Below, piece after piece: positions 1-64,000 of a stretch of DNA of 64,000 bases; position 1 is the first letter of the stretch, and each line of letters begins with the position of its first letter. Source of the DNA: Nocardioides nitrophenolicus (GTDB lineage Bacteria > Actinomycetota > Actinomycetes > Propionibacteriales > Nocardioidaceae). A program made the translations under genes and the position numbers. The notes beneath the pieces are model-generated. The model had not been told where the DNA came from and did no database searches. It worked only from the letters and a program-made list of their open reading frames with translations. The stretch lies in the NCBI RefSeq assembly GCF_016907515.1, contig NZ_JAFBBY010000001.1, forward strand, positions 186,001 through 250,000, given 5' to 3'.

Positions 1-305
1 TGCCCACAGGCGTGCATCACGCCCGGGACCGTGGAGCGGAACGGCTGCTCGGTGTCCTCCGCGATCGGCAGCGCGTCGAGGTCGGCGCGGAAGGCGGTGA
101 CCGGGCCCGGGCGGCCGGTGGCGAGCGTGGCGACGACGCCCGTGCCCGCGACGCCGGCCCGGTAGGGCAGCCCGATCCGGTCCAGGTGCTCCTGGATCAG
201 CCGGGAGGTCCGGTGCTCCTCGAAGCTCAGCTCGGGGTGCTGGTGGATCGACCGGCGGACCGCGACGGCCGTCGCCAGGGCGCCCGCGTGGGTGACCGCG
301 GACAC
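1..305 (-). CDS. M20 family amidohydrolase, N-terminal part only
   Basis: The first 101 codons are in the window; the gene runs off the left edge. Seen: RRSIHQHPELSFEE at residues 17-30, FRADLDALPI at 72-81 and MHACG at 97-101, the conserved N-terminal segments of M20D metallo-hydrolases (IAA-amino-acid or hippurate hydrolase type). In that family the Cys and His of HACGH help bind the metal pair that hydrolyses an amide bond. The GTG start (305-303) shares one base with the stop codon of the isochorismatase-like gene before it (TAGTG), so the two are probably co-translated. The substrate cannot be told from this fragment. Confidence 0.85.
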   Translation of the reverse strand, partial: MSAVTHAGALATAVAVRRSIHQHPELSFEEHRTSRLIQEHLDRIGLPYRAGVAGTGVVATLATGRPGPVTAFRADLDALPIAEDTEQPFRSTVPGVMHACG

Positions 306-1042
306 TAGCGCGCGGGGAGCTCGGCGAGGCGACCCAGCAGCGTCTGCGTGGTCTCGGAGTTCGCGTAGATCTTCCTGATGCTCTGCAGCGCGTACTCGTG
401 GCGCTGGGGGCTGAGCGCGCCGACGGCGTCCTCGATCAGGTCGACCTGGTAGCCCAGGTCGGACAGGTCGCGGACCGAGGCGCTGATGCACTGGTCGGTG
501 TAGAAGCCGACCACCAGCACCTTCCGGGCGCCGAGGTTGCGCAGCACCTGGTCGATGTGGGTGCCGACGTGGATGCCCGAGCAGGTCTTGTTGAGCACGA
601 TCTCGTCCTCGCGCGGCATCACCTCCGGGAGGAACTCGGAGTCCTTGGAGCCCGGCGGGTAGAACATCCCGGCCGAGCGGTGCAGCGCGCCGGTGTCGGC
701 GGCGTCGGGGAGCTGGGCCTGGATGCGCACGTGGATCGGGCGGATCCCCGTCTCCCGGCACTTCTCCAGCACGGCCGAGATGTTGCCGACCGTGGCGCGC
801 ATGTCGGCCTCGATCCGGTCGAGGACCGGCAGCATCGGCTCCGCGTCGACACCGAGCGCGGCGAAGGTCTTGAGGAAGGCATCCTTGGTGATGCACTCCT
901 GGATGTCGATCAGCACCAGCACCGTGTCCGCCGGGTCGAGCGGCACGGGGGTCGCGTAGATGCTGGAGCTGAGCCCGCCGTAGTAGGTGTCGGCGAAGGC
1001 GTTGACCATCTCGTCGGTGACGGCGGAGGGGGTGGAGGTCAT
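305..1042 (-). CDS. Isochorismatase-family cysteine hydrolase
   Basis: 245-residue protein of the isochorismatase-like fold. The family triad is visible: Asp46 in VLVLIDIQ, a Lys in EIVLNKTCSG, and nucleophile Cys185 in YTDQCISASV. Related enzymes act on nicotinamide, N-carbamoyl compounds, ureido acids or isochorismate, and the sequence does not decide between them. The ATG at 1042 is chosen because AGGAG lies 5 nt upstream; the longer open frame to 1117 has no such site. It is first in an operon with the M20 amidohydrolase, which suggests stepwise breakdown of an amide or ureido compound. Confidence 0.85.
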   Translation of the reverse strand: MTSTPSAVTDEMVNAFADTYYGGLSSSIYATPVPLDPADTVLVLIDIQECITKDAFLKTFAALGVDAEPMLPVLDRIEADMRATVGNISAVLEKCRETGIRPIHVRIQAQLPDAADTGALHRSAGMFYPPGSKDSEFLPEVMPREDEIVLNKTCSGIHVGTHIDQVLRNLGARKVLVVGFYTDQCISASVRDLSDLGYQVDLIEDAVGALSPQRHEYALQSIRKIYANSETTQTLLGRLAELPAR

Positions 1043-1130
1043 GGGGGCTCCTGTCGGTGGGGTGGCGCCGCCACCGTGGCGGACGTCATGGCAAAGGGTT
1101 ACCAGATCGTGCCTCACCGGTGAGCCGGGG

Positions 1131-2249
1131 TCAGGGGGTCAGCAGCGCCACGCACTCGACGTGATGGGTCATCGGGAACAGGTCGAAGGCGCGCAGCGTG
1201 ACCAGCCGGTACCCGTGCTCGGCGAAGATCGCGACGTCGCGGGCGAGTGCCGCGGGGTCGCAGGCGACATAGGCGACCGCGCGGGGACCGCGGGCCACGA
1301 CCTGCTCGACGACGGCCCGCTTGGCGCCGGCCCGGGGCGGGTCCAGGACGACCAGGTCGGCCCGGCTCCAGGCCGCGGGGAGTCCGGTGGCCAGCACTGA
1401 GGCGACGTCGCCGGGGACGGCCGTGACGCCCGGGCAGTTGCGCTCGGACAGGGCCGAGGCCGCCCGGTCCCCCTCGACCGCGGCGACCCGGCCGGTCGGG
1501 CCGAGCGCCTCGGAGAGGAAGCGGCTGAACAGGCCGACGCCGGCGTACAGGTCGAGCGCGCTCTCCCCCGGCCGCGGATCCAGGGCCGCCAGGACGGCGT
1601 CGACCAGCGCCTCGGGAGCGCCCGGGTGGACCTGCCAGAAGCCGCCGTCGGCGACCTCGAAGGCCACCCCGCGCACGACGTACGACGGACCGGCGGGCGC
1701 CTCGAGCAGGCAGGCCTCGACGGGGACCACGTCGTGGGAGCGGTGCTTGCGCATGCCCCGGCCGCCGCCGGGCAGCGGGACGTAGCGCTGGCGGGTGCGC
1801 CAGTGCAGCCCGTCCTCGTCGCCGGGGACCGCCTCCACGCTCACGTCGACGTCGATCCCGGCGAGCCGACGCAGCTGCTCGCGCACCACCTCGGCCTTGA
1901 GCCGGCGCTGCGCGGGCAGCGTGACGTGCTGGAGGTCGCAGCCGCCGCAGAGCCCGGGGCCGGCGTACGGACAGGGAGCGGGGACCCGGTCGGGTGCCGG
2001 GGTGAGCACCTCGACGGCGTCGCCGCGCCAGAACCGGTCGCCCTCGGTGCCCTCGGTGATCTCGACGACCACCCGCTCACCGGGCAGGGCGTGCCGGACG
2101 AAGACCACCCGGTCCTCGACCCGGGCGACGCAGTGCCCGCCGTGGGCGACCGGGCCGATCTCGGCCTCGAACCGCCGGCCGGCGACCGAGTCGCCGCGCG
2201 CGGCGCGGGCCCGGGGCCGCCGCGACGGACGACGAGCCGGCCGGCTCAC
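1131..2249 (-). CDS. TrmA/RlmD-family class I SAM-dependent RNA (uracil-C5) methyltransferase
   Basis: 372 residues. An N-terminal TRAM-like RNA-binding segment (about residues 20-80) is followed by CPYAGPGLCGGC, three of the cysteines that hold a [4Fe-4S] cluster in RumA-type enzymes, with a further Cys in VPVEACLL as likely fourth ligand. The SAM-binding core has LDLYAGVGLFS. The catalytic Cys330 sits in VACDPAALARD and the general base Glu365 in HHVEC near the C-terminus. It is shorter than E. coli RlmD, so the central domain is reduced. The GTG start overlaps the stop of the permease by 4 bp (GTGA). It corresponds by context to Mtb Rv2689c. The exact RNA target is not determined. Confidence 0.9.
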   Translation of the reverse strand: MSRPARRPSRRPRARAARGDSVAGRRFEAEIGPVAHGGHCVARVEDRVVFVRHALPGERVVVEITEGTEGDRFWRGDAVEVLTPAPDRVPAPCPYAGPGLCGGCDLQHVTLPAQRRLKAEVVREQLRRLAGIDVDVSVEAVPGDEDGLHWRTRQRYVPLPGGGRGMRKHRSHDVVPVEACLLEAPAGPSYVVRGVAFEVADGGFWQVHPGAPEALVDAVLAALDPRPGESALDLYAGVGLFSRFLSEALGPTGRVAAVEGDRAASALSERNCPGVTAVPGDVASVLATGLPAAWSRADLVVLDPPRAGAKRAVVEQVVARGPRAVAYVACDPAALARDVAIFAEHGYRLVTLRAFDLFPMTHHVECVALLTP

Positions 2250-4285
2250 CGCGGGTGCTGCCGGTCGTTGCCGCGCACCCGGCCACGGCGCAGGTCACCG
2301 GCGTGGACGCGCTGCTCCTCGCGCTCCTCGCGCTCGAGGGCGATCTGGGAGGAGCGCAGCTGGTAGGGCACCGAGATGACCATGACGCCGGGGGTGAACA
2401 GCAGTCGCCCCTTGAGCCGCAGCGCGGTCTGGTTGTGGAGGAACTGCTCCCACCAGCGGCCCACGACGTACTCGGGGATGTAGACCGCCACCACGCCCCG
2501 CGGGTTGGCCCGGCGGATCGCGGAGGCGTACTCGACGATCGGCTTGGCCACCTCGCGGTACGGCGAGTGGAGCACCTTGAGCGGGATGCCGGTGTTGCGC
2601 TCGTCCCACTCCTCCAGCAGCCGCGCGGTCTCCTTCTGGTCGACCGAGACGTAGACGCCCTCCAGCGCGTTGGGCCGGGTCGCCTTCGCGAACGCCAGCG
2701 CGCGCAGGGTCGGCTTGTGCAGCTTGGAGACGAGCACCATCGCGTGCACCCGGGTCGGCAGCGCCTTGTCGGCCTCGTCGGCGGCGAGCTCGCGCTCGAC
2801 GTTGTCGTAGTGGCGCTTGATGCCCTTCATCACCGCGAAGAAGAAGCCCATCGCGAGCACGGTGATCCAGGCGCCGGCGAGGAACTTGGTCAGCAGGACG
2901 ACGACCAGCACCACCGCGGTGAAGGAGAGCCCGACCGCGTTGATGGTCCGCGAGCGGATCATCCGGCGCCGCTCGGCGGCGTCCCGCTCCGTGGCGAGCG
3001 CCCGGGTCCAGTGCCGGATCATGCCGAGCTGGCTGAGGTTGAAGGAGACGAAGACGCCGACGATGTAGAGCTGGATCAGCTTGGTGGTCTCGGCGTCGAA
3101 GGCGACGATCAGCACGATCGCCATCAGGGCGAGGAAGACGATGCCGTTGCTGTAGGCCAGCCGGTCGCCGCGGGCGCCGAGCGCGCGCGGGGCCAGGCCG
3201 TCCTTGGCGAGGATCGAGCCGAGCACCGGGAAGCCGTTGAACGCGGTGTTGGCGGCCAGCACCAGGATGATGCCGGTGACCGTGACGACGAAGTAGAAGC
3301 CGGGACTGAAGTCGTGGAAGACGGCGTCGGCGATCTGTGCGATCACGGCGTGCTGGTCGTAGTTCTTCGGCACCGGCACGCCGTTCATGGTGAGCCGCTC
3401 GAGCTCGTGGGGGTCGACGTACTTCAGCCCGATCTGCTTGGCCAGCACGATCACGCTGATCATCATCGTGATCGCGATCAGGCCGAGCAGGAGCAGGGTC
3501 GAGGCGGCGTTCTTGCTCTTCGGCCGCTTGAACGCCGGCACCCCGTTGGAGATCGCCTCCACGCCGGTCAGCGCGGCACAGCCCGACGAGAACGCGCGGG
3601 CGAGCAGCACGATCAGGCCGAAGGTCGTCAGCGGCTCCTCCCAGCCCTCGCGCGGCTCGATGTCGAGCCCGGCGCTCTCGGCCATCGGCAGCGAGCCGCT
3701 GATCCCCTCGATCAGCCCGTAGGCGCACATCCCGAGGATCGCGGCCATGAACAGGTAGGTGGGGATCGCGAAGAAGGTGCCCGACTCGCGGATGCCGCGC
3801 AGGTTCATCGCCATCAGCAGCAGCACCAGCACGACCGCGATCAGCGCCTCGTGGTCCTGGAACGCCGGTATCGCCGCCGAGGCGTAGTTGGCTCCCGACG
3901 AGATCGACACCGCGACCGTGAGCACGTAGTCGACCAGCAGCGCGCTCGCGACCGTCATGCCGGCCGTGCGCCCGAGGTTGACGGTGGCCACCTCGTAGTC
4001 GCCGCCGCCGGACGGGTAGGCGTGCACGGTCTGCCGGTAGGACGCGATGACCGCCGCCATCACGATCGCGACCGCGATGCCGATCTTCCACGACCAGATG
4101 TACTGCGAGGCACCGGCGATCGCCAGCATGATGAAGATCTCGTCCGGGGCGTAGGCGACCGACGACAGCGCGTCGCTCGCGAACACCGGGAGCGCGATCC
4201 GCTTGGGAAGCAGCGTCTCCCCCAACTGGGCGCTGCGAAGCTTGCGTCCGAGGAGGATGCGCTTCGATACGTCTCCGACACCCAC
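2246..4285 (-). CDS. APC-superfamily permease, KimA-like (probable potassium importer)
   Basis: 679 residues with about 12 membrane helices and a soluble C-terminal domain of some 170 residues (from about RVHAMVLVSKLHKPTL). It is usually annotated as an amino-acid permease, but its N-terminus (SKRILLGRKLRSAQLGE, SDALSSVAYAPDEIFI), the SYRQTVHAYPSGGG loop and AFSSGCAALTGVEAISN resemble what I remember of B. subtilis KimA, a c-di-AMP-controlled K+ importer of this superfamily. The divergent neighbours are two TrkA/RCK proteins, which supports potassium. The GTG at 4285 is preferred because it puts SKRILLGRK near the N-terminus as in relatives; the open frame continues upstream without family similarity. 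Equivalent to Mtb Rv2690c. Confidence 0.82.
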   Translation of the reverse strand: MGVGDVSKRILLGRKLRSAQLGETLLPKRIALPVFASDALSSVAYAPDEIFIMLAIAGASQYIWSWKIGIAVAIVMAAVIASYRQTVHAYPSGGGDYEVATVNLGRTAGMTVASALLVDYVLTVAVSISSGANYASAAIPAFQDHEALIAVVLVLLLMAMNLRGIRESGTFFAIPTYLFMAAILGMCAYGLIEGISGSLPMAESAGLDIEPREGWEEPLTTFGLIVLLARAFSSGCAALTGVEAISNGVPAFKRPKSKNAASTLLLLGLIAITMMISVIVLAKQIGLKYVDPHELERLTMNGVPVPKNYDQHAVIAQIADAVFHDFSPGFYFVVTVTGIILVLAANTAFNGFPVLGSILAKDGLAPRALGARGDRLAYSNGIVFLALMAIVLIVAFDAETTKLIQLYIVGVFVSFNLSQLGMIRHWTRALATERDAAERRRMIRSRTINAVGLSFTAVVLVVVLLTKFLAGAWITVLAMGFFFAVMKGIKRHYDNVERELAADEADKALPTRVHAMVLVSKLHKPTLRALAFAKATRPNALEGVYVSVDQKETARLLEEWDERNTGIPLKVLHSPYREVAKPIVEYASAIRRANPRGVVAVYIPEYVVGRWWEQFLHNQTALRLKGRLLFTPGVMVISVPYQLRSSQIALEREEREEQRVHAGDLRRGRVRGNDRQHPR

Positions 4286-4347
4286 GAGCGACAACGGTAG
4301 GGCATGACCGCCGGACTGGCGTCGTCGCGAGCGGTGTACGGCGCCGA

Positions 4348-4385
4348 GCTGGCAAGGCGGCGGAGCGCTGGCAAGGCGGCGGAGC
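4348..4385. repeat. 19-bp tandem duplication in the permease/ceoB intergenic region
   Basis: GCTGGCAAGGCGGCGGAGC occurs twice without a gap (4348-4366, 4367-4385) and a third copy begins with GCTGGCA at 4386. It lies between the divergent permease and TrkA genes. It may be replication slippage; no function is evident. Confidence 0.8.
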
Positions 4386-4497
4386 GCTGGCAGGCCGGAT
4401 CGCCTTCCGAGCGACGCCGACGCCGCCAGGTCGGATGCCGTGCTCCGCGCAGCAGGCGGCGGGCCGGCGGTCATGCCCTGCGGCATGAGACGTGGGA

Positions 4498-4503
4498 TAG
4501 CGT
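4498..4503 (+). promoter_or_regulatory. -10 element of ceoB
   Basis: TAGCGT, 7 nt before the chosen GTG start at 4511. Confidence 0.6.
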
Positions 4504-4510
4504 GCTCACC

Positions 4511-5176
4511 GTGCACGTCGTGATCATGGGCTGTGGCCGGGTCGGCTCGACCCTGGCCCGCAGCCTCGAGGACCGCAACCACACCGTGTCGATCATCGAC
4601 AGCGAGCCCGACGCCTTCCGGCGCCTCGGGCCGGGTTTCAACGGGGACAAGATCCCCGGGATCGGCTTCGACCAGGAGGTGCTGGAGAAGGCCGGGATCC
4701 GGCGGGCCGACGCGTTCGCGGCCGTGTCGAGCGGTGACAACTCCAACATCATCGCGGCGCGGGTGGCCCGGGAGACCTTCGGGATCCAGCAGGTCGTCGC
4801 CCGGATCTACGACCCGGGCCGGGCCGAGGTCTACCAGCGCCTCGGCATCACCACCGTCGCGACGGTGAAGTGGACCGCCGACCAGGTGCTGCGCCGGATC
4901 CTGCCGGCGGGCGCCGAGCCCGACTTCCGCGACCCGTCGGGCACGATCCGGGTCGACCACCTCCCGGCGCCGGAGGTCTGGGTGGGCGCCCGGGTGGGCC
5001 AGCTCCAGGAGCAGGCCCGCTGCCGGGTCGCCTGGATCGACCGCCTCGGCGAGGGCCTGCTGCCTGACCGCGACAGCGTCATCCAGGAGGGCGACATGCT
5101 GCACCTGGTCACCCGCGAGGAGTCCGCGGACCAGGCCTACGAGGTGCTCGGCCGCGGGCCCGAGCACGCCGACTGA
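4511..5176 (+). CDS. ceoB: TrkA/RCK potassium-uptake regulatory protein (CeoB-like)
   Basis: 221 residues: N-terminal Rossmann TrkA_N domain starting HVVIMGCGRVGSTLA (GxGxxG at residues 7-12, ending in an acidic IIDSE strand that binds the NAD(H) ribose), then a TrkA_C domain (about 135-215). RCK proteins sit on the cytoplasmic face of K+ channels or transporters and gate them in response to nucleotides. The GTG at 4511 begins the protein at the family motif and lies 7 nt after a TAGCGT hexamer. It is followed 25 nt later by a second TrkA protein and divergent to a KimA-like permease. Mtb equivalents are CeoB/CeoC (Rv2691/Rv2692). Confidence 0.9.
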   Translation: MHVVIMGCGRVGSTLARSLEDRNHTVSIIDSEPDAFRRLGPGFNGDKIPGIGFDQEVLEKAGIRRADAFAAVSSGDNSNIIAARVARETFGIQQVVARIYDPGRAEVYQRLGITTVATVKWTADQVLRRILPAGAEPDFRDPSGTIRVDHLPAPEVWVGARVGQLQEQARCRVAWIDRLGEGLLPDRDSVIQEGDMLHLVTREESADQAYEVLGRGPEHAD

Positions 5177-5201
5177 ACCGTCTGAGGGGCAAGGAAAACA
5201 C

Positions 5202-5876
5202 ATGCGTGTCGCCATCGCCGGAGCAGGCGCCGTCGGCCGCTCGATCGCGCGGGAGCTGATCGAGAACGGCCACGAGGTGCTCCTCATCGACAAGTCCCCG
5301 TCCTCGATCCGGCCCGAGCGGGTGCCGGACGCCGAGTGGCTGCTCGCCGACTCCTGCGAGCTCTCCTCCCTGGAGGAGGCCCGCCTCGACAAGTGCGACG
5401 TCGTCATCGCCGCCACCGGCGACGACAAGGCCAACCTGGTCACCTCGCTGCTCGCCAAGACCGAGTTCGGCGTCCCGCGCACGGTCGGCCGGGTCAACCA
5501 CCCCAACAACGAGTGGCTGTTCACCGAGGCGTGGGGCGTCGACGTCAACGTCTCGACCCCGCGGATCATGTCGGCGCTGGTCGAGGAGGCGGTGAGCGTC
5601 GGCGACCTGGTGCGCCTGTTCACCTTCCGCAAGGGCAACGCCAACCTGGTCGAGATGGTGCTGCCGGCCGACTCGCCGTACGTCGGCAAGGCGTCCGGGC
5701 TGATCCCGCTGCCGGAGAACTGCGCGCTGGTCTCGATCCTGCGCGACGGGCAGGTCTACGTGCCGACGCCCGAGCAGCCGGTCGAGTCCGGCGACGAGCT
5801 GCTGTTCGTGGTGCCGGCCGAGGCCGAGGACGAGCTCGAGCGCCTGCTGGCCCCGGGCTCGCACCCGCAGAAGTAG
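5202..5876 (+). CDS. ceoC: TrkA/RCK potassium-uptake regulatory protein (CeoC-like)
   Basis: 224 residues, starting MRVAIAGAGAVGRSIARELI, the Rossmann GxGxxG motif, with a LLIDKSP strand end that would contact the nucleotide. A TrkA_C domain follows from about residue 140 (NLVEMVLPADSPYVGK). The paralogue directly upstream differs enough to suggest a heteromeric ring rather than a recent duplication. AAGGA lies about 8 nt upstream of the ATG. No Trk/Ktr membrane subunit is encoded nearby, so the partner is either distant or the KimA-like permease. Confidence 0.9.
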   Translation: MRVAIAGAGAVGRSIARELIENGHEVLLIDKSPSSIRPERVPDAEWLLADSCELSSLEEARLDKCDVVIAATGDDKANLVTSLLAKTEFGVPRTVGRVNHPNNEWLFTEAWGVDVNVSTPRIMSALVEEAVSVGDLVRLFTFRKGNANLVEMVLPADSPYVGKASGLIPLPENCALVSILRDGQVYVPTPEQPVESGDELLFVVPAEAEDELERLLAPGSHPQK

Positions 5877-5891
5877 CCCCGCGGATCCGGC

Positions 5892-6626
5892 TCAGGCCGG
5901 CTCGGCGTCCGGCGCCTCGGCGCCCTCGGCGACCTCGGCGGGTGTCGAGAGCGGCGTGGCGTTGCGCGCGAGCAGCCAGATCATCGCCGACCAGGAGCCG
6001 ATCCGCAGCACCCAGCCCAGGCCGGTGCGCAGGATCAGGATCAGCACGACCGCCTGGTCCGGGTCGATCCGCCCACTGTGCCCGAGCAGCCACACCGGTC
6101 CCTGCAGCAGCACCCCGATCGCACCGGGCAGCAGCATCACCCAGGTCAGCCGGCTGCACAGCCGCACCACCTGCGGATCGTCGTGCCACGCCGTCGCGTC
6201 GCCGGTGACGCTGCCGAGCATGAAGCCGAGCATCGGCCAGCCGACCAGGCAGCTGAACCCGAGCACCACGGTGTAGCCGAGGCTGATCAGGATGCCGGGC
6301 AGGAAGAACGCCAGCGCCTGGTCGGACTCGGAGCCGCCGGAGCTCTGCGCCCAGCGCACGAACACCCAGCCGATGCCGATGCCGAACACCGCGTTGAGGA
6401 CGTACTGGGTGCTCGAGCGCTGCACCAGGCGAGCCAGCAGCGCCAGACCGGCGACCACCAGGCTGCCGATCAGGGCCCACTGGAGCTCCTTGGTGCTCAG
6501 CCACACCGCCGTGAACACCACGCCCGGGATGGCGGCCTCGGCCATGCCTCGCCGCCCGCCGAGCGCGGTGGCGAGCTGGCGCCGGACCAGCGCCTCGACG
6601 GTGTCGACCCCGATCGCCGCGCTCAC
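5892..6626 (-). CDS. DUF3159 family membrane protein
   Basis: 244 residues with five or six hydrophobic helices (AAIPGVVFTAVWLS, WALIGSLVVAGLALLARL, YVLNAVFGIGIGWVFV, FFLPGILISLGYTVVLGF, LTWVMLLPGAIGVLL). It belongs to the actinobacterial DUF3159 family, whose function is unknown. The GTG at 6626 overlaps the TGA of the OB-fold gene by 4 bp, so translation is coupled. Last gene of dut-DUF3710-OB-DUF3159; the equivalent in Mtb is Rv2693c. A hydrophilic acidic tail ends the protein. Confidence 0.85.
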   Translation of the reverse strand: MSAAIGVDTVEALVRRQLATALGGRRGMAEAAIPGVVFTAVWLSTKELQWALIGSLVVAGLALLARLVQRSSTQYVLNAVFGIGIGWVFVRWAQSSGGSESDQALAFFLPGILISLGYTVVLGFSCLVGWPMLGFMLGSVTGDATAWHDDPQVVRLCSRLTWVMLLPGAIGVLLQGPVWLLGHSGRIDPDQAVVLILILRTGLGWVLRIGSWSAMIWLLARNATPLSTPAEVAEGAEAPDAEPA

Positions 6627-6982
6627 AGCAGCTCGTAGCGGGGGTTGTAGAGGATCCGGTGGCCGTCCTGGCTGCTGACCCGGCCGAGGACCTCGAGGGC
6701 CCGTCCGGGGTCGATGCCGGCGATCCGCCGCCGGCCCAGCCAGATCACCGTGACCACGCCGGTGCCGTCGTACAGCTCGGCCTCGAGCGCGGGGACGCCG
6801 CCGCGCGGCCGCAGCGTGACCGTGCGCAAGGTGCCGCGCAGCCGGACCGGCTCGCGGTCGGGTGCCTCGCCGATGCACACCACGCCGGTGCCGCTGAAGG
6901 TCTTGCGGAGATCGCGGGCCTCGGCCTCGTCGGGGTTGGCCCATCTGCTGATGGTGCGCCGCAGCCGGCTCTTGGTGCGCAT
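6623..6982 (-). CDS. OB-fold nucleic-acid-binding domain protein
   Basis: 119 residues. After a basic N-terminus (MRTKSRLRRTISRW) comes an OB-fold from about residue 30 (GTGVVCIGEAPD, VRLRGTLRTVTL, LEAELYDGTGVVTVIWLGRR, LEVLGRVSSQDG), like the anticodon-binding or RecG-wedge type of single-stranded nucleic-acid binder. The ATG at 6982 is 8 nt after the DUF3710 stop. Mtb Rv2694c occupies the same place. Its linkage to dut suggests DNA metabolism, but no experiment is known to me. Confidence 0.82.
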   Translation of the reverse strand: MRTKSRLRRTISRWANPDEAEARDLRKTFSGTGVVCIGEAPDREPVRLRGTLRTVTLRPRGGVPALEAELYDGTGVVTVIWLGRRRIAGIDPGRALEVLGRVSSQDGHRILYNPRYELL

Positions 6983-6990
6983 GGGAGCGC

Positions 6991-7647
6991 TCAGCTGGTG
7001 GGTACGGCGCGCGGCGTGGCGCCCTCGGGCAGCGACAGCGGGAGCTGCTCGCCGACGGGCATGGCATGGGCACCACGACGCACCGCGACCTGGGCGATCG
7101 CGGCCTCCCACGCCTCGGCCGACTCCGGCTCGCGAGCCGGGTCGCCCAGCAGGGTGGCGCGCAGCAGCCAGCGGGGGCCGTTGATGCCGATCACCCGCGA
7201 GGTCTGGGTGCCCGTGGCGCCGTCGGGACGGGTCATCCGCACCTCGCACACCAGCTCGGTGCCGAACCGGCCCTCGCGCTCGGTGGCGGTGCCGCCGCGG
7301 CGCGCGGCGTCGGCGGCGATCTGGGGTCGGATCTCGCTCCACAGGTCGCCATTGCGCGGCGCCGCGAAGGCGCGCAGCTCGAGCGCGCCCGCGTCGCTCG
7401 CCAGCAGCACGGCGCGGACCGCGCCGGACTGCTCGTCGACCTGCACCCGCAGCTCGCGGTCCTCGGTGGGAGCGACCAGCAGCGAGCCCAGGTCGAGCCG
7501 GGCCACGCCGTCGTCGGGGATGTCGTCGGCGTCGTACGGGCCGTCCGTCGCGTCGCTCGCGGCGACCTCGGCGGTCGGGTCGACCTCGGTGGTCTCCTCC
7601 CCCGCGTCCTCGACCGCCTGGTCGGCAGCCTTGCGCCGCAGCCTCAC
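6991..7647 (-). CDS. DUF3710 family protein
   Basis: 218 residues. An acidic, low-complexity N-terminus (residues 10-45) precedes a conserved domain with LDLGSLLVAP, VRAVLLASDAGALELRAFAAPR, LWSEIRPQIAADA and VIGINGPRWLLRATLLGDPA, typical of DUF3710. No catalytic motif is recognised. The GTG at 7647 is chosen because GAGGAGG lies just upstream. It is 10 nt downstream of dut and is its constant neighbour in actinobacteria (Mtb Rv2696c), so a link to nucleotide pools or genome maintenance is an inference from context only. Confidence 0.85.
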   Translation of the reverse strand: MRLRRKAADQAVEDAGEETTEVDPTAEVAASDATDGPYDADDIPDDGVARLDLGSLLVAPTEDRELRVQVDEQSGAVRAVLLASDAGALELRAFAAPRNGDLWSEIRPQIAADAARRGGTATEREGRFGTELVCEVRMTRPDGATGTQTSRVIGINGPRWLLRATLLGDPAREPESAEAWEAAIAQVAVRRGAHAMPVGEQLPLSLPEGATPRAVPTS

Positions 7648-7657
7648 TGTGTCCTCC

Positions 7658-8110
7658 TCACGACTGGAACCCTCCGGTTGAACCGTAGCCGCCACTGCCA
7701 CGCACGCTGTCCGGAAGGGCGGTCACCACCTCGAACCGGGCCCGCTCGACCCGCTGGACGACCAGCTGGGCAATGCGGTCTCCCCGGCGCAGCGTGATCG
7801 CCTCCACCGGGTCGTGGTTGATCAGCAGCACCTTGATCTCTCCACGGTAGCCCGCGTCCACGGTTCCCGGGGTGTTGACGATGGACAGGCCGTGCTTGGC
7901 GGCCAGGCCCGAGCGCGGGTGGATGAGCGCGACGTAGCCCTCGGGGAGCGCGATCGCGATCCCGGTCGGCACCAGCGCCCGCTCGCCGGGGGCCAGGTCG
8001 ACGTCGACGCCGGCCACCAGGTCGGCTCCCGCGTCGCCCGGATGGGCGTACGCGGGCAGGGGCAGCCCGGGGTCGAGCTGCTGGACGGCGATCACCAGGT
8101 CGTCGGGCAC
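7658..8110 (-). CDS. dut: dUTP diphosphatase
   Basis: 150 residues, the usual length of the homotrimeric enzyme. It hydrolyses dUTP to dUMP and pyrophosphate, which limits uracil in DNA and feeds dTMP synthesis. All five family motifs are present in order: [48 protein letters not shown] and the C-terminal [10 protein letters not shown] arm. The GTG at 8110 stands 6 nt after a TAGGGT hexamer. First gene of a four-gene minus-strand operon. Confidence 0.97.
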
Positions 8111-8116
8111 GGGGAG

Positions 8117-8122
8117 ACCCTA
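8117..8122 (-). promoter_or_regulatory. -10 element of dut
   Basis: TAGGGT on the minus strand, 6 nt before the GTG at 8110; it would drive the whole dut operon. Confidence 0.6.
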
Positions 8123-8161
8123 GGGCACGACCGGCTGGGGCGGGATGGGATCATCCTCCCC

Positions 8162-8644
8162 GTGAGCGAGAGTGCGAGCTACCAGGAGCGGCTGCGCGTT
8201 CCGCTGCGCTGGTGGGCCCAGGGCACGATGCTCGTCGCGACGCTGTGGCTGACCCTGATCGTCGCGCTGATCGGACACGCCGCCTGGCTGGCGTGGGCGG
8301 TGACCGGCGTGGTGCTGGCCGGCATGGCCGCCTGGCTGCGGTCCTACGGCGGCGCCCGGCTGGTCGTGTCCGACGGCTGGTTCCGGGCCGGCCGGGCCCG
8401 GATCGAGCTGACGTACGTCGGCACCGCCGAGGCGCTGGACGCCGAGCGGACCCGCCGGGTGTCGGGCCCCGAGGCCGACGCCCGCGCCTACCTGCTGCTG
8501 CGCCCCTACCTGCGCCAGTCGGTCAAGGTGGAGATCACCGACCCGGCCGACCCGGCGCCGTACTGGCTGGTCAGCTCGCGCCACCCGCGGGCCCTCGCCG
8601 GCGCCCTCAACGCCGTCCGGACGGGCGGCGCGGCCGACCAGTAG
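8162..8644 (+). CDS. DUF3093 family membrane protein
   Basis: 160 residues. Two closely spaced membrane helices (TMLVATLWLTLIVALIGHAA and AWAVTGVVLAGMAAWL) are followed by a soluble PH-like domain (ARLVVSDGWFRAGRARIEL, VKVEITDPADPAPYWLVSSRHP). The fold of the second half resembles small membrane-tethered PH domains. GTG start at 8162. Divergent from dut, as in Mtb Rv2698. Function unknown. Confidence 0.85.
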   Translation: MSESASYQERLRVPLRWWAQGTMLVATLWLTLIVALIGHAAWLAWAVTGVVLAGMAAWLRSYGGARLVVSDGWFRAGRARIELTYVGTAEALDAERTRRVSGPEADARAYLLLRPYLRQSVKVEITDPADPAPYWLVSSRHPRALAGALNAVRTGGAADQ

Positions 8645-8647
8645 GCT
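8642..8647 (+). promoter_or_regulatory. -10 element of the DUF4235 gene
   Basis: TAGGCT, 7 nt before the ATG at 8655. Its first three bases are the TAG stop codon of the DUF3093 gene. Confidence 0.55.
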
Positions 8648-8654
8648 CGCCTCC

Positions 8655-8945
8655 ATGGCAAAGGACAGCTCCAAGGTCTGGTCGACGTTCTCCCTCGTCG
8701 CGGCGCTCGGCGCCGCAGCGGTCGCCAAGAAGGGGCTGGACACCAGCTGGCGCGCGGCAACCGGCAAGAAGCCGCCGGTGAACCCGGCGGACCCCGACGT
8801 CGACGTCTGGGAGGCGGTCGCGTGGGCGGCGGTCAGCGGCACCTTCGTGGCGCTCGCCAAGATGCTCGCCCAGCGCCGGGCGGCCGGCTACTACCTCAAG
8901 TCGACCGGCCAGCTGCCGCCGGGACTGCGCAAGGGCGACGCCTGA
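8655..8945 (+). CDS. DUF4235 family small membrane protein
   Basis: 96 residues with two moderately hydrophobic helices (WSTFSLVAALGAAAVAKKGL and VAWAAVSGTFVALAKMLAQR) separated by KKPPVNPADPDVDVWEA, the typical DUF4235 pattern. Function unknown. As I recall, this gene is not found between the DUF3093 and DUF4193 genes in Mtb, so it is an addition to the conserved block. It starts 10 nt after DUF3093 and may have its own promoter. Confidence 0.82.
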   Translation: MAKDSSKVWSTFSLVAALGAAAVAKKGLDTSWRAATGKKPPVNPADPDVDVWEAVAWAAVSGTFVALAKMLAQRRAAGYYLKSTGQLPPGLRKGDA

Positions 8946-8978
8946 CCCGGGCCGGGCAACCCGGCTGAGGACATGACA

Positions 8979-9013
8979 GAGCGGCCGCGGCGGTCAGACC
9001 GCCACGGCCGCTC
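8979..9013. terminator. Bidirectional terminator hairpin
   Basis: GAGCGGCCGCGGCGGT (8979-8994) pairs with ACCGCCACGGCCGCTC (8998-9013): 16 bp, one C-A mismatch, loop CAG. It lies between the convergent ends of the DUF4235 and DUF4193 genes. There is no clear T-tract. Confidence 0.7.
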
Positions 9014-9022
9014 CGGTCGTTG

Positions 9023-9313
9023 TCAGATGCAGTCCTTGCAGATCATCTTCTTGGGATCCGCGAGCTGGCTGCGGTGGTGGACCAGGAAGCAGCTCATGCA
9101 GGTGAACTCGTCGTCCTGCTTGGGCTTGACCTCGACGGCGAGCTCCTCGTGGGACAGGTCGGCGCCGGGCAGCTCGAAGGACTCGGCTGCCTCGGTCTCG
9201 TCCTCGTCGACCTTGCCCGAGTTCTTGTCGTGGCGGCGCGCCTTGAGCTCTTCGATGCTCTCCTCGGACTGCTCGTCCTCGTTCTTGCGCGGTGCGTCGT
9301 AGTCAGTCGCCAT
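9023..9313 (-). CDS. DUF4193 family zinc-ribbon-like protein
   Basis: 96 residues, strongly acidic in the middle (KVDEDETEAAESFEL) and ending in a four-cysteine module, CMSC-N(16)-CKDC, separated by HHRSQL, which should bind one zinc. This is the actinobacterial DUF4193 family (Mtb Rv2699c). The ATG at 9313 gives the family N-terminus MATDYDAPR; the open frame upstream is not conserved. It may be a nucleic-acid or protein adaptor; no enzymatic motif is seen. Confidence 0.88.
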   Translation of the reverse strand: MATDYDAPRKNEDEQSEESIEELKARRHDKNSGKVDEDETEAAESFELPGADLSHEELAVEVKPKQDDEFTCMSCFLVHHRSQLADPKKMICKDCI

Positions 9314-9448
9314 GACTGGTTGATCTCTCCCCTCGGCTGGCCGCCACCCGCTGGATCGTGCGGGTGGGCGCGGCAGATTGTGCACCATCGGAGCCGGTTC
9401 GCGACACCCGGGTCGGTGCGAGTCCCCAGAACAGTCCTCGCGGCCGTC

Positions 9449-10240
9449 CTATTCCCGCAGGAACCCGGCGTCCCGGACCGCCTCCAGGAGCTCCTCGAAA
9501 CCGTGTTCCGGAGCACACACGACGGCCTCCTGGCCGCCGGCTCCGACGCAGACCACCAGGCGGGCGCCGGCGAGTCTCGCGAGCAGTCCGCCGGCGGCGT
9601 GGTCCCACAGGTGCACCCCCTCCTCGACGTACCCGTCGAGGGCGCCCTCGGCGACCCGGCACAGGTCGAGCGCGCACGAGCCGGTACGGCGGATGTCACG
9701 GATCCGCGGCAGCAGCCGGGCCGCCGCGGCGGCCTGGACCTCCCGCACCGGCCGGGTGTAGTTGAAGCCGGTCGCGACCAGCCGGTGCGCCAGGGGCGCG
9801 GGGCCGCGCACGGTGAGCGGTACGCCGTCGCGGGTGGCCGGGCCGCCGAGGTGACCGGCGTAGAGCACGTCCTTGGCGACGTCGAGCACCACGCCCGCGA
9901 CCACCTCGCCGTCGACCTCGGCGGCGATCGACACGGCGTACTCGGGGATGCCGTAGAGGAAGTTGACCGTGCCGTCGATCGGGTCGACCACCCAGCGCAC
10001 GCCGGAGCTGCCGACGATGTCGTCGCCCTCCTCGCCGAGGAAGCCGTCGTCGGGTCGCGCCGCGAGCACCAGGCGCCGGATCAGCTCCTCGCTGGCCCGG
10101 TCGGCCGCGGTGACCACGTCGATGTCGCTCGACTTGGTGGCGGCGACCGAGACGCCCGCGGCGGCGTGCTCGCGGACCAGGACGCCGGCCGCCCGGGCGA
10201 CCTCCTCGGCCAGCGCCCGGAGGGCGGCGGGCTCGGTCAC
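9449..10240 (-). CDS. suhB: Inositol monophosphatase family protein (SuhB-like)
   Basis: 263 residues. The Mg/Li-dependent phosphatase signature is complete: [19 protein letters not shown] (metal-binding DPIDGT) and WDHAAGGLL near the C-terminus. The family removes phosphate from inositol-1-phosphate and related sugar phosphates; in actinobacteria inositol feeds phosphatidylinositol and mycothiol. The GTG at 10240 overlaps the ferrochelatase stop by 4 bp, so the genes are co-translated. Mtb SuhB (Rv2701c) has the same position. The substrate is inferred, as the motif is shared by several sugar-phosphate phosphatases. Confidence 0.9.
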
Positions 10241-11286
10241 CGGCCTCCCCCGCAGCAGCCCAGCGGGCAGTGGTCGCGGGGCACCGGCGTGAGCGCGCGC
10301 TCCCGGGCGGCGCGCCCCAGGACCAGGTCGCGGATCCCGGCCACGAACGCGGGGTGGGTGCCGGCCGACGCCGCGCGCCGGGCGGGCAGGCCGAGCCGCT
10401 CGGCAGTGGCCAGCGCCTCGGTGTCGAGGTCGTAGACGACCTCCATGTGGTCGGACACGAAGCCCACCGGGACCAGCACGACCGCCGCGGCGCCCTCGGC
10501 CGCCAGCTCCTCGAGCCGGTCGTTGACGTCGGGCTCGAGCCAGGGGATGTGGGGTGCGCCCGAGCGCGAGCAGTAGACCAGCTCGTGGGGCCGCTTCACG
10601 CCGGTGGCCTCCGCGACCCGCGCGGCGACGGCCGCGGCGACCTCGAGATGCTGGGCGACATAGGCGCCTCCGTCGGGACCGCTGGACTGGCTCATCGAGA
10701 TCGGGATCGAGTGGGTGACGAAGACCAGCCGGGCGTGCTCGCGGACCTCCGCGGGCAGCCCGGCGAGCGCGTCGAGCACGCCGTCGGCGTTGGCGGCGAC
10801 GAAGCCGGGGTGGTCGTAGAAGGCGCCGATCTTGTCGATGCGCGGCGCGACCAGGTCCTCGGGCACGGCGGCGAGCGCGTCGGCGAGGTTGTCGCGGTAC
10901 TGGCGGCAGCTCGACCACGACGAGTACGCCGACGTGGCCAGGCACAGCACCCGGCGCACGCCGTCGCGGGCCATCCGCTCCACGGTGTCGGCGAGATAGG
11001 GCTCCCAGTTGCGGTTGCCCCAGTAGACCGGCAGGTCGAGCCCGTGGGCGGCGAGGTCCGCCTCGATCGCGGCGATCAGCGCCTTGTTCTGGTCGTTGAT
11101 CGGCGAGCGGCCGCCGAAGAGGAAGTAGTGCTCGCCCACCGCCTCGAGCCGCTCCCGCGGGATGCCGCGTCCGCGGGTGACGTTCTCCAGGAAGGGGACG
11201 ACGTCCTCGGGGCGCTCGGGTCCGCCGAAGGACAGCAGCAGCAGGGCGTCGTAGGGCTCGGTCGGCTGGGGGTCCGGATTGGGCAC
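10237..11286 (-). CDS. hemH: Ferrochelatase (coproporphyrin type)
   Basis: 349 residues. It inserts Fe2+ into coproporphyrin III (the actinobacterial route) or protoporphyrin IX. Motifs: [18 protein letters not shown] at the start, catalytic His in [10 protein letters not shown], and VYCSRSG / [10 protein letters not shown] with the conserved acidic residues. A Cys-rich tail, CPLGCC (Cys340, 344, 345), could ligate a [2Fe-2S] cluster as described for mycobacterial ferrochelatase. The GTG at 11286 is 6 nt after TACGAT. Upstream partner of the inositol monophosphatase gene. Confidence 0.94.
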
Positions 11287-11292
11287 GCGACC

Positions 11293-11298
11293 ATCGTA
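11293..11298 (-). promoter_or_regulatory. -10 element of hemH
   Basis: TACGAT on the minus strand, 6 nt before the GTG at 11286. Confidence 0.55.
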
Positions 11299-11318
11299 GG
11301 GAGGACGATGAGCCCGCA

Positions 11319-12548
11319 ATGTTGCAGACCTATCGCCAGATCTTCACGCCGGCCACCGCGCGCTTCAGCCTGACCGGGCTGGTCGCCCGCCTGCCCATCT
11401 CCATGGTCGGCCTCGGCATCGTCCTGCTGGCCGAGCACGAGACCGGTTCCTACGGCTTCGCGGGCTCGGTCTCCGCGACCGCCGTGATCGCCAACGCGGT
11501 GTTCGCGATCCCCCAGGGCCGGCTCATCGACCGGCTCGGTCAGGGCCGGGTGCTGCCGGTCGTGATCACCCTGTGGGGCATCGGCTTGGCGCTGGCCATG
11601 GGCTCGCTGTCGTGGGACTGGCCGACCTGGTCGACGTACGCCTTCGCGGTGCTCGCCGGCGCCGCGCTGCCCTCGGTCGGCACCTGCGTGCGCGCCCGGT
11701 GGTCCCACACCCTCGCCGACCGGCCCGCGCTGCTGCACACCGCGTTCTCGTTCGAGGCCGTCGGCGACGAGGCGGTCTTCATCGCCGGACCGGTCGCGGT
11801 CACCCTGCTGGCGACCTCGGTGCACCCGGCGGCCGGGCTGGGCACGGCGCTGGTCGTCGGCCTGGTCGGGACCTGGGCGTTCGCGGTCCAGCGCGCGACC
11901 GAGCCGCCCGTCCACCCGCGCACCGACCGGCACGCCGTCCGGCCGCCGATGCCCTGGGGCGCGATCGCGCCGCTCACCCTGGTCGGCGCCGCGCTCGGCG
12001 TCGTCTTCGGCGCGGCCGAGGTCGTCACCGTCGCGTTCGCCGACGAGCAGGGCCACCAGTCCCTGGCCGGCGTCTATCTCGCCGTCTGGGCGCTCGGCAG
12101 CCTGCTCGCCGGCGTGGTCTCCGGCGCGATCACCTGGCGGCGCGGGCCGCTGGCCCGGCTGCGCATCGGCGCGGTCGGCATGGTGGTCGCCACCGTGCCG
12201 CTCGCCTTCGTCCCGAACCTGGTCGTGATGGCGCCGGTGCTGCTGCTCAGCGGCCTGGCCATCTCCCCCACCCTGATCGCCGCGATGTCGCTGGCCGAGC
12301 AGGTGCTGCCGACCGCCCGGCTGACCGAGGGGATGGCCTTCATCCAGACCGGCCTGGCCGTCGGGCTCGCCCCCGGCGCCGCCGTCGCCGGGGTGGTCAT
12401 CGACGACGCGGGCGCCTCGCCGGCGTACCTGGTGTGCCTGGTGGGCGGCGTCCTGGTCCTCGTCGGCGCGCTGCTCATCCGGGTGGCGCCGCGGCCGGAT
12501 AGCGTGCCTCCCCATGAGCACAACCCCCACCGCGCCGAGCTGGCGTAA
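11319..12548 (+). CDS. MFS transporter
   Basis: 409 residues with 12 predicted helices and the loop between helices 2 and 3 reading [15 protein letters not shown], the MFS motif-A region. It resembles sugar-efflux or drug-efflux MFS proteins of actinobacteria beginning [10 protein letters not shown] central cytoplasmic loop ([15 protein letters not shown]) divides two six-helix halves. The ATG at 11319 has GGAGG 14 nt upstream, a long spacing. The last 35 bp overlap the start of the next gene. Substrate unknown. Confidence 0.88.
12500..12505 (+). promoter_or_regulatory. -10 element of the sugar-lactone oxidase gene
   Basis: TAGCGT, 8 nt before the ATG at 12514 and inside the end of the MFS coding region. 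Confidence 0.5.
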
Positions 12549-13836
12549 CTGGTCCGGCCTCGAGTCGGCCAGCGGCCTCGAGGTGGTCCAGCCGGCCGAC
12601 GCCGCCGAGGTCGCCGAGGTCGTCCGCCGGGCCCGCGCCGCCGGGCGCACGGTCAAGAGCGCGGGCACCGGGCACAGCTTCACCGGCATCGCGACCCCGC
12701 GCCACGTGCACCTGCGTCCCGAGCGGATGCGCGGCATCGTCGCGGTGGACCGCGACGCGATGACGGTGACGGCGCTGGCCGGCACCCAGCTCAAGGTGTT
12801 CAACGCCGAGCTGGCCCGGCTGGGGCTGAGCCTGCACAACATGGGCGACATCGCCGAGCAGACCCTCGCCGGGGCCGTGTCCACCGGCACCCACGGCACC
12901 GGCGGCCGGGCCGCCGGCCTGGCCGCCCAGGTCGTCGGCCTGGAGCTGGTCACCGGGACCGGCGAGGTGCTGCGGGCCTCGGCCACCGAGAACCCCGACG
13001 TCCTCGACCTGGCCCGGGTCGGCCTCGGCGCGCTCGGGGTGCTGACCACGCTCACCTTCGCCGTCGAGCCGCTGTTCCTGCTGCGGGCCGAGGAGCGGCC
13101 GATGTCGTGGGACGACGCGCTGGCCGCCTTCGACGACCTGACCGCGGCCCACGACCACGTCGACATGTACTGGTTCCCCCACTCCGACCGGATGCTCACC
13201 AAGCGCAACACCCGGCTGGGCACCGACCTCGACGCCGCCGAGCCGCTCCCCCGCTGGCGGGCCTGGCTCGACGACGAGCTGCTCTCCAACCAGGTCTTCG
13301 GCGCCCAGACCGCGGCGCTCAACCTGGCCCCGCGGGCGATCCCGGCCGCCAACCGGTTCGCGTCGCGGCTGCTCGGGCCGCGCACCTACACCGACCTCGC
13401 GCACCGCGTGTTCACCACCGAGCGCAAGGTCGTCTTCCGCGAGATGGAGTACGCCGTCCCCCGCGCCGCGGGCCTCGACGTGCTGCGGGAGTGCCGAGCG
13501 GCGTTCGAGCGCTCCGGGCTGACCGTCTCCTTCCCGGTCGAGATCCGGGTGGCGCCGGCCGACGACGTGCCGCTGTCGACGTCGTACGAGCGCGACTCGT
13601 TCTACCTCGCCTTCCACACCCACCGCCTGGCCGACCATCGCGCGTACTTCGCGGTGCTGGAGCCGATCCTGCGCGCCCACGCCGGCCGGCCGCACTGGGG
13701 CAAGCTGCACACCCTGGACGCCGCGGACCTCGCGGGCCTCTACCCGCGCCTGCCCGACGTGCTCGCCCTGCGCGAGCGGCTCGACCCGGACCGGGTCTTC
13801 ACCAACGCCTACCTCGACCGGGTGCTCGGTGGCTGA
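12514..13836 (+). CDS. D-arabinono-1,4-lactone oxidase family FAD oxidoreductase
   Basis: 440 residues. N-terminal PCMH-type FAD domain (residues about 15-180) with RTVKSAGTGHSFTG and AGAVSTGTHGTGG; C-terminal ALO domain with PVEIRVAPADD and the closing HWGKLHTLDAADLAGLYPRL, the HWxK signature of aldonolactone oxidases. The family oxidises L-gulono-, D-arabinono- or related lactones or alditols using O2 or another acceptor. It overlaps the MFS gene by 35 bp and the YchJ gene by 8 bp. The physiological substrate is not clear. Confidence 0.9.
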   Translation: MSTTPTAPSWRNWSGLESASGLEVVQPADAAEVAEVVRRARAAGRTVKSAGTGHSFTGIATPRHVHLRPERMRGIVAVDRDAMTVTALAGTQLKVFNAELARLGLSLHNMGDIAEQTLAGAVSTGTHGTGGRAAGLAAQVVGLELVTGTGEVLRASATENPDVLDLARVGLGALGVLTTLTFAVEPLFLLRAEERPMSWDDALAAFDDLTAAHDHVDMYWFPHSDRMLTKRNTRLGTDLDAAEPLPRWRAWLDDELLSNQVFGAQTAALNLAPRAIPAANRFASRLLGPRTYTDLAHRVFTTERKVVFREMEYAVPRAAGLDVLRECRAAFERSGLTVSFPVEIRVAPADDVPLSTSYERDSFYLAFHTHRLADHRAYFAVLEPILRAHAGRPHWGKLHTLDAADLAGLYPRLPDVLALRERLDPDRVFTNAYLDRVLGG

Positions 13837-14233
13837 CGCCGCCGGGCGGCCGGCGTGCCCGTGCGACTCCGGGCGGACCTACGACGAGTGCTGCCGCCCC
13901 TACCACCGCGACCCGGGCACGGCGCCCACCGCCGAGGCGCTGATGCGCTCGCGGTACTCCGCGTTCGTGAAGGGGCTGGTGTCCTACCTGCTGCACACCT
14001 GGCATCCCGCGACCCGGCCGCCGGCACTGCAGCTCGACGACCTCGTCACCTGGACCGGCCTGGAGGTGCTGGCGGCCCAGGACGGCGGGCCCGCCGACAA
14101 GCGCGGCATGGTCGAGTTCGTCGCGCAGTTCACCCGCGACGGCCGGCCGGGCTCGCTGCACGAGATCAGCCGCTTCCGCCGGCAGGGCGACACCTGGCTC
14201 TACGTCCGCGGCCGGGCCCGCTGGAGGGCGTAG
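13829..14233 (+). CDS. YchJ family protein (UPF0225) with SEC-C motif
   Basis: 134 residues. The N-terminus carries CPCDSGRTYDECC followed by HRD, the SEC-C zinc motif, then an NTF2-like domain with LMRSRYSAFVKG, TGLEVLAAQ and the end HEISRFRRQGDTWLYVRG. YchJ proteins are widespread and uncharacterised; a role in protein handling has been suggested because SecA ends in the same motif. GTG start within the 3' end of the oxidase gene. The TAG stop is followed directly by possible promoter elements for sepH. Confidence 0.93.
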   Translation: MADAAGRPACPCDSGRTYDECCRPYHRDPGTAPTAEALMRSRYSAFVKGLVSYLLHTWHPATRPPALQLDDLVTWTGLEVLAAQDGGPADKRGMVEFVAQFTRDGRPGSLHEISRFRRQGDTWLYVRGRARWRA

Positions 14234-14249
14234 GCTCGACCGATAACCT
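14231..14249 (+). promoter_or_regulatory. Candidate -10 elements for sepH
   Basis: TAGGCT (14231-14236, whose TAG is the YchJ stop) and TAACCT (14244-14249) lie upstream of the sepH start at 14308. Either would give a leader of about 50-65 nt containing CAG-rich repeats and a GAGGG ribosome site. Confidence 0.4.
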
Positions 14250-14307
14250 TCAGCGAGCAGACCAGCAGCACCAGCAGCACCGACAGCACCGACGACCCGA
14301 GGGCAGC

Positions 14308-15300
14308 ATGACCGACACGGCGGACCAGGGCGGCACGCACCGCCCCGTGCGCCTGACCCTCGCCGCTGGTCAGTCCGCCGGGCCCGACCGGCGGCGGCTG
14401 CTGCTGGTGGACGACCAGGGCGGCGAGTTCACCCTCGACATCACGCCCGACCTGCGCGCAGCCGTGCGCGGCGACTCACCGCGTCGATTGGAGACACCGA
14501 TGAGCAGCAGCATCCGGCCCCGCGAGATCCAGACCCGGATCCGGTCCGGCGAGTCCGCGGAGGCGGTGGCCGAGGCCGCCGGGACCTCCGTCGAGGCGAT
14601 CATGCCCTACGTCGCCCCCGTGCTCGCCGAGCGCGAGCACGTCGCCGAGCGGGCCCAGAAGGCCTCGGTGCGGCGCACCCCCGGCGAGGGCCAGTCCGGT
14701 CCGGCCGCCAGCCGGGTGCTCGGCGACGCGGTCGCCGCCCACCTGCGCGGGCGCGGCGGCGACCCCGAGTCGGTGGCCTGGGACGCCTACCGGCGCGACA
14801 CCGGTCGCTGGGTGCTCACCGGCACCTTCGAGACCGCCGAGCGCGGCGGCGTCGCGCGGTTCACCTACGACGCCCCCGGCAACTACGTGCTCACCGACAA
14901 CGACGACGCGCGCTGGCTGATCGGGGAGGTCCTGGCGCCCGCCGCCGCGCCGGCCCGCGACGACCTCCAGCAGGCCCGCGAGCGCCGGCTCGCCGCCGTA
15001 CCCGAGGAGCTGCCGCTGGGCGGCGAGGCGCTGCCCCTCGGCTCGGTCGACGACACGCTGCCGCTCGGCGACTCCGTCGACCAGGCACTGGACCTGGTCT
15101 CCGGCGAGGCGGCCGAGCCGCTCGCCGACGAGCCGATCCGCGCGACGACTCCCGAGCCGACCGAGCCCGCGGCGCCGGCGGCCGAGGGCGCCGAGAGCGA
15201 GACGGAGCGGGCCAAGCACCGCCGTCCGGTGCAGAAGAAGCGAGGCCGCGCGTCGGTGCCGAGCTGGGACGAGATCATGTTCGGTGGCGGCGACCAGTAG
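14308..15300 (+). CDS. sepH: Septation protein SepH
   Basis: 330 residues. SepH binds FtsZ and promotes its assembly and bundling at division septa in actinobacteria. The N-terminal DUF3071 domain is clear: LLLVDDQGGEFTLDI, LRAAVRGD, then the helix-turn-helix IRPREIQTRIRSGESAEAVA and APVLAEREHVAERAQ. A long acidic, Pro/Glu-rich linker (about residues 205-305) leads to the conserved basic-then-SWDEIMFG C-terminus. The ATG at 14308 has GAGGG 5 nt upstream. Confidence 0.93.
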   Translation: MTDTADQGGTHRPVRLTLAAGQSAGPDRRRLLLVDDQGGEFTLDITPDLRAAVRGDSPRRLETPMSSSIRPREIQTRIRSGESAEAVAEAAGTSVEAIMPYVAPVLAEREHVAERAQKASVRRTPGEGQSGPAASRVLGDAVAAHLRGRGGDPESVAWDAYRRDTGRWVLTGTFETAERGGVARFTYDAPGNYVLTDNDDARWLIGEVLAPAAAPARDDLQQARERRLAAVPEELPLGGEALPLGSVDDTLPLGDSVDQALDLVSGEAAEPLADEPIRATTPEPTEPAAPAAEGAESETERAKHRRPVQKKRGRASVPSWDEIMFGGGDQ

Positions 15301-15351
15301 CAGGCGGAACCGCCAAGTGACCGGCCGGTAACGGAGCCGGGCAAAAGCGCG

Positions 15352-15357
15352 TAGCGT
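15352..15357 (+). promoter_or_regulatory. -10 element of the two-domain SDR gene
   Basis: TAGCGT, 6 nt before the ATG at 15364. Confidence 0.6.
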
Positions 15358-15363
15358 GCGCGC

Positions 15364-17409
15364 ATGGCCTACTTCGTGACCGGCGCCACAGGGTTCATCG
15401 GGCGCCACCTCATCGCCGAGCTCGTCGACCACCGGGACGGCCCGGTCTTCGTCCTCGTCCGCGCGTCGTCGCTGCCCCGCATGGAGGCCCTGGTCCGGCA
15501 GTGGGGCTCCGAGCGGGTGCAGCCCGTCGTCGGCGACCTGACCCAGCCCGGTCTCGGCGTCGACCCCGCCTGGGTCGCCGAGCACGCCGGCTCGATCGAC
15601 CACTTCTTCCACCTCGCCGCGATCTACGACATCACCGCCGACGACGCCACCAACGACGCGATGAACATCGACGGCACCCGCAACGCGCTGGCCCTGGCCG
15701 AGTCGCTGCGGGCCGGCGTCTTCCACCAGGTGTCCTCCGTCGCCGCGGCCGGCGACTACCACGGCCGCTTCGACGAGACCATGTTCGAGGAGGGCCAGCC
15801 GCTGCCCTCGCCGTACCACCGCACGAAGTACGAGTCGGAGAAGATCGTCCGCGACGAGGCCACCATCCCGTGGCGGGTCTACCGCCCCGCGATCGTCGTG
15901 GGTCACTCCGAGACCGGCGCGATGGACAAGATCGACGGGCCCTACTACTTCTTCCCGCTGATCAAGCGGCTGCGCGACTCGCTGCCCGCGTGGCTGCCGC
16001 TGGTCGGGCTCGACCTCGGCGACACCAACCTGGTCCCGGTCGACTACGTCGCCAAGGCGATGGACCATCTCGCCCACCTGCCCGAGCGCGACGGCGAGGC
16101 CTTCCACCTGGTCAACCCCGAGCCGCAGCCGGTGATCGAGATGATCAACGCCTTCTGCTCGGCCGCGGGCGCGCCGCGCTTCGCCACCCCCGTCGACCGC
16201 TCGGTCACCACGGCCGGCCCGCTGGGCCTGATCCCGCGCGCACTGCGCCCGATCAACCTGATGAACGCCGTGGTCCGCTCCGCCCCCGCCCAACTGGTCC
16301 TCGACCAGACCATCGGCCGGCTCGGCGTCCCCGCCGAGGTGCTCGCCCACACCTCCTTCCCGTCGGTCTTCGACGCGCGGATCACCGAGAAGGCGCTCGC
16401 CGGCTCCGGCATCAGCGTGCCGCCGCTGGAGACCTACGTCCGGGCGCTGTGGGGCTACTGGGAGGAGCACCTCGACGACGCCACCGGGCGCGACCCGAAG
16501 GCCGTGGCCGCGCTCAAGGACAAGTACGTCGTCATCACCGGCGCCTCGTCCGGCATCGGCCAGGTCGTGGCGCTCAAGGTCGCCCAGGCCGGTGGCGTCC
16601 CGGTCCTGGTCGCGCGCGGCAAGGAGAAGCTCGAGGCCACCCGCGACCTCATCGAGCTGCGCGGCGGCCGGGCCGAGGTGTTCCCCTGCGACCTGTCCGA
16701 CCTCGAGGCCATCGACCGGCTGTGCGAGCAGCTCACGACCGAGCTGCCCAGCGTCGACTACGTCATCAACAACGCCGGCCGCTCGATCCGCCGCTCCCTG
16801 AAGCTGTCCCAGGACCGCTTCCACGACTTCGAGCGCACCATGCAGCTCAACTACTTCGGCGCGATCCGGCTGGTCATGGGCCTGATGCCCCAGCTCCACG
16901 ACCAGCGCTCGGGCCACATCGTCAACATCTCCTCGATCGGCGTGCAGACCAACCCGCCCCGCTTCTCGGCGTACGTCGCCTCCAAGGCGGCGCTCGACGC
17001 CTGGAGCAATGTCGTCTCCTCCGAGGTCGTCGGGCACGGCATCACCTTCACCAACGTGCACATGCCGCTGGTGCGGACGCCGATGATCGCCCCGACCAAG
17101 ATCTACGACAAGTTCCCCACCATCTCACCGGCCCAGGCCGCGGACGTGGTGGTCAAGGCGATGGTCGACAAGCCCCACGAGATCAACACCGCCCTCGGCA
17201 CCGCCGGCGAGCTGGCCCACACCATCGCGCCGCGCACCGCCTTCCGGGTCCTCAACCTCGCCTACCAGGTGTTCCCGGACTCCGCCGCCGCGAAGGGCCA
17301 GAAGCCCGCGTCGCAGGCGGCCGCCGCGGCCGAGGAGGCGCCCGCCTCCAACCGCCGCGAGACCGAGCAGATGCTGATGGCGCAGCTGTTCCGGGGCGTG
17401 CACTGGTAG
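15364..17409 (+). CDS. Two-domain SDR protein: extended SDR (acyl/carboxylate-reductase-like) fused to classical SDR
   Basis: 681 residues. Residues 1 to about 360 form an extended SDR: VTGATGFIGRHLI, the active-site HRTKYESEK, and a C-terminal substrate lid, similar to fatty-acyl-CoA or thioester reductase domains. Residues from about 380 form a classical SDR: VVITGASSGIGQ, NNAGRS, IVNISSIGVQT and YVASKAALDAW. Such fusions include Mtb AcrA1 (Rv3391) and would reduce an acyl-CoA to an aldehyde and further. It is monocistronic and converges on the sulfurtransferase gene with one base between the stop codons. Acyl substrate and direction are inference. Confidence 0.85.
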   Translation: MAYFVTGATGFIGRHLIAELVDHRDGPVFVLVRASSLPRMEALVRQWGSERVQPVVGDLTQPGLGVDPAWVAEHAGSIDHFFHLAAIYDITADDATNDAMNIDGTRNALALAESLRAGVFHQVSSVAAAGDYHGRFDETMFEEGQPLPSPYHRTKYESEKIVRDEATIPWRVYRPAIVVGHSETGAMDKIDGPYYFFPLIKRLRDSLPAWLPLVGLDLGDTNLVPVDYVAKAMDHLAHLPERDGEAFHLVNPEPQPVIEMINAFCSAAGAPRFATPVDRSVTTAGPLGLIPRALRPINLMNAVVRSAPAQLVLDQTIGRLGVPAEVLAHTSFPSVFDARITEKALAGSGISVPPLETYVRALWGYWEEHLDDATGRDPKAVAALKDKYVVITGASSGIGQVVALKVAQAGGVPVLVARGKEKLEATRDLIELRGGRAEVFPCDLSDLEAIDRLCEQLTTELPSVDYVINNAGRSIRRSLKLSQDRFHDFERTMQLNYFGAIRLVMGLMPQLHDQRSGHIVNISSIGVQTNPPRFSAYVASKAALDAWSNVVSSEVVGHGITFTNVHMPLVRTPMIAPTKIYDKFPTISPAQAADVVVKAMVDKPHEINTALGTAGELAHTIAPRTAFRVLNLAYQVFPDSAAAKGQKPASQAAAAAEEAPASNRRETEQMLMAQLFRGVHW

Positions 17410-17410
17410 G

Positions 17411-18223
17411 TCAGCCGGTCGCGACCGGCCGGCTCGGGTCGGCCACCCACTCGCTCCAGCTGCCGGGGTACAGCGCGGCGGTGACCCCGGCGAGCTCCAG
17501 GGCGAGCACGTCGTGGGCCGCCGTCACGCCCGAGCCGCAGTAGACCGCGACGTCCGCGCCGGGCACCGCGCCGACCTCCGCGTAGGTCGCCGCGAGCCCG
17601 GCCGGTGCGCGGAACCGGCCGTTCTCGTCGAGGTTGCGGCTGGTCGGCACGTTCACCGCACCCGGCACGTGGCCCGCCACCGGGTCGACCGGCTCCACCT
17701 CGCCGCGGTACCGCTCGGCCGCGCGGGCGTCGATCAGGACGTCCACGGCGCGCACGGTGTCGGCTCCGACGACGGGCAGTGCGCCCGGACGGGCGGTGAA
17801 GTCGCCGCTCTCGCGCTCCGTGCCGGCACCCGTCTCGCACTCGCCGCCGGCCTCGCGCCAGGCGGCCCAGCCGCCGTCGAGCACCCGCACGTCGGGGTGG
17901 CCGTGGTACCTCAGCAGCCACCAGCACCGCGCCGCCGCGTGACCCGACCAGTCGTCGTAGACCACCACGGGACGCCCGGCGCTCACCCCGGCCGCGCGCA
18001 TCGCGGCGGTGAACACCGCCTCGTCCGGGAGCGGGTGCCGCCCGCGCGGCCCGGGTGCGGCGGCGAGCGCGCCGTCCAGGTCGACGTACGCCGCCCCGGG
18101 GACGTGGCCCGACGCGTACTCCTCCGGTCCCGCCGGTCCGCCCATCCGGTACCGGACGTCGAGCACGCTCACCTCCCCGAGCGTGGCGCGCAGCTCCTCG
18201 ACGCTGATCAGGCCCGACCTCAT
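17411..18223 (-). CDS. Two-domain rhodanese sulfurtransferase (3-mercaptopyruvate type)
   Basis: 270 residues in two rhodanese domains (about 5-120 and 150-268). The active loop CGSGVTA, with Cys229 as sulfur carrier, is the form typical of 3-mercaptopyruvate sulfurtransferase, while thiosulfate enzymes usually have a more basic loop. The first domain is catalytically inactive, with Asp at the loop (VYDDWSG). ATG at 18223, 6 nt after TAGGCT. Divergent from a small hypothetical gene. Confidence 0.92.
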   Translation of the reverse strand: MRSGLISVEELRATLGEVSVLDVRYRMGGPAGPEEYASGHVPGAAYVDLDGALAAAPGPRGRHPLPDEAVFTAAMRAAGVSAGRPVVVYDDWSGHAAARCWWLLRYHGHPDVRVLDGGWAAWREAGGECETGAGTERESGDFTARPGALPVVGADTVRAVDVLIDARAAERYRGEVEPVDPVAGHVPGAVNVPTSRNLDENGRFRAPAGLAATYAEVGAVPGADVAVYCGSGVTAAHDVLALELAGVTAALYPGSWSEWVADPSRPVATG

Positions 18224-18229
18224 GTCGCG

Positions 18230-18235
18230 AGCCTA
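18230..18235 (-). promoter_or_regulatory. -10 element of the sulfurtransferase gene
   Basis: TAGGCT on the minus strand, 6 nt before the ATG at 18223. Confidence 0.6.
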
Positions 18236-18290
18236 GGAGGTCCTGTGGAGGACGCGCCCGCCACGGTCGCGGATCCGGCAGGCTCGCCGC

Positions 18291-18701
18291 ATGATCCAGG
18301 AGCCGGTCCCGACGCTGCTCGAGCGGGTGCTCCAGCGCGCCGTGCGCGACCACGCCGCGGCCGAGGGGCGCCGCCGGCTGCCGCCCGCGCTGCACGTCGG
18401 CATCCCGGGTGGCGCCGTCCGCTCCTTCGAGCTGGTCCCCGGCGAGGTGCTCGACCTGGCGCTGCGCATCGAGCTGGTCGAGGCGATGTGCCGCGACCCG
18501 CTGGCCCGCGACGTCGTCCCCCTGCTCTGGCTGACCCGCGGCCCCGACGGTCCCGACGTCGAGGACCTCGCCTGGGCGGCCGCCGCCGGCTGCGCCGGGC
18601 CCGAGCTCGGCGTGCGCCTCGACCTGGTCGTGGTCACCCGGCGGTCCTGGCTCGATCCGCGCTCGGGGGTCGGGCGGCGGTGGACCCGGCTGCGGCACTG
18701 A
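18291..18701 (+). CDS. Hypothetical protein
   Basis: 136 residues, not recognised. It is soluble, with an even spread of hydrophobic and charged residues and no Cys pairs or signal peptide; it starts MIQEPVPTLLERVLQRAVRDH and ends in a basic stretch (RSGVGRRWTRLRH). A CAGGCT hexamer 6 nt before the ATG resembles the local -10 pattern with one change. It converges on the glutamate-cysteine-ligase-like gene, 3 nt apart. Third-position GC bias supports coding. Confidence 0.6.
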   Translation: MIQEPVPTLLERVLQRAVRDHAAAEGRRRLPPALHVGIPGGAVRSFELVPGEVLDLALRIELVEAMCRDPLARDVVPLLWLTRGPDGPDVEDLAWAAAAGCAGPELGVRLDLVVVTRRSWLDPRSGVGRRWTRLRH

Positions 18702-18704
18702 CCC

Positions 18705-20168
18705 TCAGGTCCAGGTGTGCACCGGCTCGTTGTCGTGCATCCGCTGCCGGTAGTCCGCGAGCACCGCCCGCAGCGCGTCGTAGCGATCGGCGTCGTCGCG
18801 CTCCTGGACCCGCCGGACGAACCAGTCCGCGGCATTAGTACCGGCCAGGCAGCGCTGCTCGATGACGTCGAGATAGCGGTGCGCCTCCTCGGACGACACG
18901 CCCCAGGCCGCCAGGCCCTCGTGGGCGAGCGGCAGCAGCCGGCGGACGACCAGCTCGGTCGCGCGGACCCGGCCGAGCTGGGGCCAGTAGACCTCGGCGT
19001 CGATGCCGTGGCGCGCCGCACTGTGGAAGTTCTCCTCCGCCGCACTGAAGGACATCTGCGACCACAGCGGGCGGTCGTTGTCGGCGAGCGCGCGGACCAG
19101 GCCGAAGTAGAAGGCCGCGTTGGCCACGGTGTCGACGACCGTGGGCCCGGCCGCGAGGATCCGGTTCTCGACCCGCAGGTGCGGCAGGCCGCCGGTGATG
19201 TCGTAGACCGGCCGGTTCCAGCGGTAGATGGTGCCGTTGTGCAGGCGCAGCTCCGACAGGTTCGGCGTCCCGCCGGCCTCCAGGACGGTCAGCGGGTCCT
19301 CCTCGTCGATCACCGGCAGCAGCGGCGGGAAGTAGCGGACGTTCTCCTCGAACAGGTCGAACACCGAGGTGATCCAGCGCTCGCCGAACCACACCCGCGG
19401 CCGCACTCCCTGCGCCTTCAGCTCCTCGCCGCGGGTGTCGGTGGCCTGCTCGAAGAGCGGGATCCGGGTCTCCGCCCACAGCTGCTTGCCGAGCAGGTAC
19501 GGCGAGTTGGCCGCGACCGCGAGCTGGATGCCGGCGATCGCCTGCGACGCGTTCCAGTACGACGCGAACTGGTCCGGGCTCACCTGGACGTGGAACTGGG
19601 TGCTGGTGCACGCCGCCTCCGGCATGATCGTGTCGACGGTGGTGTTGAGCCGCTCCACCCCGCGGATGTCGATCAGGATGTCCTCGCCGCGGGCCCGCAG
19701 GATCTGCTCGCTCAGCAGCCGGTAGCGCGGATTGGCGCTGATCACCTCGGCCCGCAGGTGCTCGGGCGCCAGCGTCGGCAGGATCCCGATCATCACCAGG
19801 TGGGCGCCCAGCGGCGCCGCCCGCTCCTCCGCGTGGTTGAGGCTGGCCCGCAGCTGCTTCTCATAGGCCTCCAGGCCGCCGCCGGCCAACGGTCCCGGCG
19901 CCAGGTTGAGCTCGATGTTGAACTGACCGAGCTCGGTCTGGAAGTCGGGGTCCTCGATCGCCTCGAGCACCTCCGCATTGCGCAGCGCCGGATCCCCCGC
20001 CTGGTCCACCAGGTTGAGCTCGACCTCCACGCCGGTCCACGGATCATCGGTGTCGAACGCCGACTCGCGCAGCATCCGCTCGAACACGTCGAGACAGCGC
20101 CGGACCTTCTCCCGGTAGCGGGTCCGGTCGGCGGGGGTGAACTCCTGGGCCGCGACGTCGTCTCCCAT
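18705..20168 (-). CDS. Glutamate-cysteine ligase-like ATP-dependent carboxylate-amine ligase
   Basis: 487 residues. Recognisable ligase segments are GVEVELNLVDQAGDP, FQTELGQFNIELNLAP, GILPTLAPEHL, ACTSTQFHVQVSPDQF and LPHLRVENRIL, matching the GCS2-type glutamate-cysteine ligase family. Such an enzyme would make gamma-glutamylcysteine, used in actinobacteria for ergothioneine (EgtA) rather than glutathione, or may act on another amine. No egtB-E genes are nearby, so the role is open. ATG at 20168, 6 nt after TAGTGT. Confidence 0.8.
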   Translation of the reverse strand: MGDDVAAQEFTPADRTRYREKVRRCLDVFERMLRESAFDTDDPWTGVEVELNLVDQAGDPALRNAEVLEAIEDPDFQTELGQFNIELNLAPGPLAGGGLEAYEKQLRASLNHAEERAAPLGAHLVMIGILPTLAPEHLRAEVISANPRYRLLSEQILRARGEDILIDIRGVERLNTTVDTIMPEAACTSTQFHVQVSPDQFASYWNASQAIAGIQLAVAANSPYLLGKQLWAETRIPLFEQATDTRGEELKAQGVRPRVWFGERWITSVFDLFEENVRYFPPLLPVIDEEDPLTVLEAGGTPNLSELRLHNGTIYRWNRPVYDITGGLPHLRVENRILAAGPTVVDTVANAAFYFGLVRALADNDRPLWSQMSFSAAEENFHSAARHGIDAEVYWPQLGRVRATELVVRRLLPLAHEGLAAWGVSSEEAHRYLDVIEQRCLAGTNAADWFVRRVQERDDADRYDALRAVLADYRQRMHDNEPVHTWT

Positions 20169-20174
20169 GGGCCG

Positions 20175-20180
20175 ACACTA
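20175..20180 (-). promoter_or_regulatory. -10 element of the glutamate-cysteine-ligase-like gene
   Basis: TAGTGT on the minus strand, 6 nt before the ATG at 20168. Confidence 0.6.
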
Positions 20181-20235
20181 GACGATCGGGCGGGGGGACG
20201 AGCGGCGCAGGGAGGCCCCGCGACCGGCATGGACC

Positions 20236-21258
20236 TCACCCGTCGCCGGAGGCGTCGGGGAGGCCCTCGTCCCAGGCGAACCCGGGCACCCAGTACGACG
20301 GCGGGACGGCTCCGCGCAGGAGGGTGGCGAGCTGGTCGGCCATCACGTAGCCCGGGTGGGCCCGCTGGGAGCGGTCGACGGCGATCCAGGCGAGCGCGCC
20401 GTCGCCGGCCTGCCAGGCGGACCAGGCGAGCAAGGCGGCGGGGGCGGCGCTGAGCGGGTCGGGGGCGCGCCGGACGGCGTCGGTCCACAGGCGGAGGTGG
20501 GCGGCACTGGTGGGGCGGTCGATGGCGGACCAGGCGGCGTCGCGGACCCGGCCGGCCTGCATCACCCACAGCAGGTGGGCCAGGTCGTCGTCGCCGGGCA
20601 GGGTCTCGTCGACGACGAGGTCGTGGACGGCGTGCTGCACCCACTCGCCGGCGTCGCGCAGCGCGCGCCCGTTGGTCGGGATGCCGGCGTCGGCGTAGCG
20701 CCCGGCGACGAGGGCCGAGCTGACGGCGGCGACCGCGGCGGGGTCGGGGTCGAGGGAGGCGGCGAGGTCGGCGCGGGAGCGGTGGATGGGCCGGCCCGAC
20801 AGCTGTGCCTCGAGGACGAGCGGGTGGGCGCTGACGTCGTAGGGACGGCGCCGGGTCCGCACGGCCGGGTCGCGATGGTGGAGGTCGCGGAAGTGGGCGG
20901 ACTCGACGTGCAGCGCGGCCATCACGACCAGGCCCACGCGCCGGGCCGCACGGCGCAGCCAGCGGTGCGTCGCCTCGGCCTCGGCCGGGTCGTCGGTGTA
21001 GTAGAGCAGCGCGACGTGGCTCGCGCCGTGGCGCACCGCGGGCTCGACCAGCACCTCGCCGAGCTCGCGGCGCAGGTCGGGACGCTGCGCCGGGAGTCGG
21101 GGGAGGTCGACGCGGACGTGGAAGGGGTCGCGGGCGCCGAAGGTCATCAGCATCACGGACTGCTCGGGCCAGAAGCCGAGCAGGACCGGGGCGACGGCGA
21201 TCAGGTCGGTGAGCTCGCGCAGGTGGAGGGCGGTGGTGGGGCGGGGTGTGGTGGTCAT
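20236..21258 (-). CDS. DUF4192 family protein
   Basis: 340 residues. DUF4192 features: LTDLIAVAPVLLGFWPEQSVMLMTF near the N-terminus, HVALLYYTDD, then an Ala-rich helical C-terminal half with LLWVMQAGRVRDAAW and LLAWSAWQAGDGALAWIAVDR. The family is common in actinobacteria and uncharacterised. The ATG at 21258 follows AAGG and gives the usual start; the open frame continues upstream into the dinB promoter region. Divergent from dinB. Confidence 0.85.
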   Translation of the reverse strand: MTTTPRPTTALHLRELTDLIAVAPVLLGFWPEQSVMLMTFGARDPFHVRVDLPRLPAQRPDLRRELGEVLVEPAVRHGASHVALLYYTDDPAEAEATHRWLRRAARRVGLVVMAALHVESAHFRDLHHRDPAVRTRRRPYDVSAHPLVLEAQLSGRPIHRSRADLAASLDPDPAAVAAVSSALVAGRYADAGIPTNGRALRDAGEWVQHAVHDLVVDETLPGDDDLAHLLWVMQAGRVRDAAWSAIDRPTSAAHLRLWTDAVRRAPDPLSAAPAALLAWSAWQAGDGALAWIAVDRSQRAHPGYVMADQLATLLRGAVPPSYWVPGFAWDEGLPDASGDG

Positions 21259-21378
21259 GGGGCGACCTTGGTGGGGAGGTACGACGGGGGGCGGGGAAGG
21301 GAGGAGGGGGCTGTGGAGGAGGTGGGGCGGGGAGGCGGCTGTGGAGAGACGAGGGACGGGAATGTCGTCAGTGAGCGC

Positions 21379-21384
21379 TAGCGT
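21379..21384 (+). promoter_or_regulatory. -10 element of dinB
   Basis: TAGCGT, 7 nt before the GTG at 21392. It lies inside the longer open frame and argues for the shorter protein. Confidence 0.55.
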
Positions 21385-21391
21385 GACGCGA

Positions 21392-22705
21392 GTGCGCCCC
21401 CACGCCTCGGTCCTCCACCTGGACCTCGACGCGTTCTTCGCGGCCGTGGAGCAGCGCGACAAGCCGTCGCTGCGCGGGAAGCCGGTCGTCGTGGGCGGCG
21501 TCGGCGGGCGCGGCGTGGTCTCGACGGCGTCCTACGAGGCGCGTGCGTTCGGTGTCCGCTCGGCCATGTCGACCCGCGAGGCGCGCGCCCGCTGCCCCCA
21601 CGCGGCGTACCTCTCCGGCCGCTTCGAGGCCTACCGCTCGACCAGCGCCGCCGTGATGGAGGTGCTGCGAGACTGCTCGCCGCTGGTGGAGCCGCTGTCG
21701 CTCGACGAGGCGTTCGTCGACCTGGCCGCGGCGGACCTGCCGGACCTGGAGGTGCCGACGGTGACCGCGCTCGCCGAGGAGCTGCGCGGCCGGGTCCACG
21801 AGGTGACGGGTGGGCTGACCGCGTCGGTCGGTGTGGCGTCGTCGAAGTTCCTCGCCAAGATCGCCAGCGACCTGCGCAAGCCGGACGGACTGGTGGTGAT
21901 CGAGCCCGGCACCGAGCTGGCGCTGCTGCGCCCCCTCCACGTCTCGGTGATCCCCGGCGTCGGGCCGGCGACCGTCGAGCGGCTGCGCCGGGCGGGGGTG
22001 CACACCGTCGCGGAGCTGGAGCGGGTCGGCCTCGACGAGCTGGTGCGGCTGGTCGGCAAGGCACAGGGCCAGAGCCTGTTCCACCTCGCGCGCGCCGAGG
22101 ACGACCGGGCCGTCGTACCCGACCGCGAGACGAAGTCGGTCAGCGTGGAGGGAACCTACGAGACCGATCTGACCGACCGGCAGCAGATGAGCGCGATCGT
22201 GACCCGCCAGGCCGGCGAGGTCGCCAAGCGGCTGCGCAAGAGCGGGCTCTCGGGCCGCACGGTCACGATCAAGGTCCGGCTCTACGACTTCACCACGCTG
22301 AGCCGCTCGTCGACCCTGCCCGCGCCGACCGACGATCCCGCGACCGTCGCCCGGCTGGCCCGGACCCTGCTCGACGACCTCGACACCTCGGGCGGCGTGC
22401 GTCTGCTCGGCGTCGGCGTCTCGGGGCTGGCGGACTGGATCCAGGAGGACCTGTTCGCCCTGACGGCCGAGGAGCCGGACGCCGAGGAGGAGCCGGCCGA
22501 GGCCGAGCCCGACCAGGCCGGCGCCCGCTGGCGCAGCGCGACCTGGGCGCCCGGGCTCGACGTGGTGCACGCCGAGTACGGCCGGGGCTGGGTGTGGGGC
22601 TCGGGCCGGGGGGTGGTCACGGTCCGCTTCGAGACGGCCGAGACGCCGCCGGGCCCGGTCCGCTCCTTCCGTGCCGACGACCCCGCGTTGACCCGGTGGC
22701 AGTAG
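21392..22705 (+). CDS. dinB: DNA polymerase IV (Y family)
   Basis: 437 residues. Error-prone polymerase for translesion synthesis. Catalytic acids are present: Asp11 in HLDLDAFF, and Asp105-Glu106 in SLDEAFVDL; SVGVASSKFLAKIASDLRKPDG follows, then the little-finger domain. A C-terminal extension after residue about 375 is acidic and then folds as a small basic domain (GLDVVHAEYGRGWVWGSG), absent from E. coli DinB. No beta-clamp motif was confidently placed. GTG 21392 is preferred to ATG 21362 because of the TAGCGT hexamer. No LexA-like box was seen upstream. Confidence 0.93.
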   Translation: MRPHASVLHLDLDAFFAAVEQRDKPSLRGKPVVVGGVGGRGVVSTASYEARAFGVRSAMSTREARARCPHAAYLSGRFEAYRSTSAAVMEVLRDCSPLVEPLSLDEAFVDLAAADLPDLEVPTVTALAEELRGRVHEVTGGLTASVGVASSKFLAKIASDLRKPDGLVVIEPGTELALLRPLHVSVIPGVGPATVERLRRAGVHTVAELERVGLDELVRLVGKAQGQSLFHLARAEDDRAVVPDRETKSVSVEGTYETDLTDRQQMSAIVTRQAGEVAKRLRKSGLSGRTVTIKVRLYDFTTLSRSSTLPAPTDDPATVARLARTLLDDLDTSGGVRLLGVGVSGLADWIQEDLFALTAEEPDAEEEPAEAEPDQAGARWRSATWAPGLDVVHAEYGRGWVWGSGRGVVTVRFETAETPPGPVRSFRADDPALTRWQ

Positions 22706-22708
22706 CGT
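22703..22708 (+). promoter_or_regulatory. -10 element of the oligopeptidase gene
   Basis: TAGCGT, 7 nt before the ATG at 22716; its TAG is the dinB stop codon. Confidence 0.55.
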
Positions 22709-22715
22709 TCCAGGC

Positions 22716-24860
22716 ATGCCCGTCCCGCCGAGCGCCCCCCGCCACCCCGTCACCACGACGCACCACGGCCACACCCGCACCGACGAGTACGAGTGGCTGC
22801 GCGACAAGGAGGACCCGGCGGTCATCGCGCACCTCGAGGCCGAGAACGCCTACACCCAGGAGCGCACCGCACACCTCGCCGACCTGCGCACCCGGATCTT
22901 CGAGGAGATCAAGGCCCGCACGCTCGAGACCGACCTGTCGGTGCCGACCCGGGTGCGCGGCTTCTGGTACTACGGCCGCTCCTTCGAGGGCCGCCAGTAC
23001 GGCGCCAGCTGCCGGGTCCCCGTGACCGACCCGGACGACTGGACTCCCCCGCGTCCCGCGGCCGACGCGAGGCCCGACGAGCCGGCGCTGCCCGGCGAGG
23101 AGGTGCTGCTCGACCTCGACGCGCTCGCCGAGGGCCATGACTTCTTCAGCCTCGGTGGCTCCTCGGTCAGCCCCGACGACCGCCTCCTGGCGTACGCCGT
23201 CGACGTGGTCGGCGACGAGCGCTACACCGTGCGAGTGCTCGACCTCACCACCCGCGAGCTGCACGACGACGTACTCACCGACGTGCTCGGCGGGGTCACC
23301 TGGGGCGGCTCCTCCGACCACTTCTACTACACGACCGTCGACGAGGCGTGGCGTCCCGACAAGGTCTGGCGACACCGCCTCGGCACCGCCCAGGCCGACG
23401 ACGAGCTGGTGTTCCACGAGCCCGACGGCCGCTACTTCGTCGGCGTCGGGCGCACCCGCAGCCGGCGCTACGTGATGATCGCCGCCAGCTCGAAGACCAC
23501 CTCCGAGTTCCACGTCCTCGACGCGACCGACCCGGAGGCCCGGCCGGTGTGCTTCGCGGAGCGCACCGCCGGCGTCGAGTACTCGCTGGAGCACGCCGTC
23601 GTCGGGGGCCAGGACCGGTTCCTGGTGCTGCACAACGCGACCGGGCCCGAGTTCGAGCTCGGTCACGCTCCCGCGGCCCCCACGAAGCCCGCCGACTGGC
23701 GCCCGCTGCTCCCCCACGACCTCGCCGTCCGCCTGGAGGACGTCGACGCGTTCGCGGGCCACCTGGTGGTCCAGCAGCGCAGCGCGGGCAGCAGCCAGGT
23801 GCGCGTCCTCACCCTCGGCGACGACCCGGAGCACCCGGTCACCGGCGACCGGCTGGTCGAGTTCCCCGGCGAGCTGGCCACCGTGGGCGCCGGCAGCAAT
23901 CCCGCCTTCGAGCAGCCGACGATCCGGGTCGGCATGACCAGCCTCGCGCGCCCCTCCGCGGTCTACGACCACGACCTGCGCACCGGAGAGCTGGTGCTGC
24001 GCAAGCAGGCGCCGGTCCTCGGCGGCTACGACGCCGACGACTACGAGGAGCACCGCCTGTGGGCCACCTCGGTCGACGGCGTACGGGTGCCGATCTCGCT
24101 GGTCGTCCGCAAGGGCGTGCGCACCGCCGGGCCGGTTCCCGTGCACCTCTACGGGTACGGCGCCTACGAGGCCTCGATCGACCCCTACTTCGCGGTCGCC
24201 CGGCTGTCCCTGCTGGACCGCGGCGCGGCGTTCGCGATCGCCCACGTGCGCGGCGGCGGCGAGATGGGCCGCCACTGGTACGACGACGGCAAGCTCGAGC
24301 ACAAGCAGCACACCTTCGACGACTTCATCGCCGCGGCCCGCCACCTGGTGGAGACCGGCTGGACCACCTCGGACCGGATCGTCGCCGAGGGCGCCAGCGC
24401 CGGCGGCCTGCTGATCGGCGCCGTCGCCAACCAGGCGCCGGAGGCCTTCGGCGGGTTCGTGGCGGGAGTGCCGTTCGTCGACACCCTCACCACCATGCTC
24501 GACGCGACGCTGCCCCTGACCGTCCCGGAGTACGACGAGTGGGGCAACCCGAGCGACGACCCGGTCGCCTACGAGCGGATCGCCGGCTACGCGCCGTACG
24601 AGAACGTCGCCGACCTCCCCTACCCGCCGATCCTGGCGGAGACCTCGCTCAACGACACCCGGGTGCTCTACGTCGAGCCGGCCAAGTGGGTGGCCCGGCT
24701 GCGCGAGCGGGCGCCGCGGGCCGACGTCCTGCTGCGCACCGAGATGGCGGCCGGGCACGGCGGCGTCTCGGGTCGCTACCGCGCCTGGGAGGACCGGGCG
24801 TTCTCGCTCGCCTGGATCCTCGACCGCCTCGGCCTGGCCGACGCGGAGCCCGCAAGTTGA
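22716..24860 (+). CDS. S9A-family oligopeptidase B-like serine peptidase
   Basis: 714 residues. An N-terminal seven-bladed propeller (about 70-410) gates a C-terminal alpha/beta hydrolase. The triad is visible: Ser561 in EGASAGGLL, Asp647 in NDTRVLYVEPAKW, and His681 in GHGGVSGR. The spacing and the VEPAKWVARLR motif are those of oligopeptidase B (PtrB), which cleaves short peptides after Lys or Arg. It probably acts in the cytoplasm, as no signal peptide is seen. Confidence 0.93.
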   Translation: MPVPPSAPRHPVTTTHHGHTRTDEYEWLRDKEDPAVIAHLEAENAYTQERTAHLADLRTRIFEEIKARTLETDLSVPTRVRGFWYYGRSFEGRQYGASCRVPVTDPDDWTPPRPAADARPDEPALPGEEVLLDLDALAEGHDFFSLGGSSVSPDDRLLAYAVDVVGDERYTVRVLDLTTRELHDDVLTDVLGGVTWGGSSDHFYYTTVDEAWRPDKVWRHRLGTAQADDELVFHEPDGRYFVGVGRTRSRRYVMIAASSKTTSEFHVLDATDPEARPVCFAERTAGVEYSLEHAVVGGQDRFLVLHNATGPEFELGHAPAAPTKPADWRPLLPHDLAVRLEDVDAFAGHLVVQQRSAGSSQVRVLTLGDDPEHPVTGDRLVEFPGELATVGAGSNPAFEQPTIRVGMTSLARPSAVYDHDLRTGELVLRKQAPVLGGYDADDYEEHRLWATSVDGVRVPISLVVRKGVRTAGPVPVHLYGYGAYEASIDPYFAVARLSLLDRGAAFAIAHVRGGGEMGRHWYDDGKLEHKQHTFDDFIAAARHLVETGWTTSDRIVAEGASAGGLLIGAVANQAPEAFGGFVAGVPFVDTLTTMLDATLPLTVPEYDEWGNPSDDPVAYERIAGYAPYENVADLPYPPILAETSLNDTRVLYVEPAKWVARLRERAPRADVLLRTEMAAGHGGVSGRYRAWEDRAFSLAWILDRLGLADAEPAS

Positions 24861-24944
24861 GAACTCCCTGAGATTCGGCCTCAGGCGCAACTTCCGGGGA
24901 TTCCCAGACGTCAAAGCCGGTGAGAGCAACACCGAAGGTCCTCG

Positions 24945-24970
24945 GGAATCCTGGGTACCTCCCCGGTGTT
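24945..24970 (+). promoter_or_regulatory. SigR/SigH-type ECF promoter of the SigB-like sigma gene
   Basis: GGAAT (24945-24949), an 18-nt spacer and GTT (24968-24970) match the GGAAT-N18-GTT consensus of the thiol-stress sigma factors SigR (Streptomyces) and SigH (Mtb). Transcription would start near 24977, giving a leader of about 45 nt with an AGGAGG ribosome site before the ATG at 25022. Confidence 0.65.
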
Positions 24971-25021
24971 GGGAACCACAGGTGCGGATGGGCTCCAGCC
25001 GCACGGGCAAGGAGGGACGCC

Positions 25022-25984
25022 ATGGCAGCGACGATGACGAGGACGCGCAACACCGGACGCGAGATCGAGGGACGCGACAGCGTCGGGCTCTACCTCGACG
25101 AGATCGCGCGTACCCCCCTGCTCGACGCCGCACGGGAGGTCGAGCTCGCCAAGGCGATCGAGGCCGGCCTGTACGCCGAGCACCTGCTCGCCGAGGGCCG
25201 GGTCGGCCGGCGCAAGGGCGGGGCTCCCAAGCAGGCCAGCCAGGCCGAGCTGGAGTGGATCGCCGAGGAGGGCCGCAAGGCCGTCACGGAGTTCATCAAC
25301 GCCAACCTGCGCCTCGTGGTCTCGATCGCCCGCAAGTACGGCCGGGCCCAGATGCCGATGCTCGACCTGATCCAGGAGGGCAACACCGGCCTGATCCGCG
25401 CGGTCGAGAAGTTCGACTACGCCAAGGGCTACAAGTTCTCCACCTACGCCACCTGGTGGGTGCGCCAGGCGATCACCCGCGGCATCGCGCAGCAGGCCCG
25501 CGTGGTCCGGCTCCCCGTGCACGTGGTCGAGGAGCTCAACCAGGTCGGCGGCGCCCGCCGCACCCTCGAGCGCCAGCTGGGCCGCGACCCGGAGCCCGCC
25601 GAGATCGCCGCCGAGCTCGGTCTGGAGGTCGACCGGGTCCTCGACCTGATGGCGTGGGGTCGCGAGCACGTCAGTCTCGACACCCCGGTCGACGAGGACG
25701 GCGACACGTCCCTCGGTGACCTGATGGCGCAGGAGACGGCCCCGGGTCCCGACCTGACCGTGCTCGACGTGGAGGCCCGCGACCGGCTCAACTCGCTGGT
25801 CGACCAGCTCGACCCGCGAGCCGCCGACATCATCCGCTCGCGCTACGGCCTCACCGACGGCCGCCAGCACAAGCTCGCCGACATCGGCGTCAAGCACGGC
25901 ATCTCCGCCGAGCGGGTGCGCCAGCTGGAGCGCGAGGCGCTGCAGAAGCTGCGCCGCCTCGGCGACCCGGACATGGCGGCCTAA
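25022..25984 (+). CDS. sigB: Primary-like group 2 sigma-70 factor (SigB/HrdB family)
   Basis: 320 residues, close to Mtb SigB in length. Regions in order: 1.2 (DSVGLYLDEIARTPLL), 2.1-2.4 (NLRLVVSIARKYGRAQMPMLDLIQEGN, then FDYAKGYKFSTYATWW), 3 (about 165-240) and 4.2 (HGISAERVRQLEREALQKLR). It lacks the long acidic region 1.1 of a housekeeping SigA/HrdB, hence group 2. AAGGAGG precedes the ATG at 25022. A SigR/SigH-type promoter lies upstream, as expected for a stress-controlled sigma factor. Its stop codon overlaps that of coaE. Confidence 0.92.
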   Translation: MAATMTRTRNTGREIEGRDSVGLYLDEIARTPLLDAAREVELAKAIEAGLYAEHLLAEGRVGRRKGGAPKQASQAELEWIAEEGRKAVTEFINANLRLVVSIARKYGRAQMPMLDLIQEGNTGLIRAVEKFDYAKGYKFSTYATWWVRQAITRGIAQQARVVRLPVHVVEELNQVGGARRTLERQLGRDPEPAEIAAELGLEVDRVLDLMAWGREHVSLDTPVDEDGDTSLGDLMAQETAPGPDLTVLDVEARDRLNSLVDQLDPRAADIIRSRYGLTDGRQHKLADIGVKHGISAERVRQLEREALQKLRRLGDPDMAA

Positions 25985-26571
25985 GCCACAGCCGCCAGCA
26001 CGTCGAAGACCTCCGTCACGCGCTGACGGAGGTCTTCGCGCGTCCCGGTGTTCTCGATCAGGTAGGTCGCCACGGCGCGGCGCTGCTCCCGGGTCGCCTG
26101 GGCGGCGATCCGGGCGCGGCCCTCGTCCTCGGTCCAGCCGCGGTCGCGCACCATCCGCTCGAGCTGCAGCTCCTCGGGGGCGTCGACGACGATCACCGCG
26201 TCGAACTCCCCCGCTCGGCCGGACTCGACGAGCAGCGGGATGTCGTGGACCACGATCGCGTCGGTCGGAGCGGCGGCCTCCTGCTCCGCGTACCTCTCGA
26301 AGACGAGGGGGTGCACGATGCCCTCGAGGCGGCGCCGCGCCGCCTCGTCACCGAAGACGAGGGCGCCCATCCTGGGCCGGTCCAGCTCGCCCTCGGGAGT
26401 GAGCATCTCGGGGCCGAATGCCTCGACCACGGCCGCGAGCCCGGGCGTGCCCCGGGCGACGACCTCGCGCGCGATCTGGTCGGCGTCGATGACGACGGCG
26501 CCCAGCTCGCGCAGGATCGAGGAGACGGTGCTCTTCCCCGAGGCGATCCCCCCGGTCAGTCCGACGCGCAC
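25981..26571 (-). CDS. coaE: Dephospho-CoA kinase
   Basis: 196 residues. It catalyses the last step of coenzyme A synthesis, ATP-dependent 3'-phosphorylation of dephospho-CoA. P-loop GGIASGKS at residues 7-14, DADQIAREVV, and the CoA-binding HPLVFERY are in place. The usual actinobacterial C-terminal GrpB-like fusion (as in Mtb) is absent. The GTG at 26571 follows TAGGGT by 6 nt. The stop TAG (25981-25983) overlaps the TAA of the convergent sigma gene, and a strong hairpin lies inside its last codons. Confidence 0.95.
   Translation of the reverse strand: MRVGLTGGIASGKSTVSSILRELGAVVIDADQIAREVVARGTPGLAAVVEAFGPEMLTPEGELDRPRMGALVFGDEAARRRLEGIVHPLVFERYAEQEAAAPTDAIVVHDIPLLVESGRAGEFDAVIVVDAPEELQLERMVRDRGWTEDEGRARIAAQATREQRRAVATYLIENTGTREDLRQRVTEVFDVLAAVA
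26005..26037 (+). terminator. Terminator hairpin of the sigma gene, embedded in coaE
   Basis: GAAGACCTCCGTCA (26005-26018) and TGACGGAGGTCTTC (26024-26037) form a perfect 14-bp stem with loop CGCGC. It begins 20 nt after the sigma stop codon and is inside the coaE coding sequence. Confidence 0.7.
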
Positions 26572-26577
26572 ATGCGG

Positions 26578-26587
26578 ACCCTACTGT
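26578..26587. promoter_or_regulatory. Overlapping divergent -10 elements of coaE and the acyl-CoA-synthetase-like gene
   Basis: On the minus strand TAGGGT (26583-26578) stands 6 nt before the coaE GTG; on the plus strand TACTGT (26582-26587) stands 6 nt before the GTG at 26594. The two hexamers share the base pairs at 26582-26583. Confidence 0.6.
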
Positions 26588-26593
26588 GAGCCC

Positions 26594-27826
26594 GTGGAGA
26601 ACGAACGGGTCGCCCTGCTCCTGCCCGGCTCCCACGCGTACGTCGACGCCGTGCTGCGGATGCTCACCGCCGGCGTCTTCCCCATCCCACTGGACCCGCG
26701 GCTCACGCCCGGCGAGCAGGAGCGGATCCTGTCCGGGCTGGAGCCGACGGCCGTGGTCCGCACGGACGCCGAGCTGGCCGCGCTCACCGCCGGCCTGCCG
26801 GCGCCGGGGCTGCCGCTGGGCCGGCCGATGCACTGCACGAGCGGGACGACGGGAGTGCCGAAGGGCGTCTACTCCGGTCTCCTGAGCCCGGCGGAGGCCA
26901 CCGCGCTGGTGGCCGAGGAGCGCGACCTGTGGGGCTTCGCGTCCGACGACGTGAACCTGGTCCTCAGCCCGCTGTACCACTCCGCGCCGCTGCGCTTCGC
27001 GATGGGGACGATCCTCGCCGGCGGCCGGATCGTGATCCCCGGGCCGTTCGACCCGGCCGCGGTGACGGCGGCGATCGAGACCGAGCGGCCGACCACGATG
27101 TTCTGCGTGCCGACCCACCTGCAGCGGCTCCTCGCGCACTGGGACGAGCACGGGCGGCCCGACCTGTCCTGCTTCCGGCTGGTGGCGCACGCCGGCGCGC
27201 CCTGCCCCACCGACCTCAAGCGCCGGCTGATCGAGGCCTTCCCGGCGGGCTCGACCTGGGAGTTCTACGGCTCGACCGAGGGCCAGTTCACCGCATGCCG
27301 CAGCGAGGAGTGGCTGGCCCGGCCCGGGACCGTCGGCCGGGCCCGCCCCGGGCGCCGCCTCCACACCGATCCCGACGGGACGATCTGGTGCACGGTTCCG
27401 GAGTTCGCGCGGTTCAGCTACTTCGGGGCGCCCGAGAAGACCGCCGCCGCCTGGCGCGAGACTCCCGACGGAGCGGCGTTCACCGTCGGCGACCTGGGCC
27501 GGCTCGACGCCGACGGCTATCTCTACCTCGACGGTCGCCGCGAGGACCTCGTCATCAGCGGCGGCGTCAACGTCTATCCCACCGAGGTCGAGCAGGTCCT
27601 CGGCGGCTGTCCCGGCGTCCAGGACATCGCGGTCTACGGCGTCGACGACCCGCAGTGGGGCCAGCGGGTGTGCGCAGCGGTGGTCGGGTCCGCCGCGGAG
27701 GCGGAGCTCGTCGCCTTCGCGCGGGAGAACCTCGCGCCGCCCAAGCGGCCCAAGACGTACGTCTTCCTGGCCGAGCTCCCGCGCACCCTCACCGGCAAGG
27801 TCCGGCGCAGCGAGCTCCCGGGGTGA
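26594..27826 (+). CDS. Acyl-CoA synthetase-like AMP-binding protein, short N-terminus
   Basis: 410 residues. ANL-superfamily motifs: CTSGTTGVPKG (residues 81-91), YGSTEGQF, VGDLGRLDADGYLYLDGRR, and catalytic Lys402 in TGKVRRSEL. It should adenylate a carboxylate and pass it to CoA or a carrier. Full-size family members have the phosphate loop near residue 170-190; here about 100 N-terminal residues are missing, although the start is well defined (TACTGT-N6-GTG) and no upstream frame continues the family. It may be a genuinely compact enzyme or a remodelled one. Substrate unknown. Confidence 0.85.
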   Translation: MENERVALLLPGSHAYVDAVLRMLTAGVFPIPLDPRLTPGEQERILSGLEPTAVVRTDAELAALTAGLPAPGLPLGRPMHCTSGTTGVPKGVYSGLLSPAEATALVAEERDLWGFASDDVNLVLSPLYHSAPLRFAMGTILAGGRIVIPGPFDPAAVTAAIETERPTTMFCVPTHLQRLLAHWDEHGRPDLSCFRLVAHAGAPCPTDLKRRLIEAFPAGSTWEFYGSTEGQFTACRSEEWLARPGTVGRARPGRRLHTDPDGTIWCTVPEFARFSYFGAPEKTAAAWRETPDGAAFTVGDLGRLDADGYLYLDGRREDLVISGGVNVYPTEVEQVLGGCPGVQDIAVYGVDDPQWGQRVCAAVVGSAAEAELVAFARENLAPPKRPKTYVFLAELPRTLTGKVRRSELPG

Positions 27827-27831
27827 GTGCA

Positions 27832-27890
27832 TCTCACCCGGCATCTCGGTCGCCTTCTCCCCGGATCCGCGACCCGGACGCCGGGTGAGA
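27832..27890. terminator. Inverted repeat between convergent genes, possible terminator
   Basis: TCTCACCCGGC (27832-27842) and GCCGGGTGAGA (27880-27890) are perfect 11-bp arms with a 37-nt loop, filling the gap between the synthetase-like gene and the PucR gene, which converge here. Confidence 0.45.
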
Positions 27891-27895
27891 CGCTC

Positions 27896-29380
27896 CTAGG
27901 ACGGGGCAGCCAGCTCCAGCGCCAGCCACGCCCCCACCCGGGCCGCCGGATCGTCGAGGTCCAGTCCGGTGAGCCGCTCGATCTCGGCCAGCCGGTTGCG
28001 CACCGTGTTGCGGTGCACCCCGAGCTCGTCGGCCACGGCGCCCCGGGAGCCGTGGTGGCGCAGGAAGGCGGCCAGGGTGGCGCGGTGCTCGGGGTCCAGC
28101 GGCGCGAGGAAGGCGGCGGCGTACTCCTGGCCGAGGGCCTCGGGCACCAGCGCCAGCGGCCCCGCGTCGGCGACCTCCTCCCAGCGTCGGACCGGGCTGG
28201 CGACGGTGGTGCGGTCGAGTGCGTGGCCGGCGGTCTCGGCGCCGCGGCGCGCGTCGGGAGCCGCCACCGCGCGGCCGACGCCCGCCCTCAGGCCGGTGTC
28301 GGCGACGGCGGCGAGCACGCCGGCGAGCCGGGCCGGGGGTACGACGACGACCAGCTCGTCATCGACCGGACCGGCCAGCACGCCGTCGTCGTCGAGGTCG
28401 TCCTCCAGCCGTTCGAGGAGGTCGCCGAGCGCCTCCTCGGCGCCGGCGATCCGCACCACGCGGAGCCGCTCGGGCACCGACCGCTCCCCCTCCGCGGCGT
28501 CGAGGAGCACCTCGGCGGAGCGCAGGTCGCCGGCGCAGAGCAGCTCCAGGGCCCGGCCGCGCAGCCGGCGGTCGGCCGCACGGCGCTCGGCACGGCGCTC
28601 CACCGCGAGGCTCAGCAGGACGGCGGCGGTGCTGACCGCGGAGCGCTGCGGGTCGCCGAGCGGGCCGGGCAGGCGTACCGCGAGGTAGAGCTCGGGGCGA
28701 CCGGCGAGGCCGATCGGGCGCACCACGGTGGTGCCGCCGTCCTGGGCGGTCGTGGAGACCGCGCCGAGTCCCTGGCCCTTGATCCGCGTCACCTCCGCCC
28801 GGACCAGCCCGAGGTCCAGGGTCTCGGGGTGGGGGCCGAGCGGGCCCTCGGCCGGCTCGCCGTCGCGGTGGACCAGCGCGACGCCGGCGTCGAGGAGCTG
28901 GGCCAGCCGCTCGACGAGCGGGCGCAGGTCGAGGCCGAGCGCGGCCCGGGTCAGCCGGCGCTGCAGGTCCAGGGCCAGCCGGGTGGTGGTCGCCTCCTGG
29001 TCCTGCAGCAGCTCGGCCGCGGCCCGCGACACCGCCACGAAGGGGGTGGCCCGCGGGACCTCGAGCAGCACCAGCCCGCGCTCCGCGCAGGCCGCGACCA
29101 GGGCGGCCGGGAGCCGGTCGTGGGTGAGGCCGGTGCCGAGCCCGAGGGCGGCGGCGCCGGCGGCGGCCAACCGGTCGACGTACGCGGTCCACTCCTGGCT
29201 CCAGCCGCGGGTGCCGAGCCCGGTGGTGAGCAGCAGCTCCCCGCCCTCGAGATAGGGCGTCGGGTCGGCCAGCTCGCTGGTCGCCACCCAGCGCAGCACG
29301 GGGCCGTCGAGCGCCGGCGCACCCTCGGCGGGCCGCAGGCCCAGGCCCGGCATCGCCACCAGGTCCGCCACCGTCACCAC
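27896..29380 (-). CDS. PucR family transcriptional regulator, divergent to gabT
   Basis: 494 residues: N-terminal PucR domain (TVADLVAMPGLGL, ELADPTPYLEGGELLLTTGLG), a GGDEF-like middle domain, and the C-terminal HTH_30 (ADELGVHRNTVRNRLAEIERLTG). PucR proteins control purine, GABA and amino-acid catabolism in response to the pathway substrate. GTG 29380 or 29377 fits the family start; TTG 29398 would add six residues. Its position next to gabT suggests it controls the GABA operon; a 7-bp inverted repeat in the gap could be its site. Confidence 0.88.
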   Translation of the reverse strand: MVTVADLVAMPGLGLRPAEGAPALDGPVLRWVATSELADPTPYLEGGELLLTTGLGTRGWSQEWTAYVDRLAAAGAAALGLGTGLTHDRLPAALVAACAERGLVLLEVPRATPFVAVSRAAAELLQDQEATTTRLALDLQRRLTRAALGLDLRPLVERLAQLLDAGVALVHRDGEPAEGPLGPHPETLDLGLVRAEVTRIKGQGLGAVSTTAQDGGTTVVRPIGLAGRPELYLAVRLPGPLGDPQRSAVSTAAVLLSLAVERRAERRAADRRLRGRALELLCAGDLRSAEVLLDAAEGERSVPERLRVVRIAGAEEALGDLLERLEDDLDDDGVLAGPVDDELVVVVPPARLAGVLAAVADTGLRAGVGRAVAAPDARRGAETAGHALDRTTVASPVRRWEEVADAGPLALVPEALGQEYAAAFLAPLDPEHRATLAAFLRHHGSRGAVADELGVHRNTVRNRLAEIERLTGLDLDDPAARVGAWLALELAAPS

Positions 29381-29391
29381 AGTGCGATTCT

Positions 29392-29419
29392 TGCACAACT
29401 AGGCAACTCAGATTGTGCA
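29392..29419. promoter_or_regulatory. Inverted repeat, candidate PucR operator
   Basis: TGCACAA (29392-29398) and TTGTGCA (29413-29419) are exact inverted copies 21 bp centre to centre, two helical turns. They lie between the PucR start and gabT. Confidence 0.5.
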
Positions 29420-29451
29420 GGACGGGCATGGTGGCGGCGAGCGCTCGGTCC

Positions 29452-29457
29452 TACCGT
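29452..29457 (+). promoter_or_regulatory. -10 element of gabT
   Basis: TACCGT, 7 nt before the ATG at 29465. Confidence 0.55.
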
Positions 29458-29464
29458 CGTACCT

Positions 29465-30819
29465 ATGACCGACACCGCCTCCGCGCCCACCTCCGGCGGC
29501 CCTGGCATCACCCAGGAGCGCCGCCTCGTCACCGCGATCCCCGGCCCCCGCTCGCAGGAGCTCGCGGCCCGCAAGGCCAAGGCGGTCGCGTCCGGCGTCG
29601 CCGTCGGCCTGCCCGTCCAGGTCGTCGCCGCCGGCGGCGGCATCCTGGTCGACGCCGACGGCAACCAGCTGATCGACCTCGGCTCCGGCATCGCCGTGAC
29701 GACCGTCGGCAACAGCGCCCCGCGCGTCGTCGAGGCGGTCACCCGCCAGGTCGCCGAGTTCACCCACACCTGCTTCATGGTCACCCCCTACGAGGGCTAC
29801 GTCGCGGTCGCGGAGAAGCTCAACGAGCTCACGCCCGGCACCCACGAGAAGCGCTCCGCGCTGTTCAACGCCGGGGCCGAGGCCGTCGAGAACGCCGTCA
29901 AGATCGCGCGCTCCGCCACCGGCAAGCAGGCCGTGGTCGTCTTCGACCACGCCTACCACGGCCGCACCAACCTCACGATGGCGATGACGGCGAAGAACAT
30001 GCCGTACAAGAGCGGGTTCGGTCCGTTCGCCTCCGAGGTCTACCGCGCCCCGCTGTCCTACCCCTTCCGCGACGGCGGGCTCGACGGTGCCGAGGCGGCC
30101 CGCAAGGCCATCGACGTCATCGAGAAGCAGGTCGGCGCCAACAACCTGGCCGCGATCGTGATCGAGCCCATCCAGGGCGAGGGCGGCTTCATCGTCCCGG
30201 CCGAGGGCTTCCTCCCGACCCTGGTCGCCTGGTGCCGCGACAACGGCGTCGTCTTCGTCGCCGACGAGGTGCAGACCGGCTTCGCGCGCACCGGCGAGCT
30301 GTTCGCCTGTGACCACGAGGGCGTCGTCCCCGACCTGATCGTGACCGCCAAGGGCATCGCCGGCGGCCTCCCGCTCGCGGCCGTCACCGGCCGCGCCGAG
30401 CTGATGGACGCCGCCCACGCCGGCGGCCTCGGGGGCACCTACGGCGGCAACCCACTCGCCTGCGCCGCCGCGCTCGCCGTCTTCGAGACGATCGAGGCCG
30501 AGGGGCTGGTCGACCGCGCCCGCACCATCGGCAAGACGATGACCGAGCGGCTCGCCGCGCTGCAGGAGAGCGACCCGCGCATCGGCGAGGTCCGCGGCCG
30601 CGGCGCGATGATCGCCGTCGAGCTGGTCAAGCCGGGCACCATCGAGCCCGACGCCGACCTCACCAAGAAGGTCGCCGCCGCCGCCAACGCCAAGGGCCTG
30701 GTCGTGCTGACCTGCGGCACCTACGGCAACGTGCTGCGCTTCCTGCCGCCCCTGTCGATGCCCGACCACCTGCTCGACGAGGCGCTCGACCTCCTCACGG
30801 AAGTCTTCCAGGAGAGCTG

Positions 30820-30820
<1 letters not shown>
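29465..30820 (+). CDS. gabT: 4-aminobutyrate-2-oxoglutarate transaminase
   Basis: 451 residues. PLP-dependent class III aminotransferase that turns GABA and 2-oxoglutarate into succinic semialdehyde and glutamate. Lys296 in VTAKGIAGGLPLAAV binds PLP; VADEVQTGFARTG carries the conserved Asp; FDHAYHGRTNLTMAMT and TYGGNPLACAAA are the GabT-type segments. First gene of gabT-gdh-gabD; its stop overlaps the next start (TGATG). Confidence 0.95.
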
Positions 30821-32091
<1,271 letters not shown>

Positions 32092-32117
32092 TCCCGCACC
32101 CCGATCTGGAGACGACC

Positions 32118-33500
32118 ATGACGAACACCTTCGAGGTCCACGACCCCGCCACCGGCGCGGTCATCGACACCGTCGCCGACGGCACCGTCGCCGACGCGAC
32201 CGCCGCGGTCGACGCGGCCGCCGCCGCCTTCCCGGCCTGGGCTGCCACGCCGGCCCGGGCCCGCGCGGAGATCCTGCGGCGCTGCTACGACCTGATGATC
32301 CGCGACGCGGACCTGCTCACCGGCCTGATCGCCGCGGAGAACGGCAAGTCCGTCGCGGACGCGCGGGCCGAGGTCACCTACGCCGCGGAGTTCTTCCGCT
32401 GGTTCTCCGAGGAGGCCGTGCGCGGCGAGGGCACCTACAGCGACGCCCCCAACGGCGGCGTGAAGACGCTCGTGACGCACGTCCCCGTGGGCGTGGCCGC
32501 GCTCGTCACGCCGTGGAACTTCCCGGCCGCGATGGCCACCCGCAAGATCGCGCCCGCGCTGGCGGCGGGTTGCACCGTCGTCGTCAAGCCCGCCGCGGAG
32601 ACGCCGCTGACCGCGCTCGCCGTGGCCCGCATCCTGCTCGAGGCCGGCGTGCCCGAGGGCGTCGTCAACGTCGTCCCGACCACCGACGCCGCCGGGGTCG
32701 TCACCGCCTGGCTCGAGGACGCCCGGGTCCGCAAGGTCAGCTTCACCGGCTCGACCGGCGTCGGCCGGATGCTGCTGCGCCAGGCCGCCGGCCGGGTGCT
32801 CAACTCCAGCATGGAGCTCGGCGGCAACGCGCCGTTCGTGATCACCGCCGACGCCGACCTCGACGCGGCCGTCGCCGGCGCGATGATCGCGAAGTTCCGT
32901 GGCGGCGGCCAGGCCTGCACCGCGGCCAACCGCTTCTACGTGCACGCCGACGTGGCGGACGCCTTCGTCGAGAAGTTCGGCGCCGCTGTCGCCGCGCTCA
33001 AGGTCGGCCCGTCCGCCGACGCCGACAACCAGATCGGCCCGGTGATCAGCGAGAAGGCGCTCACCGGCATCGCCAAGCTGGTCGACGCCGCGGTCGCCGA
33101 CGGCGCGAAGGTCGCCGTGCAGGGCTCGGTCCCGGCGGAGGGCTGGTTCTTCCCGCCAACCGTGCTCGTCGACGTACCGTTCGGCGCGCCGATCCTGTCC
33201 GAGGAGATCTTCGGGCCGGTCGCGCCGATCGTCACCTGGACCGACGAGGCCGAGCTGCTCGCGTCGGTCAACGACACCGAGTTCGGGCTGGCGGCGTACG
33301 TGTACGCCGGGCGGCTGCAGGACGCGCTGCGCCTCGGCGAGCAGATCGAGGCCGGCATGGTCGGCATCAACCGCGGCATCGTCTCCGACCCGGCCGCGCC
33401 GTTCGGCGGGGTCAAGCAGAGCGGCATCGGCCGCGAGGGTGCGCACGAGGGCATCCGCGAGTACCAGGAGACGCGCTACTACAGCGTCGACTGGAGCTGA
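32118..33500 (+). CDS. gabD: Succinate-semialdehyde dehydrogenase (NAD(P)+)
   Basis: 460 residues. Aldehyde dehydrogenase with general base Glu233 (MELGGNAPF) and nucleophile Cys267 (GGGQACTAANRF), plus the cofactor segment PWNFPAAMATRKIAPALAAG and EEIFGPVAPI. GabD-type subfamily: oxidises succinic semialdehyde to succinate. It might also take 4-aminobutanal. ATG at 32118 with GGAGA 6-8 nt upstream. Last gene of the operon, followed by a strong terminator. Confidence 0.93.
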   Translation: MTNTFEVHDPATGAVIDTVADGTVADATAAVDAAAAAFPAWAATPARARAEILRRCYDLMIRDADLLTGLIAAENGKSVADARAEVTYAAEFFRWFSEEAVRGEGTYSDAPNGGVKTLVTHVPVGVAALVTPWNFPAAMATRKIAPALAAGCTVVVKPAAETPLTALAVARILLEAGVPEGVVNVVPTTDAAGVVTAWLEDARVRKVSFTGSTGVGRMLLRQAAGRVLNSSMELGGNAPFVITADADLDAAVAGAMIAKFRGGGQACTAANRFYVHADVADAFVEKFGAAVAALKVGPSADADNQIGPVISEKALTGIAKLVDAAVADGAKVAVQGSVPAEGWFFPPTVLVDVPFGAPILSEEIFGPVAPIVTWTDEAELLASVNDTEFGLAAYVYAGRLQDALRLGEQIEAGMVGINRGIVSDPAAPFGGVKQSGIGREGAHEGIREYQETRYYSVDWS

Positions 33501-33522
33501 GTCAGTCACGAGGTTCGGCTCC

Positions 33523-33560
33523 GGACCGCCCCTCGCCGTGCCGACGGCGAGGGGCGGTCC
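33523..33560 (+). terminator. Rho-independent terminator of the gab operon
   Basis: GGACCGCCCCTCGCCGT (33523-33539) pairs perfectly over 17 bp with 33544-33560, loop GCCG, followed by TTCTCTTC. Confidence 0.85.
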
Positions 33561-33570
33561 TTCTCTTCGC

Positions 33571-33956
33571 TCAATCGAGGCAGAACTCGTTGCCCTCGAC
33601 GTCCTGCATCACGATGCAGCACTCGTTCTCCTCGTCGGCCGCCAGCACCTCCACGCACGTCGCCCCGAGGGCGACCAGCCGGTCGCGCTCGGCCTCGAGC
33701 ACGGCGAGGCGGGCGGCGCCGACGAGCCCGGTCCCCGCGCGTACGTCGACGTGCACGCGGTTCTTGGCGACCTTGCCCTCCGGCACCCGCTGGAAGTAGA
33801 AGCGCGGCCCGGCACCCGTCGGGTCGACGCACGCCGACCACGCCGTCTCCCCCTCGGCACCGGGCGCGAGCTCGTAGCCCAGGACGTCGCACCAGAAGCG
33901 GGCGACGCGGTCGGGAGCGGCGCAGTCGAAGGTGACCTGGATCTGGCGGACGGTCG

Positions 33957-33960
<4 letters not shown>
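33571..33960 (-). CDS. VOC (glyoxalase/dioxygenase superfamily) protein
   Basis: 129 residues, one VOC domain of two beta-alpha-beta-beta-beta modules: VTFDCAAPDRVARFWCDVLGY, then RVHVDVRAG and VMQDVEGNEFCLD. His and Glu residues at the expected ends could bind metal, but no substrate can be assigned; relatives often act in antibiotic or aldehyde resistance. The ATG overlaps the stop of the ECF sigma gene by 4 bp, so it is co-translated with it. Confidence 0.85.
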
Positions 33961-34901
<941 letters not shown>

Positions 34902-34909
34902 GGGGCTCC

Positions 34910-35287
34910 TCACGCCGGGCAGTTGTGGTACGCCGCGATCATCCACCTCCCATCGCGCCGGGCGAAGACCCAGGTGGCCACGACCGTGCGGCCCTCCGGC
35001 AGCTCGCTCTCCCCCGCGAGCCGGATCCCGCTCTCGTGGACGGCAATCGCGACGTCCGCGCCGACGAAGCGCAGGCTCCGCCGCCGGTCGACCGTCGTAC
35101 TGCCGGCGAGGGGGCCGGCGAAGCTCGCGGCCATGGCGTCGCGGATCGCCGTCCGGCCGGCGCGCAGGGAGCCGGGCAGGACGGCGGTCGCGTCCTCGGT
35201 GTAGTGCCGGACGAAGGCGTCCGCGTCGTTGTCGGTCCAGGCCTGGTAGGTCTCGGCGAGGACCGCGTCGATCTCGGTGGTGGTCAT
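34910..35287 (-). CDS. SgcJ/EcaC-type NTF2-like (DUF4440) protein
   Basis: 125 residues in one SnoaL/NTF2-like domain: AETYQAWTDNDADAFVRHYTEDATAVLPG at the start and VATWVFARRDGRWMIAAYHNC at the end. GAGGAG stands 6 nt before the ATG at 35287. First gene of an overlapping operon with the ECF sigma factor, whose own C-terminal domain has the same fold, and the VOC protein. It might bind the same small ligand; this is inference. Confidence 0.85.
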   Translation of the reverse strand: MTTTEIDAVLAETYQAWTDNDADAFVRHYTEDATAVLPGSLRAGRTAIRDAMAASFAGPLAGSTTVDRRRSLRFVGADVAIAVHESGIRLAGESELPEGRTVVATWVFARRDGRWMIAAYHNCPA

Positions 35288-35317
35288 GGTTGCTCCTCGG
35301 TGGGTGGGGCCTTTCGT

Positions 35318-35329
35318 GAGTACGTACTC
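35318..35329. promoter_or_regulatory. 12-bp palindrome upstream of the SgcJ-ECF-VOC operon
   Basis: GAGTACGTACTC is a perfect palindrome centred about 36 bp before the ATG at 35287, on the template of the operon promoter. It is a candidate repressor site. Confidence 0.45.
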
Positions 35330-35420
35330 GCGTCGTACCTGGGAATCACCGGGTCCTTCCGGACTTTCTCGACCGTGTCCACGAGAGCGGCCTGGGCCGG
35401 GGTCGAGGCGCCGCCGCCGG

Positions 35421-35426
35421 TAGGAT
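35421..35426 (+). promoter_or_regulatory. -10 element of serA
   Basis: TAGGAT, 6 nt before the GTG at 35433. Confidence 0.6.
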
Positions 35427-35432
35427 TCCGAT

Positions 35433-36629
35433 GTGAAGGCGCTCCTGCTCGAGAACATCCACCCGGCCGCCGTCGAGACCCTCGAGGCCCGCGGCTACGA
35501 CGTCGAGCTGCGAGCCGGCTCCCTGTCCGAGGACGAGCTGATCGCGGCCCTCTCCGACGGCGTCCAGCTGCTGGGGATCCGGTCCAACACGACCGTGACC
35601 AAGCGGGTGCTGGACGAGTCGCCCGACCTGCTGGCGATCGGCTGCTTCTGCATCGGCACCAACCAGGTCGACCTGGCGACGGCCGCGGAGAAGGGGATCG
35701 GCGTGTTCAACGCGCCGTACTCCAACACCCGCAGCGTGGTCGAGCTCGTCATCGCCGAGATCATCTCGCTCGCGCGCCGGCTGCCGGAGAAGACGCAGCG
35801 GATGCACGAGGGGACCTGGGACAAGTCGGCGAAGGGCAGTCACGAGGTTCGGGGGCGCACGCTCGGCATCGTCGGGTACGGCAACATCGGCACCCAGCTC
35901 TCCACCGTCGCCGAGGCGCTCGGCCTCAACGTGGTCTTCTACGACACCGCCGACCGCCCCGCCCACGGCACCGCCCGCCGGGTCCGGTCGCTGCGCGAGC
36001 TGCTCGAGATCGCCGACGTCGTCAGCCTCCACGTCGACGGCCGCCCCGGCAACGCCGGCTTCTTCGGGGCCGACGAGTTCGCCGCGATGAAGCCCCGCGC
36101 CCTGTTCATCAACGCCTCGCGTGGCATGGTCGTCGACTACGAGGCGCTGCGCGACAACCTGCTCTCCGGCCACATCGCCGGCGCCGCCGTCGATGTCTTC
36201 CCCGCCGAGCCCAAGGCCCAGGGCGACCCCTTCGACTCCGTCCTGCGCGGGCTCGACAACGTCATCCTCACCCCCCACATCGGCGGCTCGACCCAGGAGG
36301 CCCAGGAGGAGATCGGCTGGTTCGTCGCCGAGAAGCTCGCCCGGTTCGCCCTCGAGGGCTCCACCGCGCTCTCGGTCAACCTGCCCGCCGTCCTCCCCTC
36401 GGAGCTGCCGCCCGGCCGCCGGATCGGCCTGCTCCACCGCAACCTCCCCGGCGTCCTCGCCGAGCTCAACGCGACCTTCGCCGCCGCCGGCGACAACGTC
36501 GTCGACCAGCACCTCGCCACCAAGGACGGGCTCGGGTACGTCGTCACCGACGCCGCCGCGCCGCTGTCGGCCGAGGCGGTCGAGGCGCTGAGCAAGGCGG
36601 AGTACTGCATGTGGGTGCGCACCTGGTGA
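35433..36629 (+). CDS. serA: D-3-phosphoglycerate dehydrogenase with ACT domain (E. coli type)
   Basis: 398 residues. First step of serine synthesis: 3-phosphoglycerate to 3-phosphohydroxypyruvate with NAD. Rossmann motif LGIVGYGNIGTQLS, catalytic Arg in INASRGMVVD, Glu in VFPAEP and His in LTPHIGGST. A short C-terminal ACT domain (LLHRNLPGVLAELNATFAA) points to feedback control by serine. It is the short 2-domain-plus-ACT form, not the longer Mtb SerA1 type with an extra domain. Confidence 0.94.
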   Translation: MKALLLENIHPAAVETLEARGYDVELRAGSLSEDELIAALSDGVQLLGIRSNTTVTKRVLDESPDLLAIGCFCIGTNQVDLATAAEKGIGVFNAPYSNTRSVVELVIAEIISLARRLPEKTQRMHEGTWDKSAKGSHEVRGRTLGIVGYGNIGTQLSTVAEALGLNVVFYDTADRPAHGTARRVRSLRELLEIADVVSLHVDGRPGNAGFFGADEFAAMKPRALFINASRGMVVDYEALRDNLLSGHIAGAAVDVFPAEPKAQGDPFDSVLRGLDNVILTPHIGGSTQEAQEEIGWFVAEKLARFALEGSTALSVNLPAVLPSELPPGRRIGLLHRNLPGVLAELNATFAAAGDNVVDQHLATKDGLGYVVTDAAAPLSAEAVEALSKAEYCMWVRTW

Positions 36630-36646
36630 CGTCCGCCTGACGGCGA

Positions 36647-36663
36647 CGAAGGGCCCGACCTCG
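36647..36663. repeat. Left arm of a terminator hairpin split by IS30
   Basis: CGAAGGGCCCGACCTCG lies 18 nt after the serA stop codon. Its exact 17-bp reverse complement is at 38275-38291, on the other side of the IS30 element. Confidence 0.8.
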
Positions 36664-36679
36664 ACGCTTGGGTTCACAC

Positions 36680-36720
36680 GGTCGTCGCAACACCTCGAGT
36701 TTTGAGGAGTTGCGACGACC
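36680..36720 (+). promoter_or_regulatory. Hairpin hiding the transposase ribosome site
   Basis: GGTCGTCGCAACACCTC (36680-36696) can pair with 36704-36720 over 17 bp with one mismatch, loop GAGTTTT. The right arm contains the only Shine-Dalgarno-like GAGGAG (36704-36709) and abuts the GTG start at 36721. Confidence 0.6.
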
Positions 36721-38235
36721 GTGTCGTTTTCGGAGGAGAAGGCCCGTCTTCTGCGGTTGGTCGATAGCGGGGTCCCGGTCCCCGCAGCCGCCACGGCTCT
36801 GGGAGTTTCGAAGGGTCGGGCTTACGAGCTGCTGCAGGCCGCCGGCCGTGGGCGGGGACCGAAGGCGAGGATCACCGAGGAGCATCGTCGGGTCGTGGTC
36901 GAGGTGTTCACCGCGACCGGCAAGGTCAATCGTGCCGCGATCGCGAGCGGACTGAGCCACGACGCCGCGCGTCGGATCCTGGTCGCGGCCGGCCTGGTCG
37001 CCCAGACCAAGAACAAGGCCGGCAAAGCGGATGCCAAGGCGAGGTTCTTCGAGCTGATCACCGACGGCTGGTCCTCAGCACGCGCCGCTCGCGAGGTCGG
37101 AGTCAACGAGCGCACCGCACGCGACTGGCGACGCGGGATCACCAAGACCAGCAACACGCGGACCTATCCCGACGGCACGGTCGTGGACTACGCCAGCGGC
37201 ACCCGCTATCAGAAGGCTATGACGCCAGCTGCACGCGCCGAGGTCGCCATCAGTGAGCGGTACCTCTCCCTCGATGACCGGTTGGCGATCGCGGACGGCC
37301 TGGTCAACAAACACACACTGACCGCGATCGCGGCCGGGATCGGGAAGAACGTCTCGACCGTGTCACGTGAGGTCGCCCGACACCGTATCGAAGGCATCTA
37401 CTTACCCCACCAGGCACACCGCGACGCCGCGGCCACGCGTGCCCGCCCCAAGCCGTCGAAGCTGGTCACCAACACCCGACTGCGTGCCGAGGTCGAGCAC
37501 GGGCTGGAACGAAAGTTGTCGCCCGAGCAGATCTCGAACAGGCTCAGACTCGATCACCCCGACGACGAGAGCATGCGCGTGAGCCACGAGACGATCTACC
37601 AGGCGCTGTACTTCCAGGCCCGTGGCGGGCTCAAGCGCGAGGTCCAGACCGCGTTGCGCAGTGGCAGGACCCGCCGCAAACCGCACCGCCAGCCCGGGCA
37701 ACGAACCCAGCGTTTCGTCGATCCCATGGTGATGATCAGCGACCGGCCGGCCGAGGTCGAGGACCGGGCCGTGCCCGGGCACTGGGAAGGCGACCTGATC
37801 ATGGGCGCCGGCAACCAGTCAGCGATCGGGACCTTGGTCGAGCGTGCGACCCGGTACACGATGTTGCTGCACCTGCCCGAGGGGCACAACGCAGAACAGG
37901 TCCGTGACGCGCTGGTCGCGACCATCGCGACCCTGCCCGCACACCTGCGTGGGTCGTTGACCTGGGACCAGGGCTGCGAGCTGGCGCGGCACAAGGAGAT
38001 CAAGACCGCGACCGATCTGCAGGTCTACTTCTGCGACCCGGCATCACCGTGGCAGCGCGGCACCAATGAGAACACCAACGGGCTGCTGCGCCAGTACTTC
38101 CCCAAGGGCACCGACCTGTCCGTCCACGGTCCAGAAGACCTCGAACACGTCGCCCAGGAACTCAACGGCCGGCCACGCAAAACGCTCGACTGGGAAACCC
38201 CAGCCGAGCGCCTGCATGATCTACTCACCACCTAG
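36721..38235 (+). CDS. IS30-family transposase
   Basis: 504 residues. Two N-terminal helix-turn-helix segments (AAATALGVSKGRAYELL; AAREVGVNERTARDW) and a third, IS30-type one (LTAIAAGIGKNVSTVSREVARH), precede the DDE catalytic domain: Asp358 in GHWEGDLIMG, Asp416 in TWDQGCEL and Glu450 in GTNENTNGLLRQYFPKG, giving the D(33)E spacing of IS30. It appears complete and so possibly active. The GTG start follows directly on a hairpin. Confidence 0.93.
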   Translation: MSFSEEKARLLRLVDSGVPVPAAATALGVSKGRAYELLQAAGRGRGPKARITEEHRRVVVEVFTATGKVNRAAIASGLSHDAARRILVAAGLVAQTKNKAGKADAKARFFELITDGWSSARAAREVGVNERTARDWRRGITKTSNTRTYPDGTVVDYASGTRYQKAMTPAARAEVAISERYLSLDDRLAIADGLVNKHTLTAIAAGIGKNVSTVSREVARHRIEGIYLPHQAHRDAAATRARPKPSKLVTNTRLRAEVEHGLERKLSPEQISNRLRLDHPDDESMRVSHETIYQALYFQARGGLKREVQTALRSGRTRRKPHRQPGQRTQRFVDPMVMISDRPAEVEDRAVPGHWEGDLIMGAGNQSAIGTLVERATRYTMLLHLPEGHNAEQVRDALVATIATLPAHLRGSLTWDQGCELARHKEIKTATDLQVYFCDPASPWQRGTNENTNGLLRQYFPKGTDLSVHGPEDLEHVAQELNGRPRKTLDWETPAERLHDLLTT

Positions 38236-38274
38236 AACAACCAGCGGTGTTGCGACGACCCCTCGAATCCGCCA

Positions 38275-38291
38275 CGAGGTCGGGCCCTTCG
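38275..38291. repeat. Right arm of a terminator hairpin split by IS30
   Basis: CGAGGTCGGGCCCTTCG, exact complement of 36647-36663, lies 19 nt from the end of speB. Before the insertion the two arms would have formed the shared terminator of the convergent serA and speB genes. Confidence 0.8.
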
Positions 38292-38309
38292 CGCGTCCGC
38301 GGCGAGCTC

Positions 38310-39248
38310 TCAGGCGGGCCGGCCCGGCAGCACCGACAGCAGCTCGTAGGCGACGTGCGCGGCCGCGATGCCGGTGATCTCCGCGTGGTCGTACGCCGGC
38401 GACACCTCGACGATGTCGGCCCCGACGACGTTGAGCCCGTCGAGGCCGCGGAGCACCTCCAGCAGCTGGGCGCTGGAGAGGCCACCGGCCTCGGGGGTGC
38501 CGGTGCCGGGCGCGAAGGCGGGGTCGAGGACGTCGATGTCGAGCGAGACGTAGACGGGGCGGTCGCCGAGACGATCGCGCATCCGGTTGATGATGTCGTC
38601 GATGGGCGAGCGCACGAAGTCGCGCGCGTGGACGGCGGAGAAGCCGAGCTCCTCGGACTCGTCGAGGTCGAGCCTGCTGTAGAGCGGACCGCGGATGCCC
38701 ATGTGCATGGCGTGGGTGAAGTCGATCAGGCCCTCCTCGGACGCGCGCCGGAAGGGGGTGCCGTGGGTGTAGGGAGCGCCGAAGTAGGTGTCCCAGGTGT
38801 CGAGGTGGGCGTCGAAGTGGAGCACGGCGATCGGGCCGTGCCGCTCGGCCTGCACCCGCAGCAGCGGGAGGGCGATGGTGTGGTCGCCGCCGATGGTGAG
38901 CAGGGTGCGGGAGGTGCCGGACAGGTCGCGGGCACCGGCCTCGATGGAGGCGATCGCCTCGTCGAGGGAGAACGGGTTGGCGCCGAGATCGCCGGCGTCG
39001 GCGACCTGGGCGCGGGCGAAGGGCTCGCTGTCCTGGGCCGGGTTGTAGGGGCGCAGCAGTCTCGAGGACTGGCGGATGTGGTTGGGGCCGAAGCGCGCGC
39101 CGGGGCGGTAGGAGACCCCGCCGTCGAAGGGCACGCCCCAGATCACGGTGTCGGCGTCCTCGACGTCGCTCAGCCGCGGCAGCCGGGCGAAGGTGGTGTC
39201 GCCCGCGTAGCGCGGGATCCGGGTCGCGTCGACGGGTCCGACGGTCAT
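38310..39248 (-). CDS. speB: Agmatinase/ureohydrolase family protein
   Basis: 312 residues. Binuclear-manganese ureohydrolase: metal ligands in [16 protein letters not shown] and [19 protein letters not shown]. By family and neighbours it most likely splits agmatine into putrescine and urea; guanidinobutyrase activity, which would give GABA directly, is a real alternative. The ATG overlaps the amine-oxidase stop by 4 bp. Last gene of permease-oxidase-speB. Confidence 0.88.
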
Positions 39249-40552
39249 GCTGCGCCTCCCTGGCTCTCGATGATCTCGTTGGCTCCACGCTTCCCCGACT
39301 CGATCGCGCCGTCAATGAAGGCGCGCCAGCGAGTCGCGGTGTGGGAGCCGGTGAAGTGGACGCGGCCCTCGGGACGGGCCAACGCCTGCTCGTACTTCGC
39401 GAACTGGCCGGCCCGGAAGGTCGCCCAGGTGCCGTAGGAGAACTCGTCGTGCACCCAGTCGTGGCTGGCCGCGTCGACGACGACGGCGTCCGGCGCGTAC
39501 TCGCGGACGGCGCGCTGCACGTCGGCCAGGTCGCTCGCGTCGACCCGGTCGTGCTCGGGCGCGAAGCAGACCAGCACGGTGCCCTGGGGCGAGTCGTGCA
39601 TGGCGCCGACATAGTCGAAGGAGGTGCCCCAGCCGTAGCCGCTGATGTCGTCGGGTACGCCGGTCGCCAGCGCCCAGACCTTCTGGCCCTGCCCGGCGTG
39701 GTTCTCCTGCGAGGCGGCGAGCTTGTCGGCGGGCAGTGCGGGCTCCCACGCGATGTCCTTGAGTACGCCGATCGGCACCGTCACCAGCACCCGCCCGGCG
39801 GTGGCGACGCCCCCGTCGTAGGTCACCGTGACGCCGGCGTCGTCCTGCACGACCGAGCGCACCGGCGAGGAGAGCAGCAGCTCACCGGCGAGGTCGGCGC
39901 GGATCGCGTCGGCGAGCGACCTGGTGCCCTCGGTGAAGGTGTAGCCGAGCACGGAGGCCTGGACCATGCCCCACAGCGAGTTGTCCATCGAGGCGCACCA
40001 GCGGATGATGTCGAGCGCGGAGCCGATCGACTCGTGCGCGTTCGCGCACCCGCAGAACCACGAGATCAGCAGCTCGCGGGCGTTGCCCTTCATCCCGACG
40101 CTGTCGGCCCACTCCTCGATCGGCACGTCGAGGTCGGCGAGGTCCTGCTCGGACAGCGGCCGGGTGTAGTCGAGGCGGTCGCCGGCGGCGAGCAGCTGGC
40201 GTACGGCGTGCTCCAGCTCGCCGTACTCCGCGGGCGTGCACGGCAGCAGGGTGTCGAGCACCTTGCCGTGGTCCGACCAGGTCATCCGGTCCGGCAGCAC
40301 CGAGTCCTGGATGGGCACGCCGTAGCGCTCCACCTCGGCCCAGACGTGGGTCTGCTGGGGGACGATCCAGGTGCCGCCCATCTCCAGGCCGACGCCGCCG
40401 AGCAGGTCGGTGCGGTACCAGGTGGAGCCGCCGATCCGGTCGCGGGCCTCGAGGACGAGCACGCGCTGCCCGGCCGCGCCGAGCTCGCGGGCGGCGGTCA
40501 GGCCGGCGAACCCGGCTCCGATCACGACGACGTCGTACTGCGGTGGGTTCAT
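39245..40552 (-). CDS. Flavin amine oxidase (putrescine-oxidase-like)
   Basis: 435 residues. FAD-binding [17 protein letters not shown] and [13 protein letters not shown] at the N-terminus, GGTWIVPQQ, and the C-terminal [27 protein letters not shown] pattern cut off as in monoamine and polyamine oxidases. Actinobacterial putrescine oxidases (Rhodococcus, Kocuria) have this size. With agmatinase it would convert putrescine to 4-aminobutanal, ammonia and H2O2. No signal peptide. Start and stop overlap both neighbours by 4 bp. Substrate is inferred. Confidence 0.88.
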
Positions 40553-41991
40553 CGGGTGCTCCTCACGAGGGACGGGGACATCTCGGGCATGGGCTGCACC
40601 GAGAAGCGGGACAGCAGCAGGTAGGTGACGGCGGCCGCGGCCCCGGCCAGCAGCGGGCTGACGTCGACCCCGCCGGTCAGCTCGAGGATCGGGCCCCGCC
40701 AGATCGTGGAGTCGACGGAGAGCAGGCCGAGCACGGTGCCGACCGCCCACGCGACGGTCGCCGTGACGGACCAGCCGCCGGTGTACCAGTAGATGCCGCC
40801 ACGCGAGCGGCGGTTGTAGACCTGGAGCGCGTCGGGGTCGTAGCTGCCGCGACAGCGCAGGAAGCCGATCACGGTGATGACGGCCCAGGGCGTGCCCGCG
40901 GCGGTCATGAGCAGCAGGAAGGCGGTCACGGCGTCGGCGGCGTCCCAGACGAAGTAGCCGGTGACGACCAGCGCTATCGAGAGGACCGAGACCAGCATGG
41001 TCGCCTTGACCCGGCTCAGCGCGGGCACGATCGCGTCGAGGTCCAGGCCCATCGAGTAGAGCAGCACCCCCGCGTTGCCGACGGTGCCGAAGACCCCGTT
41101 GAGGAGCAGCAGCGGCAGGAACCAGACCGGGGTGGCGGCGACGAGCGCGCCGACGTAGTCGTCGCCGGCGCGGGCCGCGAAGGTGGTGAACATCCCGAAC
41201 AGCTGCGGCAGCAGCAGGCCCAGGGCCAGGCCGCCGGCCGTGGCGGCCAGGACTCTCCGCGAGGAGTGGCGCTCGGGCGAGAGGTAGCGGGTGTAGTCGC
41301 CGAGCAGGGTGATGAAGGCGATCGGACCGGAGATGCCGGTGGCGACGAACGCGAGGAACCAGGTGGTCCAGAAGTCGCCGAGCAGGTAGCCCCCGTCGAC
41401 GACCGGGGCGGGGTCGAACCGGCCGGCGAGGGCGAGCATGCCCGCGACCATGAGCACCGACATCGCGACGGCCAGCCAGCTGCCGAGCCGGGTGAGGACC
41501 CGGTACCCGAAGACGGCCACCAGGACCGCGCCGGCGGCGAGGGCGGCGTACACGACGACGTACGACGCACTGCCGTCGGGAAGCCCGACCAGCTCCGCGA
41601 GCGGCTCGACCACGGCGGCGCCACCGGTCCAGATCGTCAGCGAGGCGTACCCGAGCGAGAGCAGCAGCCCGATCACCGAGCCGACCAGCCGGCCGCGCAC
41701 GCCGAAGCTGGCGCCGCTGCTGGTCGACAGGTTGGTGCCGGTGCGCATGGAGATCAGCGCCATCGGCGCGACCAGCGCGATCGCCAGGAAGGTGCCGGCG
41801 ACCTGGGCGGTGAGGCAGGCCCAGAAGGACAGGCCGAAGGTGGCGGGCAGCCAGCCGAAGATGACCAGGCCCAGGCACAGGTTGGTGCCGACCAGGATGG
41901 ACACCACGTCCCGCGGCCGGGCGGTGCGCTCGGCCTCGGGGATGGTGTCGACGCCGTGCACCTCGATGCCGGCGGCGGTGGGCTCGCCCAT
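40549..41991 (-). CDS. NCS1 family (purine-cytosine permease-like) transporter
   Basis: 480 residues with 12 predicted helices. NCS1 features: VSILVGTNLCLGLVIFGWLP, MRTGTNLSTSSGASFGVRG and GPIAFITLLGDYTRYL. Family members carry cytosine, purines, allantoin, hydantoins and similar compounds; the operon suggests agmatine, putrescine or another amine. ATG at 41991 has AGGAG 7 nt upstream. First gene of the permease-oxidase-speB operon, preceded by a palindromic site. Confidence 0.88.
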   Translation of the reverse strand: MGEPTAAGIEVHGVDTIPEAERTARPRDVVSILVGTNLCLGLVIFGWLPATFGLSFWACLTAQVAGTFLAIALVAPMALISMRTGTNLSTSSGASFGVRGRLVGSVIGLLLSLGYASLTIWTGGAAVVEPLAELVGLPDGSASYVVVYAALAAGAVLVAVFGYRVLTRLGSWLAVAMSVLMVAGMLALAGRFDPAPVVDGGYLLGDFWTTWFLAFVATGISGPIAFITLLGDYTRYLSPERHSSRRVLAATAGGLALGLLLPQLFGMFTTFAARAGDDYVGALVAATPVWFLPLLLLNGVFGTVGNAGVLLYSMGLDLDAIVPALSRVKATMLVSVLSIALVVTGYFVWDAADAVTAFLLLMTAAGTPWAVITVIGFLRCRGSYDPDALQVYNRRSRGGIYWYTGGWSVTATVAWAVGTVLGLLSVDSTIWRGPILELTGGVDVSPLLAGAAAAVTYLLLSRFSVQPMPEMSPSLVRSTR

Positions 41992-42070
41992 GGCTGCTCC
42001 TGACGGGTGGTCCGAAAAACTGAGTACCCGTTCAGGGTGAGCCAGGTCACCGCGCCACGGCAGGGGCGGA

Positions 42071-42111
42071 TCCTCCAATGTCACCGAGCCGCGTTGGAGG
42101 AACCTCCAACG
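42071..42111. promoter_or_regulatory. Palindromic operator candidate upstream of the permease operon
   Basis: CGTTGGAGG (42092-42100) and CCTCCAACG (42103-42111) form a perfect 9-bp inverted repeat; a further TCCTCCAA is at 42071-42078, about three helical turns away. It lies between the end of the PucR gene and the permease start. Confidence 0.5.
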
Positions 42112-42117
42112 CCCGCC

Positions 42118-43467
42118 TCACAGTGCGCGCAGCGCCAGGAACAGGTCGACCCGGTCGGCCGTGGAGGCCAGCGAGCGGCCGGTCAGCTCCTCGACGCGCT
42201 TCATCCGGTGCCGCAGCGTGTTGATGTGGACGTGCAGCGCGTCGGCGGTCTCCTGCCAGCGCCCGCCCCCGTCGAGGAAGGCCCGCAGGCTGACCACCAG
42301 CTCGGTGCCCCGGTCCCGGTCGCTGTCGAGCACCCCACCCAGCACGGTGTGGGCCAGGGCCCGCAGGACGGCCGGGTCCTGGGCGGCGAGCAGCACCGCC
42401 GGGCTCGCGAGCTGCTCGTGGGTCAGCCAGCCCTCGACCCCGCGCGCCGCCAGGGCGTCGGCGGCGTGCCGGGCCTGGAGCAGGCTCACCCGCAGCTCGC
42501 CGGCCGCGGCCGCCTGGCCGACGCCGACGTAGCCGGCCACCGCTACCCGGGAGACGTCCTCCCCCACCAGGCACACGACGTCGTCGGCCCGCTCGACCAG
42601 CAGGTACGGCGCCAGCACGCTCGCGACCGCGTCCGGGGCCGCGCCCCGCACGACCAGGCAGCGCAGCCGGCGCTCGACCGGTACGCCGAGCAGCTCCAGG
42701 CGCGCGGTCACCGACGCCGCCGGGGCGCCGGTCGCGATCCACTCGACCACCTCCCAGGCGTAGCGCTGCTCGGTGGCGCGCACCGCCCGCTCCCGCTCCA
42801 GCTCGAGGGCGAGGAAGGGCATCGCGCTGGAGACCGCGGCCTGGACGTCGACGTCGAGCTCCGCGAGCGGGCGCGGCAGCACCAGCGAGGCGTCGGCGAG
42901 CCCCTCGCCGATCAGCGCGACCGGGCAGCCCGCCTCGGGGACCGGGCCGTGGGTCGTCGTACCGGCGACGACGGCGACCTCGATGCGGAGCCGGCGGCGC
43001 AGCACTCGCAGCACCGAGTCGACCCCGCGCTCTGCGCACAGCGCGGCCACGATCGCGCCGTGGTGCTCGAGCTGGCTGCGCAGCGGCGCCTCCCACTCGA
43101 CCCGCTTGGCCGCTACGAACGCCTCGGCGAGCTGGACGAAGGGCACGGCGACGGGGACCACGAAGCAGGTCAGCCCGCGCTCGGTCGCCGCGGCGACCAG
43201 CTCGGCCGGCGGCTCGTCGGCCGGGAGCAGCCGGCCGAACCCGATCGCGATCGCCCCGGCGCCCGCGACCTCCGCCACCCAGGCCGCGGGCGTCTGGCCC
43301 AGCCGCTGCCACGCACCGGTCGTGAGCACCACCTCGCCGCCGCGCAGGAACTCCCCGGGGTCGGCGACCTCGATGCTGTGCACCCAGCGCACCGGCCGGT
43401 CCGTACGACCGGGGACCAGCACCTCGAGACCGAGCGCGGGGTCGTCGAGCAGCTCATGGAGCAGCAC
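42118..43467 (-). CDS. PucR family transcriptional regulator of the amine locus
   Basis: 449 residues: PucR N-terminal domain (LEVLVPGRTDRPVRWVHS, EFLRGGEVVLTTGAW), a variable middle, and the C-terminal HTH_30 (ALHVHINTLRHRMKRVEELTGRSL). GTG 43467 is the best start after the GlxA stop, with GGGGGAG just upstream. It is 12 nt downstream of the GlxA gene and directly upstream of the permease operon, which it probably controls through the palindrome at 42092-42111. Confidence 0.86.
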   Translation of the reverse strand: MLLHELLDDPALGLEVLVPGRTDRPVRWVHSIEVADPGEFLRGGEVVLTTGAWQRLGQTPAAWVAEVAGAGAIAIGFGRLLPADEPPAELVAAATERGLTCFVVPVAVPFVQLAEAFVAAKRVEWEAPLRSQLEHHGAIVAALCAERGVDSVLRVLRRRLRIEVAVVAGTTTHGPVPEAGCPVALIGEGLADASLVLPRPLAELDVDVQAAVSSAMPFLALELERERAVRATEQRYAWEVVEWIATGAPAASVTARLELLGVPVERRLRCLVVRGAAPDAVASVLAPYLLVERADDVVCLVGEDVSRVAVAGYVGVGQAAAAGELRVSLLQARHAADALAARGVEGWLTHEQLASPAVLLAAQDPAVLRALAHTVLGGVLDSDRDRGTELVVSLRAFLDGGGRWQETADALHVHINTLRHRMKRVEELTGRSLASTADRVDLFLALRAL

Positions 43468-43478
43468 CTCTCCCCCGC

Positions 43479-44420
43479 TCAGCAGGCGAACTGGCGGCGG
43501 TAGCTCTGCGGGCTCACGCCGCGGACCCGGACGAAGTGGTGGCGCAGCGTCGCGGCATTGCCGAAGCCCACCTCGCTCGCGATCCACTCCACCGGCTGCT
43601 CGGTGCGCTCCAGCAGCTCCTCGGCGGCGTTGACCCGCTGCCGGGTCACCCAGTGGTGCGGCGTCGTACCGGTCTCGTCGCGGAACCGGCGAGCGAAGGT
43701 GCGCGGCGACATCAGCGCGCGCTTGGCCAGCGCCTCGACGGAGTGGTCCTCGGCCAGGTTCTCCAGGATCCAGGTCAGCAACGGGCGCAACGTGTCGGCC
43801 TCGCAGTCCGGCACGGCGCGGGCGATGTACTGGGCCTGCCCCCCGTCGCGGTACGGCGGCACCACCGCCCTCCGCGCCACGACGTTGGCGACCCCGGCGC
43901 CGTACTCCTGGCGCCAGATGTGCAGCGCGGCGTCGAGCCCGGCCGCACTGCCGGCGCCGGTGACGACCTGGCCAGCGTCGACGTACAGCACCTCGGGGAC
44001 GACCTTGGCGAGTGGGTACTCCCGCTGCAGCCGCTCGGTGTGCATCCAGTGCGTCGTGCACTCGATGCCGTCGAGCAGCCCGGCCTGCCCGAGCACGAAG
44101 GAGCCGCTGCACACCGACATCAGTCGGGCGCCCCGGGCGTGGGCCGCGCGGATCGCCTCGACCACCGCGTCGGACGCGACCCCGCCCTTGATCGCCGGGA
44201 TCGCGACCAGGTCGGCCTCCGCCACGCGATCCAGGCCGTGGGCCGCCTGCAGCGTGAAGCCCATGGAGGTGTGCATCGGGCGGTCGTGCTCGGCGCACAC
44301 CGCGAAGTCGATGGCCGGCACGCCGTCCTCGGTGCGGTCGATCCCGAACGCCTCGCAGAGGATCCCCAGCTCGAACGGAGCGACGCCGTCGAAGGCGATC
44401 ACGGCCACGTTGGTCAGCAC
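43479..44420 (-). CDS. GlxA-type AraC family regulator (DJ-1/PfpI-like plus HTH)
   Basis: 313 residues. Residues 1 to about 190 have the DJ-1/PfpI fold (VLTNVAVIAFDGVAPFELGI, SVCSGSFVLGQAGLLDG with the nucleophile-elbow Cys, ATTHW-like TTHWMH). The AraC domain follows (HSVEALAKRALMSPRTFARRF, GFGNAATLRHHFVRVRGVSPQSYRRQF). GTG 44420 is 6 nt after GACAGT, with TTGATT 17 nt further upstream. Four TGGCAGAAA-like sites stand in its promoter region, shared with a small divergent ORF. Confidence 0.88.
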   Translation of the reverse strand: MLTNVAVIAFDGVAPFELGILCEAFGIDRTEDGVPAIDFAVCAEHDRPMHTSMGFTLQAAHGLDRVAEADLVAIPAIKGGVASDAVVEAIRAAHARGARLMSVCSGSFVLGQAGLLDGIECTTHWMHTERLQREYPLAKVVPEVLYVDAGQVVTGAGSAAGLDAALHIWRQEYGAGVANVVARRAVVPPYRDGGQAQYIARAVPDCEADTLRPLLTWILENLAEDHSVEALAKRALMSPRTFARRFRDETGTTPHHWVTRQRVNAAEELLERTEQPVEWIASEVGFGNAATLRHHFVRVRGVSPQSYRRQFAC

Positions 44421-44441
44421 CCGACCACTGTCGCAGCCGGC

Positions 44442-44514
44442 TGGCAGAAAATCAACGCATGCCGTCTTTTCTGCCACTGGTGGCAGGAATCTGATCAGAG
44501 CATGATTTCTGCCA
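44442..44514. promoter_or_regulatory. Four TGGCAGAAA/TTTCTGCCA sites between the GlxA regulator and a small ORF
   Basis: Site 1 TGGCAGAAAA (44442-44451), site 2 TTTTCTGCCA (44467-44476), site 3 TGGCAGGAAT (44481-44490), site 4 ATTTCTGCCA (44505-44514). Sites 1/2 are a perfect inverted pair and 3/4 one with a single mismatch; centres are 25 and 24 bp apart. Site 4 ends on the A of the small ORF start. Confidence 0.7.
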
Positions 44515-44624
44515 TGACCATCGCACTGATCCTCCTCCTGTTGCTCGCGGGCCTCGGCGTTCTCCTCGCCTGGGTCCGCCACGACGGGCTGCTCGTTCGC
44601 AAGCAGCCCGCCTGGTTCGACTGA
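44514..44624 (+). CDS. Small single-helix membrane protein
   Basis: 36 residues (40 if it starts at the in-frame ATG 44502). One strongly hydrophobic helix, IALILLLLLAGLGVLLAW (residues 3-20), then a basic tail RHDGLLVRKQPAWFD. Not recognised. It begins at the last base of a regulator site and is divergent from the GlxA gene. Support is the clean frame, membrane helix and the placed operators; homologues are unknown to me. Confidence 0.5.
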   Translation: MTIALILLLLLAGLGVLLAWVRHDGLLVRKQPAWFD

Positions 44625-44645
44625 GTCATACCGGCTCGCTGGACG

Positions 44646-44750
44646 TGCGGTTTGGTCCCAAACCGCAGTTCCGGGGGCCCGCGACGTTGCGGTTTGGTCC
44701 CAAACCGCATGAATTCGGCGCCTCTCGTTGCGGTTTGGGACCAAACCGCA
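44646..44750. repeat. Three 22-bp palindromes at four-turn spacing
   Basis: Copies at 44646-44667, 44688-44709 and 44729-44750. Each has 10-bp arms TGCGGTTTGG / CCAAACCGCA around a 2-bp core, TC in copies 1 and 2 and GA in copy 3 (i.e. inverted). Start-to-start distances are 42 and 41 bp. They fill the space between the small ORF and the rpsA terminator. Confidence 0.85.
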
Positions 44751-44772
44751 ACCAGGACAGCCCAAGAAAGAG

Positions 44773-44808
44773 CCCGAAGGCCCCGACCAAGCGGTCGGGG
44801 CCTTCGGG
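44773..44808 (-). terminator. Rho-independent terminator of rpsA
   Basis: CCCGAAGGCCCCGACC (44773-44788) pairs perfectly over 16 bp with 44793-44808, loop AAGC; on the minus strand it is followed by CTCTTTCTT. Confidence 0.9.
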
Positions 44809-44834
44809 TTCTGCTGCGGTGAAGCCTCAGGCGA

Positions 44835-46313
44835 TCAGTTGCCGCCGGTCAGCTTCTCGCGAAGCGCCTGCAGCGCCTCGTCGGACGCGAGCGAGCCGCC
44901 GCCGTTGGGGGCGTCCTCGGCCGGAGCGGAGGAGTACGAGCTCGCCTCGCCGGCCTCGATCTCGGCCTGCTTGGCGTCGGCCTGCTGCTTGACGTGGGCC
45001 TCCCAGCGAGCGTGCGCCTTGGCGTACTGCTCCTCCCACTTCGCACGCTGCTCGTCGAAGCCCTCGAGCCACTCGCCCGTCTCGGGGTCGAAGCCCTCGG
45101 GGTAGATGTAGTTGCCCTGGTCGTCGTACGTGGCCTCCATGCCGTACAGCGTCGGGTCGAACTCCTCGACGTCCGCCGCGGCAGCGGTCTCGTTGGCCTG
45201 CTTGAGCGAGAGGGAGATCCGGCGACGCTCGAGGTCGATGTCGATGATCTTGACCATGACGTCGTCGCCGACCTGGACGACCTGCTCCGGGATCTCGACG
45301 TGGCGCTCGGCCAGCTCGGAGATGTGGACCAGGCCCTCGATGCCCTCCTCGACCCGCACGAACGAGCCGAAGGGAACCAGCTTGGTGACCTTGCCCGGGA
45401 CGATCTGACCGATCTGGTGGGTCCGGGCGAAGTGCTGCCACGGGTCCTCCTGGGTCGCCTTCAGCGACAGGGAGACGCGCTCGCGGTCCATGTCGACGTC
45501 GAGGACCTCGACGGTGACCTCGTCGCCCACGGTGACGACCTCGGACGGGTGGTCGATGTGCTTCCAGGACAGCTCCGAGACGTGGACGAGACCGTCGACG
45601 CCACCGAGGTCCACGAACGCACCGAAGTTGACGATCGAGGACACGACGCCCTTGCGGATCTGGCCCTTCTGGAGCTGGGTGAGGAAGCCGTGGCGGACCT
45701 CGGACTGGGTCTGCTCGAGCCAGGCCCGGCGCGACAGGACCACGTTGTTGCGGTTCTTGTCGAGCTCGATGATCTTGGCCTCGAGGGTCTGACCGACGTA
45801 CGGCTGCAGGTCGCGGACCCGGCGCATCTCGACGAGCGAGGCGGGCAGGAAGCCGCGCAGGCCGATGTCGATGATGAGGCCGCCCTTGACGACCTCGATG
45901 ACGGTGCCCTCGACGACGCCGTCGGCCTCCTTGATCTCCTCGATCGTGCCCCAGGCGCGCTCGTACTGGGCGCGCTTCTTGGACAGGATCAGGCGACCCT
46001 CCTTGTCCTCCTTCTGGAGGACGAGGGCCTCGACCTTGTCGCCCACCTGGACGACCTCGGACGGGTCGACGTCGTGCTTGATCGACAGCTCGCGCGAGGG
46101 GATGACGCCCTCGGTCTTGTAGCCGATGTCGAGCAGTACCTCGTCACGGTCCACCTTGACGATGGTGCCGTCGACGATGTCGCCGTCGTTGAAGTACTTG
46201 ATGGTCTGGTCGATGGCGGCCAGGAAGTCAGCCTCGGAGCCGATGTCGTTGATCGCGACCTGGGGCGCGTTGTCGTCGTAGCTCGCGAGGGGCGTCGAGA
46301 GGGTGCTCGTCAT
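44835..46313 (-). CDS. rpsA: 30S ribosomal protein S1
   Basis: 492 residues. Four S1 RNA-binding repeats at about 35-104 (GDIVDGTIVKVDRDEVLLDIGYK), 121-187, 208-276 (GQIRKGVVSSIVNFGAFVDLGG) and 293-362 (GQIVPGKVTKLVPFGSFVRVEEG), then an acidic, Ala/Glu-rich tail usual in actinobacteria. Binds mRNA at the ribosome. ATG at 46313. The leader of about 85 nt may start near TACTCT at about 46400. Followed by a strong terminator. Confidence 0.96.
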   Translation of the reverse strand: MTSTLSTPLASYDDNAPQVAINDIGSEADFLAAIDQTIKYFNDGDIVDGTIVKVDRDEVLLDIGYKTEGVIPSRELSIKHDVDPSEVVQVGDKVEALVLQKEDKEGRLILSKKRAQYERAWGTIEEIKEADGVVEGTVIEVVKGGLIIDIGLRGFLPASLVEMRRVRDLQPYVGQTLEAKIIELDKNRNNVVLSRRAWLEQTQSEVRHGFLTQLQKGQIRKGVVSSIVNFGAFVDLGGVDGLVHVSELSWKHIDHPSEVVTVGDEVTVEVLDVDMDRERVSLSLKATQEDPWQHFARTHQIGQIVPGKVTKLVPFGSFVRVEEGIEGLVHISELAERHVEIPEQVVQVGDDVMVKIIDIDLERRRISLSLKQANETAAAADVEEFDPTLYGMEATYDDQGNYIYPEGFDPETGEWLEGFDEQRAKWEEQYAKAHARWEAHVKQQADAKQAEIEAGEASSYSSAPAEDAPNGGGSLASDEALQALREKLTGGN

Positions 46314-46447
46314 GTAGTCGGTCAGTCCTTGAAGTGGGCAGATGTAGTCGGGATGATGCGGCTGGGGCCCGCCGCCGAGAGGGCAGGCGAGAACACAGAC
46401 GTTCCAGAGTACGCGCCGCCCGACGCGCGAGTCCAACCGGCGACCAC

Positions 46448-46453
46448 TATCCT
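46448..46453 (+). promoter_or_regulatory. -10 element of the methyltransferase gene
   Basis: TATCCT, 8 nt before the GTG at 46462. Confidence 0.5.
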
Positions 46454-46461
46454 CGGTCAGC

Positions 46462-47307
46462 GTGCAGGACGTCGAAGGCGCCACGGGCGCCGAGGCCTGG
46501 CCGCATCCCCCCGTCACGGCTCACCGGCGGGCGGCCGACGAGCAGGAGTCGCGGCGCGCCAACGGCGCCGACTGGGATCGGTACGCCGACGAGTACCAGG
46601 CGACCCACGGCGGCTTCCTCGGCGACATCGGCTTCGTGTGGGGACCGGAGGGACTGACCGAGGAGCGGGCCGGGATCCTCGGCGAGCTCAGCGGGCGCGA
46701 CGTGCTCGAGGTCGGCTCGGGAGCCGGTCAGTGCTCGCGCTGGGTGCGCGCCCGCGGCGGGCGCGCGATCGGCCTCGACCTGTCCTACCGACAGCTGCAG
46801 CACTCCCGCCGGATCGACGAGGCCAGCGAGGTCGTGGTGCCCAGCGTGCTCGGCACCGCCACCGCGCTGCCCTTCGCCGACGCGAGCTTCGACGTGGTGT
46901 TCTCCTCGTTCGGCGCGCTGCAGTTCGTGGCCGACATCGACCTCGCCGTCGCCGAGACGGCGAGGGTGCTGCGCCCGGGAGGCCGGTTCGCGTTCTCGAT
47001 CACCCATCCCACCCGGTGGATGTTCCCCGACGACCCCGGCGAGGAGGGCCTGACCGCGACCCAGTCCTACTGGGACCGCACCCCCTATGTCGAGGTCGAC
47101 GACGAGACCGGTGCGACGGCGTACGTCGAGCACCACCGCACCCTCGGCGACTGGGTGACGCTGTTGGCCGGCCACGGCTTCCGGCTCACCACGCTCCTCG
47201 AGCCGGAGTGGCCCGAGGGACACGAGCGGCTCTGGGGCGGGTGGTCCGGGACCCGGGGCCGGCTCACGCCGGGCACGGCGATCTTCGGCGCCGACCTGCC
47301 GGGCTGA
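46462..47307 (+). CDS. Class I SAM-dependent methyltransferase
   Basis: 281 residues. SAM motif I VLEVGSGAGQCSRW, motif II GLDLSYRQLQ, and ALPFADASFDVVFSSFGALQF, the UbiE/Methyltransf_11 pattern. The product is soluble. It is divergent from rpsA and converges on a DUF3068 gene; Mtb Rv0224c, a methyltransferase near a DUF3068 gene (Rv0227c), is the likely counterpart. Substrate unknown. Confidence 0.88.
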   Translation: MQDVEGATGAEAWPHPPVTAHRRAADEQESRRANGADWDRYADEYQATHGGFLGDIGFVWGPEGLTEERAGILGELSGRDVLEVGSGAGQCSRWVRARGGRAIGLDLSYRQLQHSRRIDEASEVVVPSVLGTATALPFADASFDVVFSSFGALQFVADIDLAVAETARVLRPGGRFAFSITHPTRWMFPDDPGEEGLTATQSYWDRTPYVEVDDETGATAYVEHHRTLGDWVTLLAGHGFRLTTLLEPEWPEGHERLWGGWSGTRGRLTPGTAIFGADLPG

Positions 47308-47328
47308 CCCGGCAGGCCGGCCGACGGG

Positions 47329-48279
47329 TCAGACCCCGGCGAGGTCCTTGGTCTGCTCGCGGCGCGGCGCGTCGTCGCGCGAGCGCTTGCGGCCGAGCAG
47401 GACGCCGGCGAGCACCATCAGCGCGCCGCCGATCAGGCCGATCAGCGGCACGACGGTGGTCATCAGCGTCAGCATCGCGCCGTTGCTCTTGGCGTCCTTG
47501 CCGTTGCTGGCGATCTGGGCCTTGGTGAAGCCGATGCTGAGGTCGAGCACGGGGGTGCCGTCCTCGAGCCAGCGCTGCTGCTTCTCGGTCTGGTTGATGA
47601 TCGACCCGGTGGCCGGGTGCACGTAGATCTCCTTGACCGAGCTGTAGGTGCCCGGCGTGTTCTCGGCGATCTCGATCGACTCCTTGGAGACCTCGGTCCT
47701 GAAGACGTAGACCTCGACGCCGCCGAGCTGCTGGGTGCGCTCGAAGGTCGCGTCGACGCTGCGGCCGAGCGTGCCCTCCCAGTAGGGATAGGTCTTCTTC
47801 TTGGTGTCGAACGGGAACTTGTTGACCAGGCCCTTGGTCGTGGTCGCCCCGGCCTCCTTGGCCGCCTTGGGCAGATCCGCCTCGGCGATGCCCTCGGCGC
47901 TGACCCGGTCGGTGGCGAAGATGTTGTAGCTCGCCGTCACCAGCTGGTCCTCCGGCAGCAGCACGGTGTTGGGGTCGGTCGGCTTGATGCAGTCGCCGCT
48001 GTCGCCGAAGGCCACGCACGACCACTGGGCCCAGACCACGTCGTCGTCGGTCGAGGCCTTCGAGTCGGTGCGGGTCAGGCTGATCGCGTGGATCGCGCGC
48101 GGCGTCATGTCGCCCGTCGCGGGGTCGATCTTGGCCGCCTCACCGGAAAGCATCGTCGTGGTGTCCACGTCGAGCGGGGTCTTCTTCACCGCCCCCGGCA
48201 CCCAGGACAGGGCCAACACCCCGACGACCAGCAGAAAAGTACCGAAGCCGACCAATGCCGGCGCGACGAACTTGCGCAT
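47329..48279 (-). CDS. DUF3068 (PorA-like) family membrane protein
   Basis: 316 residues. N-terminal helix (VAPALVGFGTFLLVVGVLAL), a large extracytoplasmic region with VDTTTMLSGEA and YPYWEGTLGRSVDATFERTQ, and a C-terminal helix (TTVVPLIGLIGGALMVLAGVLL) before a basic tail. DUF3068 proteins occur in actinobacterial envelopes (Mtb Rv0227c). ATG at 48279 after GGGAGGGGAG. It faces away from the next gene; 157 bp separate the starts. Confidence 0.85.
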   Translation of the reverse strand: MRKFVAPALVGFGTFLLVVGVLALSWVPGAVKKTPLDVDTTTMLSGEAAKIDPATGDMTPRAIHAISLTRTDSKASTDDDVVWAQWSCVAFGDSGDCIKPTDPNTVLLPEDQLVTASYNIFATDRVSAEGIAEADLPKAAKEAGATTTKGLVNKFPFDTKKKTYPYWEGTLGRSVDATFERTQQLGGVEVYVFRTEVSKESIEIAENTPGTYSSVKEIYVHPATGSIINQTEKQQRWLEDGTPVLDLSIGFTKAQIASNGKDAKSNGAMLTLMTTVVPLIGLIGGALMVLAGVLLGRKRSRDDAPRREQTKDLAGV

Positions 48280-48435
48280 CACGCGCTCCCCTCCCAAGGA
48301 ACGTGGTCGACCCTCCCATGGCGACCTTCCCGGCAGTATGGCATGCGTCACTCCTCATCGCCGCCCTCTCGGACCGACCGTGACGAAAGCGTTGCCGGTT
48401 CACCCAGCCACCGCAGTCCTGTCATAGTCACTGCC

Positions 48436-50244
48436 GTGTCCCGTCCCGCAGCCGTCTCCGAGCCGACCCGCCGCCGGTTCGTGCTCGTGGCGGGCTCGCT
48501 GGTCGTGGCGCAGCTCGCGTTCCGGGCGTGGGTCGTGCTGCCGGCGTACTTCTACGGCGACGACTTCCGGCTGCTGCGCGAGGCGAAGGACACCGGCCTC
48601 AGCGCCGGCTCGCTGATGACGCCGTACGACGCCCAGCTGATGCCGCTGGGCCGGCTGGTCGCCTGGCTGTGCTCGCTGCCGGCCACGCCGAGCTGGCCGC
48701 TGCTGGCGAGCACCCTCCTGGTGATGACCCTCGCCGCGTCGGTGTCCTGCGCCTGGATGCTGGTCACCCTGTTCGGTCGGCGCGGCCCCAGCCTCGTCCT
48801 GCTCGCGCTCTACGTGTCCTCCGCGATGACGGTCCCCGCCACGACCTGGTGGGCGGCCGCGCTGAACCAGCTGCCGCTCCAGACGGCGTTCTTCCTCGCC
48901 ATCGGGTGCTGGGTACGCCACCTGCGCGGCGAGGGGAACCGCTGGTTGGCCGGCACCGTCGCCGCGCTGGTCCTCGGGCTGGCCGCCTACGTCAAGGCGC
49001 TGCTGCTGGTGCCGGTCCTCGCCTTCCTCGCCCTGGCCTACTTCGCCACCGGCGGCCCTATCCGGCGGCTGCGGACCGTGGTCGGCCGTCGCTGGCCCGC
49101 GGTCCTCGCGGCCGTGGTCGTCGGCGGCGGCTATGCGGCCTACTACCTCTCCCACGTCCCGTCCCTGGTCTCGGACGGCAGGCCCGGCCAGGCCGGAGCG
49201 CTGGCCGAGAGCATGCTCGGCACGTCCTTCGCCACCGGGGCGGCGGGCGGTCCCTGGCACTGGGATCCCGTGATCGCCCCGGCCGGCCTGGCCGATCCGC
49301 CGGCGGTCCTGGTCCACCTGAGCTGGGTGCTGGCCGCGCTGCTCATCGGCTACCTGCTCCTGCGTCGAGAGCGGACGCTGCGTGCCTGGCTGCTGCTCGG
49401 CTGCTACCTCGGCGCCGACTTCGTGCTGCTGCTCACCACCCGGACCCAGCAGGTCGGCGCGATCAACGGCGCGGAGTACCGCTATCTCACCGACGCGGTC
49501 TGCACCCTGGTGCTGTCCCTCGGGCTCGCGACCACCGAGCTGCGCGGAGCCCCGGAGAGCAGCCGGCCCCGCGCGACTCCCCTGCTCACCCGGCCCCTCG
49601 CCCGGCCGGCCGTGGCCGTGCTGGTGGGCGTCGTCGTCGCGTCCGGGGTCTGGAGCACGGTCCGGTACGCCGAGCTGTGGCACGGCGGCTACGCCGGCAA
49701 GCGGGTCCTCGTCACCGCACTCGCCGACCTCGACGCCGCGGGCCCCGTCGACCTGCTCGGCCAGAACCTCGCCAGGATCGGCATCCTGAACCCCGAGGAG
49801 AACCGCACCGAGGAGCTGCTGCCGCTGCTCTCCCGCCACGCCCGCTTCCCGGTCGCGACGGCCGATCCGATGCTGCTCGAGCCCGACGGGCAGCTCGTCG
49901 CGGCGGACGTCACCGCCGCCACCGCGACCACGCCCGGTCCCGTGGCCGGCTGTGGCTGGGCCCTCGCTCCGGGGAGGAGCGTCGCGCTGCCGCTGGGCTC
50001 GCCGACGATCGACGTCGGCTGGTGGGCGCGGGTCGACTACCTCGCCGGTGCCGACACCGGGCTGAGCATCCGGGCCGGCGACACCGAGCGCACCGTGGAC
50101 CTGCAGCGCGGCCTGAACCGCGTGTTCGTCCGGCTCGACGGCGCGTACGACGAGATCGTCGTGAGCGGCACCGACCCGGGCGTGAGCGTGTGCATCGACA
50201 AGATCACCGTCGGTGAGCCGACGGCCGCGGGAGGTGACTCATGA
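48436..50244 (+). CDS. Polytopic membrane protein, GT-C-like
   Basis: 602 residues. About 10 membrane helices occupy residues 18-400, then a beta-rich extracytoplasmic domain. The first loop contains YGDDFRLLREA, an acidic motif in the position used by GT-C glycosyltransferases for lipid-linked sugar donors. No family name is certain. GTG 48436 follows CATAGT by 7 nt. It overlaps the acyltransferase start by 4 bp, so the two are coupled. Confidence 0.72.
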   Translation: MSRPAAVSEPTRRRFVLVAGSLVVAQLAFRAWVVLPAYFYGDDFRLLREAKDTGLSAGSLMTPYDAQLMPLGRLVAWLCSLPATPSWPLLASTLLVMTLAASVSCAWMLVTLFGRRGPSLVLLALYVSSAMTVPATTWWAAALNQLPLQTAFFLAIGCWVRHLRGEGNRWLAGTVAALVLGLAAYVKALLLVPVLAFLALAYFATGGPIRRLRTVVGRRWPAVLAAVVVGGGYAAYYLSHVPSLVSDGRPGQAGALAESMLGTSFATGAAGGPWHWDPVIAPAGLADPPAVLVHLSWVLAALLIGYLLLRRERTLRAWLLLGCYLGADFVLLLTTRTQQVGAINGAEYRYLTDAVCTLVLSLGLATTELRGAPESSRPRATPLLTRPLARPAVAVLVGVVVASGVWSTVRYAELWHGGYAGKRVLVTALADLDAAGPVDLLGQNLARIGILNPEENRTEELLPLLSRHARFPVATADPMLLEPDGQLVAADVTAATATTPGPVAGCGWALAPGRSVALPLGSPTIDVGWWARVDYLAGADTGLSIRAGDTERTVDLQRGLNRVFVRLDGAYDEIVVSGTDPGVSVCIDKITVGEPTAAGGDS

Positions 50245-51446
50245 GCACGACGGACGAGCCGGCGCCGCAGCGGTTCCCGGTGCTCGACACGCTGCGCGCG
50301 ATCGGCGCGCTGGCCGTGCTGACCACCCACGTCGGCTTCTACGCGGGGACCTACACCGGCCACGGCTGGTGGGGCTCGCTGCTCTCGCGGCTCAACGTCG
50401 GCGTGGCCATCTTCTTCGTGCTGTCGGGCTTCCTGCTCGCGCGGCCCTATCTCGCGCGCGCCCTTCAGCGGCAGGCGCCTCCCGCCACCGCCCACTACCT
50501 GTGGAAGCGGTTCCTGCGGGTCTATCCGGTCTACGTCGTCGCGGTGGTCCTCACCCTGGTGGTGGCGCTTCCCGACAACGCCGACCTCGGCCCGCGTGAC
50601 TGGGTCGTCACGCTGACGATGACCAACACCTTCCTCGACCCCGCGTTGCCGGCCGGGCTGAGCCAGATGTGGAGCCTCGGCGTCGAGGTCAGCTTCTACC
50701 TGCTGCTCCCCGTCCTGATGCTCCTCGCCACCGGGCGCCGCGAGCTGCGGGCCGGTCGGGTGTGGCTGGTCGTCGCGGCGATGACGGTACTCAGCGGGTG
50801 GTGGCACCTCGACGGCGCGACCCGCTTCGGCGGCCTCGGCGACGGCCCCAAGCTGCAGTGGCTGCCTGCCTTCCTCGGCTGGTTCGCGGTCGGCATCGCC
50901 TTCGCCCTGCTCGACGTCCAGCGCGCGGCCGGTGTGCCGTCCCGGCTCGGCCGCCGGCTCTACGCCCTCGGCGCCCAGCCCGGCGTGTGCTGGTCGCTCG
51001 TCCTCGGGCTCATGCTCGTCGCGACGACCCCGTTGGCCGGGCCCACCCTGCTGCTGCCGGAGACCCCGGTGGAGTCGCTGGTCCGCAGCCTGATCTACAC
51101 CGTCGTCGGCGGGCTCGTGGTGCTGACCGGGATCGCGGCGGTGCCCGGCTCGGCGTACGCCCGGGTGCTGAGCGCGCCGGCGCTGCGCCATCTCGGGCTG
51201 ACGTCGTACAGCCTGTTCTGCCTGCACCTGGTGCTGCTCGACGCGTTGGCGCCCCGGCTGGGCTTCGGCCTGTTCCAGGGGCACGGGCTGGTGCTGTGGC
51301 TGCTCACCGTGGCCGTCTCGCTGGTCGCGGCCGAGCTCGCCTACCGGCTGGTCGAGCGGCCGGCGATGCGGCTCAAGCGGCTCTTCCCGCTGCGCCGGCT
51401 GGCGTCGACGACGGCCAAGGAGACCAGCGGGACCAGCGGCAGGTAG
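50241..51446 (+). CDS. Acyltransferase 3 (OafA-like) family membrane protein
   Basis: 401 residues with about 10 helices. AT3 hallmarks: FPVLDTLRAIGALAVLTTHVGFY (Arg and His of the family), GVAIFFVLSGFLLARPY and WSLGVEVSFYLLLPVLML. The family moves acyl groups to extracytoplasmic sugars. Its 3' end overlaps the convergent aftD gene by 106 bp, yet both frames are conserved in character. Mtb Rv0228 is of the same family and context. Confidence 0.92.
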   Translation: MSTTDEPAPQRFPVLDTLRAIGALAVLTTHVGFYAGTYTGHGWWGSLLSRLNVGVAIFFVLSGFLLARPYLARALQRQAPPATAHYLWKRFLRVYPVYVVAVVLTLVVALPDNADLGPRDWVVTLTMTNTFLDPALPAGLSQMWSLGVEVSFYLLLPVLMLLATGRRELRAGRVWLVVAAMTVLSGWWHLDGATRFGGLGDGPKLQWLPAFLGWFAVGIAFALLDVQRAAGVPSRLGRRLYALGAQPGVCWSLVLGLMLVATTPLAGPTLLLPETPVESLVRSLIYTVVGGLVVLTGIAAVPGSAYARVLSAPALRHLGLTSYSLFCLHLVLLDALAPRLGFGLFQGHGLVLWLLTVAVSLVAAELAYRLVERPAMRLKRLFPLRRLASTTAKETSGTSGR

Positions 51447-54400
51447 CCGAGCCAGGCTCGCTCGCCGGCCCAGCCGGCACCGCTCCCGATCGGCCCGGTG
51501 ACATAGCCGAGCGCGGTCACCAGCACCGGGACCGCGAGCAGCCACGGCACCGCCTCGGGCTGCCGGCGGCGCAGAAGCAGCGCCGCCGTGGTCGTGGCGA
51601 TCCCGACCAGGAGGCCGACGGTTCCGGCGAGCAGGCCGGCGACGAGCAGCGACAGCGCGACTCCGGGGACCAGGCCCAGCCGCCACTCGTCGAGCGCCGG
51701 CGGGTCGCCGCGGCCACGCACCAGCACGGCGGCCGCGAGCCCCAGCAGGCAGGCCAGCCCCGCGAGCAGGCCCACGCGGTAGGCGGTGTCGGGCGCGAAC
51801 CGCACCCGCACGACGCCCGCCTCCTCGGCACGGAAGCCCTGCTGCCAGCCGTCGACGACCACGGCCCGCAGCCGGTGCTCGCCCTGCCGGGCGGACCAGC
51901 CACGGTTCGCGTTCTCGCGCAGGACGACGACCTGGCCCGCGGCGTCGGCGTCGACCGTGCGCTCGACGGCCGAGCTGCCACCCAGCTCCCGTCCCCCGAA
52001 GCCCACCGGCTCGCCCGGGTCGTCGGTGGCGGTCAGGGTCACCGTGTCGGGGGCGAACGCGTCGGAGCGTGCGAAGGCGACGTCGAGGTCGCCGGCCGGC
52101 AGGTCGAGCGCGCCCGCCACGTCGCAGACCCGCGTCTCGACGGGGGCCCCGGACAGCAGCCCGGTCGGCGAGGCCGTCACGGACGTCGGCAGGAGACGCT
52201 CCCCGATGCGCAGCGTCGGGCCGGTGCCGCAGGGCAGCTCCACCGGCCGGTCGGGCAGGGCCAGGGGTAGGTACGGCACCCCGGTCAGCCGGACCTCGCC
52301 GACCCCGACCGGCGCGCCGTCGAGCGACCCGGTGCGCCCGGCGTCGACGACGGTCTCGCTCTCCAGCACCTCGATCGTCACCCGGTCGGCACGGGTCGTC
52401 GGGAGCGAGGCGTGGCCGCGGCTGTCGAGCTCGACCTGCTCGACGGTGCTGCGCGTCCCGTTCCAGAGCCGGACCTGGACCCGCAGCGGCCGGCTCGCGG
52501 CCGTCGACCGCGCGACGCTCAGCGTGATCCCGCTGACCGGGCGCACGCCGAGCCAGGCCAGCTCGATGGTGGGGCTCTCGTCGTCCGGCGCGGCCAGCCA
52601 GGCGGTGTCGACGGCGCCGTCGACCATCGCGACGGCACCCGCCCGGGGATCCGGTACGGCGGTCGACGACACCCGCACGGTCACCGGCTGGTCGCGCAGG
52701 ATCAGCCCGTCGAGCGCCGCGCCGGCCCGCGGCACGGCGCCCGCCCGGACGTCGTAGGAGCGCGCCGCGGCCAGCGGGACCGAGCGCCGCAGCACCGGGC
52801 CGTCCTCGCCGGTCCGCGCGGTGCCGGCGGCACAGCGCACGGCGTCGGAGACCACCGCGCAGCCGGTGCGGCCGTCGCGGTCCGCGCGCAGCGACACCAG
52901 GTCCGGGCTCCCCCAGGCCGCGGGCAGCCGGGGCAGGTCGAGCACCCGGTCGACCACGAGCCCCGGCACCTCGACCTCCGCGAGGGCCAGTCCGGTCGGG
53001 TCGCCGACGGCCTCGACCCGCACCCACGGGGTCCGGCCCGCACCCGGCACGCTGAGCCGGCGGGCTCCGCCGGCACTGACGACGACCGGCTCGGAGGCAC
53101 CGGTGGTGGTCACCACCCGCAGCCGCTGCCGGCCCACGCCCTCCGGCGTCCGCACCGTCACGACCGAGACCGACCGCGGCTGGTCCAGGTCGACCCGCCA
53201 CCACGGATCCTCGTCGCCGAGGGCGGTGGACCAGGCGGTGTCGGGTGCGGCGTCCACCGCGGCGTAGGGCAGCCGCCCGCGCTCGCTCCCGCCGATCGCG
53301 GTGGCGTCGGACGCCGAGGACGACGCCGAGACCGACCGCGCCCCGACCAGCCGCGCCGTGGTCGACCACCGGTCGTCGCCGTTGCTGCCCGGCTGGAACT
53401 CGCGCACCCGTCCCGAGGTCCGGCGTACGTCGCCGGGCGCGATGGTCGCCGAGAGACCGTCGTGGATCCGGGCGTACTGGCGCTCCCGCATCCGCAGCCC
53501 GTCGGTCAGCGCCACCCGGCGCGGCCGGGTCCTCGTCTCGGCCGCGTCGACGTCGGTGGCGAAACGGACCGGCGCCTCCCCCACGGTGCCCTCGTCGAGC
53601 AGGTCGGCGAGGTCGTCGGGACCGCCGGCGAGGACGGTGGGCTCGGTGACCGTGCTCGCGGGACGGACCTGGCCGCCCACGGCGTAGACCTCGACGGCCG
53701 GGTAGGCCGCCTGCCGACCGCCGTCGAAGACCCGGCGCTGCCCGTCGACGTCGTCCTCCGCGGGGCCGCCGACGTCGGGCCCGAAGGACGCGACCCGCGC
53801 CAGGCCCGGCGACTGGGCGAGGGCCTGGTGCACGAGCGCGGGACTGGGGATGTCGTCGGCCGCGCGCAGGTCGTTGCGCACGACGAGGTGCCTGATGCCG
53901 GCGCGCCGCAGCGCGGCGGTGAGCCCGGCCGACCCATGACCCTCCGCGAACCGCCGCTCGATGCCGTCGAGGAGCCGCAGGAAGCCCGGCTCGGCGAGGT
54001 TCCCGACGCTGCGCACCGCCCAGCGGGAGTGGGCGAGCCACTGGAACGGCTCGTCGCGCGGATCGCCCCACAGGTAACGGCCGAAGGGCGAGCCGGGCAC
54101 GAGGAGGGTGCTGTCGGAGGCGGCGTTGCGGTCGACCCAGGCCGCCGCCTCCTGCCAGTACTCCGGGATGCTCTCGATCGGACCGCTCGGCTCCACCCGG
54201 CCCGCCACGGCCGGCGTCGCCGCACCGACCACGCTGAGCGTCACCGCGGCCACCAGGATGCCCGCGTTGACGCGGTCGCGACGCGGCACCGTCCGCGAGC
54301 GCCAGGCCGCGACGCAGCGGTCGACGACGAAGGCCAGCCCCAGGACCAGCGGCAGTCGCAGCACCAGGTCGAACTTGTGCACATTGCGCAAGGGGGCGAG

Positions 54401-55447
54401 GACGCCGTCCAGGGCCGCCGCGACATCCGGCGCGAACCAGCCCTGCACCGCGCCGTGGTGACCCGCGGTGACCATCAGCACCCCGGACAGCAGGCCCAGC
54501 ACCAGGAACGTCCGGTGCGGCGTACGCCGGTCGAGCAGGCCGACCAGGCCGACCAGCACCACCACTCCGCTGTAGATCGCCAGCCAGGACGTGCGGATCA
54601 GCTCGTTGCCGGCCACGGACGTCAGGTCGGCGTAGGGCACCCAGTCGGAGGTGCCGCGCAGGGTGTCGAAGAGCGTGGTCGGGAAGGTCGTGACGGCAGC
54701 GGTCTCGGTGAAGTCGAGGAAGGGCGGGCTGTAGGCGCCCATCACCAGCAGCGGCACGATCCACCACGCCGTGGCGAGGCCGCACAGCGGCAGCCACCAG
54801 CACAGCAGGGCCCGACGGCGCGGACCACCCGTGCGGGTGAGGATCCACAGCAGGGCCAGGGGAATGACCGCGAACGACGCGGCCGCGTTGACGCCGCCGA
54901 CCATCGCCACCGCGACGGCCGACCAGGCCGCGGCGCGGCGTGGCGAGCCCGCCTCACTGCCGCGCACCAACGGCAGCAGCACCCACGGCGCGACCGCGCT
55001 CGGCCAGACCTCGACGGAGATCGGGCCCAAGGAGGTGAGCATCCGCGGCGAGAGGGCATAGGCGAAGCCCGCGACCAGGCAGGCCAGGTCGGTGCGTACG
55101 CCGAGCAGCCGCGCCAGCCGGGCCGAGCCGGCCATCGCGACGCAGAGCACCAGGGCCTGCCACAGCCGCTGGACCACCCAGCCCGGCAGGTCGAGCAGGC
55201 CGAGCAGCAGGAAGAACGGGCCCATCGGCCACAGGTAGCCGTGCGCCTGGTTCTGCACCTGACCGAAACCGCCCTCGCCGTCCCACACGTGCAGGGCCCG
55301 TGCGAGCCAGTCGGCGGGCGCGGTGACCAGGTCGAGCTTGGTGTCGGGGACGATGAACCCCGGCGTCTGGACGAAGGCCAGGCCGATCAGCACGACGCAC
55401 GCGGCGAGCAGACGGGTCCGCCGGATCGGCGTGCGATTGACCGGCAC
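51341..55447 (-). CDS. aftD: Alpha-(1->3)-arabinofuranosyltransferase, AftD type
   Basis: 1368 residues, near the size of Mtb AftD (Rv0236c). N-terminal GT-C half (residues 1 to about 420) with a dozen helices, DGEGGFGQVQNQAHGYLWP in the first large loop and NVHKFDLVLRLPLVLGL; then a long extracytoplasmic part with carbohydrate-binding-like beta domains (VDAAPDTAWSTALGDEDPWW), and four helices at the C-terminus. AftD branches arabinan in arabinogalactan and lipoarabinomannan using decaprenyl-phospho-arabinose. GTG 55447, 6 nt after TAATCT. The last 106 bp lie under the acyltransferase gene. Confidence 0.9.
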   Translation of the reverse strand: MPVNRTPIRRTRLLAACVVLIGLAFVQTPGFIVPDTKLDLVTAPADWLARALHVWDGEGGFGQVQNQAHGYLWPMGPFFLLLGLLDLPGWVVQRLWQALVLCVAMAGSARLARLLGVRTDLACLVAGFAYALSPRMLTSLGPISVEVWPSAVAPWVLLPLVRGSEAGSPRRAAAWSAVAVAMVGGVNAAASFAVIPLALLWILTRTGGPRRRALLCWWLPLCGLATAWWIVPLLVMGAYSPPFLDFTETAAVTTFPTTLFDTLRGTSDWVPYADLTSVAGNELIRTSWLAIYSGVVVLVGLVGLLDRRTPHRTFLVLGLLSGVLMVTAGHHGAVQGWFAPDVAAALDGVLAPLRNVHKFDLVLRLPLVLGLAFVVDRCVAAWRSRTVPRRDRVNAGILVAAVTLSVVGAATPAVAGRVEPSGPIESIPEYWQEAAAWVDRNAASDSTLLVPGSPFGRYLWGDPRDEPFQWLAHSRWAVRSVGNLAEPGFLRLLDGIERRFAEGHGSAGLTAALRRAGIRHLVVRNDLRAADDIPSPALVHQALAQSPGLARVASFGPDVGGPAEDDVDGQRRVFDGGRQAAYPAVEVYAVGGQVRPASTVTEPTVLAGGPDDLADLLDEGTVGEAPVRFATDVDAAETRTRPRRVALTDGLRMRERQYARIHDGLSATIAPGDVRRTSGRVREFQPGSNGDDRWSTTARLVGARSVSASSSASDATAIGGSERGRLPYAAVDAAPDTAWSTALGDEDPWWRVDLDQPRSVSVVTVRTPEGVGRQRLRVVTTTGASEPVVVSAGGARRLSVPGAGRTPWVRVEAVGDPTGLALAEVEVPGLVVDRVLDLPRLPAAWGSPDLVSLRADRDGRTGCAVVSDAVRCAAGTARTGEDGPVLRRSVPLAAARSYDVRAGAVPRAGAALDGLILRDQPVTVRVSSTAVPDPRAGAVAMVDGAVDTAWLAAPDDESPTIELAWLGVRPVSGITLSVARSTAASRPLRVQVRLWNGTRSTVEQVELDSRGHASLPTTRADRVTIEVLESETVVDAGRTGSLDGAPVGVGEVRLTGVPYLPLALPDRPVELPCGTGPTLRIGERLLPTSVTASPTGLLSGAPVETRVCDVAGALDLPAGDLDVAFARSDAFAPDTVTLTATDDPGEPVGFGGRELGGSSAVERTVDADAAGQVVVLRENANRGWSARQGEHRLRAVVVDGWQQGFRAEEAGVVRVRFAPDTAYRVGLLAGLACLLGLAAAVLVRGRGDPPALDEWRLGLVPGVALSLLVAGLLAGTVGLLVGIATTTAALLLRRRQPEAVPWLLAVPVLVTALGYVTGPIGSGAGWAGERAWLGYLPLVPLVSLAVVDASRRSGKSRLSRIAGRSTSR

Positions 55448-55453
55448 GCGGCG

Positions 55454-55459
55454 AGATTA
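55454..55459 (-). promoter_or_regulatory. -10 element of aftD
   Basis: TAATCT on the minus strand, 6 nt before the GTG at 55447. Confidence 0.6.
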
Positions 55460-55525
55460 CAGGCACCGAGGCGCCCGCCGGCCGAGCGCGACGCGCGGAG
55501 CGGCGGCAAAACGGCGGATCCGGGC

Positions 55526-55531
55526 TAGACT
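55526..55531 (+). promoter_or_regulatory. -10 element of the glycosyltransferase gene
   Basis: TAGACT, 8 nt before the ATG at 55540. Confidence 0.5.
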
Positions 55532-55539
55532 CCGCTGCC

Positions 55540-56727
55540 ATGGAGGTTTGGGAGGACCTCCGGGGGAGGGACGTCGTCGTTCTCAGCTGGCGCGATACGC
55601 GCAATCCTGAGGGCGGCGGTGCGGAGCTTTACCTGGAGAAGGTCACACAGGGTCTGATCGCGCGCGGTTGCCGGGTCACGGTGTTCACCGCTGCGTACGA
55701 CGGAGCGCCGGTCGACGAGGTCGTCGACGGCATCCGCTACGTGCGCCGGGGCACCAAGCTCACGGTCTACCTCGAAGGCATGCGCGCGCTGCGGCGCGGC
55801 GACCTGGGCGATCCGGATGTCGTCGTCGACGTGCAGAACGGCCTGCCGTTCTTCACCCGGCTGGTCACCCGCAAGCCCGTCGTCGTCCTCGTCCACCACG
55901 TGCACCGCGAGCAGTGGCCGGTGGTCTACCCCGGTCTCACCGGTCGTGTGGGCTGGTGGCTCGAGAGCCGGTTCGCGCCCTGGCTCTACCGGCGCAGCCG
56001 CTACGTGTCGGTGTCGGAGGCGACCCGCGAGGAGCTGGGTGAGCTCGGCGTCGACCCCGCGCGGGTGACCGTCGTCCACAACGGCACCGAGCCCGCGCCG
56101 CTGACCGCGCCCGGCAAGTCGCCGACGCCCCATGTCGCCGTGGTCGGCCGGCTGGTCCCCCACAAGCAGGTGGAGCACGCCATCGACGCGGTGCTCGCGG
56201 CGCGGGTCGTCTACCCCGACCTGACCCTCGACATCGTCGGCGACGGCTGGTGGCGCGACGAGCTGCACGCCTACGCCGCCGCACGCGAGGCCGGCGACGC
56301 GGTGCGCTTCCTCGGCCATGTCGACGAGGAGACCAAGCACGACGCCTACGAGCGCGCCTGGCTGCTGCTGCTGCCCTCGCTCAAGGAGGGCTGGGGCCTG
56401 GTGATCGGAGAGGCGGGCATGCACCACACGCCCGCGATCGCCTACCACTCCGCCGGGGGCACCCGGGAGTCGATCGCCGACGGCGTCTCCGGCGTCCTGG
56501 TCGACGACAAGGTCGCCTTCACCGCGGCGCTGATGGAGCTGCTCGGCGACGACCGGCGACGCCGGGAGCTCGGCAAGGAGGCGCTGTCGATGAGCCATGC
56601 CTATTCGTGGGAGCGCGCCCAGGACGGCTTCGCGCAGGTGCTCTGCGACGTCATCCACCGCCGCCGTCCGCTCCGCTCGCTCCGTTCGGCCCGACAGCGG
56701 GAGCGGGTGCCGGTCGGCCGGCGCTGA
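55540..56727 (+). CDS. GT4 family glycosyltransferase
   Basis: 395 residues. GT-B fold: N-terminal RNPEGGGAELYLEKVTQGL and QNGLPFFTRL, C-terminal nucleotide-sugar domain with VVGRLVPHKQVEHAIDA and the GT4 E-x7-E segment (SLKEGWGLVIGEAGMHHTPAIAY). It should transfer a sugar from a nucleotide donor on the cytoplasmic side. Mtb Rv0225 is the probable counterpart. Sugar and acceptor unknown. Confidence 0.92.
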   Translation: MEVWEDLRGRDVVVLSWRDTRNPEGGGAELYLEKVTQGLIARGCRVTVFTAAYDGAPVDEVVDGIRYVRRGTKLTVYLEGMRALRRGDLGDPDVVVDVQNGLPFFTRLVTRKPVVVLVHHVHREQWPVVYPGLTGRVGWWLESRFAPWLYRRSRYVSVSEATREELGELGVDPARVTVVHNGTEPAPLTAPGKSPTPHVAVVGRLVPHKQVEHAIDAVLAARVVYPDLTLDIVGDGWWRDELHAYAAAREAGDAVRFLGHVDEETKHDAYERAWLLLLPSLKEGWGLVIGEAGMHHTPAIAYHSAGGTRESIADGVSGVLVDDKVAFTAALMELLGDDRRRRELGKEALSMSHAYSWERAQDGFAQVLCDVIHRRRPLRSLRSARQRERVPVGRR

Positions 56728-56748
56728 GCGCCCGGCCACGAGAACGAG

Positions 56749-56782
56749 GAAGCGCCCTGGAGCCGAGGCTCCAGGGCGCTTC
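56749..56782. terminator. Bidirectional terminator hairpin
   Basis: GAAGCGCCCTGGAGCC (56749-56764) pairs perfectly over 16 bp with 56767-56782; the loop is only GA, so the inner pairs probably open. It lies between the ends of the glycosyltransferase and DUF2613 genes. Confidence 0.8.
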
Positions 56783-56813
56783 TCCGTTGGCTCGTCGTGG
56801 TCGACGAGACCGA

Positions 56814-56957
56814 CTACTGGGTCGAGCCGTAGTCGATGCCGACCTTGCTGACGTTGGCCGGCGACTGGTCGGGCGTCGACGTCTGCGCGTCGACGACACC
56901 CCAGATGGTCGCGAGTGCGACCACACCGCCCACGACGATGCTGGCAAGCGTTCCCAT
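56814..56957 (-). CDS. DUF2613-like small membrane protein
   Basis: 47 residues, below the size of most gene calls. N-terminal helix (LASIVVGGVVALATIWGVV, residues 4-22), a polar Thr/Ser/Pro stretch, and the end VGIDYGSTQ, which matches the YGSR-type end of the DUF2613 family. GGGAGGGAA precedes the ATG at 56957. Mtb Rv0236A, a DUF2613 protein, stands next to aftD; here it is 32 nt downstream of a membrane gene in the same block. Function unknown, probably extracytoplasmic. Confidence 0.8.
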   Translation of the reverse strand: MGTLASIVVGGVVALATIWGVVDAQTSTPDQSPANVSKVGIDYGSTQ

Positions 56958-56989
56958 GTGTTCCCTCCCTCAAGGTTCGCGCCAGCGTA

Positions 56990-58690
56990 TCAGGGCGGCG
57001 GGGCCGGCGCCCGCTCGCGCGCGCGTCTCCTTAGCAGACCGGCCGCGGCGACCGACAGCAGCCCGGCGTACGCCGTCCAGGCGACCGCCATCGCGAGCCG
57101 GTCCGTCGTGGCGACGGGGCGAGGATCGGGGCGGCCGGGCAGCACCGTGACGCTCAGCTCGGGTCCGTCGATGACGGCGTCGCCGGCGACCGCCGGGACG
57201 TCGGCGGCGCCCGGCGCCGAGTGGTCGACGACGACGGCTCCGATGCCGAGGTCCAGCAGCCGCCGGGCGCGGGCCTCGGGACCGTCGGCCGCGAGCGCCT
57301 GTGCGGCGGCCGGGACCAAGGGGTCCTCCCCCGGGATCGCCGTACCGGACACGGGGAGCACGTCGCTGGCGACATAGGGGCGGCCGAGATAGCGCCCGAG
57401 CGGGTCGAAGGTGGTGCGCTGCCCGTTCCAGGAGGGGCGGCGGAAGGCCGAGAGCGGCAACACGAGGAGCAGTCCGTCGGGATCGGCGGCGTGGAGTGCC
57501 GTCCGGGCCTGGCCCCAGGCCGTCGGGTAGGTCGCCGGTGCGAGCCGGTCCGCGCTCCCCCAGGCCGCGTCCGGGAGCAGCACGACCGGCAGGAGCAGCG
57601 CGGTCAGACCGGTGGCCGCGAGCGCCGCGCGGGTGCGCGCGAGACGGTCCACGAGGACGCCGATCCCCGAGGCGACCAGGACGACCAGCAGCGGCGCGCA
57701 CAGGGCCAGCATCCGCGCCCCGTCGCGGAGGACGCCCCCACCTGGCAGGTGCGCGCCGAGCCAGCCGAGCGCGCCCGGCAGCAGCCAGCTCGCGGTCGCG
57801 ATCCCCCAGCCCACGCCCCAGCAGGCCAGCAGGGCGGTGCGCTCCCGCGCCGCACTGTCGTGCCACCAGCGCCGCGCGCCCAGCGCTGCCAGCCCGCCCA
57901 GCACGAGCAGGCTGACCCAGCCCGCGACGCCGGCACGTGAGTCCGGCACCACCTCGGCGTTCCAGATCCCGCCGAGGGTCAGCGCCGCCAGTGGCCCGGG
58001 CACGCCCCCCTCACCGTGCAGCGCGAAGAGCTCCGCACCGACCGGGTCGGTGGTCGCGCTCGACGCATGGAGCGCGCCGGCCATCAGCCAGGGCGCGTTG
58101 GCGGCCGCGAGCACCACGACTAGCACCCGCGTGCGACCGCGCCCGGCCGCCGCGGCGAGCGCGACCACCGCCGTCGCCAGGCCGGCCGAGGCGGACAGGC
58201 TGCCCAGCGGCAGCAGCACCAGCAGGACCGGCGGGAGCCGACCCTCATCGCGCCAGCGGCGGGCCGCGACCAGCACCCAGGGCAGCAGCGCGTAGCCCAC
58301 CAGGACCGGCCAGTGACCGATCAGCAGCCGCTCCACGACGTACGCGTTCCACTGGTAGAGCCCGATCGCGGCGAGTCGAACGAGCAGCCGTCCCGACACC
58401 AGTCTCGCCGCACCGAGTCCGCCCGCCACGAGCGCGCCGAGCAGCACGATCCGCTGGAGCACCAGGCCGGGGACCACCTCGTCGAGCACCGCCACTACCG
58501 CGTCCGACGGGACGGCGCGCGGCAGGCCGGAGCCGAGACCGAGCACGTCGCGGGTCACCGCGAGATCCGGCACCCACACCATGTCGTAGCTCAGTACCGC
58601 CCCCGCTCCGAGCGCGGGCCCGAGCAGGAGCACGGCCAGCGCCACGGACCAGGCGAGACACCAGCGCCCGGCCGCTCGATCGCTCAGCAT
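56990..58690 (-). CDS. Large polytopic membrane protein of the envelope block
   Basis: 566 residues with 12-13 helices. Early loop VLSYDMVWVPDL has an acidic residue where GT-C enzymes bind the donor; the middle holds LYQWNAYVVERLLIGHWPVLVGYALLPWV, reminiscent of the AftD N-terminal half; a short extracytoplasmic part and a last helix follow. Mtb Rv0226c (about 576 residues) is the likely counterpart. ATG 58690 after GAGG. Followed by the DUF2613 gene. Confidence 0.75.
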   Translation of the reverse strand: MLSDRAAGRWCLAWSVALAVLLLGPALGAGAVLSYDMVWVPDLAVTRDVLGLGSGLPRAVPSDAVVAVLDEVVPGLVLQRIVLLGALVAGGLGAARLVSGRLLVRLAAIGLYQWNAYVVERLLIGHWPVLVGYALLPWVLVAARRWRDEGRLPPVLLVLLPLGSLSASAGLATAVVALAAAAGRGRTRVLVVVLAAANAPWLMAGALHASSATTDPVGAELFALHGEGGVPGPLAALTLGGIWNAEVVPDSRAGVAGWVSLLVLGGLAALGARRWWHDSAARERTALLACWGVGWGIATASWLLPGALGWLGAHLPGGGVLRDGARMLALCAPLLVVLVASGIGVLVDRLARTRAALAATGLTALLLPVVLLPDAAWGSADRLAPATYPTAWGQARTALHAADPDGLLLVLPLSAFRRPSWNGQRTTFDPLGRYLGRPYVASDVLPVSGTAIPGEDPLVPAAAQALAADGPEARARRLLDLGIGAVVVDHSAPGAADVPAVAGDAVIDGPELSVTVLPGRPDPRPVATTDRLAMAVAWTAYAGLLSVAAAGLLRRRARERAPAPPP

Positions 58691-58753
58691 CCCTCGCCCT
58701 GCCCTCCTCGCCGCGAATCTACCGTGGGTTCACCGGGTTCACGGCCCACGCCC

Positions 58754-58759
58754 TAATCT
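58754..58759 (+). promoter_or_regulatory. -10 element of the flippase gene
   Basis: TAATCT, 6 nt before the GTG at 58766. Confidence 0.6.
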
Positions 58760-58765
58760 GCTCTG

Positions 58766-59998
58766 GTGACGACCACCTCTCACCCCACAGGCTCACGCCT
58801 GACCCGGCTGCTGCGCAGCAGCGCGGGCATCGCGATCGCGATGGCGGTGATGAACGTCGGCACCTACGGCTTCCAGATGATCTCCGCGCGCCTCCTCGGC
58901 CCGGGACAATACGGAGCGCTCGCCGGCGTCATGGCGCTGATGATGGTGCTGTCCGTGCTCCAGCTCGGGCTTCAGGCCACCTCGGCGCGGCGGATCGCCG
59001 CCGACCCCGCACACGTCGCGGCCGTAGAGGCGGCGGTGCTGCGCACCGGGTGGCGCACCGCGCTGGTCCTCGGCACCGTGACCGTGCTCGCCGCTCCTCT
59101 GGTGACCAAGCTGCTGCGCCTCGACGGGCTGCTGCCGGCCGTCCTGCTGGGACTGGCGGTCGTGCCGACGACCGTGATGGGCGCCCAGGCGGGCGTGCTC
59201 CAGGGCGAGCGCCGCTGGTTCCCGCTGAGCCTGGTCTACCTCTCGGTGGGTGTGCCCCGGGTGGCCCTCGGCCTCGCCTTCCTGCTGGTGTGGCGTTCCG
59301 AGAGCAGCGCGATGCTCGCCATCCTGGTATCGACCTGGGTGCCCGTGCTGGTCGGCTCCTGGGCGCTCGGACGTCACCCCCGGCGGTCGTCGAGCGTGTC
59401 CGAGGTCGAGATCCGCCGCGACGTGCTGCGCGAGACGCTCGGCAGCTCGGTCGCGCTGCTGGCCTTCTTCGCGATGGCGAATCTCGACATCGTGGTCGCC
59501 CGCAGCATCCTCGACGAGCACGACGCGGGCCTCTACGCCGGCGGTCTCATCGTCACCAAGGCGGTGCTGTTCCTGCCCCAGTTCGCGGTGGTGGTGCTGT
59601 TCCCGTCGATGTCGACCGACGGCGAGAGCCGGAGCGCGATCGCCAAGGGGCTGGTGTTCCTCGGCACCCTCGGCGCGGCCGGCGTCGCCGCGACGTACCT
59701 GCTGTCCGGCCTCGCGCTGGTCTTCGTCGGCGGCGCGGAGTATTCCGGCGTCCAGGACCGGCTGTGGATCTTCGCGGCGCTCGGCGCGCTGCTCTCGCTG
59801 CTCCAGCTCCTCGTCTACGCCGGACTGGCGACCCGCGGCGTCGCGACGAAGTACGTCGTGGGCATCGGCGCGCTCGCGCTCGTCGGGCTCGGCGCGACCT
59901 CGTCGAGCATCACCGGCCTGGCCATCACCGTCGGCTGCGTGGACCTCGCGGTGCTGCTCCTGCTGATCGCGCTGCAGGTCGTGCGGCACCGCCGCTAG
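58766..59998 (+). CDS. Oligosaccharide flippase family (Wzx/MVF) protein
   Basis: 410 residues with 12 predicted helices and no large soluble part. SAGIAIAMAVMNVGTYGFQMISARLLGPGQYG is the family N-terminus and FFAMANLDIVVARSILDEHDAGLYAGG the typical middle segment. The family moves lipid-linked sugars across the membrane, which suits the neighbouring glycosyltransferase genes. Its end is 8 bp from the IS481 duplication. Confidence 0.88.
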   Translation: MTTTSHPTGSRLTRLLRSSAGIAIAMAVMNVGTYGFQMISARLLGPGQYGALAGVMALMMVLSVLQLGLQATSARRIAADPAHVAAVEAAVLRTGWRTALVLGTVTVLAAPLVTKLLRLDGLLPAVLLGLAVVPTTVMGAQAGVLQGERRWFPLSLVYLSVGVPRVALGLAFLLVWRSESSAMLAILVSTWVPVLVGSWALGRHPRRSSSVSEVEIRRDVLRETLGSSVALLAFFAMANLDIVVARSILDEHDAGLYAGGLIVTKAVLFLPQFAVVVLFPSMSTDGESRSAIAKGLVFLGTLGAAGVAATYLLSGLALVFVGGAEYSGVQDRLWIFAALGALLSLLQLLVYAGLATRGVATKYVVGIGALALVGLGATSSSITGLAITVGCVDLAVLLLLIALQVVRHRR

Positions 59999-60006
59999 AC
60001 CGCCTC

Positions 60007-61149
60007 CCTAGTTGTGATGTCCAGCCAGGTTGTTCAACCTGGTGATGGGTGCGTGCTTCCCGATTGCTGAGTGGGGCCGGTGGTGGTTGTACTCGTGGAT
60101 CCATGCTGGCAGAGCGGCCAGGCGGGCTGACTCGGAGTTGTAGAACTTCTTGAACGCCCAGCCTTCGGCCAGGGTGCGGTGGAAGCGCTCGATCTTCCCG
60201 TTGGTCTGTGGCCGGTAGGGCCGGGTCTTCTTCGGCTTGATGCCCAGCTCTTTGCAGGTGTCGCGCCACAGGTGCGACTTGTAGCAGCTGCCGTTGTCGG
60301 ACAGGACCCGCTGGACGGTGACACCGCGGTCGGCGAACCAGGCGACCGCATTCTTGAGGACGTCGGTCGCGGTCTCTTTGGTCTCGTCTTCGCGGGCCTC
60401 GACGTAGGCGACGCGGGAGTGGTCGTCGATGACGGTGTGCAGGTAGCAGGTGCCGACGAGCGGGTTGTGCCACTTGTTGCGGGGTTGACCGGTCCGTTCG
60501 ACCGTCGTGGACCGATTTCGGTAGCCCTGCTGGCGCCCGACGTAGCGCCAGCCACCGCCGTCGGGGATCTTGCCGAGCTTCTTGACATCGACGTGGATCA
60601 GGTCGCCCGGCTTGTCGTGCTCGTAGCGGCGGATCGGTTCCCCGGTTGCTCGGTCGACATGGGAGAGCCGGTTGAGGCGACAGCGGACCAGGACCGCGTG
60701 GACTGTCGATGCCTGCATCCCGAGCCGGTCACCGATCTGGACCGGCCCGAGTCGCTGTTTCCACCGAAGGTGCACGATCTTGCGCACCACCGGTGCCGGC
60801 GTCCGGTTCGGCTGACGGTGTGGGGCTGAGGACCGGTCGAGCATGCCCGCGGCGCCCTCGTCGCGGTACCGGTCGGCCCACTTCTTCGCGGTGCGCCACG
60901 AGACGTCGTAGCGCTCCGCAGCGCGCGCAGGTGACCAGCCCTGGTCAACGATCAGACGCGCGAGTCGAAGACGGGCGCGAGGGGTCAGGGCCGCGTTGGC
61001 ATGGGTAGCGTGGGACACGAAGGCCTCCTTTGGTGGCGGAGCGGTTCCTTAGACAGCTCCACTCCACACCCGGGAGGCCTTCGCCCTTCTACCGATCAGA
61101 TCGTGTCGTCGCAGGATCTCGACCAACGTGCCGGGACATCACACCTAGT
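60007..61149. mobile_element. IS481-family insertion sequence with CCTAGT target duplication
   Basis: The element proper is 60013-61143, flanked by exact 6-bp duplications CCTAGT (60007-60012, 61144-61149), the NCTAGN target known for IS481. The 20-bp ends TGTGATGTCC-AGCCAGGTTG and TGTGATGTCC-CGGCACGTTG are inverted repeats with 3 mismatches. One intact transposase gene. The right duplication contains the stop codon of polA. Confidence 0.93.
60008..61018 (-). CDS. IS481-family transposase
   Basis: 336 residues. Two HTH segments (SPARAAERYDVSWRTAKKWADRY; LGPVQIGDRLGMQASTVHAV) then the rve/DDE core: Asp in LIHVDVKKLGKI, Asp in LSDNGSCYKS, Glu in TNGKIERFHRTL. It looks complete. Its TAG stop (60010-60008) is formed by the duplicated target sequence, not by the element. 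GTG start. Confidence 0.93.
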   Translation of the reverse strand: MSHATHANAALTPRARLRLARLIVDQGWSPARAAERYDVSWRTAKKWADRYRDEGAAGMLDRSSAPHRQPNRTPAPVVRKIVHLRWKQRLGPVQIGDRLGMQASTVHAVLVRCRLNRLSHVDRATGEPIRRYEHDKPGDLIHVDVKKLGKIPDGGGWRYVGRQQGYRNRSTTVERTGQPRNKWHNPLVGTCYLHTVIDDHSRVAYVEAREDETKETATDVLKNAVAWFADRGVTVQRVLSDNGSCYKSHLWRDTCKELGIKPKKTRPYRPQTNGKIERFHRTLAEGWAFKKFYNSESARLAALPAWIHEYNHHRPHSAIGKHAPITRLNNLAGHHN

Positions 61150-63841
61150 GCGCCGCCTCGTGCCAGCTGCGGCCGGTGCCGACGGACACGTCGAGCGGGA
61201 CGGTGAGGTCGGCGGCGCCGGCCATCTGCTCGCGGACCAGCGCGTCGAGCGCGTCCTGCTCGCCGTCGGCGACCTCGAACACGAGCTCATCGTGGACCTG
61301 GAGCAGCATCCGTGAGCCCAGGCCAGCGTCCTTCAGCGCGGCGTCGGTGCGCAGCATGGCGACCTTGATCAGGTCGGCCGCCGAGCCCTGGATGGGGGCG
61401 TTGAGAGCCATCCGCTCGGCTGCCTCCCGGCGCATCCGGTTGTCGCTGGTCAGGTCGGGCAGGTAGCGGCGCCGGCCCATGATGGTCTCGGTGAACCCGG
61501 TGCGCCGGGCCTCGTCGACGACGCCGGCGAGGTAGTCGCGGATCCCGCCGAAGGTCTCGAAGTAGTCGTCCATCAGCGCGCTGGCCTCGCGCGGCTCGAT
61601 GCCGAGCTGCTGGGAGAGCCCGAAGGCGGACAGGCCGTAGGCGAGGCCGTAGTTCATCGCCTTGATCTTGGCCCGCATCTCGGGCGTGACGGCGTCGGGG
61701 GCGACGTCGAAGACCCGGGAGGCGGTCTCGGCGTGGAAGTCGCGCCCGGAGCGGAAGGCCTCGATGAGCAGCTCGTCCTCGGAGAGATGGGCCATGATCC
61801 GCATCTCGATCTGGCTGTAGTCGGCCGTCATGAGCGAGGCGTAGCCGCCGCCGACCACGAAGCTCTCGCGGATCCGGCGGCCCTCCTCGGTGCGGACCGG
61901 GATGTTCTGCAGGTTGGGGTCGGTGCTGGAGAGCCGGCCGGTCGCCGCGATGGTCTGGTGGAAGGTGGTGTGGATGCGGCCGTCGGGCTGGACCGTCTTG
62001 AGCAGTCCCTCGATGGTCTGCCGCAGCCGGATCACCTCGCGATGGCGCAGCAGGTGGAGGAGGAACGGGTGCTCGGTCTGCTTGAACAGCGCCTGCAGCG
62101 CGTCGGCGTCGGTGGTGTAGCCGGTCTTGGTGCGCTTGGTCTTGGGCATGTTGAGCTCGTCGAAGAGCACGACCTGGAGCTGCTTGGGCGAGCCGAGGTT
62201 GATCTCCTTGCCGATCACGGCGTACGCCGCCTCGGCCTCGGCGCGGACCTCCTCGCCGAAGTGGGCCTCCAGTCCCTCGAGGTGCTCGACGTCGATGGCG
62301 ATGCCGGTCTGCTCCATGCGGGCCAGGACGCCGACCAGCGGCATCTCGACGTCGGTCAGCAGACCACGGCCGCCGGCCTTCTCGACCTCGTCGGCCAGCT
62401 CGGCGGACAGGTCCAGCGCGGCCCGGGCCTGCACCATCGACGCCTTCGCCAGGTTGGCGTCCTCGTCGAAGAGCATCCCCTGGTCGTCGTCCTCGGCCAC
62501 CGCGAGCTCGCGGTGCAGGTAGCGCAGGCTGAGGTCGGCGAGGTCGTAGGAGCGCTGGTCGGGGGCCACCAGGTAGGCCGCCAGGGCGGTGTCCTCGACG
62601 ACCCCGGCCAGCGCCCAGCCCTGGGCCGCCAGGGCGTGCACCGGCCCCTTCGCGGCGTGCAGCACCTTGGGCCGCGCGGCGTCGGCCAGCCAATCGGCGA
62701 CCGCGGCCTCGTCGGCCGGGGACAGCGTCGCCAGGTCGACGTACGCCGCGCGGCCGTCGGCCAGCGCCAGGCCGAGCCCGTCGACACGGCCGGTGCCACT
62801 GCCCCAGGTGCCACGCACCGCCAGGCCGATCGTCGCGGCGCCGGCCTCGGCGAGCCAGCCGGCCACGGCGTCGGGCGCCAGCGTGGCGCCGTCGAGCTCG
62901 ACACCGGTCTCGACCGGCACGTCCTGGCCGGGCGCCACCACGTCGAGGATGCGGGTGCGCAGCTCGCCGCGGAACTCCAGCTCGTCGAGCAGCTCCAGCG
63001 CCGCGGCCCGGTCCCATTCGCGCAGCACCAGGTCGTCGATCACCACCCCGAGGTCGAGGTCGCGCACCAGCGCGTTGAGCCGGCGGTTGCGGATCACGTC
63101 GCCGAGGTGCTCGCGGAACGCCTCGCCCTTCTTGCCGGTGATCTTGTCGGCCTGGGCGATCACGTTGTCGAGGCCGTCGTAGGTGTTGATCCACTTCGCG
63201 GCGAAGCCGGCACCCACGCCCGGCACGCCCGGCAGGTTGTCGGACTGCTCCCCGACGATCGCCGCGAGCTCGGGATAGCGGTGCGGCGGGACGCCGTACT
63301 TGTCCTCGACGAAGGCCGGCGTCATCCGGGACAGGTCGGAGACCCCCCGCATCGGGTAGAGCACCGTGGAGCGGTCGGTCACGAGCTGGATCGAGTCGCG
63401 GTCGCCGGTGAGGATCAGCACCTCGAGCCCGCTGGTCTCGTCCTTGAGCGCCTCGGTGACGAGGGTGGCGATGATGTCGTCGGCCTCGTAGCCGGGGTGC
63501 TTGATGTAGGTGATCGAGAAGCTGTCGAGCATCCGCTCGATGAGCGGGAGCTGGCTGCTGAACTCGCCGGGGGTCTTGTTGCGCTTGGCCTTGTAGTCGG
63601 CGTACTCCTCGGTGCGGAAGGTCTGCCGCGAGACGTCGAAGGCGACCGCGACGTGGGTGGGCTGCTCGTCGCGCAGCACGTTGACCAGCATCGAGGTGAA
63701 CCCGTAGACCGCGTTGGTGTTCTGGCCGGTCGCCGTCGAGAAGTTCTCGACGGGCAGGGCGAAGAAGGCGCGGTAGGCCAGGGAGTGGCCGTCCAGGAGA
63801 AGCAGTCGCGGGCGAGTCGTCTCCGTCATTGGCTGAGGCAC
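61145..63841 (-). CDS. polA: DNA polymerase I
   Basis: 898 residues. N-terminal 5'-3' nuclease (LLLDGHSLAYRAFFAL, EADDIIATL, LTGDRDSIQLV), a degenerate 3'-5' exonuclease-like middle domain without the DEDD acids, and the polymerase domain with motif A (ADYSQIEMRIMAHLS), B (KAMNYGLAYGLSAFGL) and C (QVHDELVFE). Gap filling in repair and Okazaki maturation. GTG 63841 stands 6 nt after TAGAGT, so the N-terminus probably includes MPQP before the ATG at 63829. The stop lies in the IS481 target duplication and is intact. Confidence 0.96.
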   Translation of the reverse strand: MPQPMTETTRPRLLLLDGHSLAYRAFFALPVENFSTATGQNTNAVYGFTSMLVNVLRDEQPTHVAVAFDVSRQTFRTEEYADYKAKRNKTPGEFSSQLPLIERMLDSFSITYIKHPGYEADDIIATLVTEALKDETSGLEVLILTGDRDSIQLVTDRSTVLYPMRGVSDLSRMTPAFVEDKYGVPPHRYPELAAIVGEQSDNLPGVPGVGAGFAAKWINTYDGLDNVIAQADKITGKKGEAFREHLGDVIRNRRLNALVRDLDLGVVIDDLVLREWDRAAALELLDELEFRGELRTRILDVVAPGQDVPVETGVELDGATLAPDAVAGWLAEAGAATIGLAVRGTWGSGTGRVDGLGLALADGRAAYVDLATLSPADEAAVADWLADAARPKVLHAAKGPVHALAAQGWALAGVVEDTALAAYLVAPDQRSYDLADLSLRYLHRELAVAEDDDQGMLFDEDANLAKASMVQARAALDLSAELADEVEKAGGRGLLTDVEMPLVGVLARMEQTGIAIDVEHLEGLEAHFGEEVRAEAEAAYAVIGKEINLGSPKQLQVVLFDELNMPKTKRTKTGYTTDADALQALFKQTEHPFLLHLLRHREVIRLRQTIEGLLKTVQPDGRIHTTFHQTIAATGRLSSTDPNLQNIPVRTEEGRRIRESFVVGGGYASLMTADYSQIEMRIMAHLSEDELLIEAFRSGRDFHAETASRVFDVAPDAVTPEMRAKIKAMNYGLAYGLSAFGLSQQLGIEPREASALMDDYFETFGGIRDYLAGVVDEARRTGFTETIMGRRRYLPDLTSDNRMRREAAERMALNAPIQGSAADLIKVAMLRTDAALKDAGLGSRMLLQVHDELVFEVADGEQDALDALVREQMAGAADLTVPLDVSVGTGRSWHEAAH

Positions 63842-63847
63842 CCGGCG

Positions 63848-63853
63848 ACTCTA
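63848..63853 (-). promoter_or_regulatory. -10 element of polA
   Basis: TAGAGT on the minus strand, 6 nt before the GTG at 63841. Confidence 0.6.
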
Positions 63854-63868
63854 CCGAGGACCGCCGAC

Positions 63869-63874
63869 TAACCT
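63869..63874 (+). promoter_or_regulatory. -10 element of the thioesterase gene
   Basis: TAACCT, 8 nt before the ATG at 63883. Confidence 0.5.
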
Positions 63875-63882
63875 TCAGACCC

Positions 63883-64000
63883 ATGACGACCATCGACGAG
63901 ATCGCGGACTTCATGCGCGCCCACATGGGCGCGCTCAACGAGCGGATGGGCATCGAGCTCGTGGAGGTCACGGCCGACCGGGTGGTCGCCACGATGCCGG
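63883..64000 (+). CDS. Hotdog-fold thioesterase (PaaI-like), N-terminal part only
   Basis: Only 39 codons are in the window: MTTIDEIADFMRAHMG, then NERMGIELVEVTADRVVATMP, the first helix and strand of PaaI/ComA2-type hotdog thioesterases. It is divergent from polA, an arrangement common in actinobacteria. The catalytic part lies beyond the right edge, so the assignment is provisional. Confidence 0.7.
   Translation, partial: MTTIDEIADFMRAHMGALNERMGIELVEVTADRVVATMP

Follow-up and report, generated by a model that had tools for sequence, protein, structure and literature searches.

Phased palindromes in Nocardioides are probably REP/REPIN-like elements tied to a predicted AbiEi-like and Vsr/EDxHD-like nuclease

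Three 22-bp palindromes lie in a regularly spaced row 3' of an rpsA-like gene of Nocardioides nitrophenolicus, and we asked what these elements are and whether they go together with a particular gene. In the window, that is, the whole 64,000-nucleotide stretch of DNA that was analysed, the unit TGCGGTTTGG-NN-CCAAACCGCA occurs three times between 44646 and 44750, beyond a terminator-like hairpin that ends in a T-rich tail on the minus strand (by eye):

44646..44667, no strand assigned: palindrome copy 1, core TC, an exact genome copy
44688..44709, no strand assigned: palindrome copy 2, core TC, starting 42 bp after copy 1, an exact genome copy
44729..44750, no strand assigned: palindrome copy 3, core GA (inverted), starting 41 bp after copy 2, an exact genome copy
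44769..44812, minus strand: terminator-like hairpin outside the repeat, at the 3' end of the rpsA-like gene; inverted repeat with arms 95% complementary
44835..46313, minus strand: rpsA-like gene, an ORF whose start comes from our own gene caller and whose name comes from the preliminary description

The preliminary description had reported the positions of the palindromes, the inverted core of the third copy, spacers of 20 and 19 bp and a separate terminator on the rpsA side, all of which we found as described. The phasing at "exactly four" helical turns has to be read as approximate, since the spacing corresponds to 3.9-4.0 turns at 10.5 bp per turn. The spacers, said to be unlike so that only the palindrome is kept, do differ in length, but they are not wholly unrelated: an ATTCGG.CC-like stretch and a box at +41 bp can be recognised by eye. 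Copies 2 and 3 form an inverted pair, and as single-stranded DNA the segment 44684-44753 folds at -32.7 kcal/mol (z -8.84). The 10-base arm, with at most one mismatch, has 7 matches in the window against 1.96 expected, six of them being the arms of the array, and a count of 7 was reached by 1 of 100 shuffles. A possible 36-aa membrane-peptide ORF (44514-44624, plus strand), missed by our gene caller, lies just before the palindromes; the caller scores the site as tandem, and it becomes convergent if this ORF is counted.

The copy search that had been proposed showed that the array belongs to a dispersed family. The source genome, used as reference (G000; 5,815,017 bp, one contig), contains 39 exact copies of the 22-mer compared with none of the reversed control, and 49 copies with up to 3 mismatches. 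A 20-base form was found in 11 of 96 genomes searched, source included, all of them Nocardioides (with Pimelobacter simplex), and the highest copy number in the genus was 75, for GTTTGGTCCCMAAC in a genome rated 70% complete (G208). All 38 copy spacings below 100 bp in fetched stretches of seven genomes, G050 supplying none, were of 40 (1), 41 (34) or 42 (3) bp, and G144 carries five copies at 41-bp steps; the phasing at about 41 bp is a trait of the palindrome family. Some pairs are not inverted. The spacing in the window had been considered a matter of chance in case the copies elsewhere were single, unphased and always right after genes; this is not what we observed, since pairs and arrays with 41-bp steps were found repeatedly, but the copies do sit nearly all at gene 3' ends.

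In G000, an ATTCGG.CC-like stretch and, at +41 bp, a second box come after many of the copies (by eye). At many single G000 palindromes, a diverged +41 bp box of the TGCRGTYTSTGCCCAA type takes the place of the second palindrome, for example at L118 13085-13125 (by eye; L106-L124), often followed in turn by a TGGTCNGACCA-like stretch (by eye, G000). Three near-identical longer tandem units, with copies 146 and 145 bp apart, were seen at G000:C1:5501487-5501799 (L120 11487-11799), and a similar spacing of 142-143 bp at G175:C7:305870-306168. Long symmetric arms beyond the 22-bp palindrome were considered as a general feature and rejected, since of arm positions 11-22 only position 11 pairs above shuffles (0.75 vs 0.46, highest shuffle 0.57; 83 windows from G000, G034 and G014); such arms are seen at some gene-side copies. 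A phage or plasmid origin was also considered: the 16-base core GGTTTGGNNCCAAACC occurs in 70 viral stretches (L016-L085), in one place each, and no plasmid match to 44600-44770 was found.

The position of the copies relative to genes was scored with our own gene caller. The 95 called sites, 94 of them distinct, comprise 39 convergent, 54 tandem, 1 divergent and 1 at an edge (seven genomes; G014, G024, G036 and G050 covered only in part), compared with divergent gaps that account for 20, 15 and 26% of the intergenic bases sampled from G000, G036 and G024, respectively. One G000 pair lies inside a called ORF. Such a distribution, together with stable hairpins, is what would be expected of bidirectional transcription terminators or mRNA 3'-end stabilisers. 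However, the palindromes have no T tract, a separate terminator-like hairpin is already present at the window site, only tens of copies exist, clustered round the linked gene described below, and the palindrome type switches genome-wide with the type found beside that one gene. We therefore consider a primary function in termination very unlikely; if the copies do terminate transcription, this may be incidental to the places in which they are tolerated. For 12 of 20 distinct G000 sites away from the linked gene, a site with the same two neighbour genes exists in one or more of G014, G034, G056 and G036 (fetched stretches), and at two of these common sites (L114:804 and L114:13733) G036 has its own GTTTGGTCCCCAAC type. 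There, the position of a site persists while its motif switches with the species. No common-neighbour partner of the window site was present among the fetched sites.

In four genomes, two palindromes separated by about 1.13 kb enclose a single ORF, the linked gene:

G000:C1:5655018-5655980, minus strand: linked gene in the source genome, 320 aa, outside the window and missed by our gene caller

Homologues (E<=1e-50) are present in 72 of 215 genus genomes, one per genome, and the flanks were read for 59 of these 72 loci. In 56 of the 59, the gene is directly downstream of prcA on the same strand, and pafA lies within the fetched flank in 49; an oxidoreductase gene is found between the linked gene and the pafA side in G000 and others, the neighbours thus being prcA and either pafA or the oxidoreductase gene. 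A looser palindrome motif flanks the gene in 56/59 loci (3' side 45/59, 5' side 55/59) but occurs inside it in only 1/59, and with a stricter motif the counts are 36/59 and 0/59. The identity of the linked gene to that of G000 was lower than that of prcA, the one neighbour compared, in 54/54 loci (58.0 vs 76.7%). No intron or intein was seen at the gene. Flanking palindromes were not found at 11 distant homologue loci (L145-L155, <=43% identity). Homologues of about 40-46% identity were also noticed in Cellulomonas and Microlunatus records (L241, L243, L245).

The preliminary description had raised two possibilities, phased sites that might serve cooperative binding or looping and a REP/BIME-like mobile palindrome, and had suggested a search for a REP-associated transposase. 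The architecture fits the second well, the copies being dispersed, mostly intergenic, found in inverted pairs and flanking a gene with which they co-vary, but no such transposase was found: Y1_Tnp (PF01797) gave 0 matches in G000, while the control search was positive in 5 of 14 known genomes, and the linked protein is of another kind. Pfam searches with four orthologues gave no family at E<=0.001 and only weak ones at E<=10, and NCBIfam searches with three returned rows at chance level. Modelling of the 320-aa product predicts a fold of two domains, an AbiEi-like one and, joined to it, one that resembles Vsr/EDxHD endonucleases and has D211, E222, D224, H228 and D237 as invariant residues. 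DUF559 matches were obtained for 9 of 40 members at E<=0.1 (best 0.0021).

By its AbiEi-like part, the protein might be an autoregulator with a regulon, repressing its own promoter through the upstream palindromes and other genes through the dispersed sites. In the case of AbiEi and Rv2827c, the protein binds inverted repeats of 23 bp within its own promoter (PMC7319586), and a 41-bp palindrome pair lies upstream of the linked gene in 34/59 loci (looser motif). However, the dispersed sites avoid divergent promoter regions, a palindrome also begins 16 bp past the stop of the gene in G000, 3' motifs being frequent in general, and the AbiEi match (model positions 37-171) lacks most of the N-terminal DNA-binding part. 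Regulation as the main role of the palindromes is thus quite unlikely in our opinion, and autoregulation could be compatible with a REP/REPIN-like nature of the palindromes.

The gene-flanking palindromes differ by species (GCGGTTTGGTCCCAAACCGC, GCCGTTTGGTCCCAAACGGC and TGGCGTTTGGTCCCAAACGCCA, with cores GTTTGGTCCCCAAC, GTTTGGTACCAAAC and GTTTGGTCACCAAC). GTTTGGTCCCMAAC was found in 45 of 215 genus genomes (reversed control, 4 single matches in total) and GTTTGGTCACCAAC in 26 (control, 0); the linked gene is present in 39 of the 45 and in all 19 genomes with at least 2 copies of GTTTGGTCACCAAC. Taking as palindrome genomes those with GTTTGGTCCCMAAC or at least 2 copies of GTTTGGTCACCAAC (58 of 215), the gene is present in 52/58 of them vs 20/157 of the others. 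The gene is missing from six palindrome genomes, namely G056, G098 (one copy), G182, G214, G218 and G219, the last four being 69-87% complete. Moreover, the palindrome class beside the gene is the genome-wide class in 47 of the 48 genomes, from the 59 loci, that were classifiable in both respects, G142 being the exception. At least 6 switches of class are seen along the protein tree, but an ancestry-corrected test of co-variation had no power, since a single independent pair lay on well-supported branches. G056 has 12 palindrome copies and no linked gene; its gap between the oxidoreductase gene and prcA is 39 bp and holds a single variant palindrome, TGCTGCGGTTCGGGCCGAACCGCAGCA (L275, after 3343). 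This is as expected if the flanked gene had been lost between its repeats, in what is one case with a variant as the remaining palindrome.

Where on the chromosome the copies lie was analysed in five complete genomes, with the dnaA antipode as a proxy only for the terminus. A terminus-specific system was our first reading, since dnaA lies at 2.65 Mb in G000; it was dropped, as the copies follow the linked gene. In G000, G024, G036, G050 and G055, the median copy offset is -5.5, -2.0, +0.6, +11.0 and +0.03 kb from the gene, and +89, +55, -132, +77 and +71 kb from the antipode, respectively: the copies are centred on the linked gene, with medians within 11 kb. Gene and antipode are close together, and in four of these genomes counts within 100 kb fail to separate them (gene/antipode, G000 17/16 of 43 copies; G024 21/21 of 23; G050 7/7 of 9; G055 4/4 of 4). 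G036 does separate them, with 24/31 copies within 100 kb of the gene vs 1/31 of the antipode. As side checks, no dif-like pattern with up to 3 mismatches was found in six genomes, and GC skew was weak; in the 400 kb sampled from each genome, its maximum lay at 2.212 Mb (G036) and 1.078 Mb (G024).

These positions bear on another explanation, by analogy to MatP, which organises the terminus region through matS sites: the nuclease-like protein, perhaps non-cutting, would bind the phased palindromes near the terminus as a regional chromosome organiser. Consistent with this, 42/43 G000 copies lie within 1 Mb of the antipode, site positions are kept between species, the phasing would suit bridging, and the G000 copies have a slightly shorter median absolute distance to the antipode (133 kb) than to the gene (138 kb). 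On the other hand, the median offset is closer to the gene in five of five genomes, G036 sides with the gene, the listed copies of G144, G116 and G132 are scattered widely, and, by the definition used for palindrome genomes, both palindrome types are lacking in 157/215 congeners. An organiser of this kind therefore seems unlikely, and both it and the terminators fit the data less well than a REP/REPIN-like system.

We thus propose that the palindromes are probably REP/REPIN-like, non-autonomous and hairpin-capable elements, tied to the predicted AbiEi-like and Vsr/EDxHD-like nuclease encoded beside prcA, which would recognise and spread them. The linked protein would recognise the palindrome that belongs to it, in the form perhaps of a hairpin or of two inverted copies spaced by four turns, and would nick or cut there; repair or copying would then spread, convert or duplicate units, mostly near the gene, with 41-bp arrays among the products. 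The three palindromes found 3' of the rpsA-like gene in the window would represent an array of this type. To our knowledge, all REP systems known rest on HUH tyrosine transposases. We see an even chance for the larger proposal that this is a second, independently evolved REP/REPIN-type system, in which a domesticated Vsr/EDxHD-type nuclease with an AbiEi-like domain stands in for the HUH transposase, maintaining, converting and spreading its own species-specific palindromes, which it would read as pairs four helical turns apart. The literature searched, which had most subscription papers and preprints outside it, contained no description of a palindrome-nuclease association. Maintenance of a REP-like population by a non-HUH nuclease, if real, would mean that populations of this kind have more than one origin, and the traits in common (flanked gene, co-variation, doublets, 3'-end placement) would be a test of what REP-like populations need. 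In Nocardioides, the palindrome type has switched naturally several times and the proteins concerned are sequenced, which makes the recognition code directly testable.

Among known systems, MatP/matS is similar in that palindromic sites extend over one chromosome region, but here the copies are centred on the gene, patchy in the genus and associated with another protein. The Vsr-fold/EDxHD homing endonucleases, such as I-Bth0305I, which we take to be of the EDxHD type, and DUF559 proteins resemble the linked protein in its predicted C-terminal fold and invariant residues; unlike these endonucleases, it is fused to an AbiEi-like domain, occupies a single locus per genome and has its own palindromes. 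It also differs from the AbiEi-family antitoxins (6y8q, Rv2827c) in the truncated match, in that no adjoining AbiEii-type gene was recognised and in that the sites are dispersed. The closest likeness is to REP/REPIN elements and their RAYT (TnpA-REP) partners. Palindromic intergenic repeats, inverted doublets and arrays are common to both (PMC2817692, PMC3116915), and REPIN doublets are described there as inverted repeats able to form a hairpin (PMC3116915), like the 41-bp pairs and the fold of the window pair. The same holds for a gene flanked by its repeats, co-variation of repeat and gene, fast evolution of the gene and correlated abundance, given as RAYT-REP traits by Nunvar et al., who also describe accumulation of repeats near the gene for some RAYTs (PMC2817692). 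In contrast, the partner here is no HUH/Y1 transposase, copies number in the tens as opposed to usually more than 100, and the outermost two flanking palindromes are not inverted at every locus (G051 and G055, by eye). Since flanking, co-variation, fast evolution and correlation were all found, while G000 has no Y1_Tnp match and copy number is low, the best reading, by analogy, is a system that behaves like RAYT-REP with a non-HUH nuclease as its partner, without being a member of that family.
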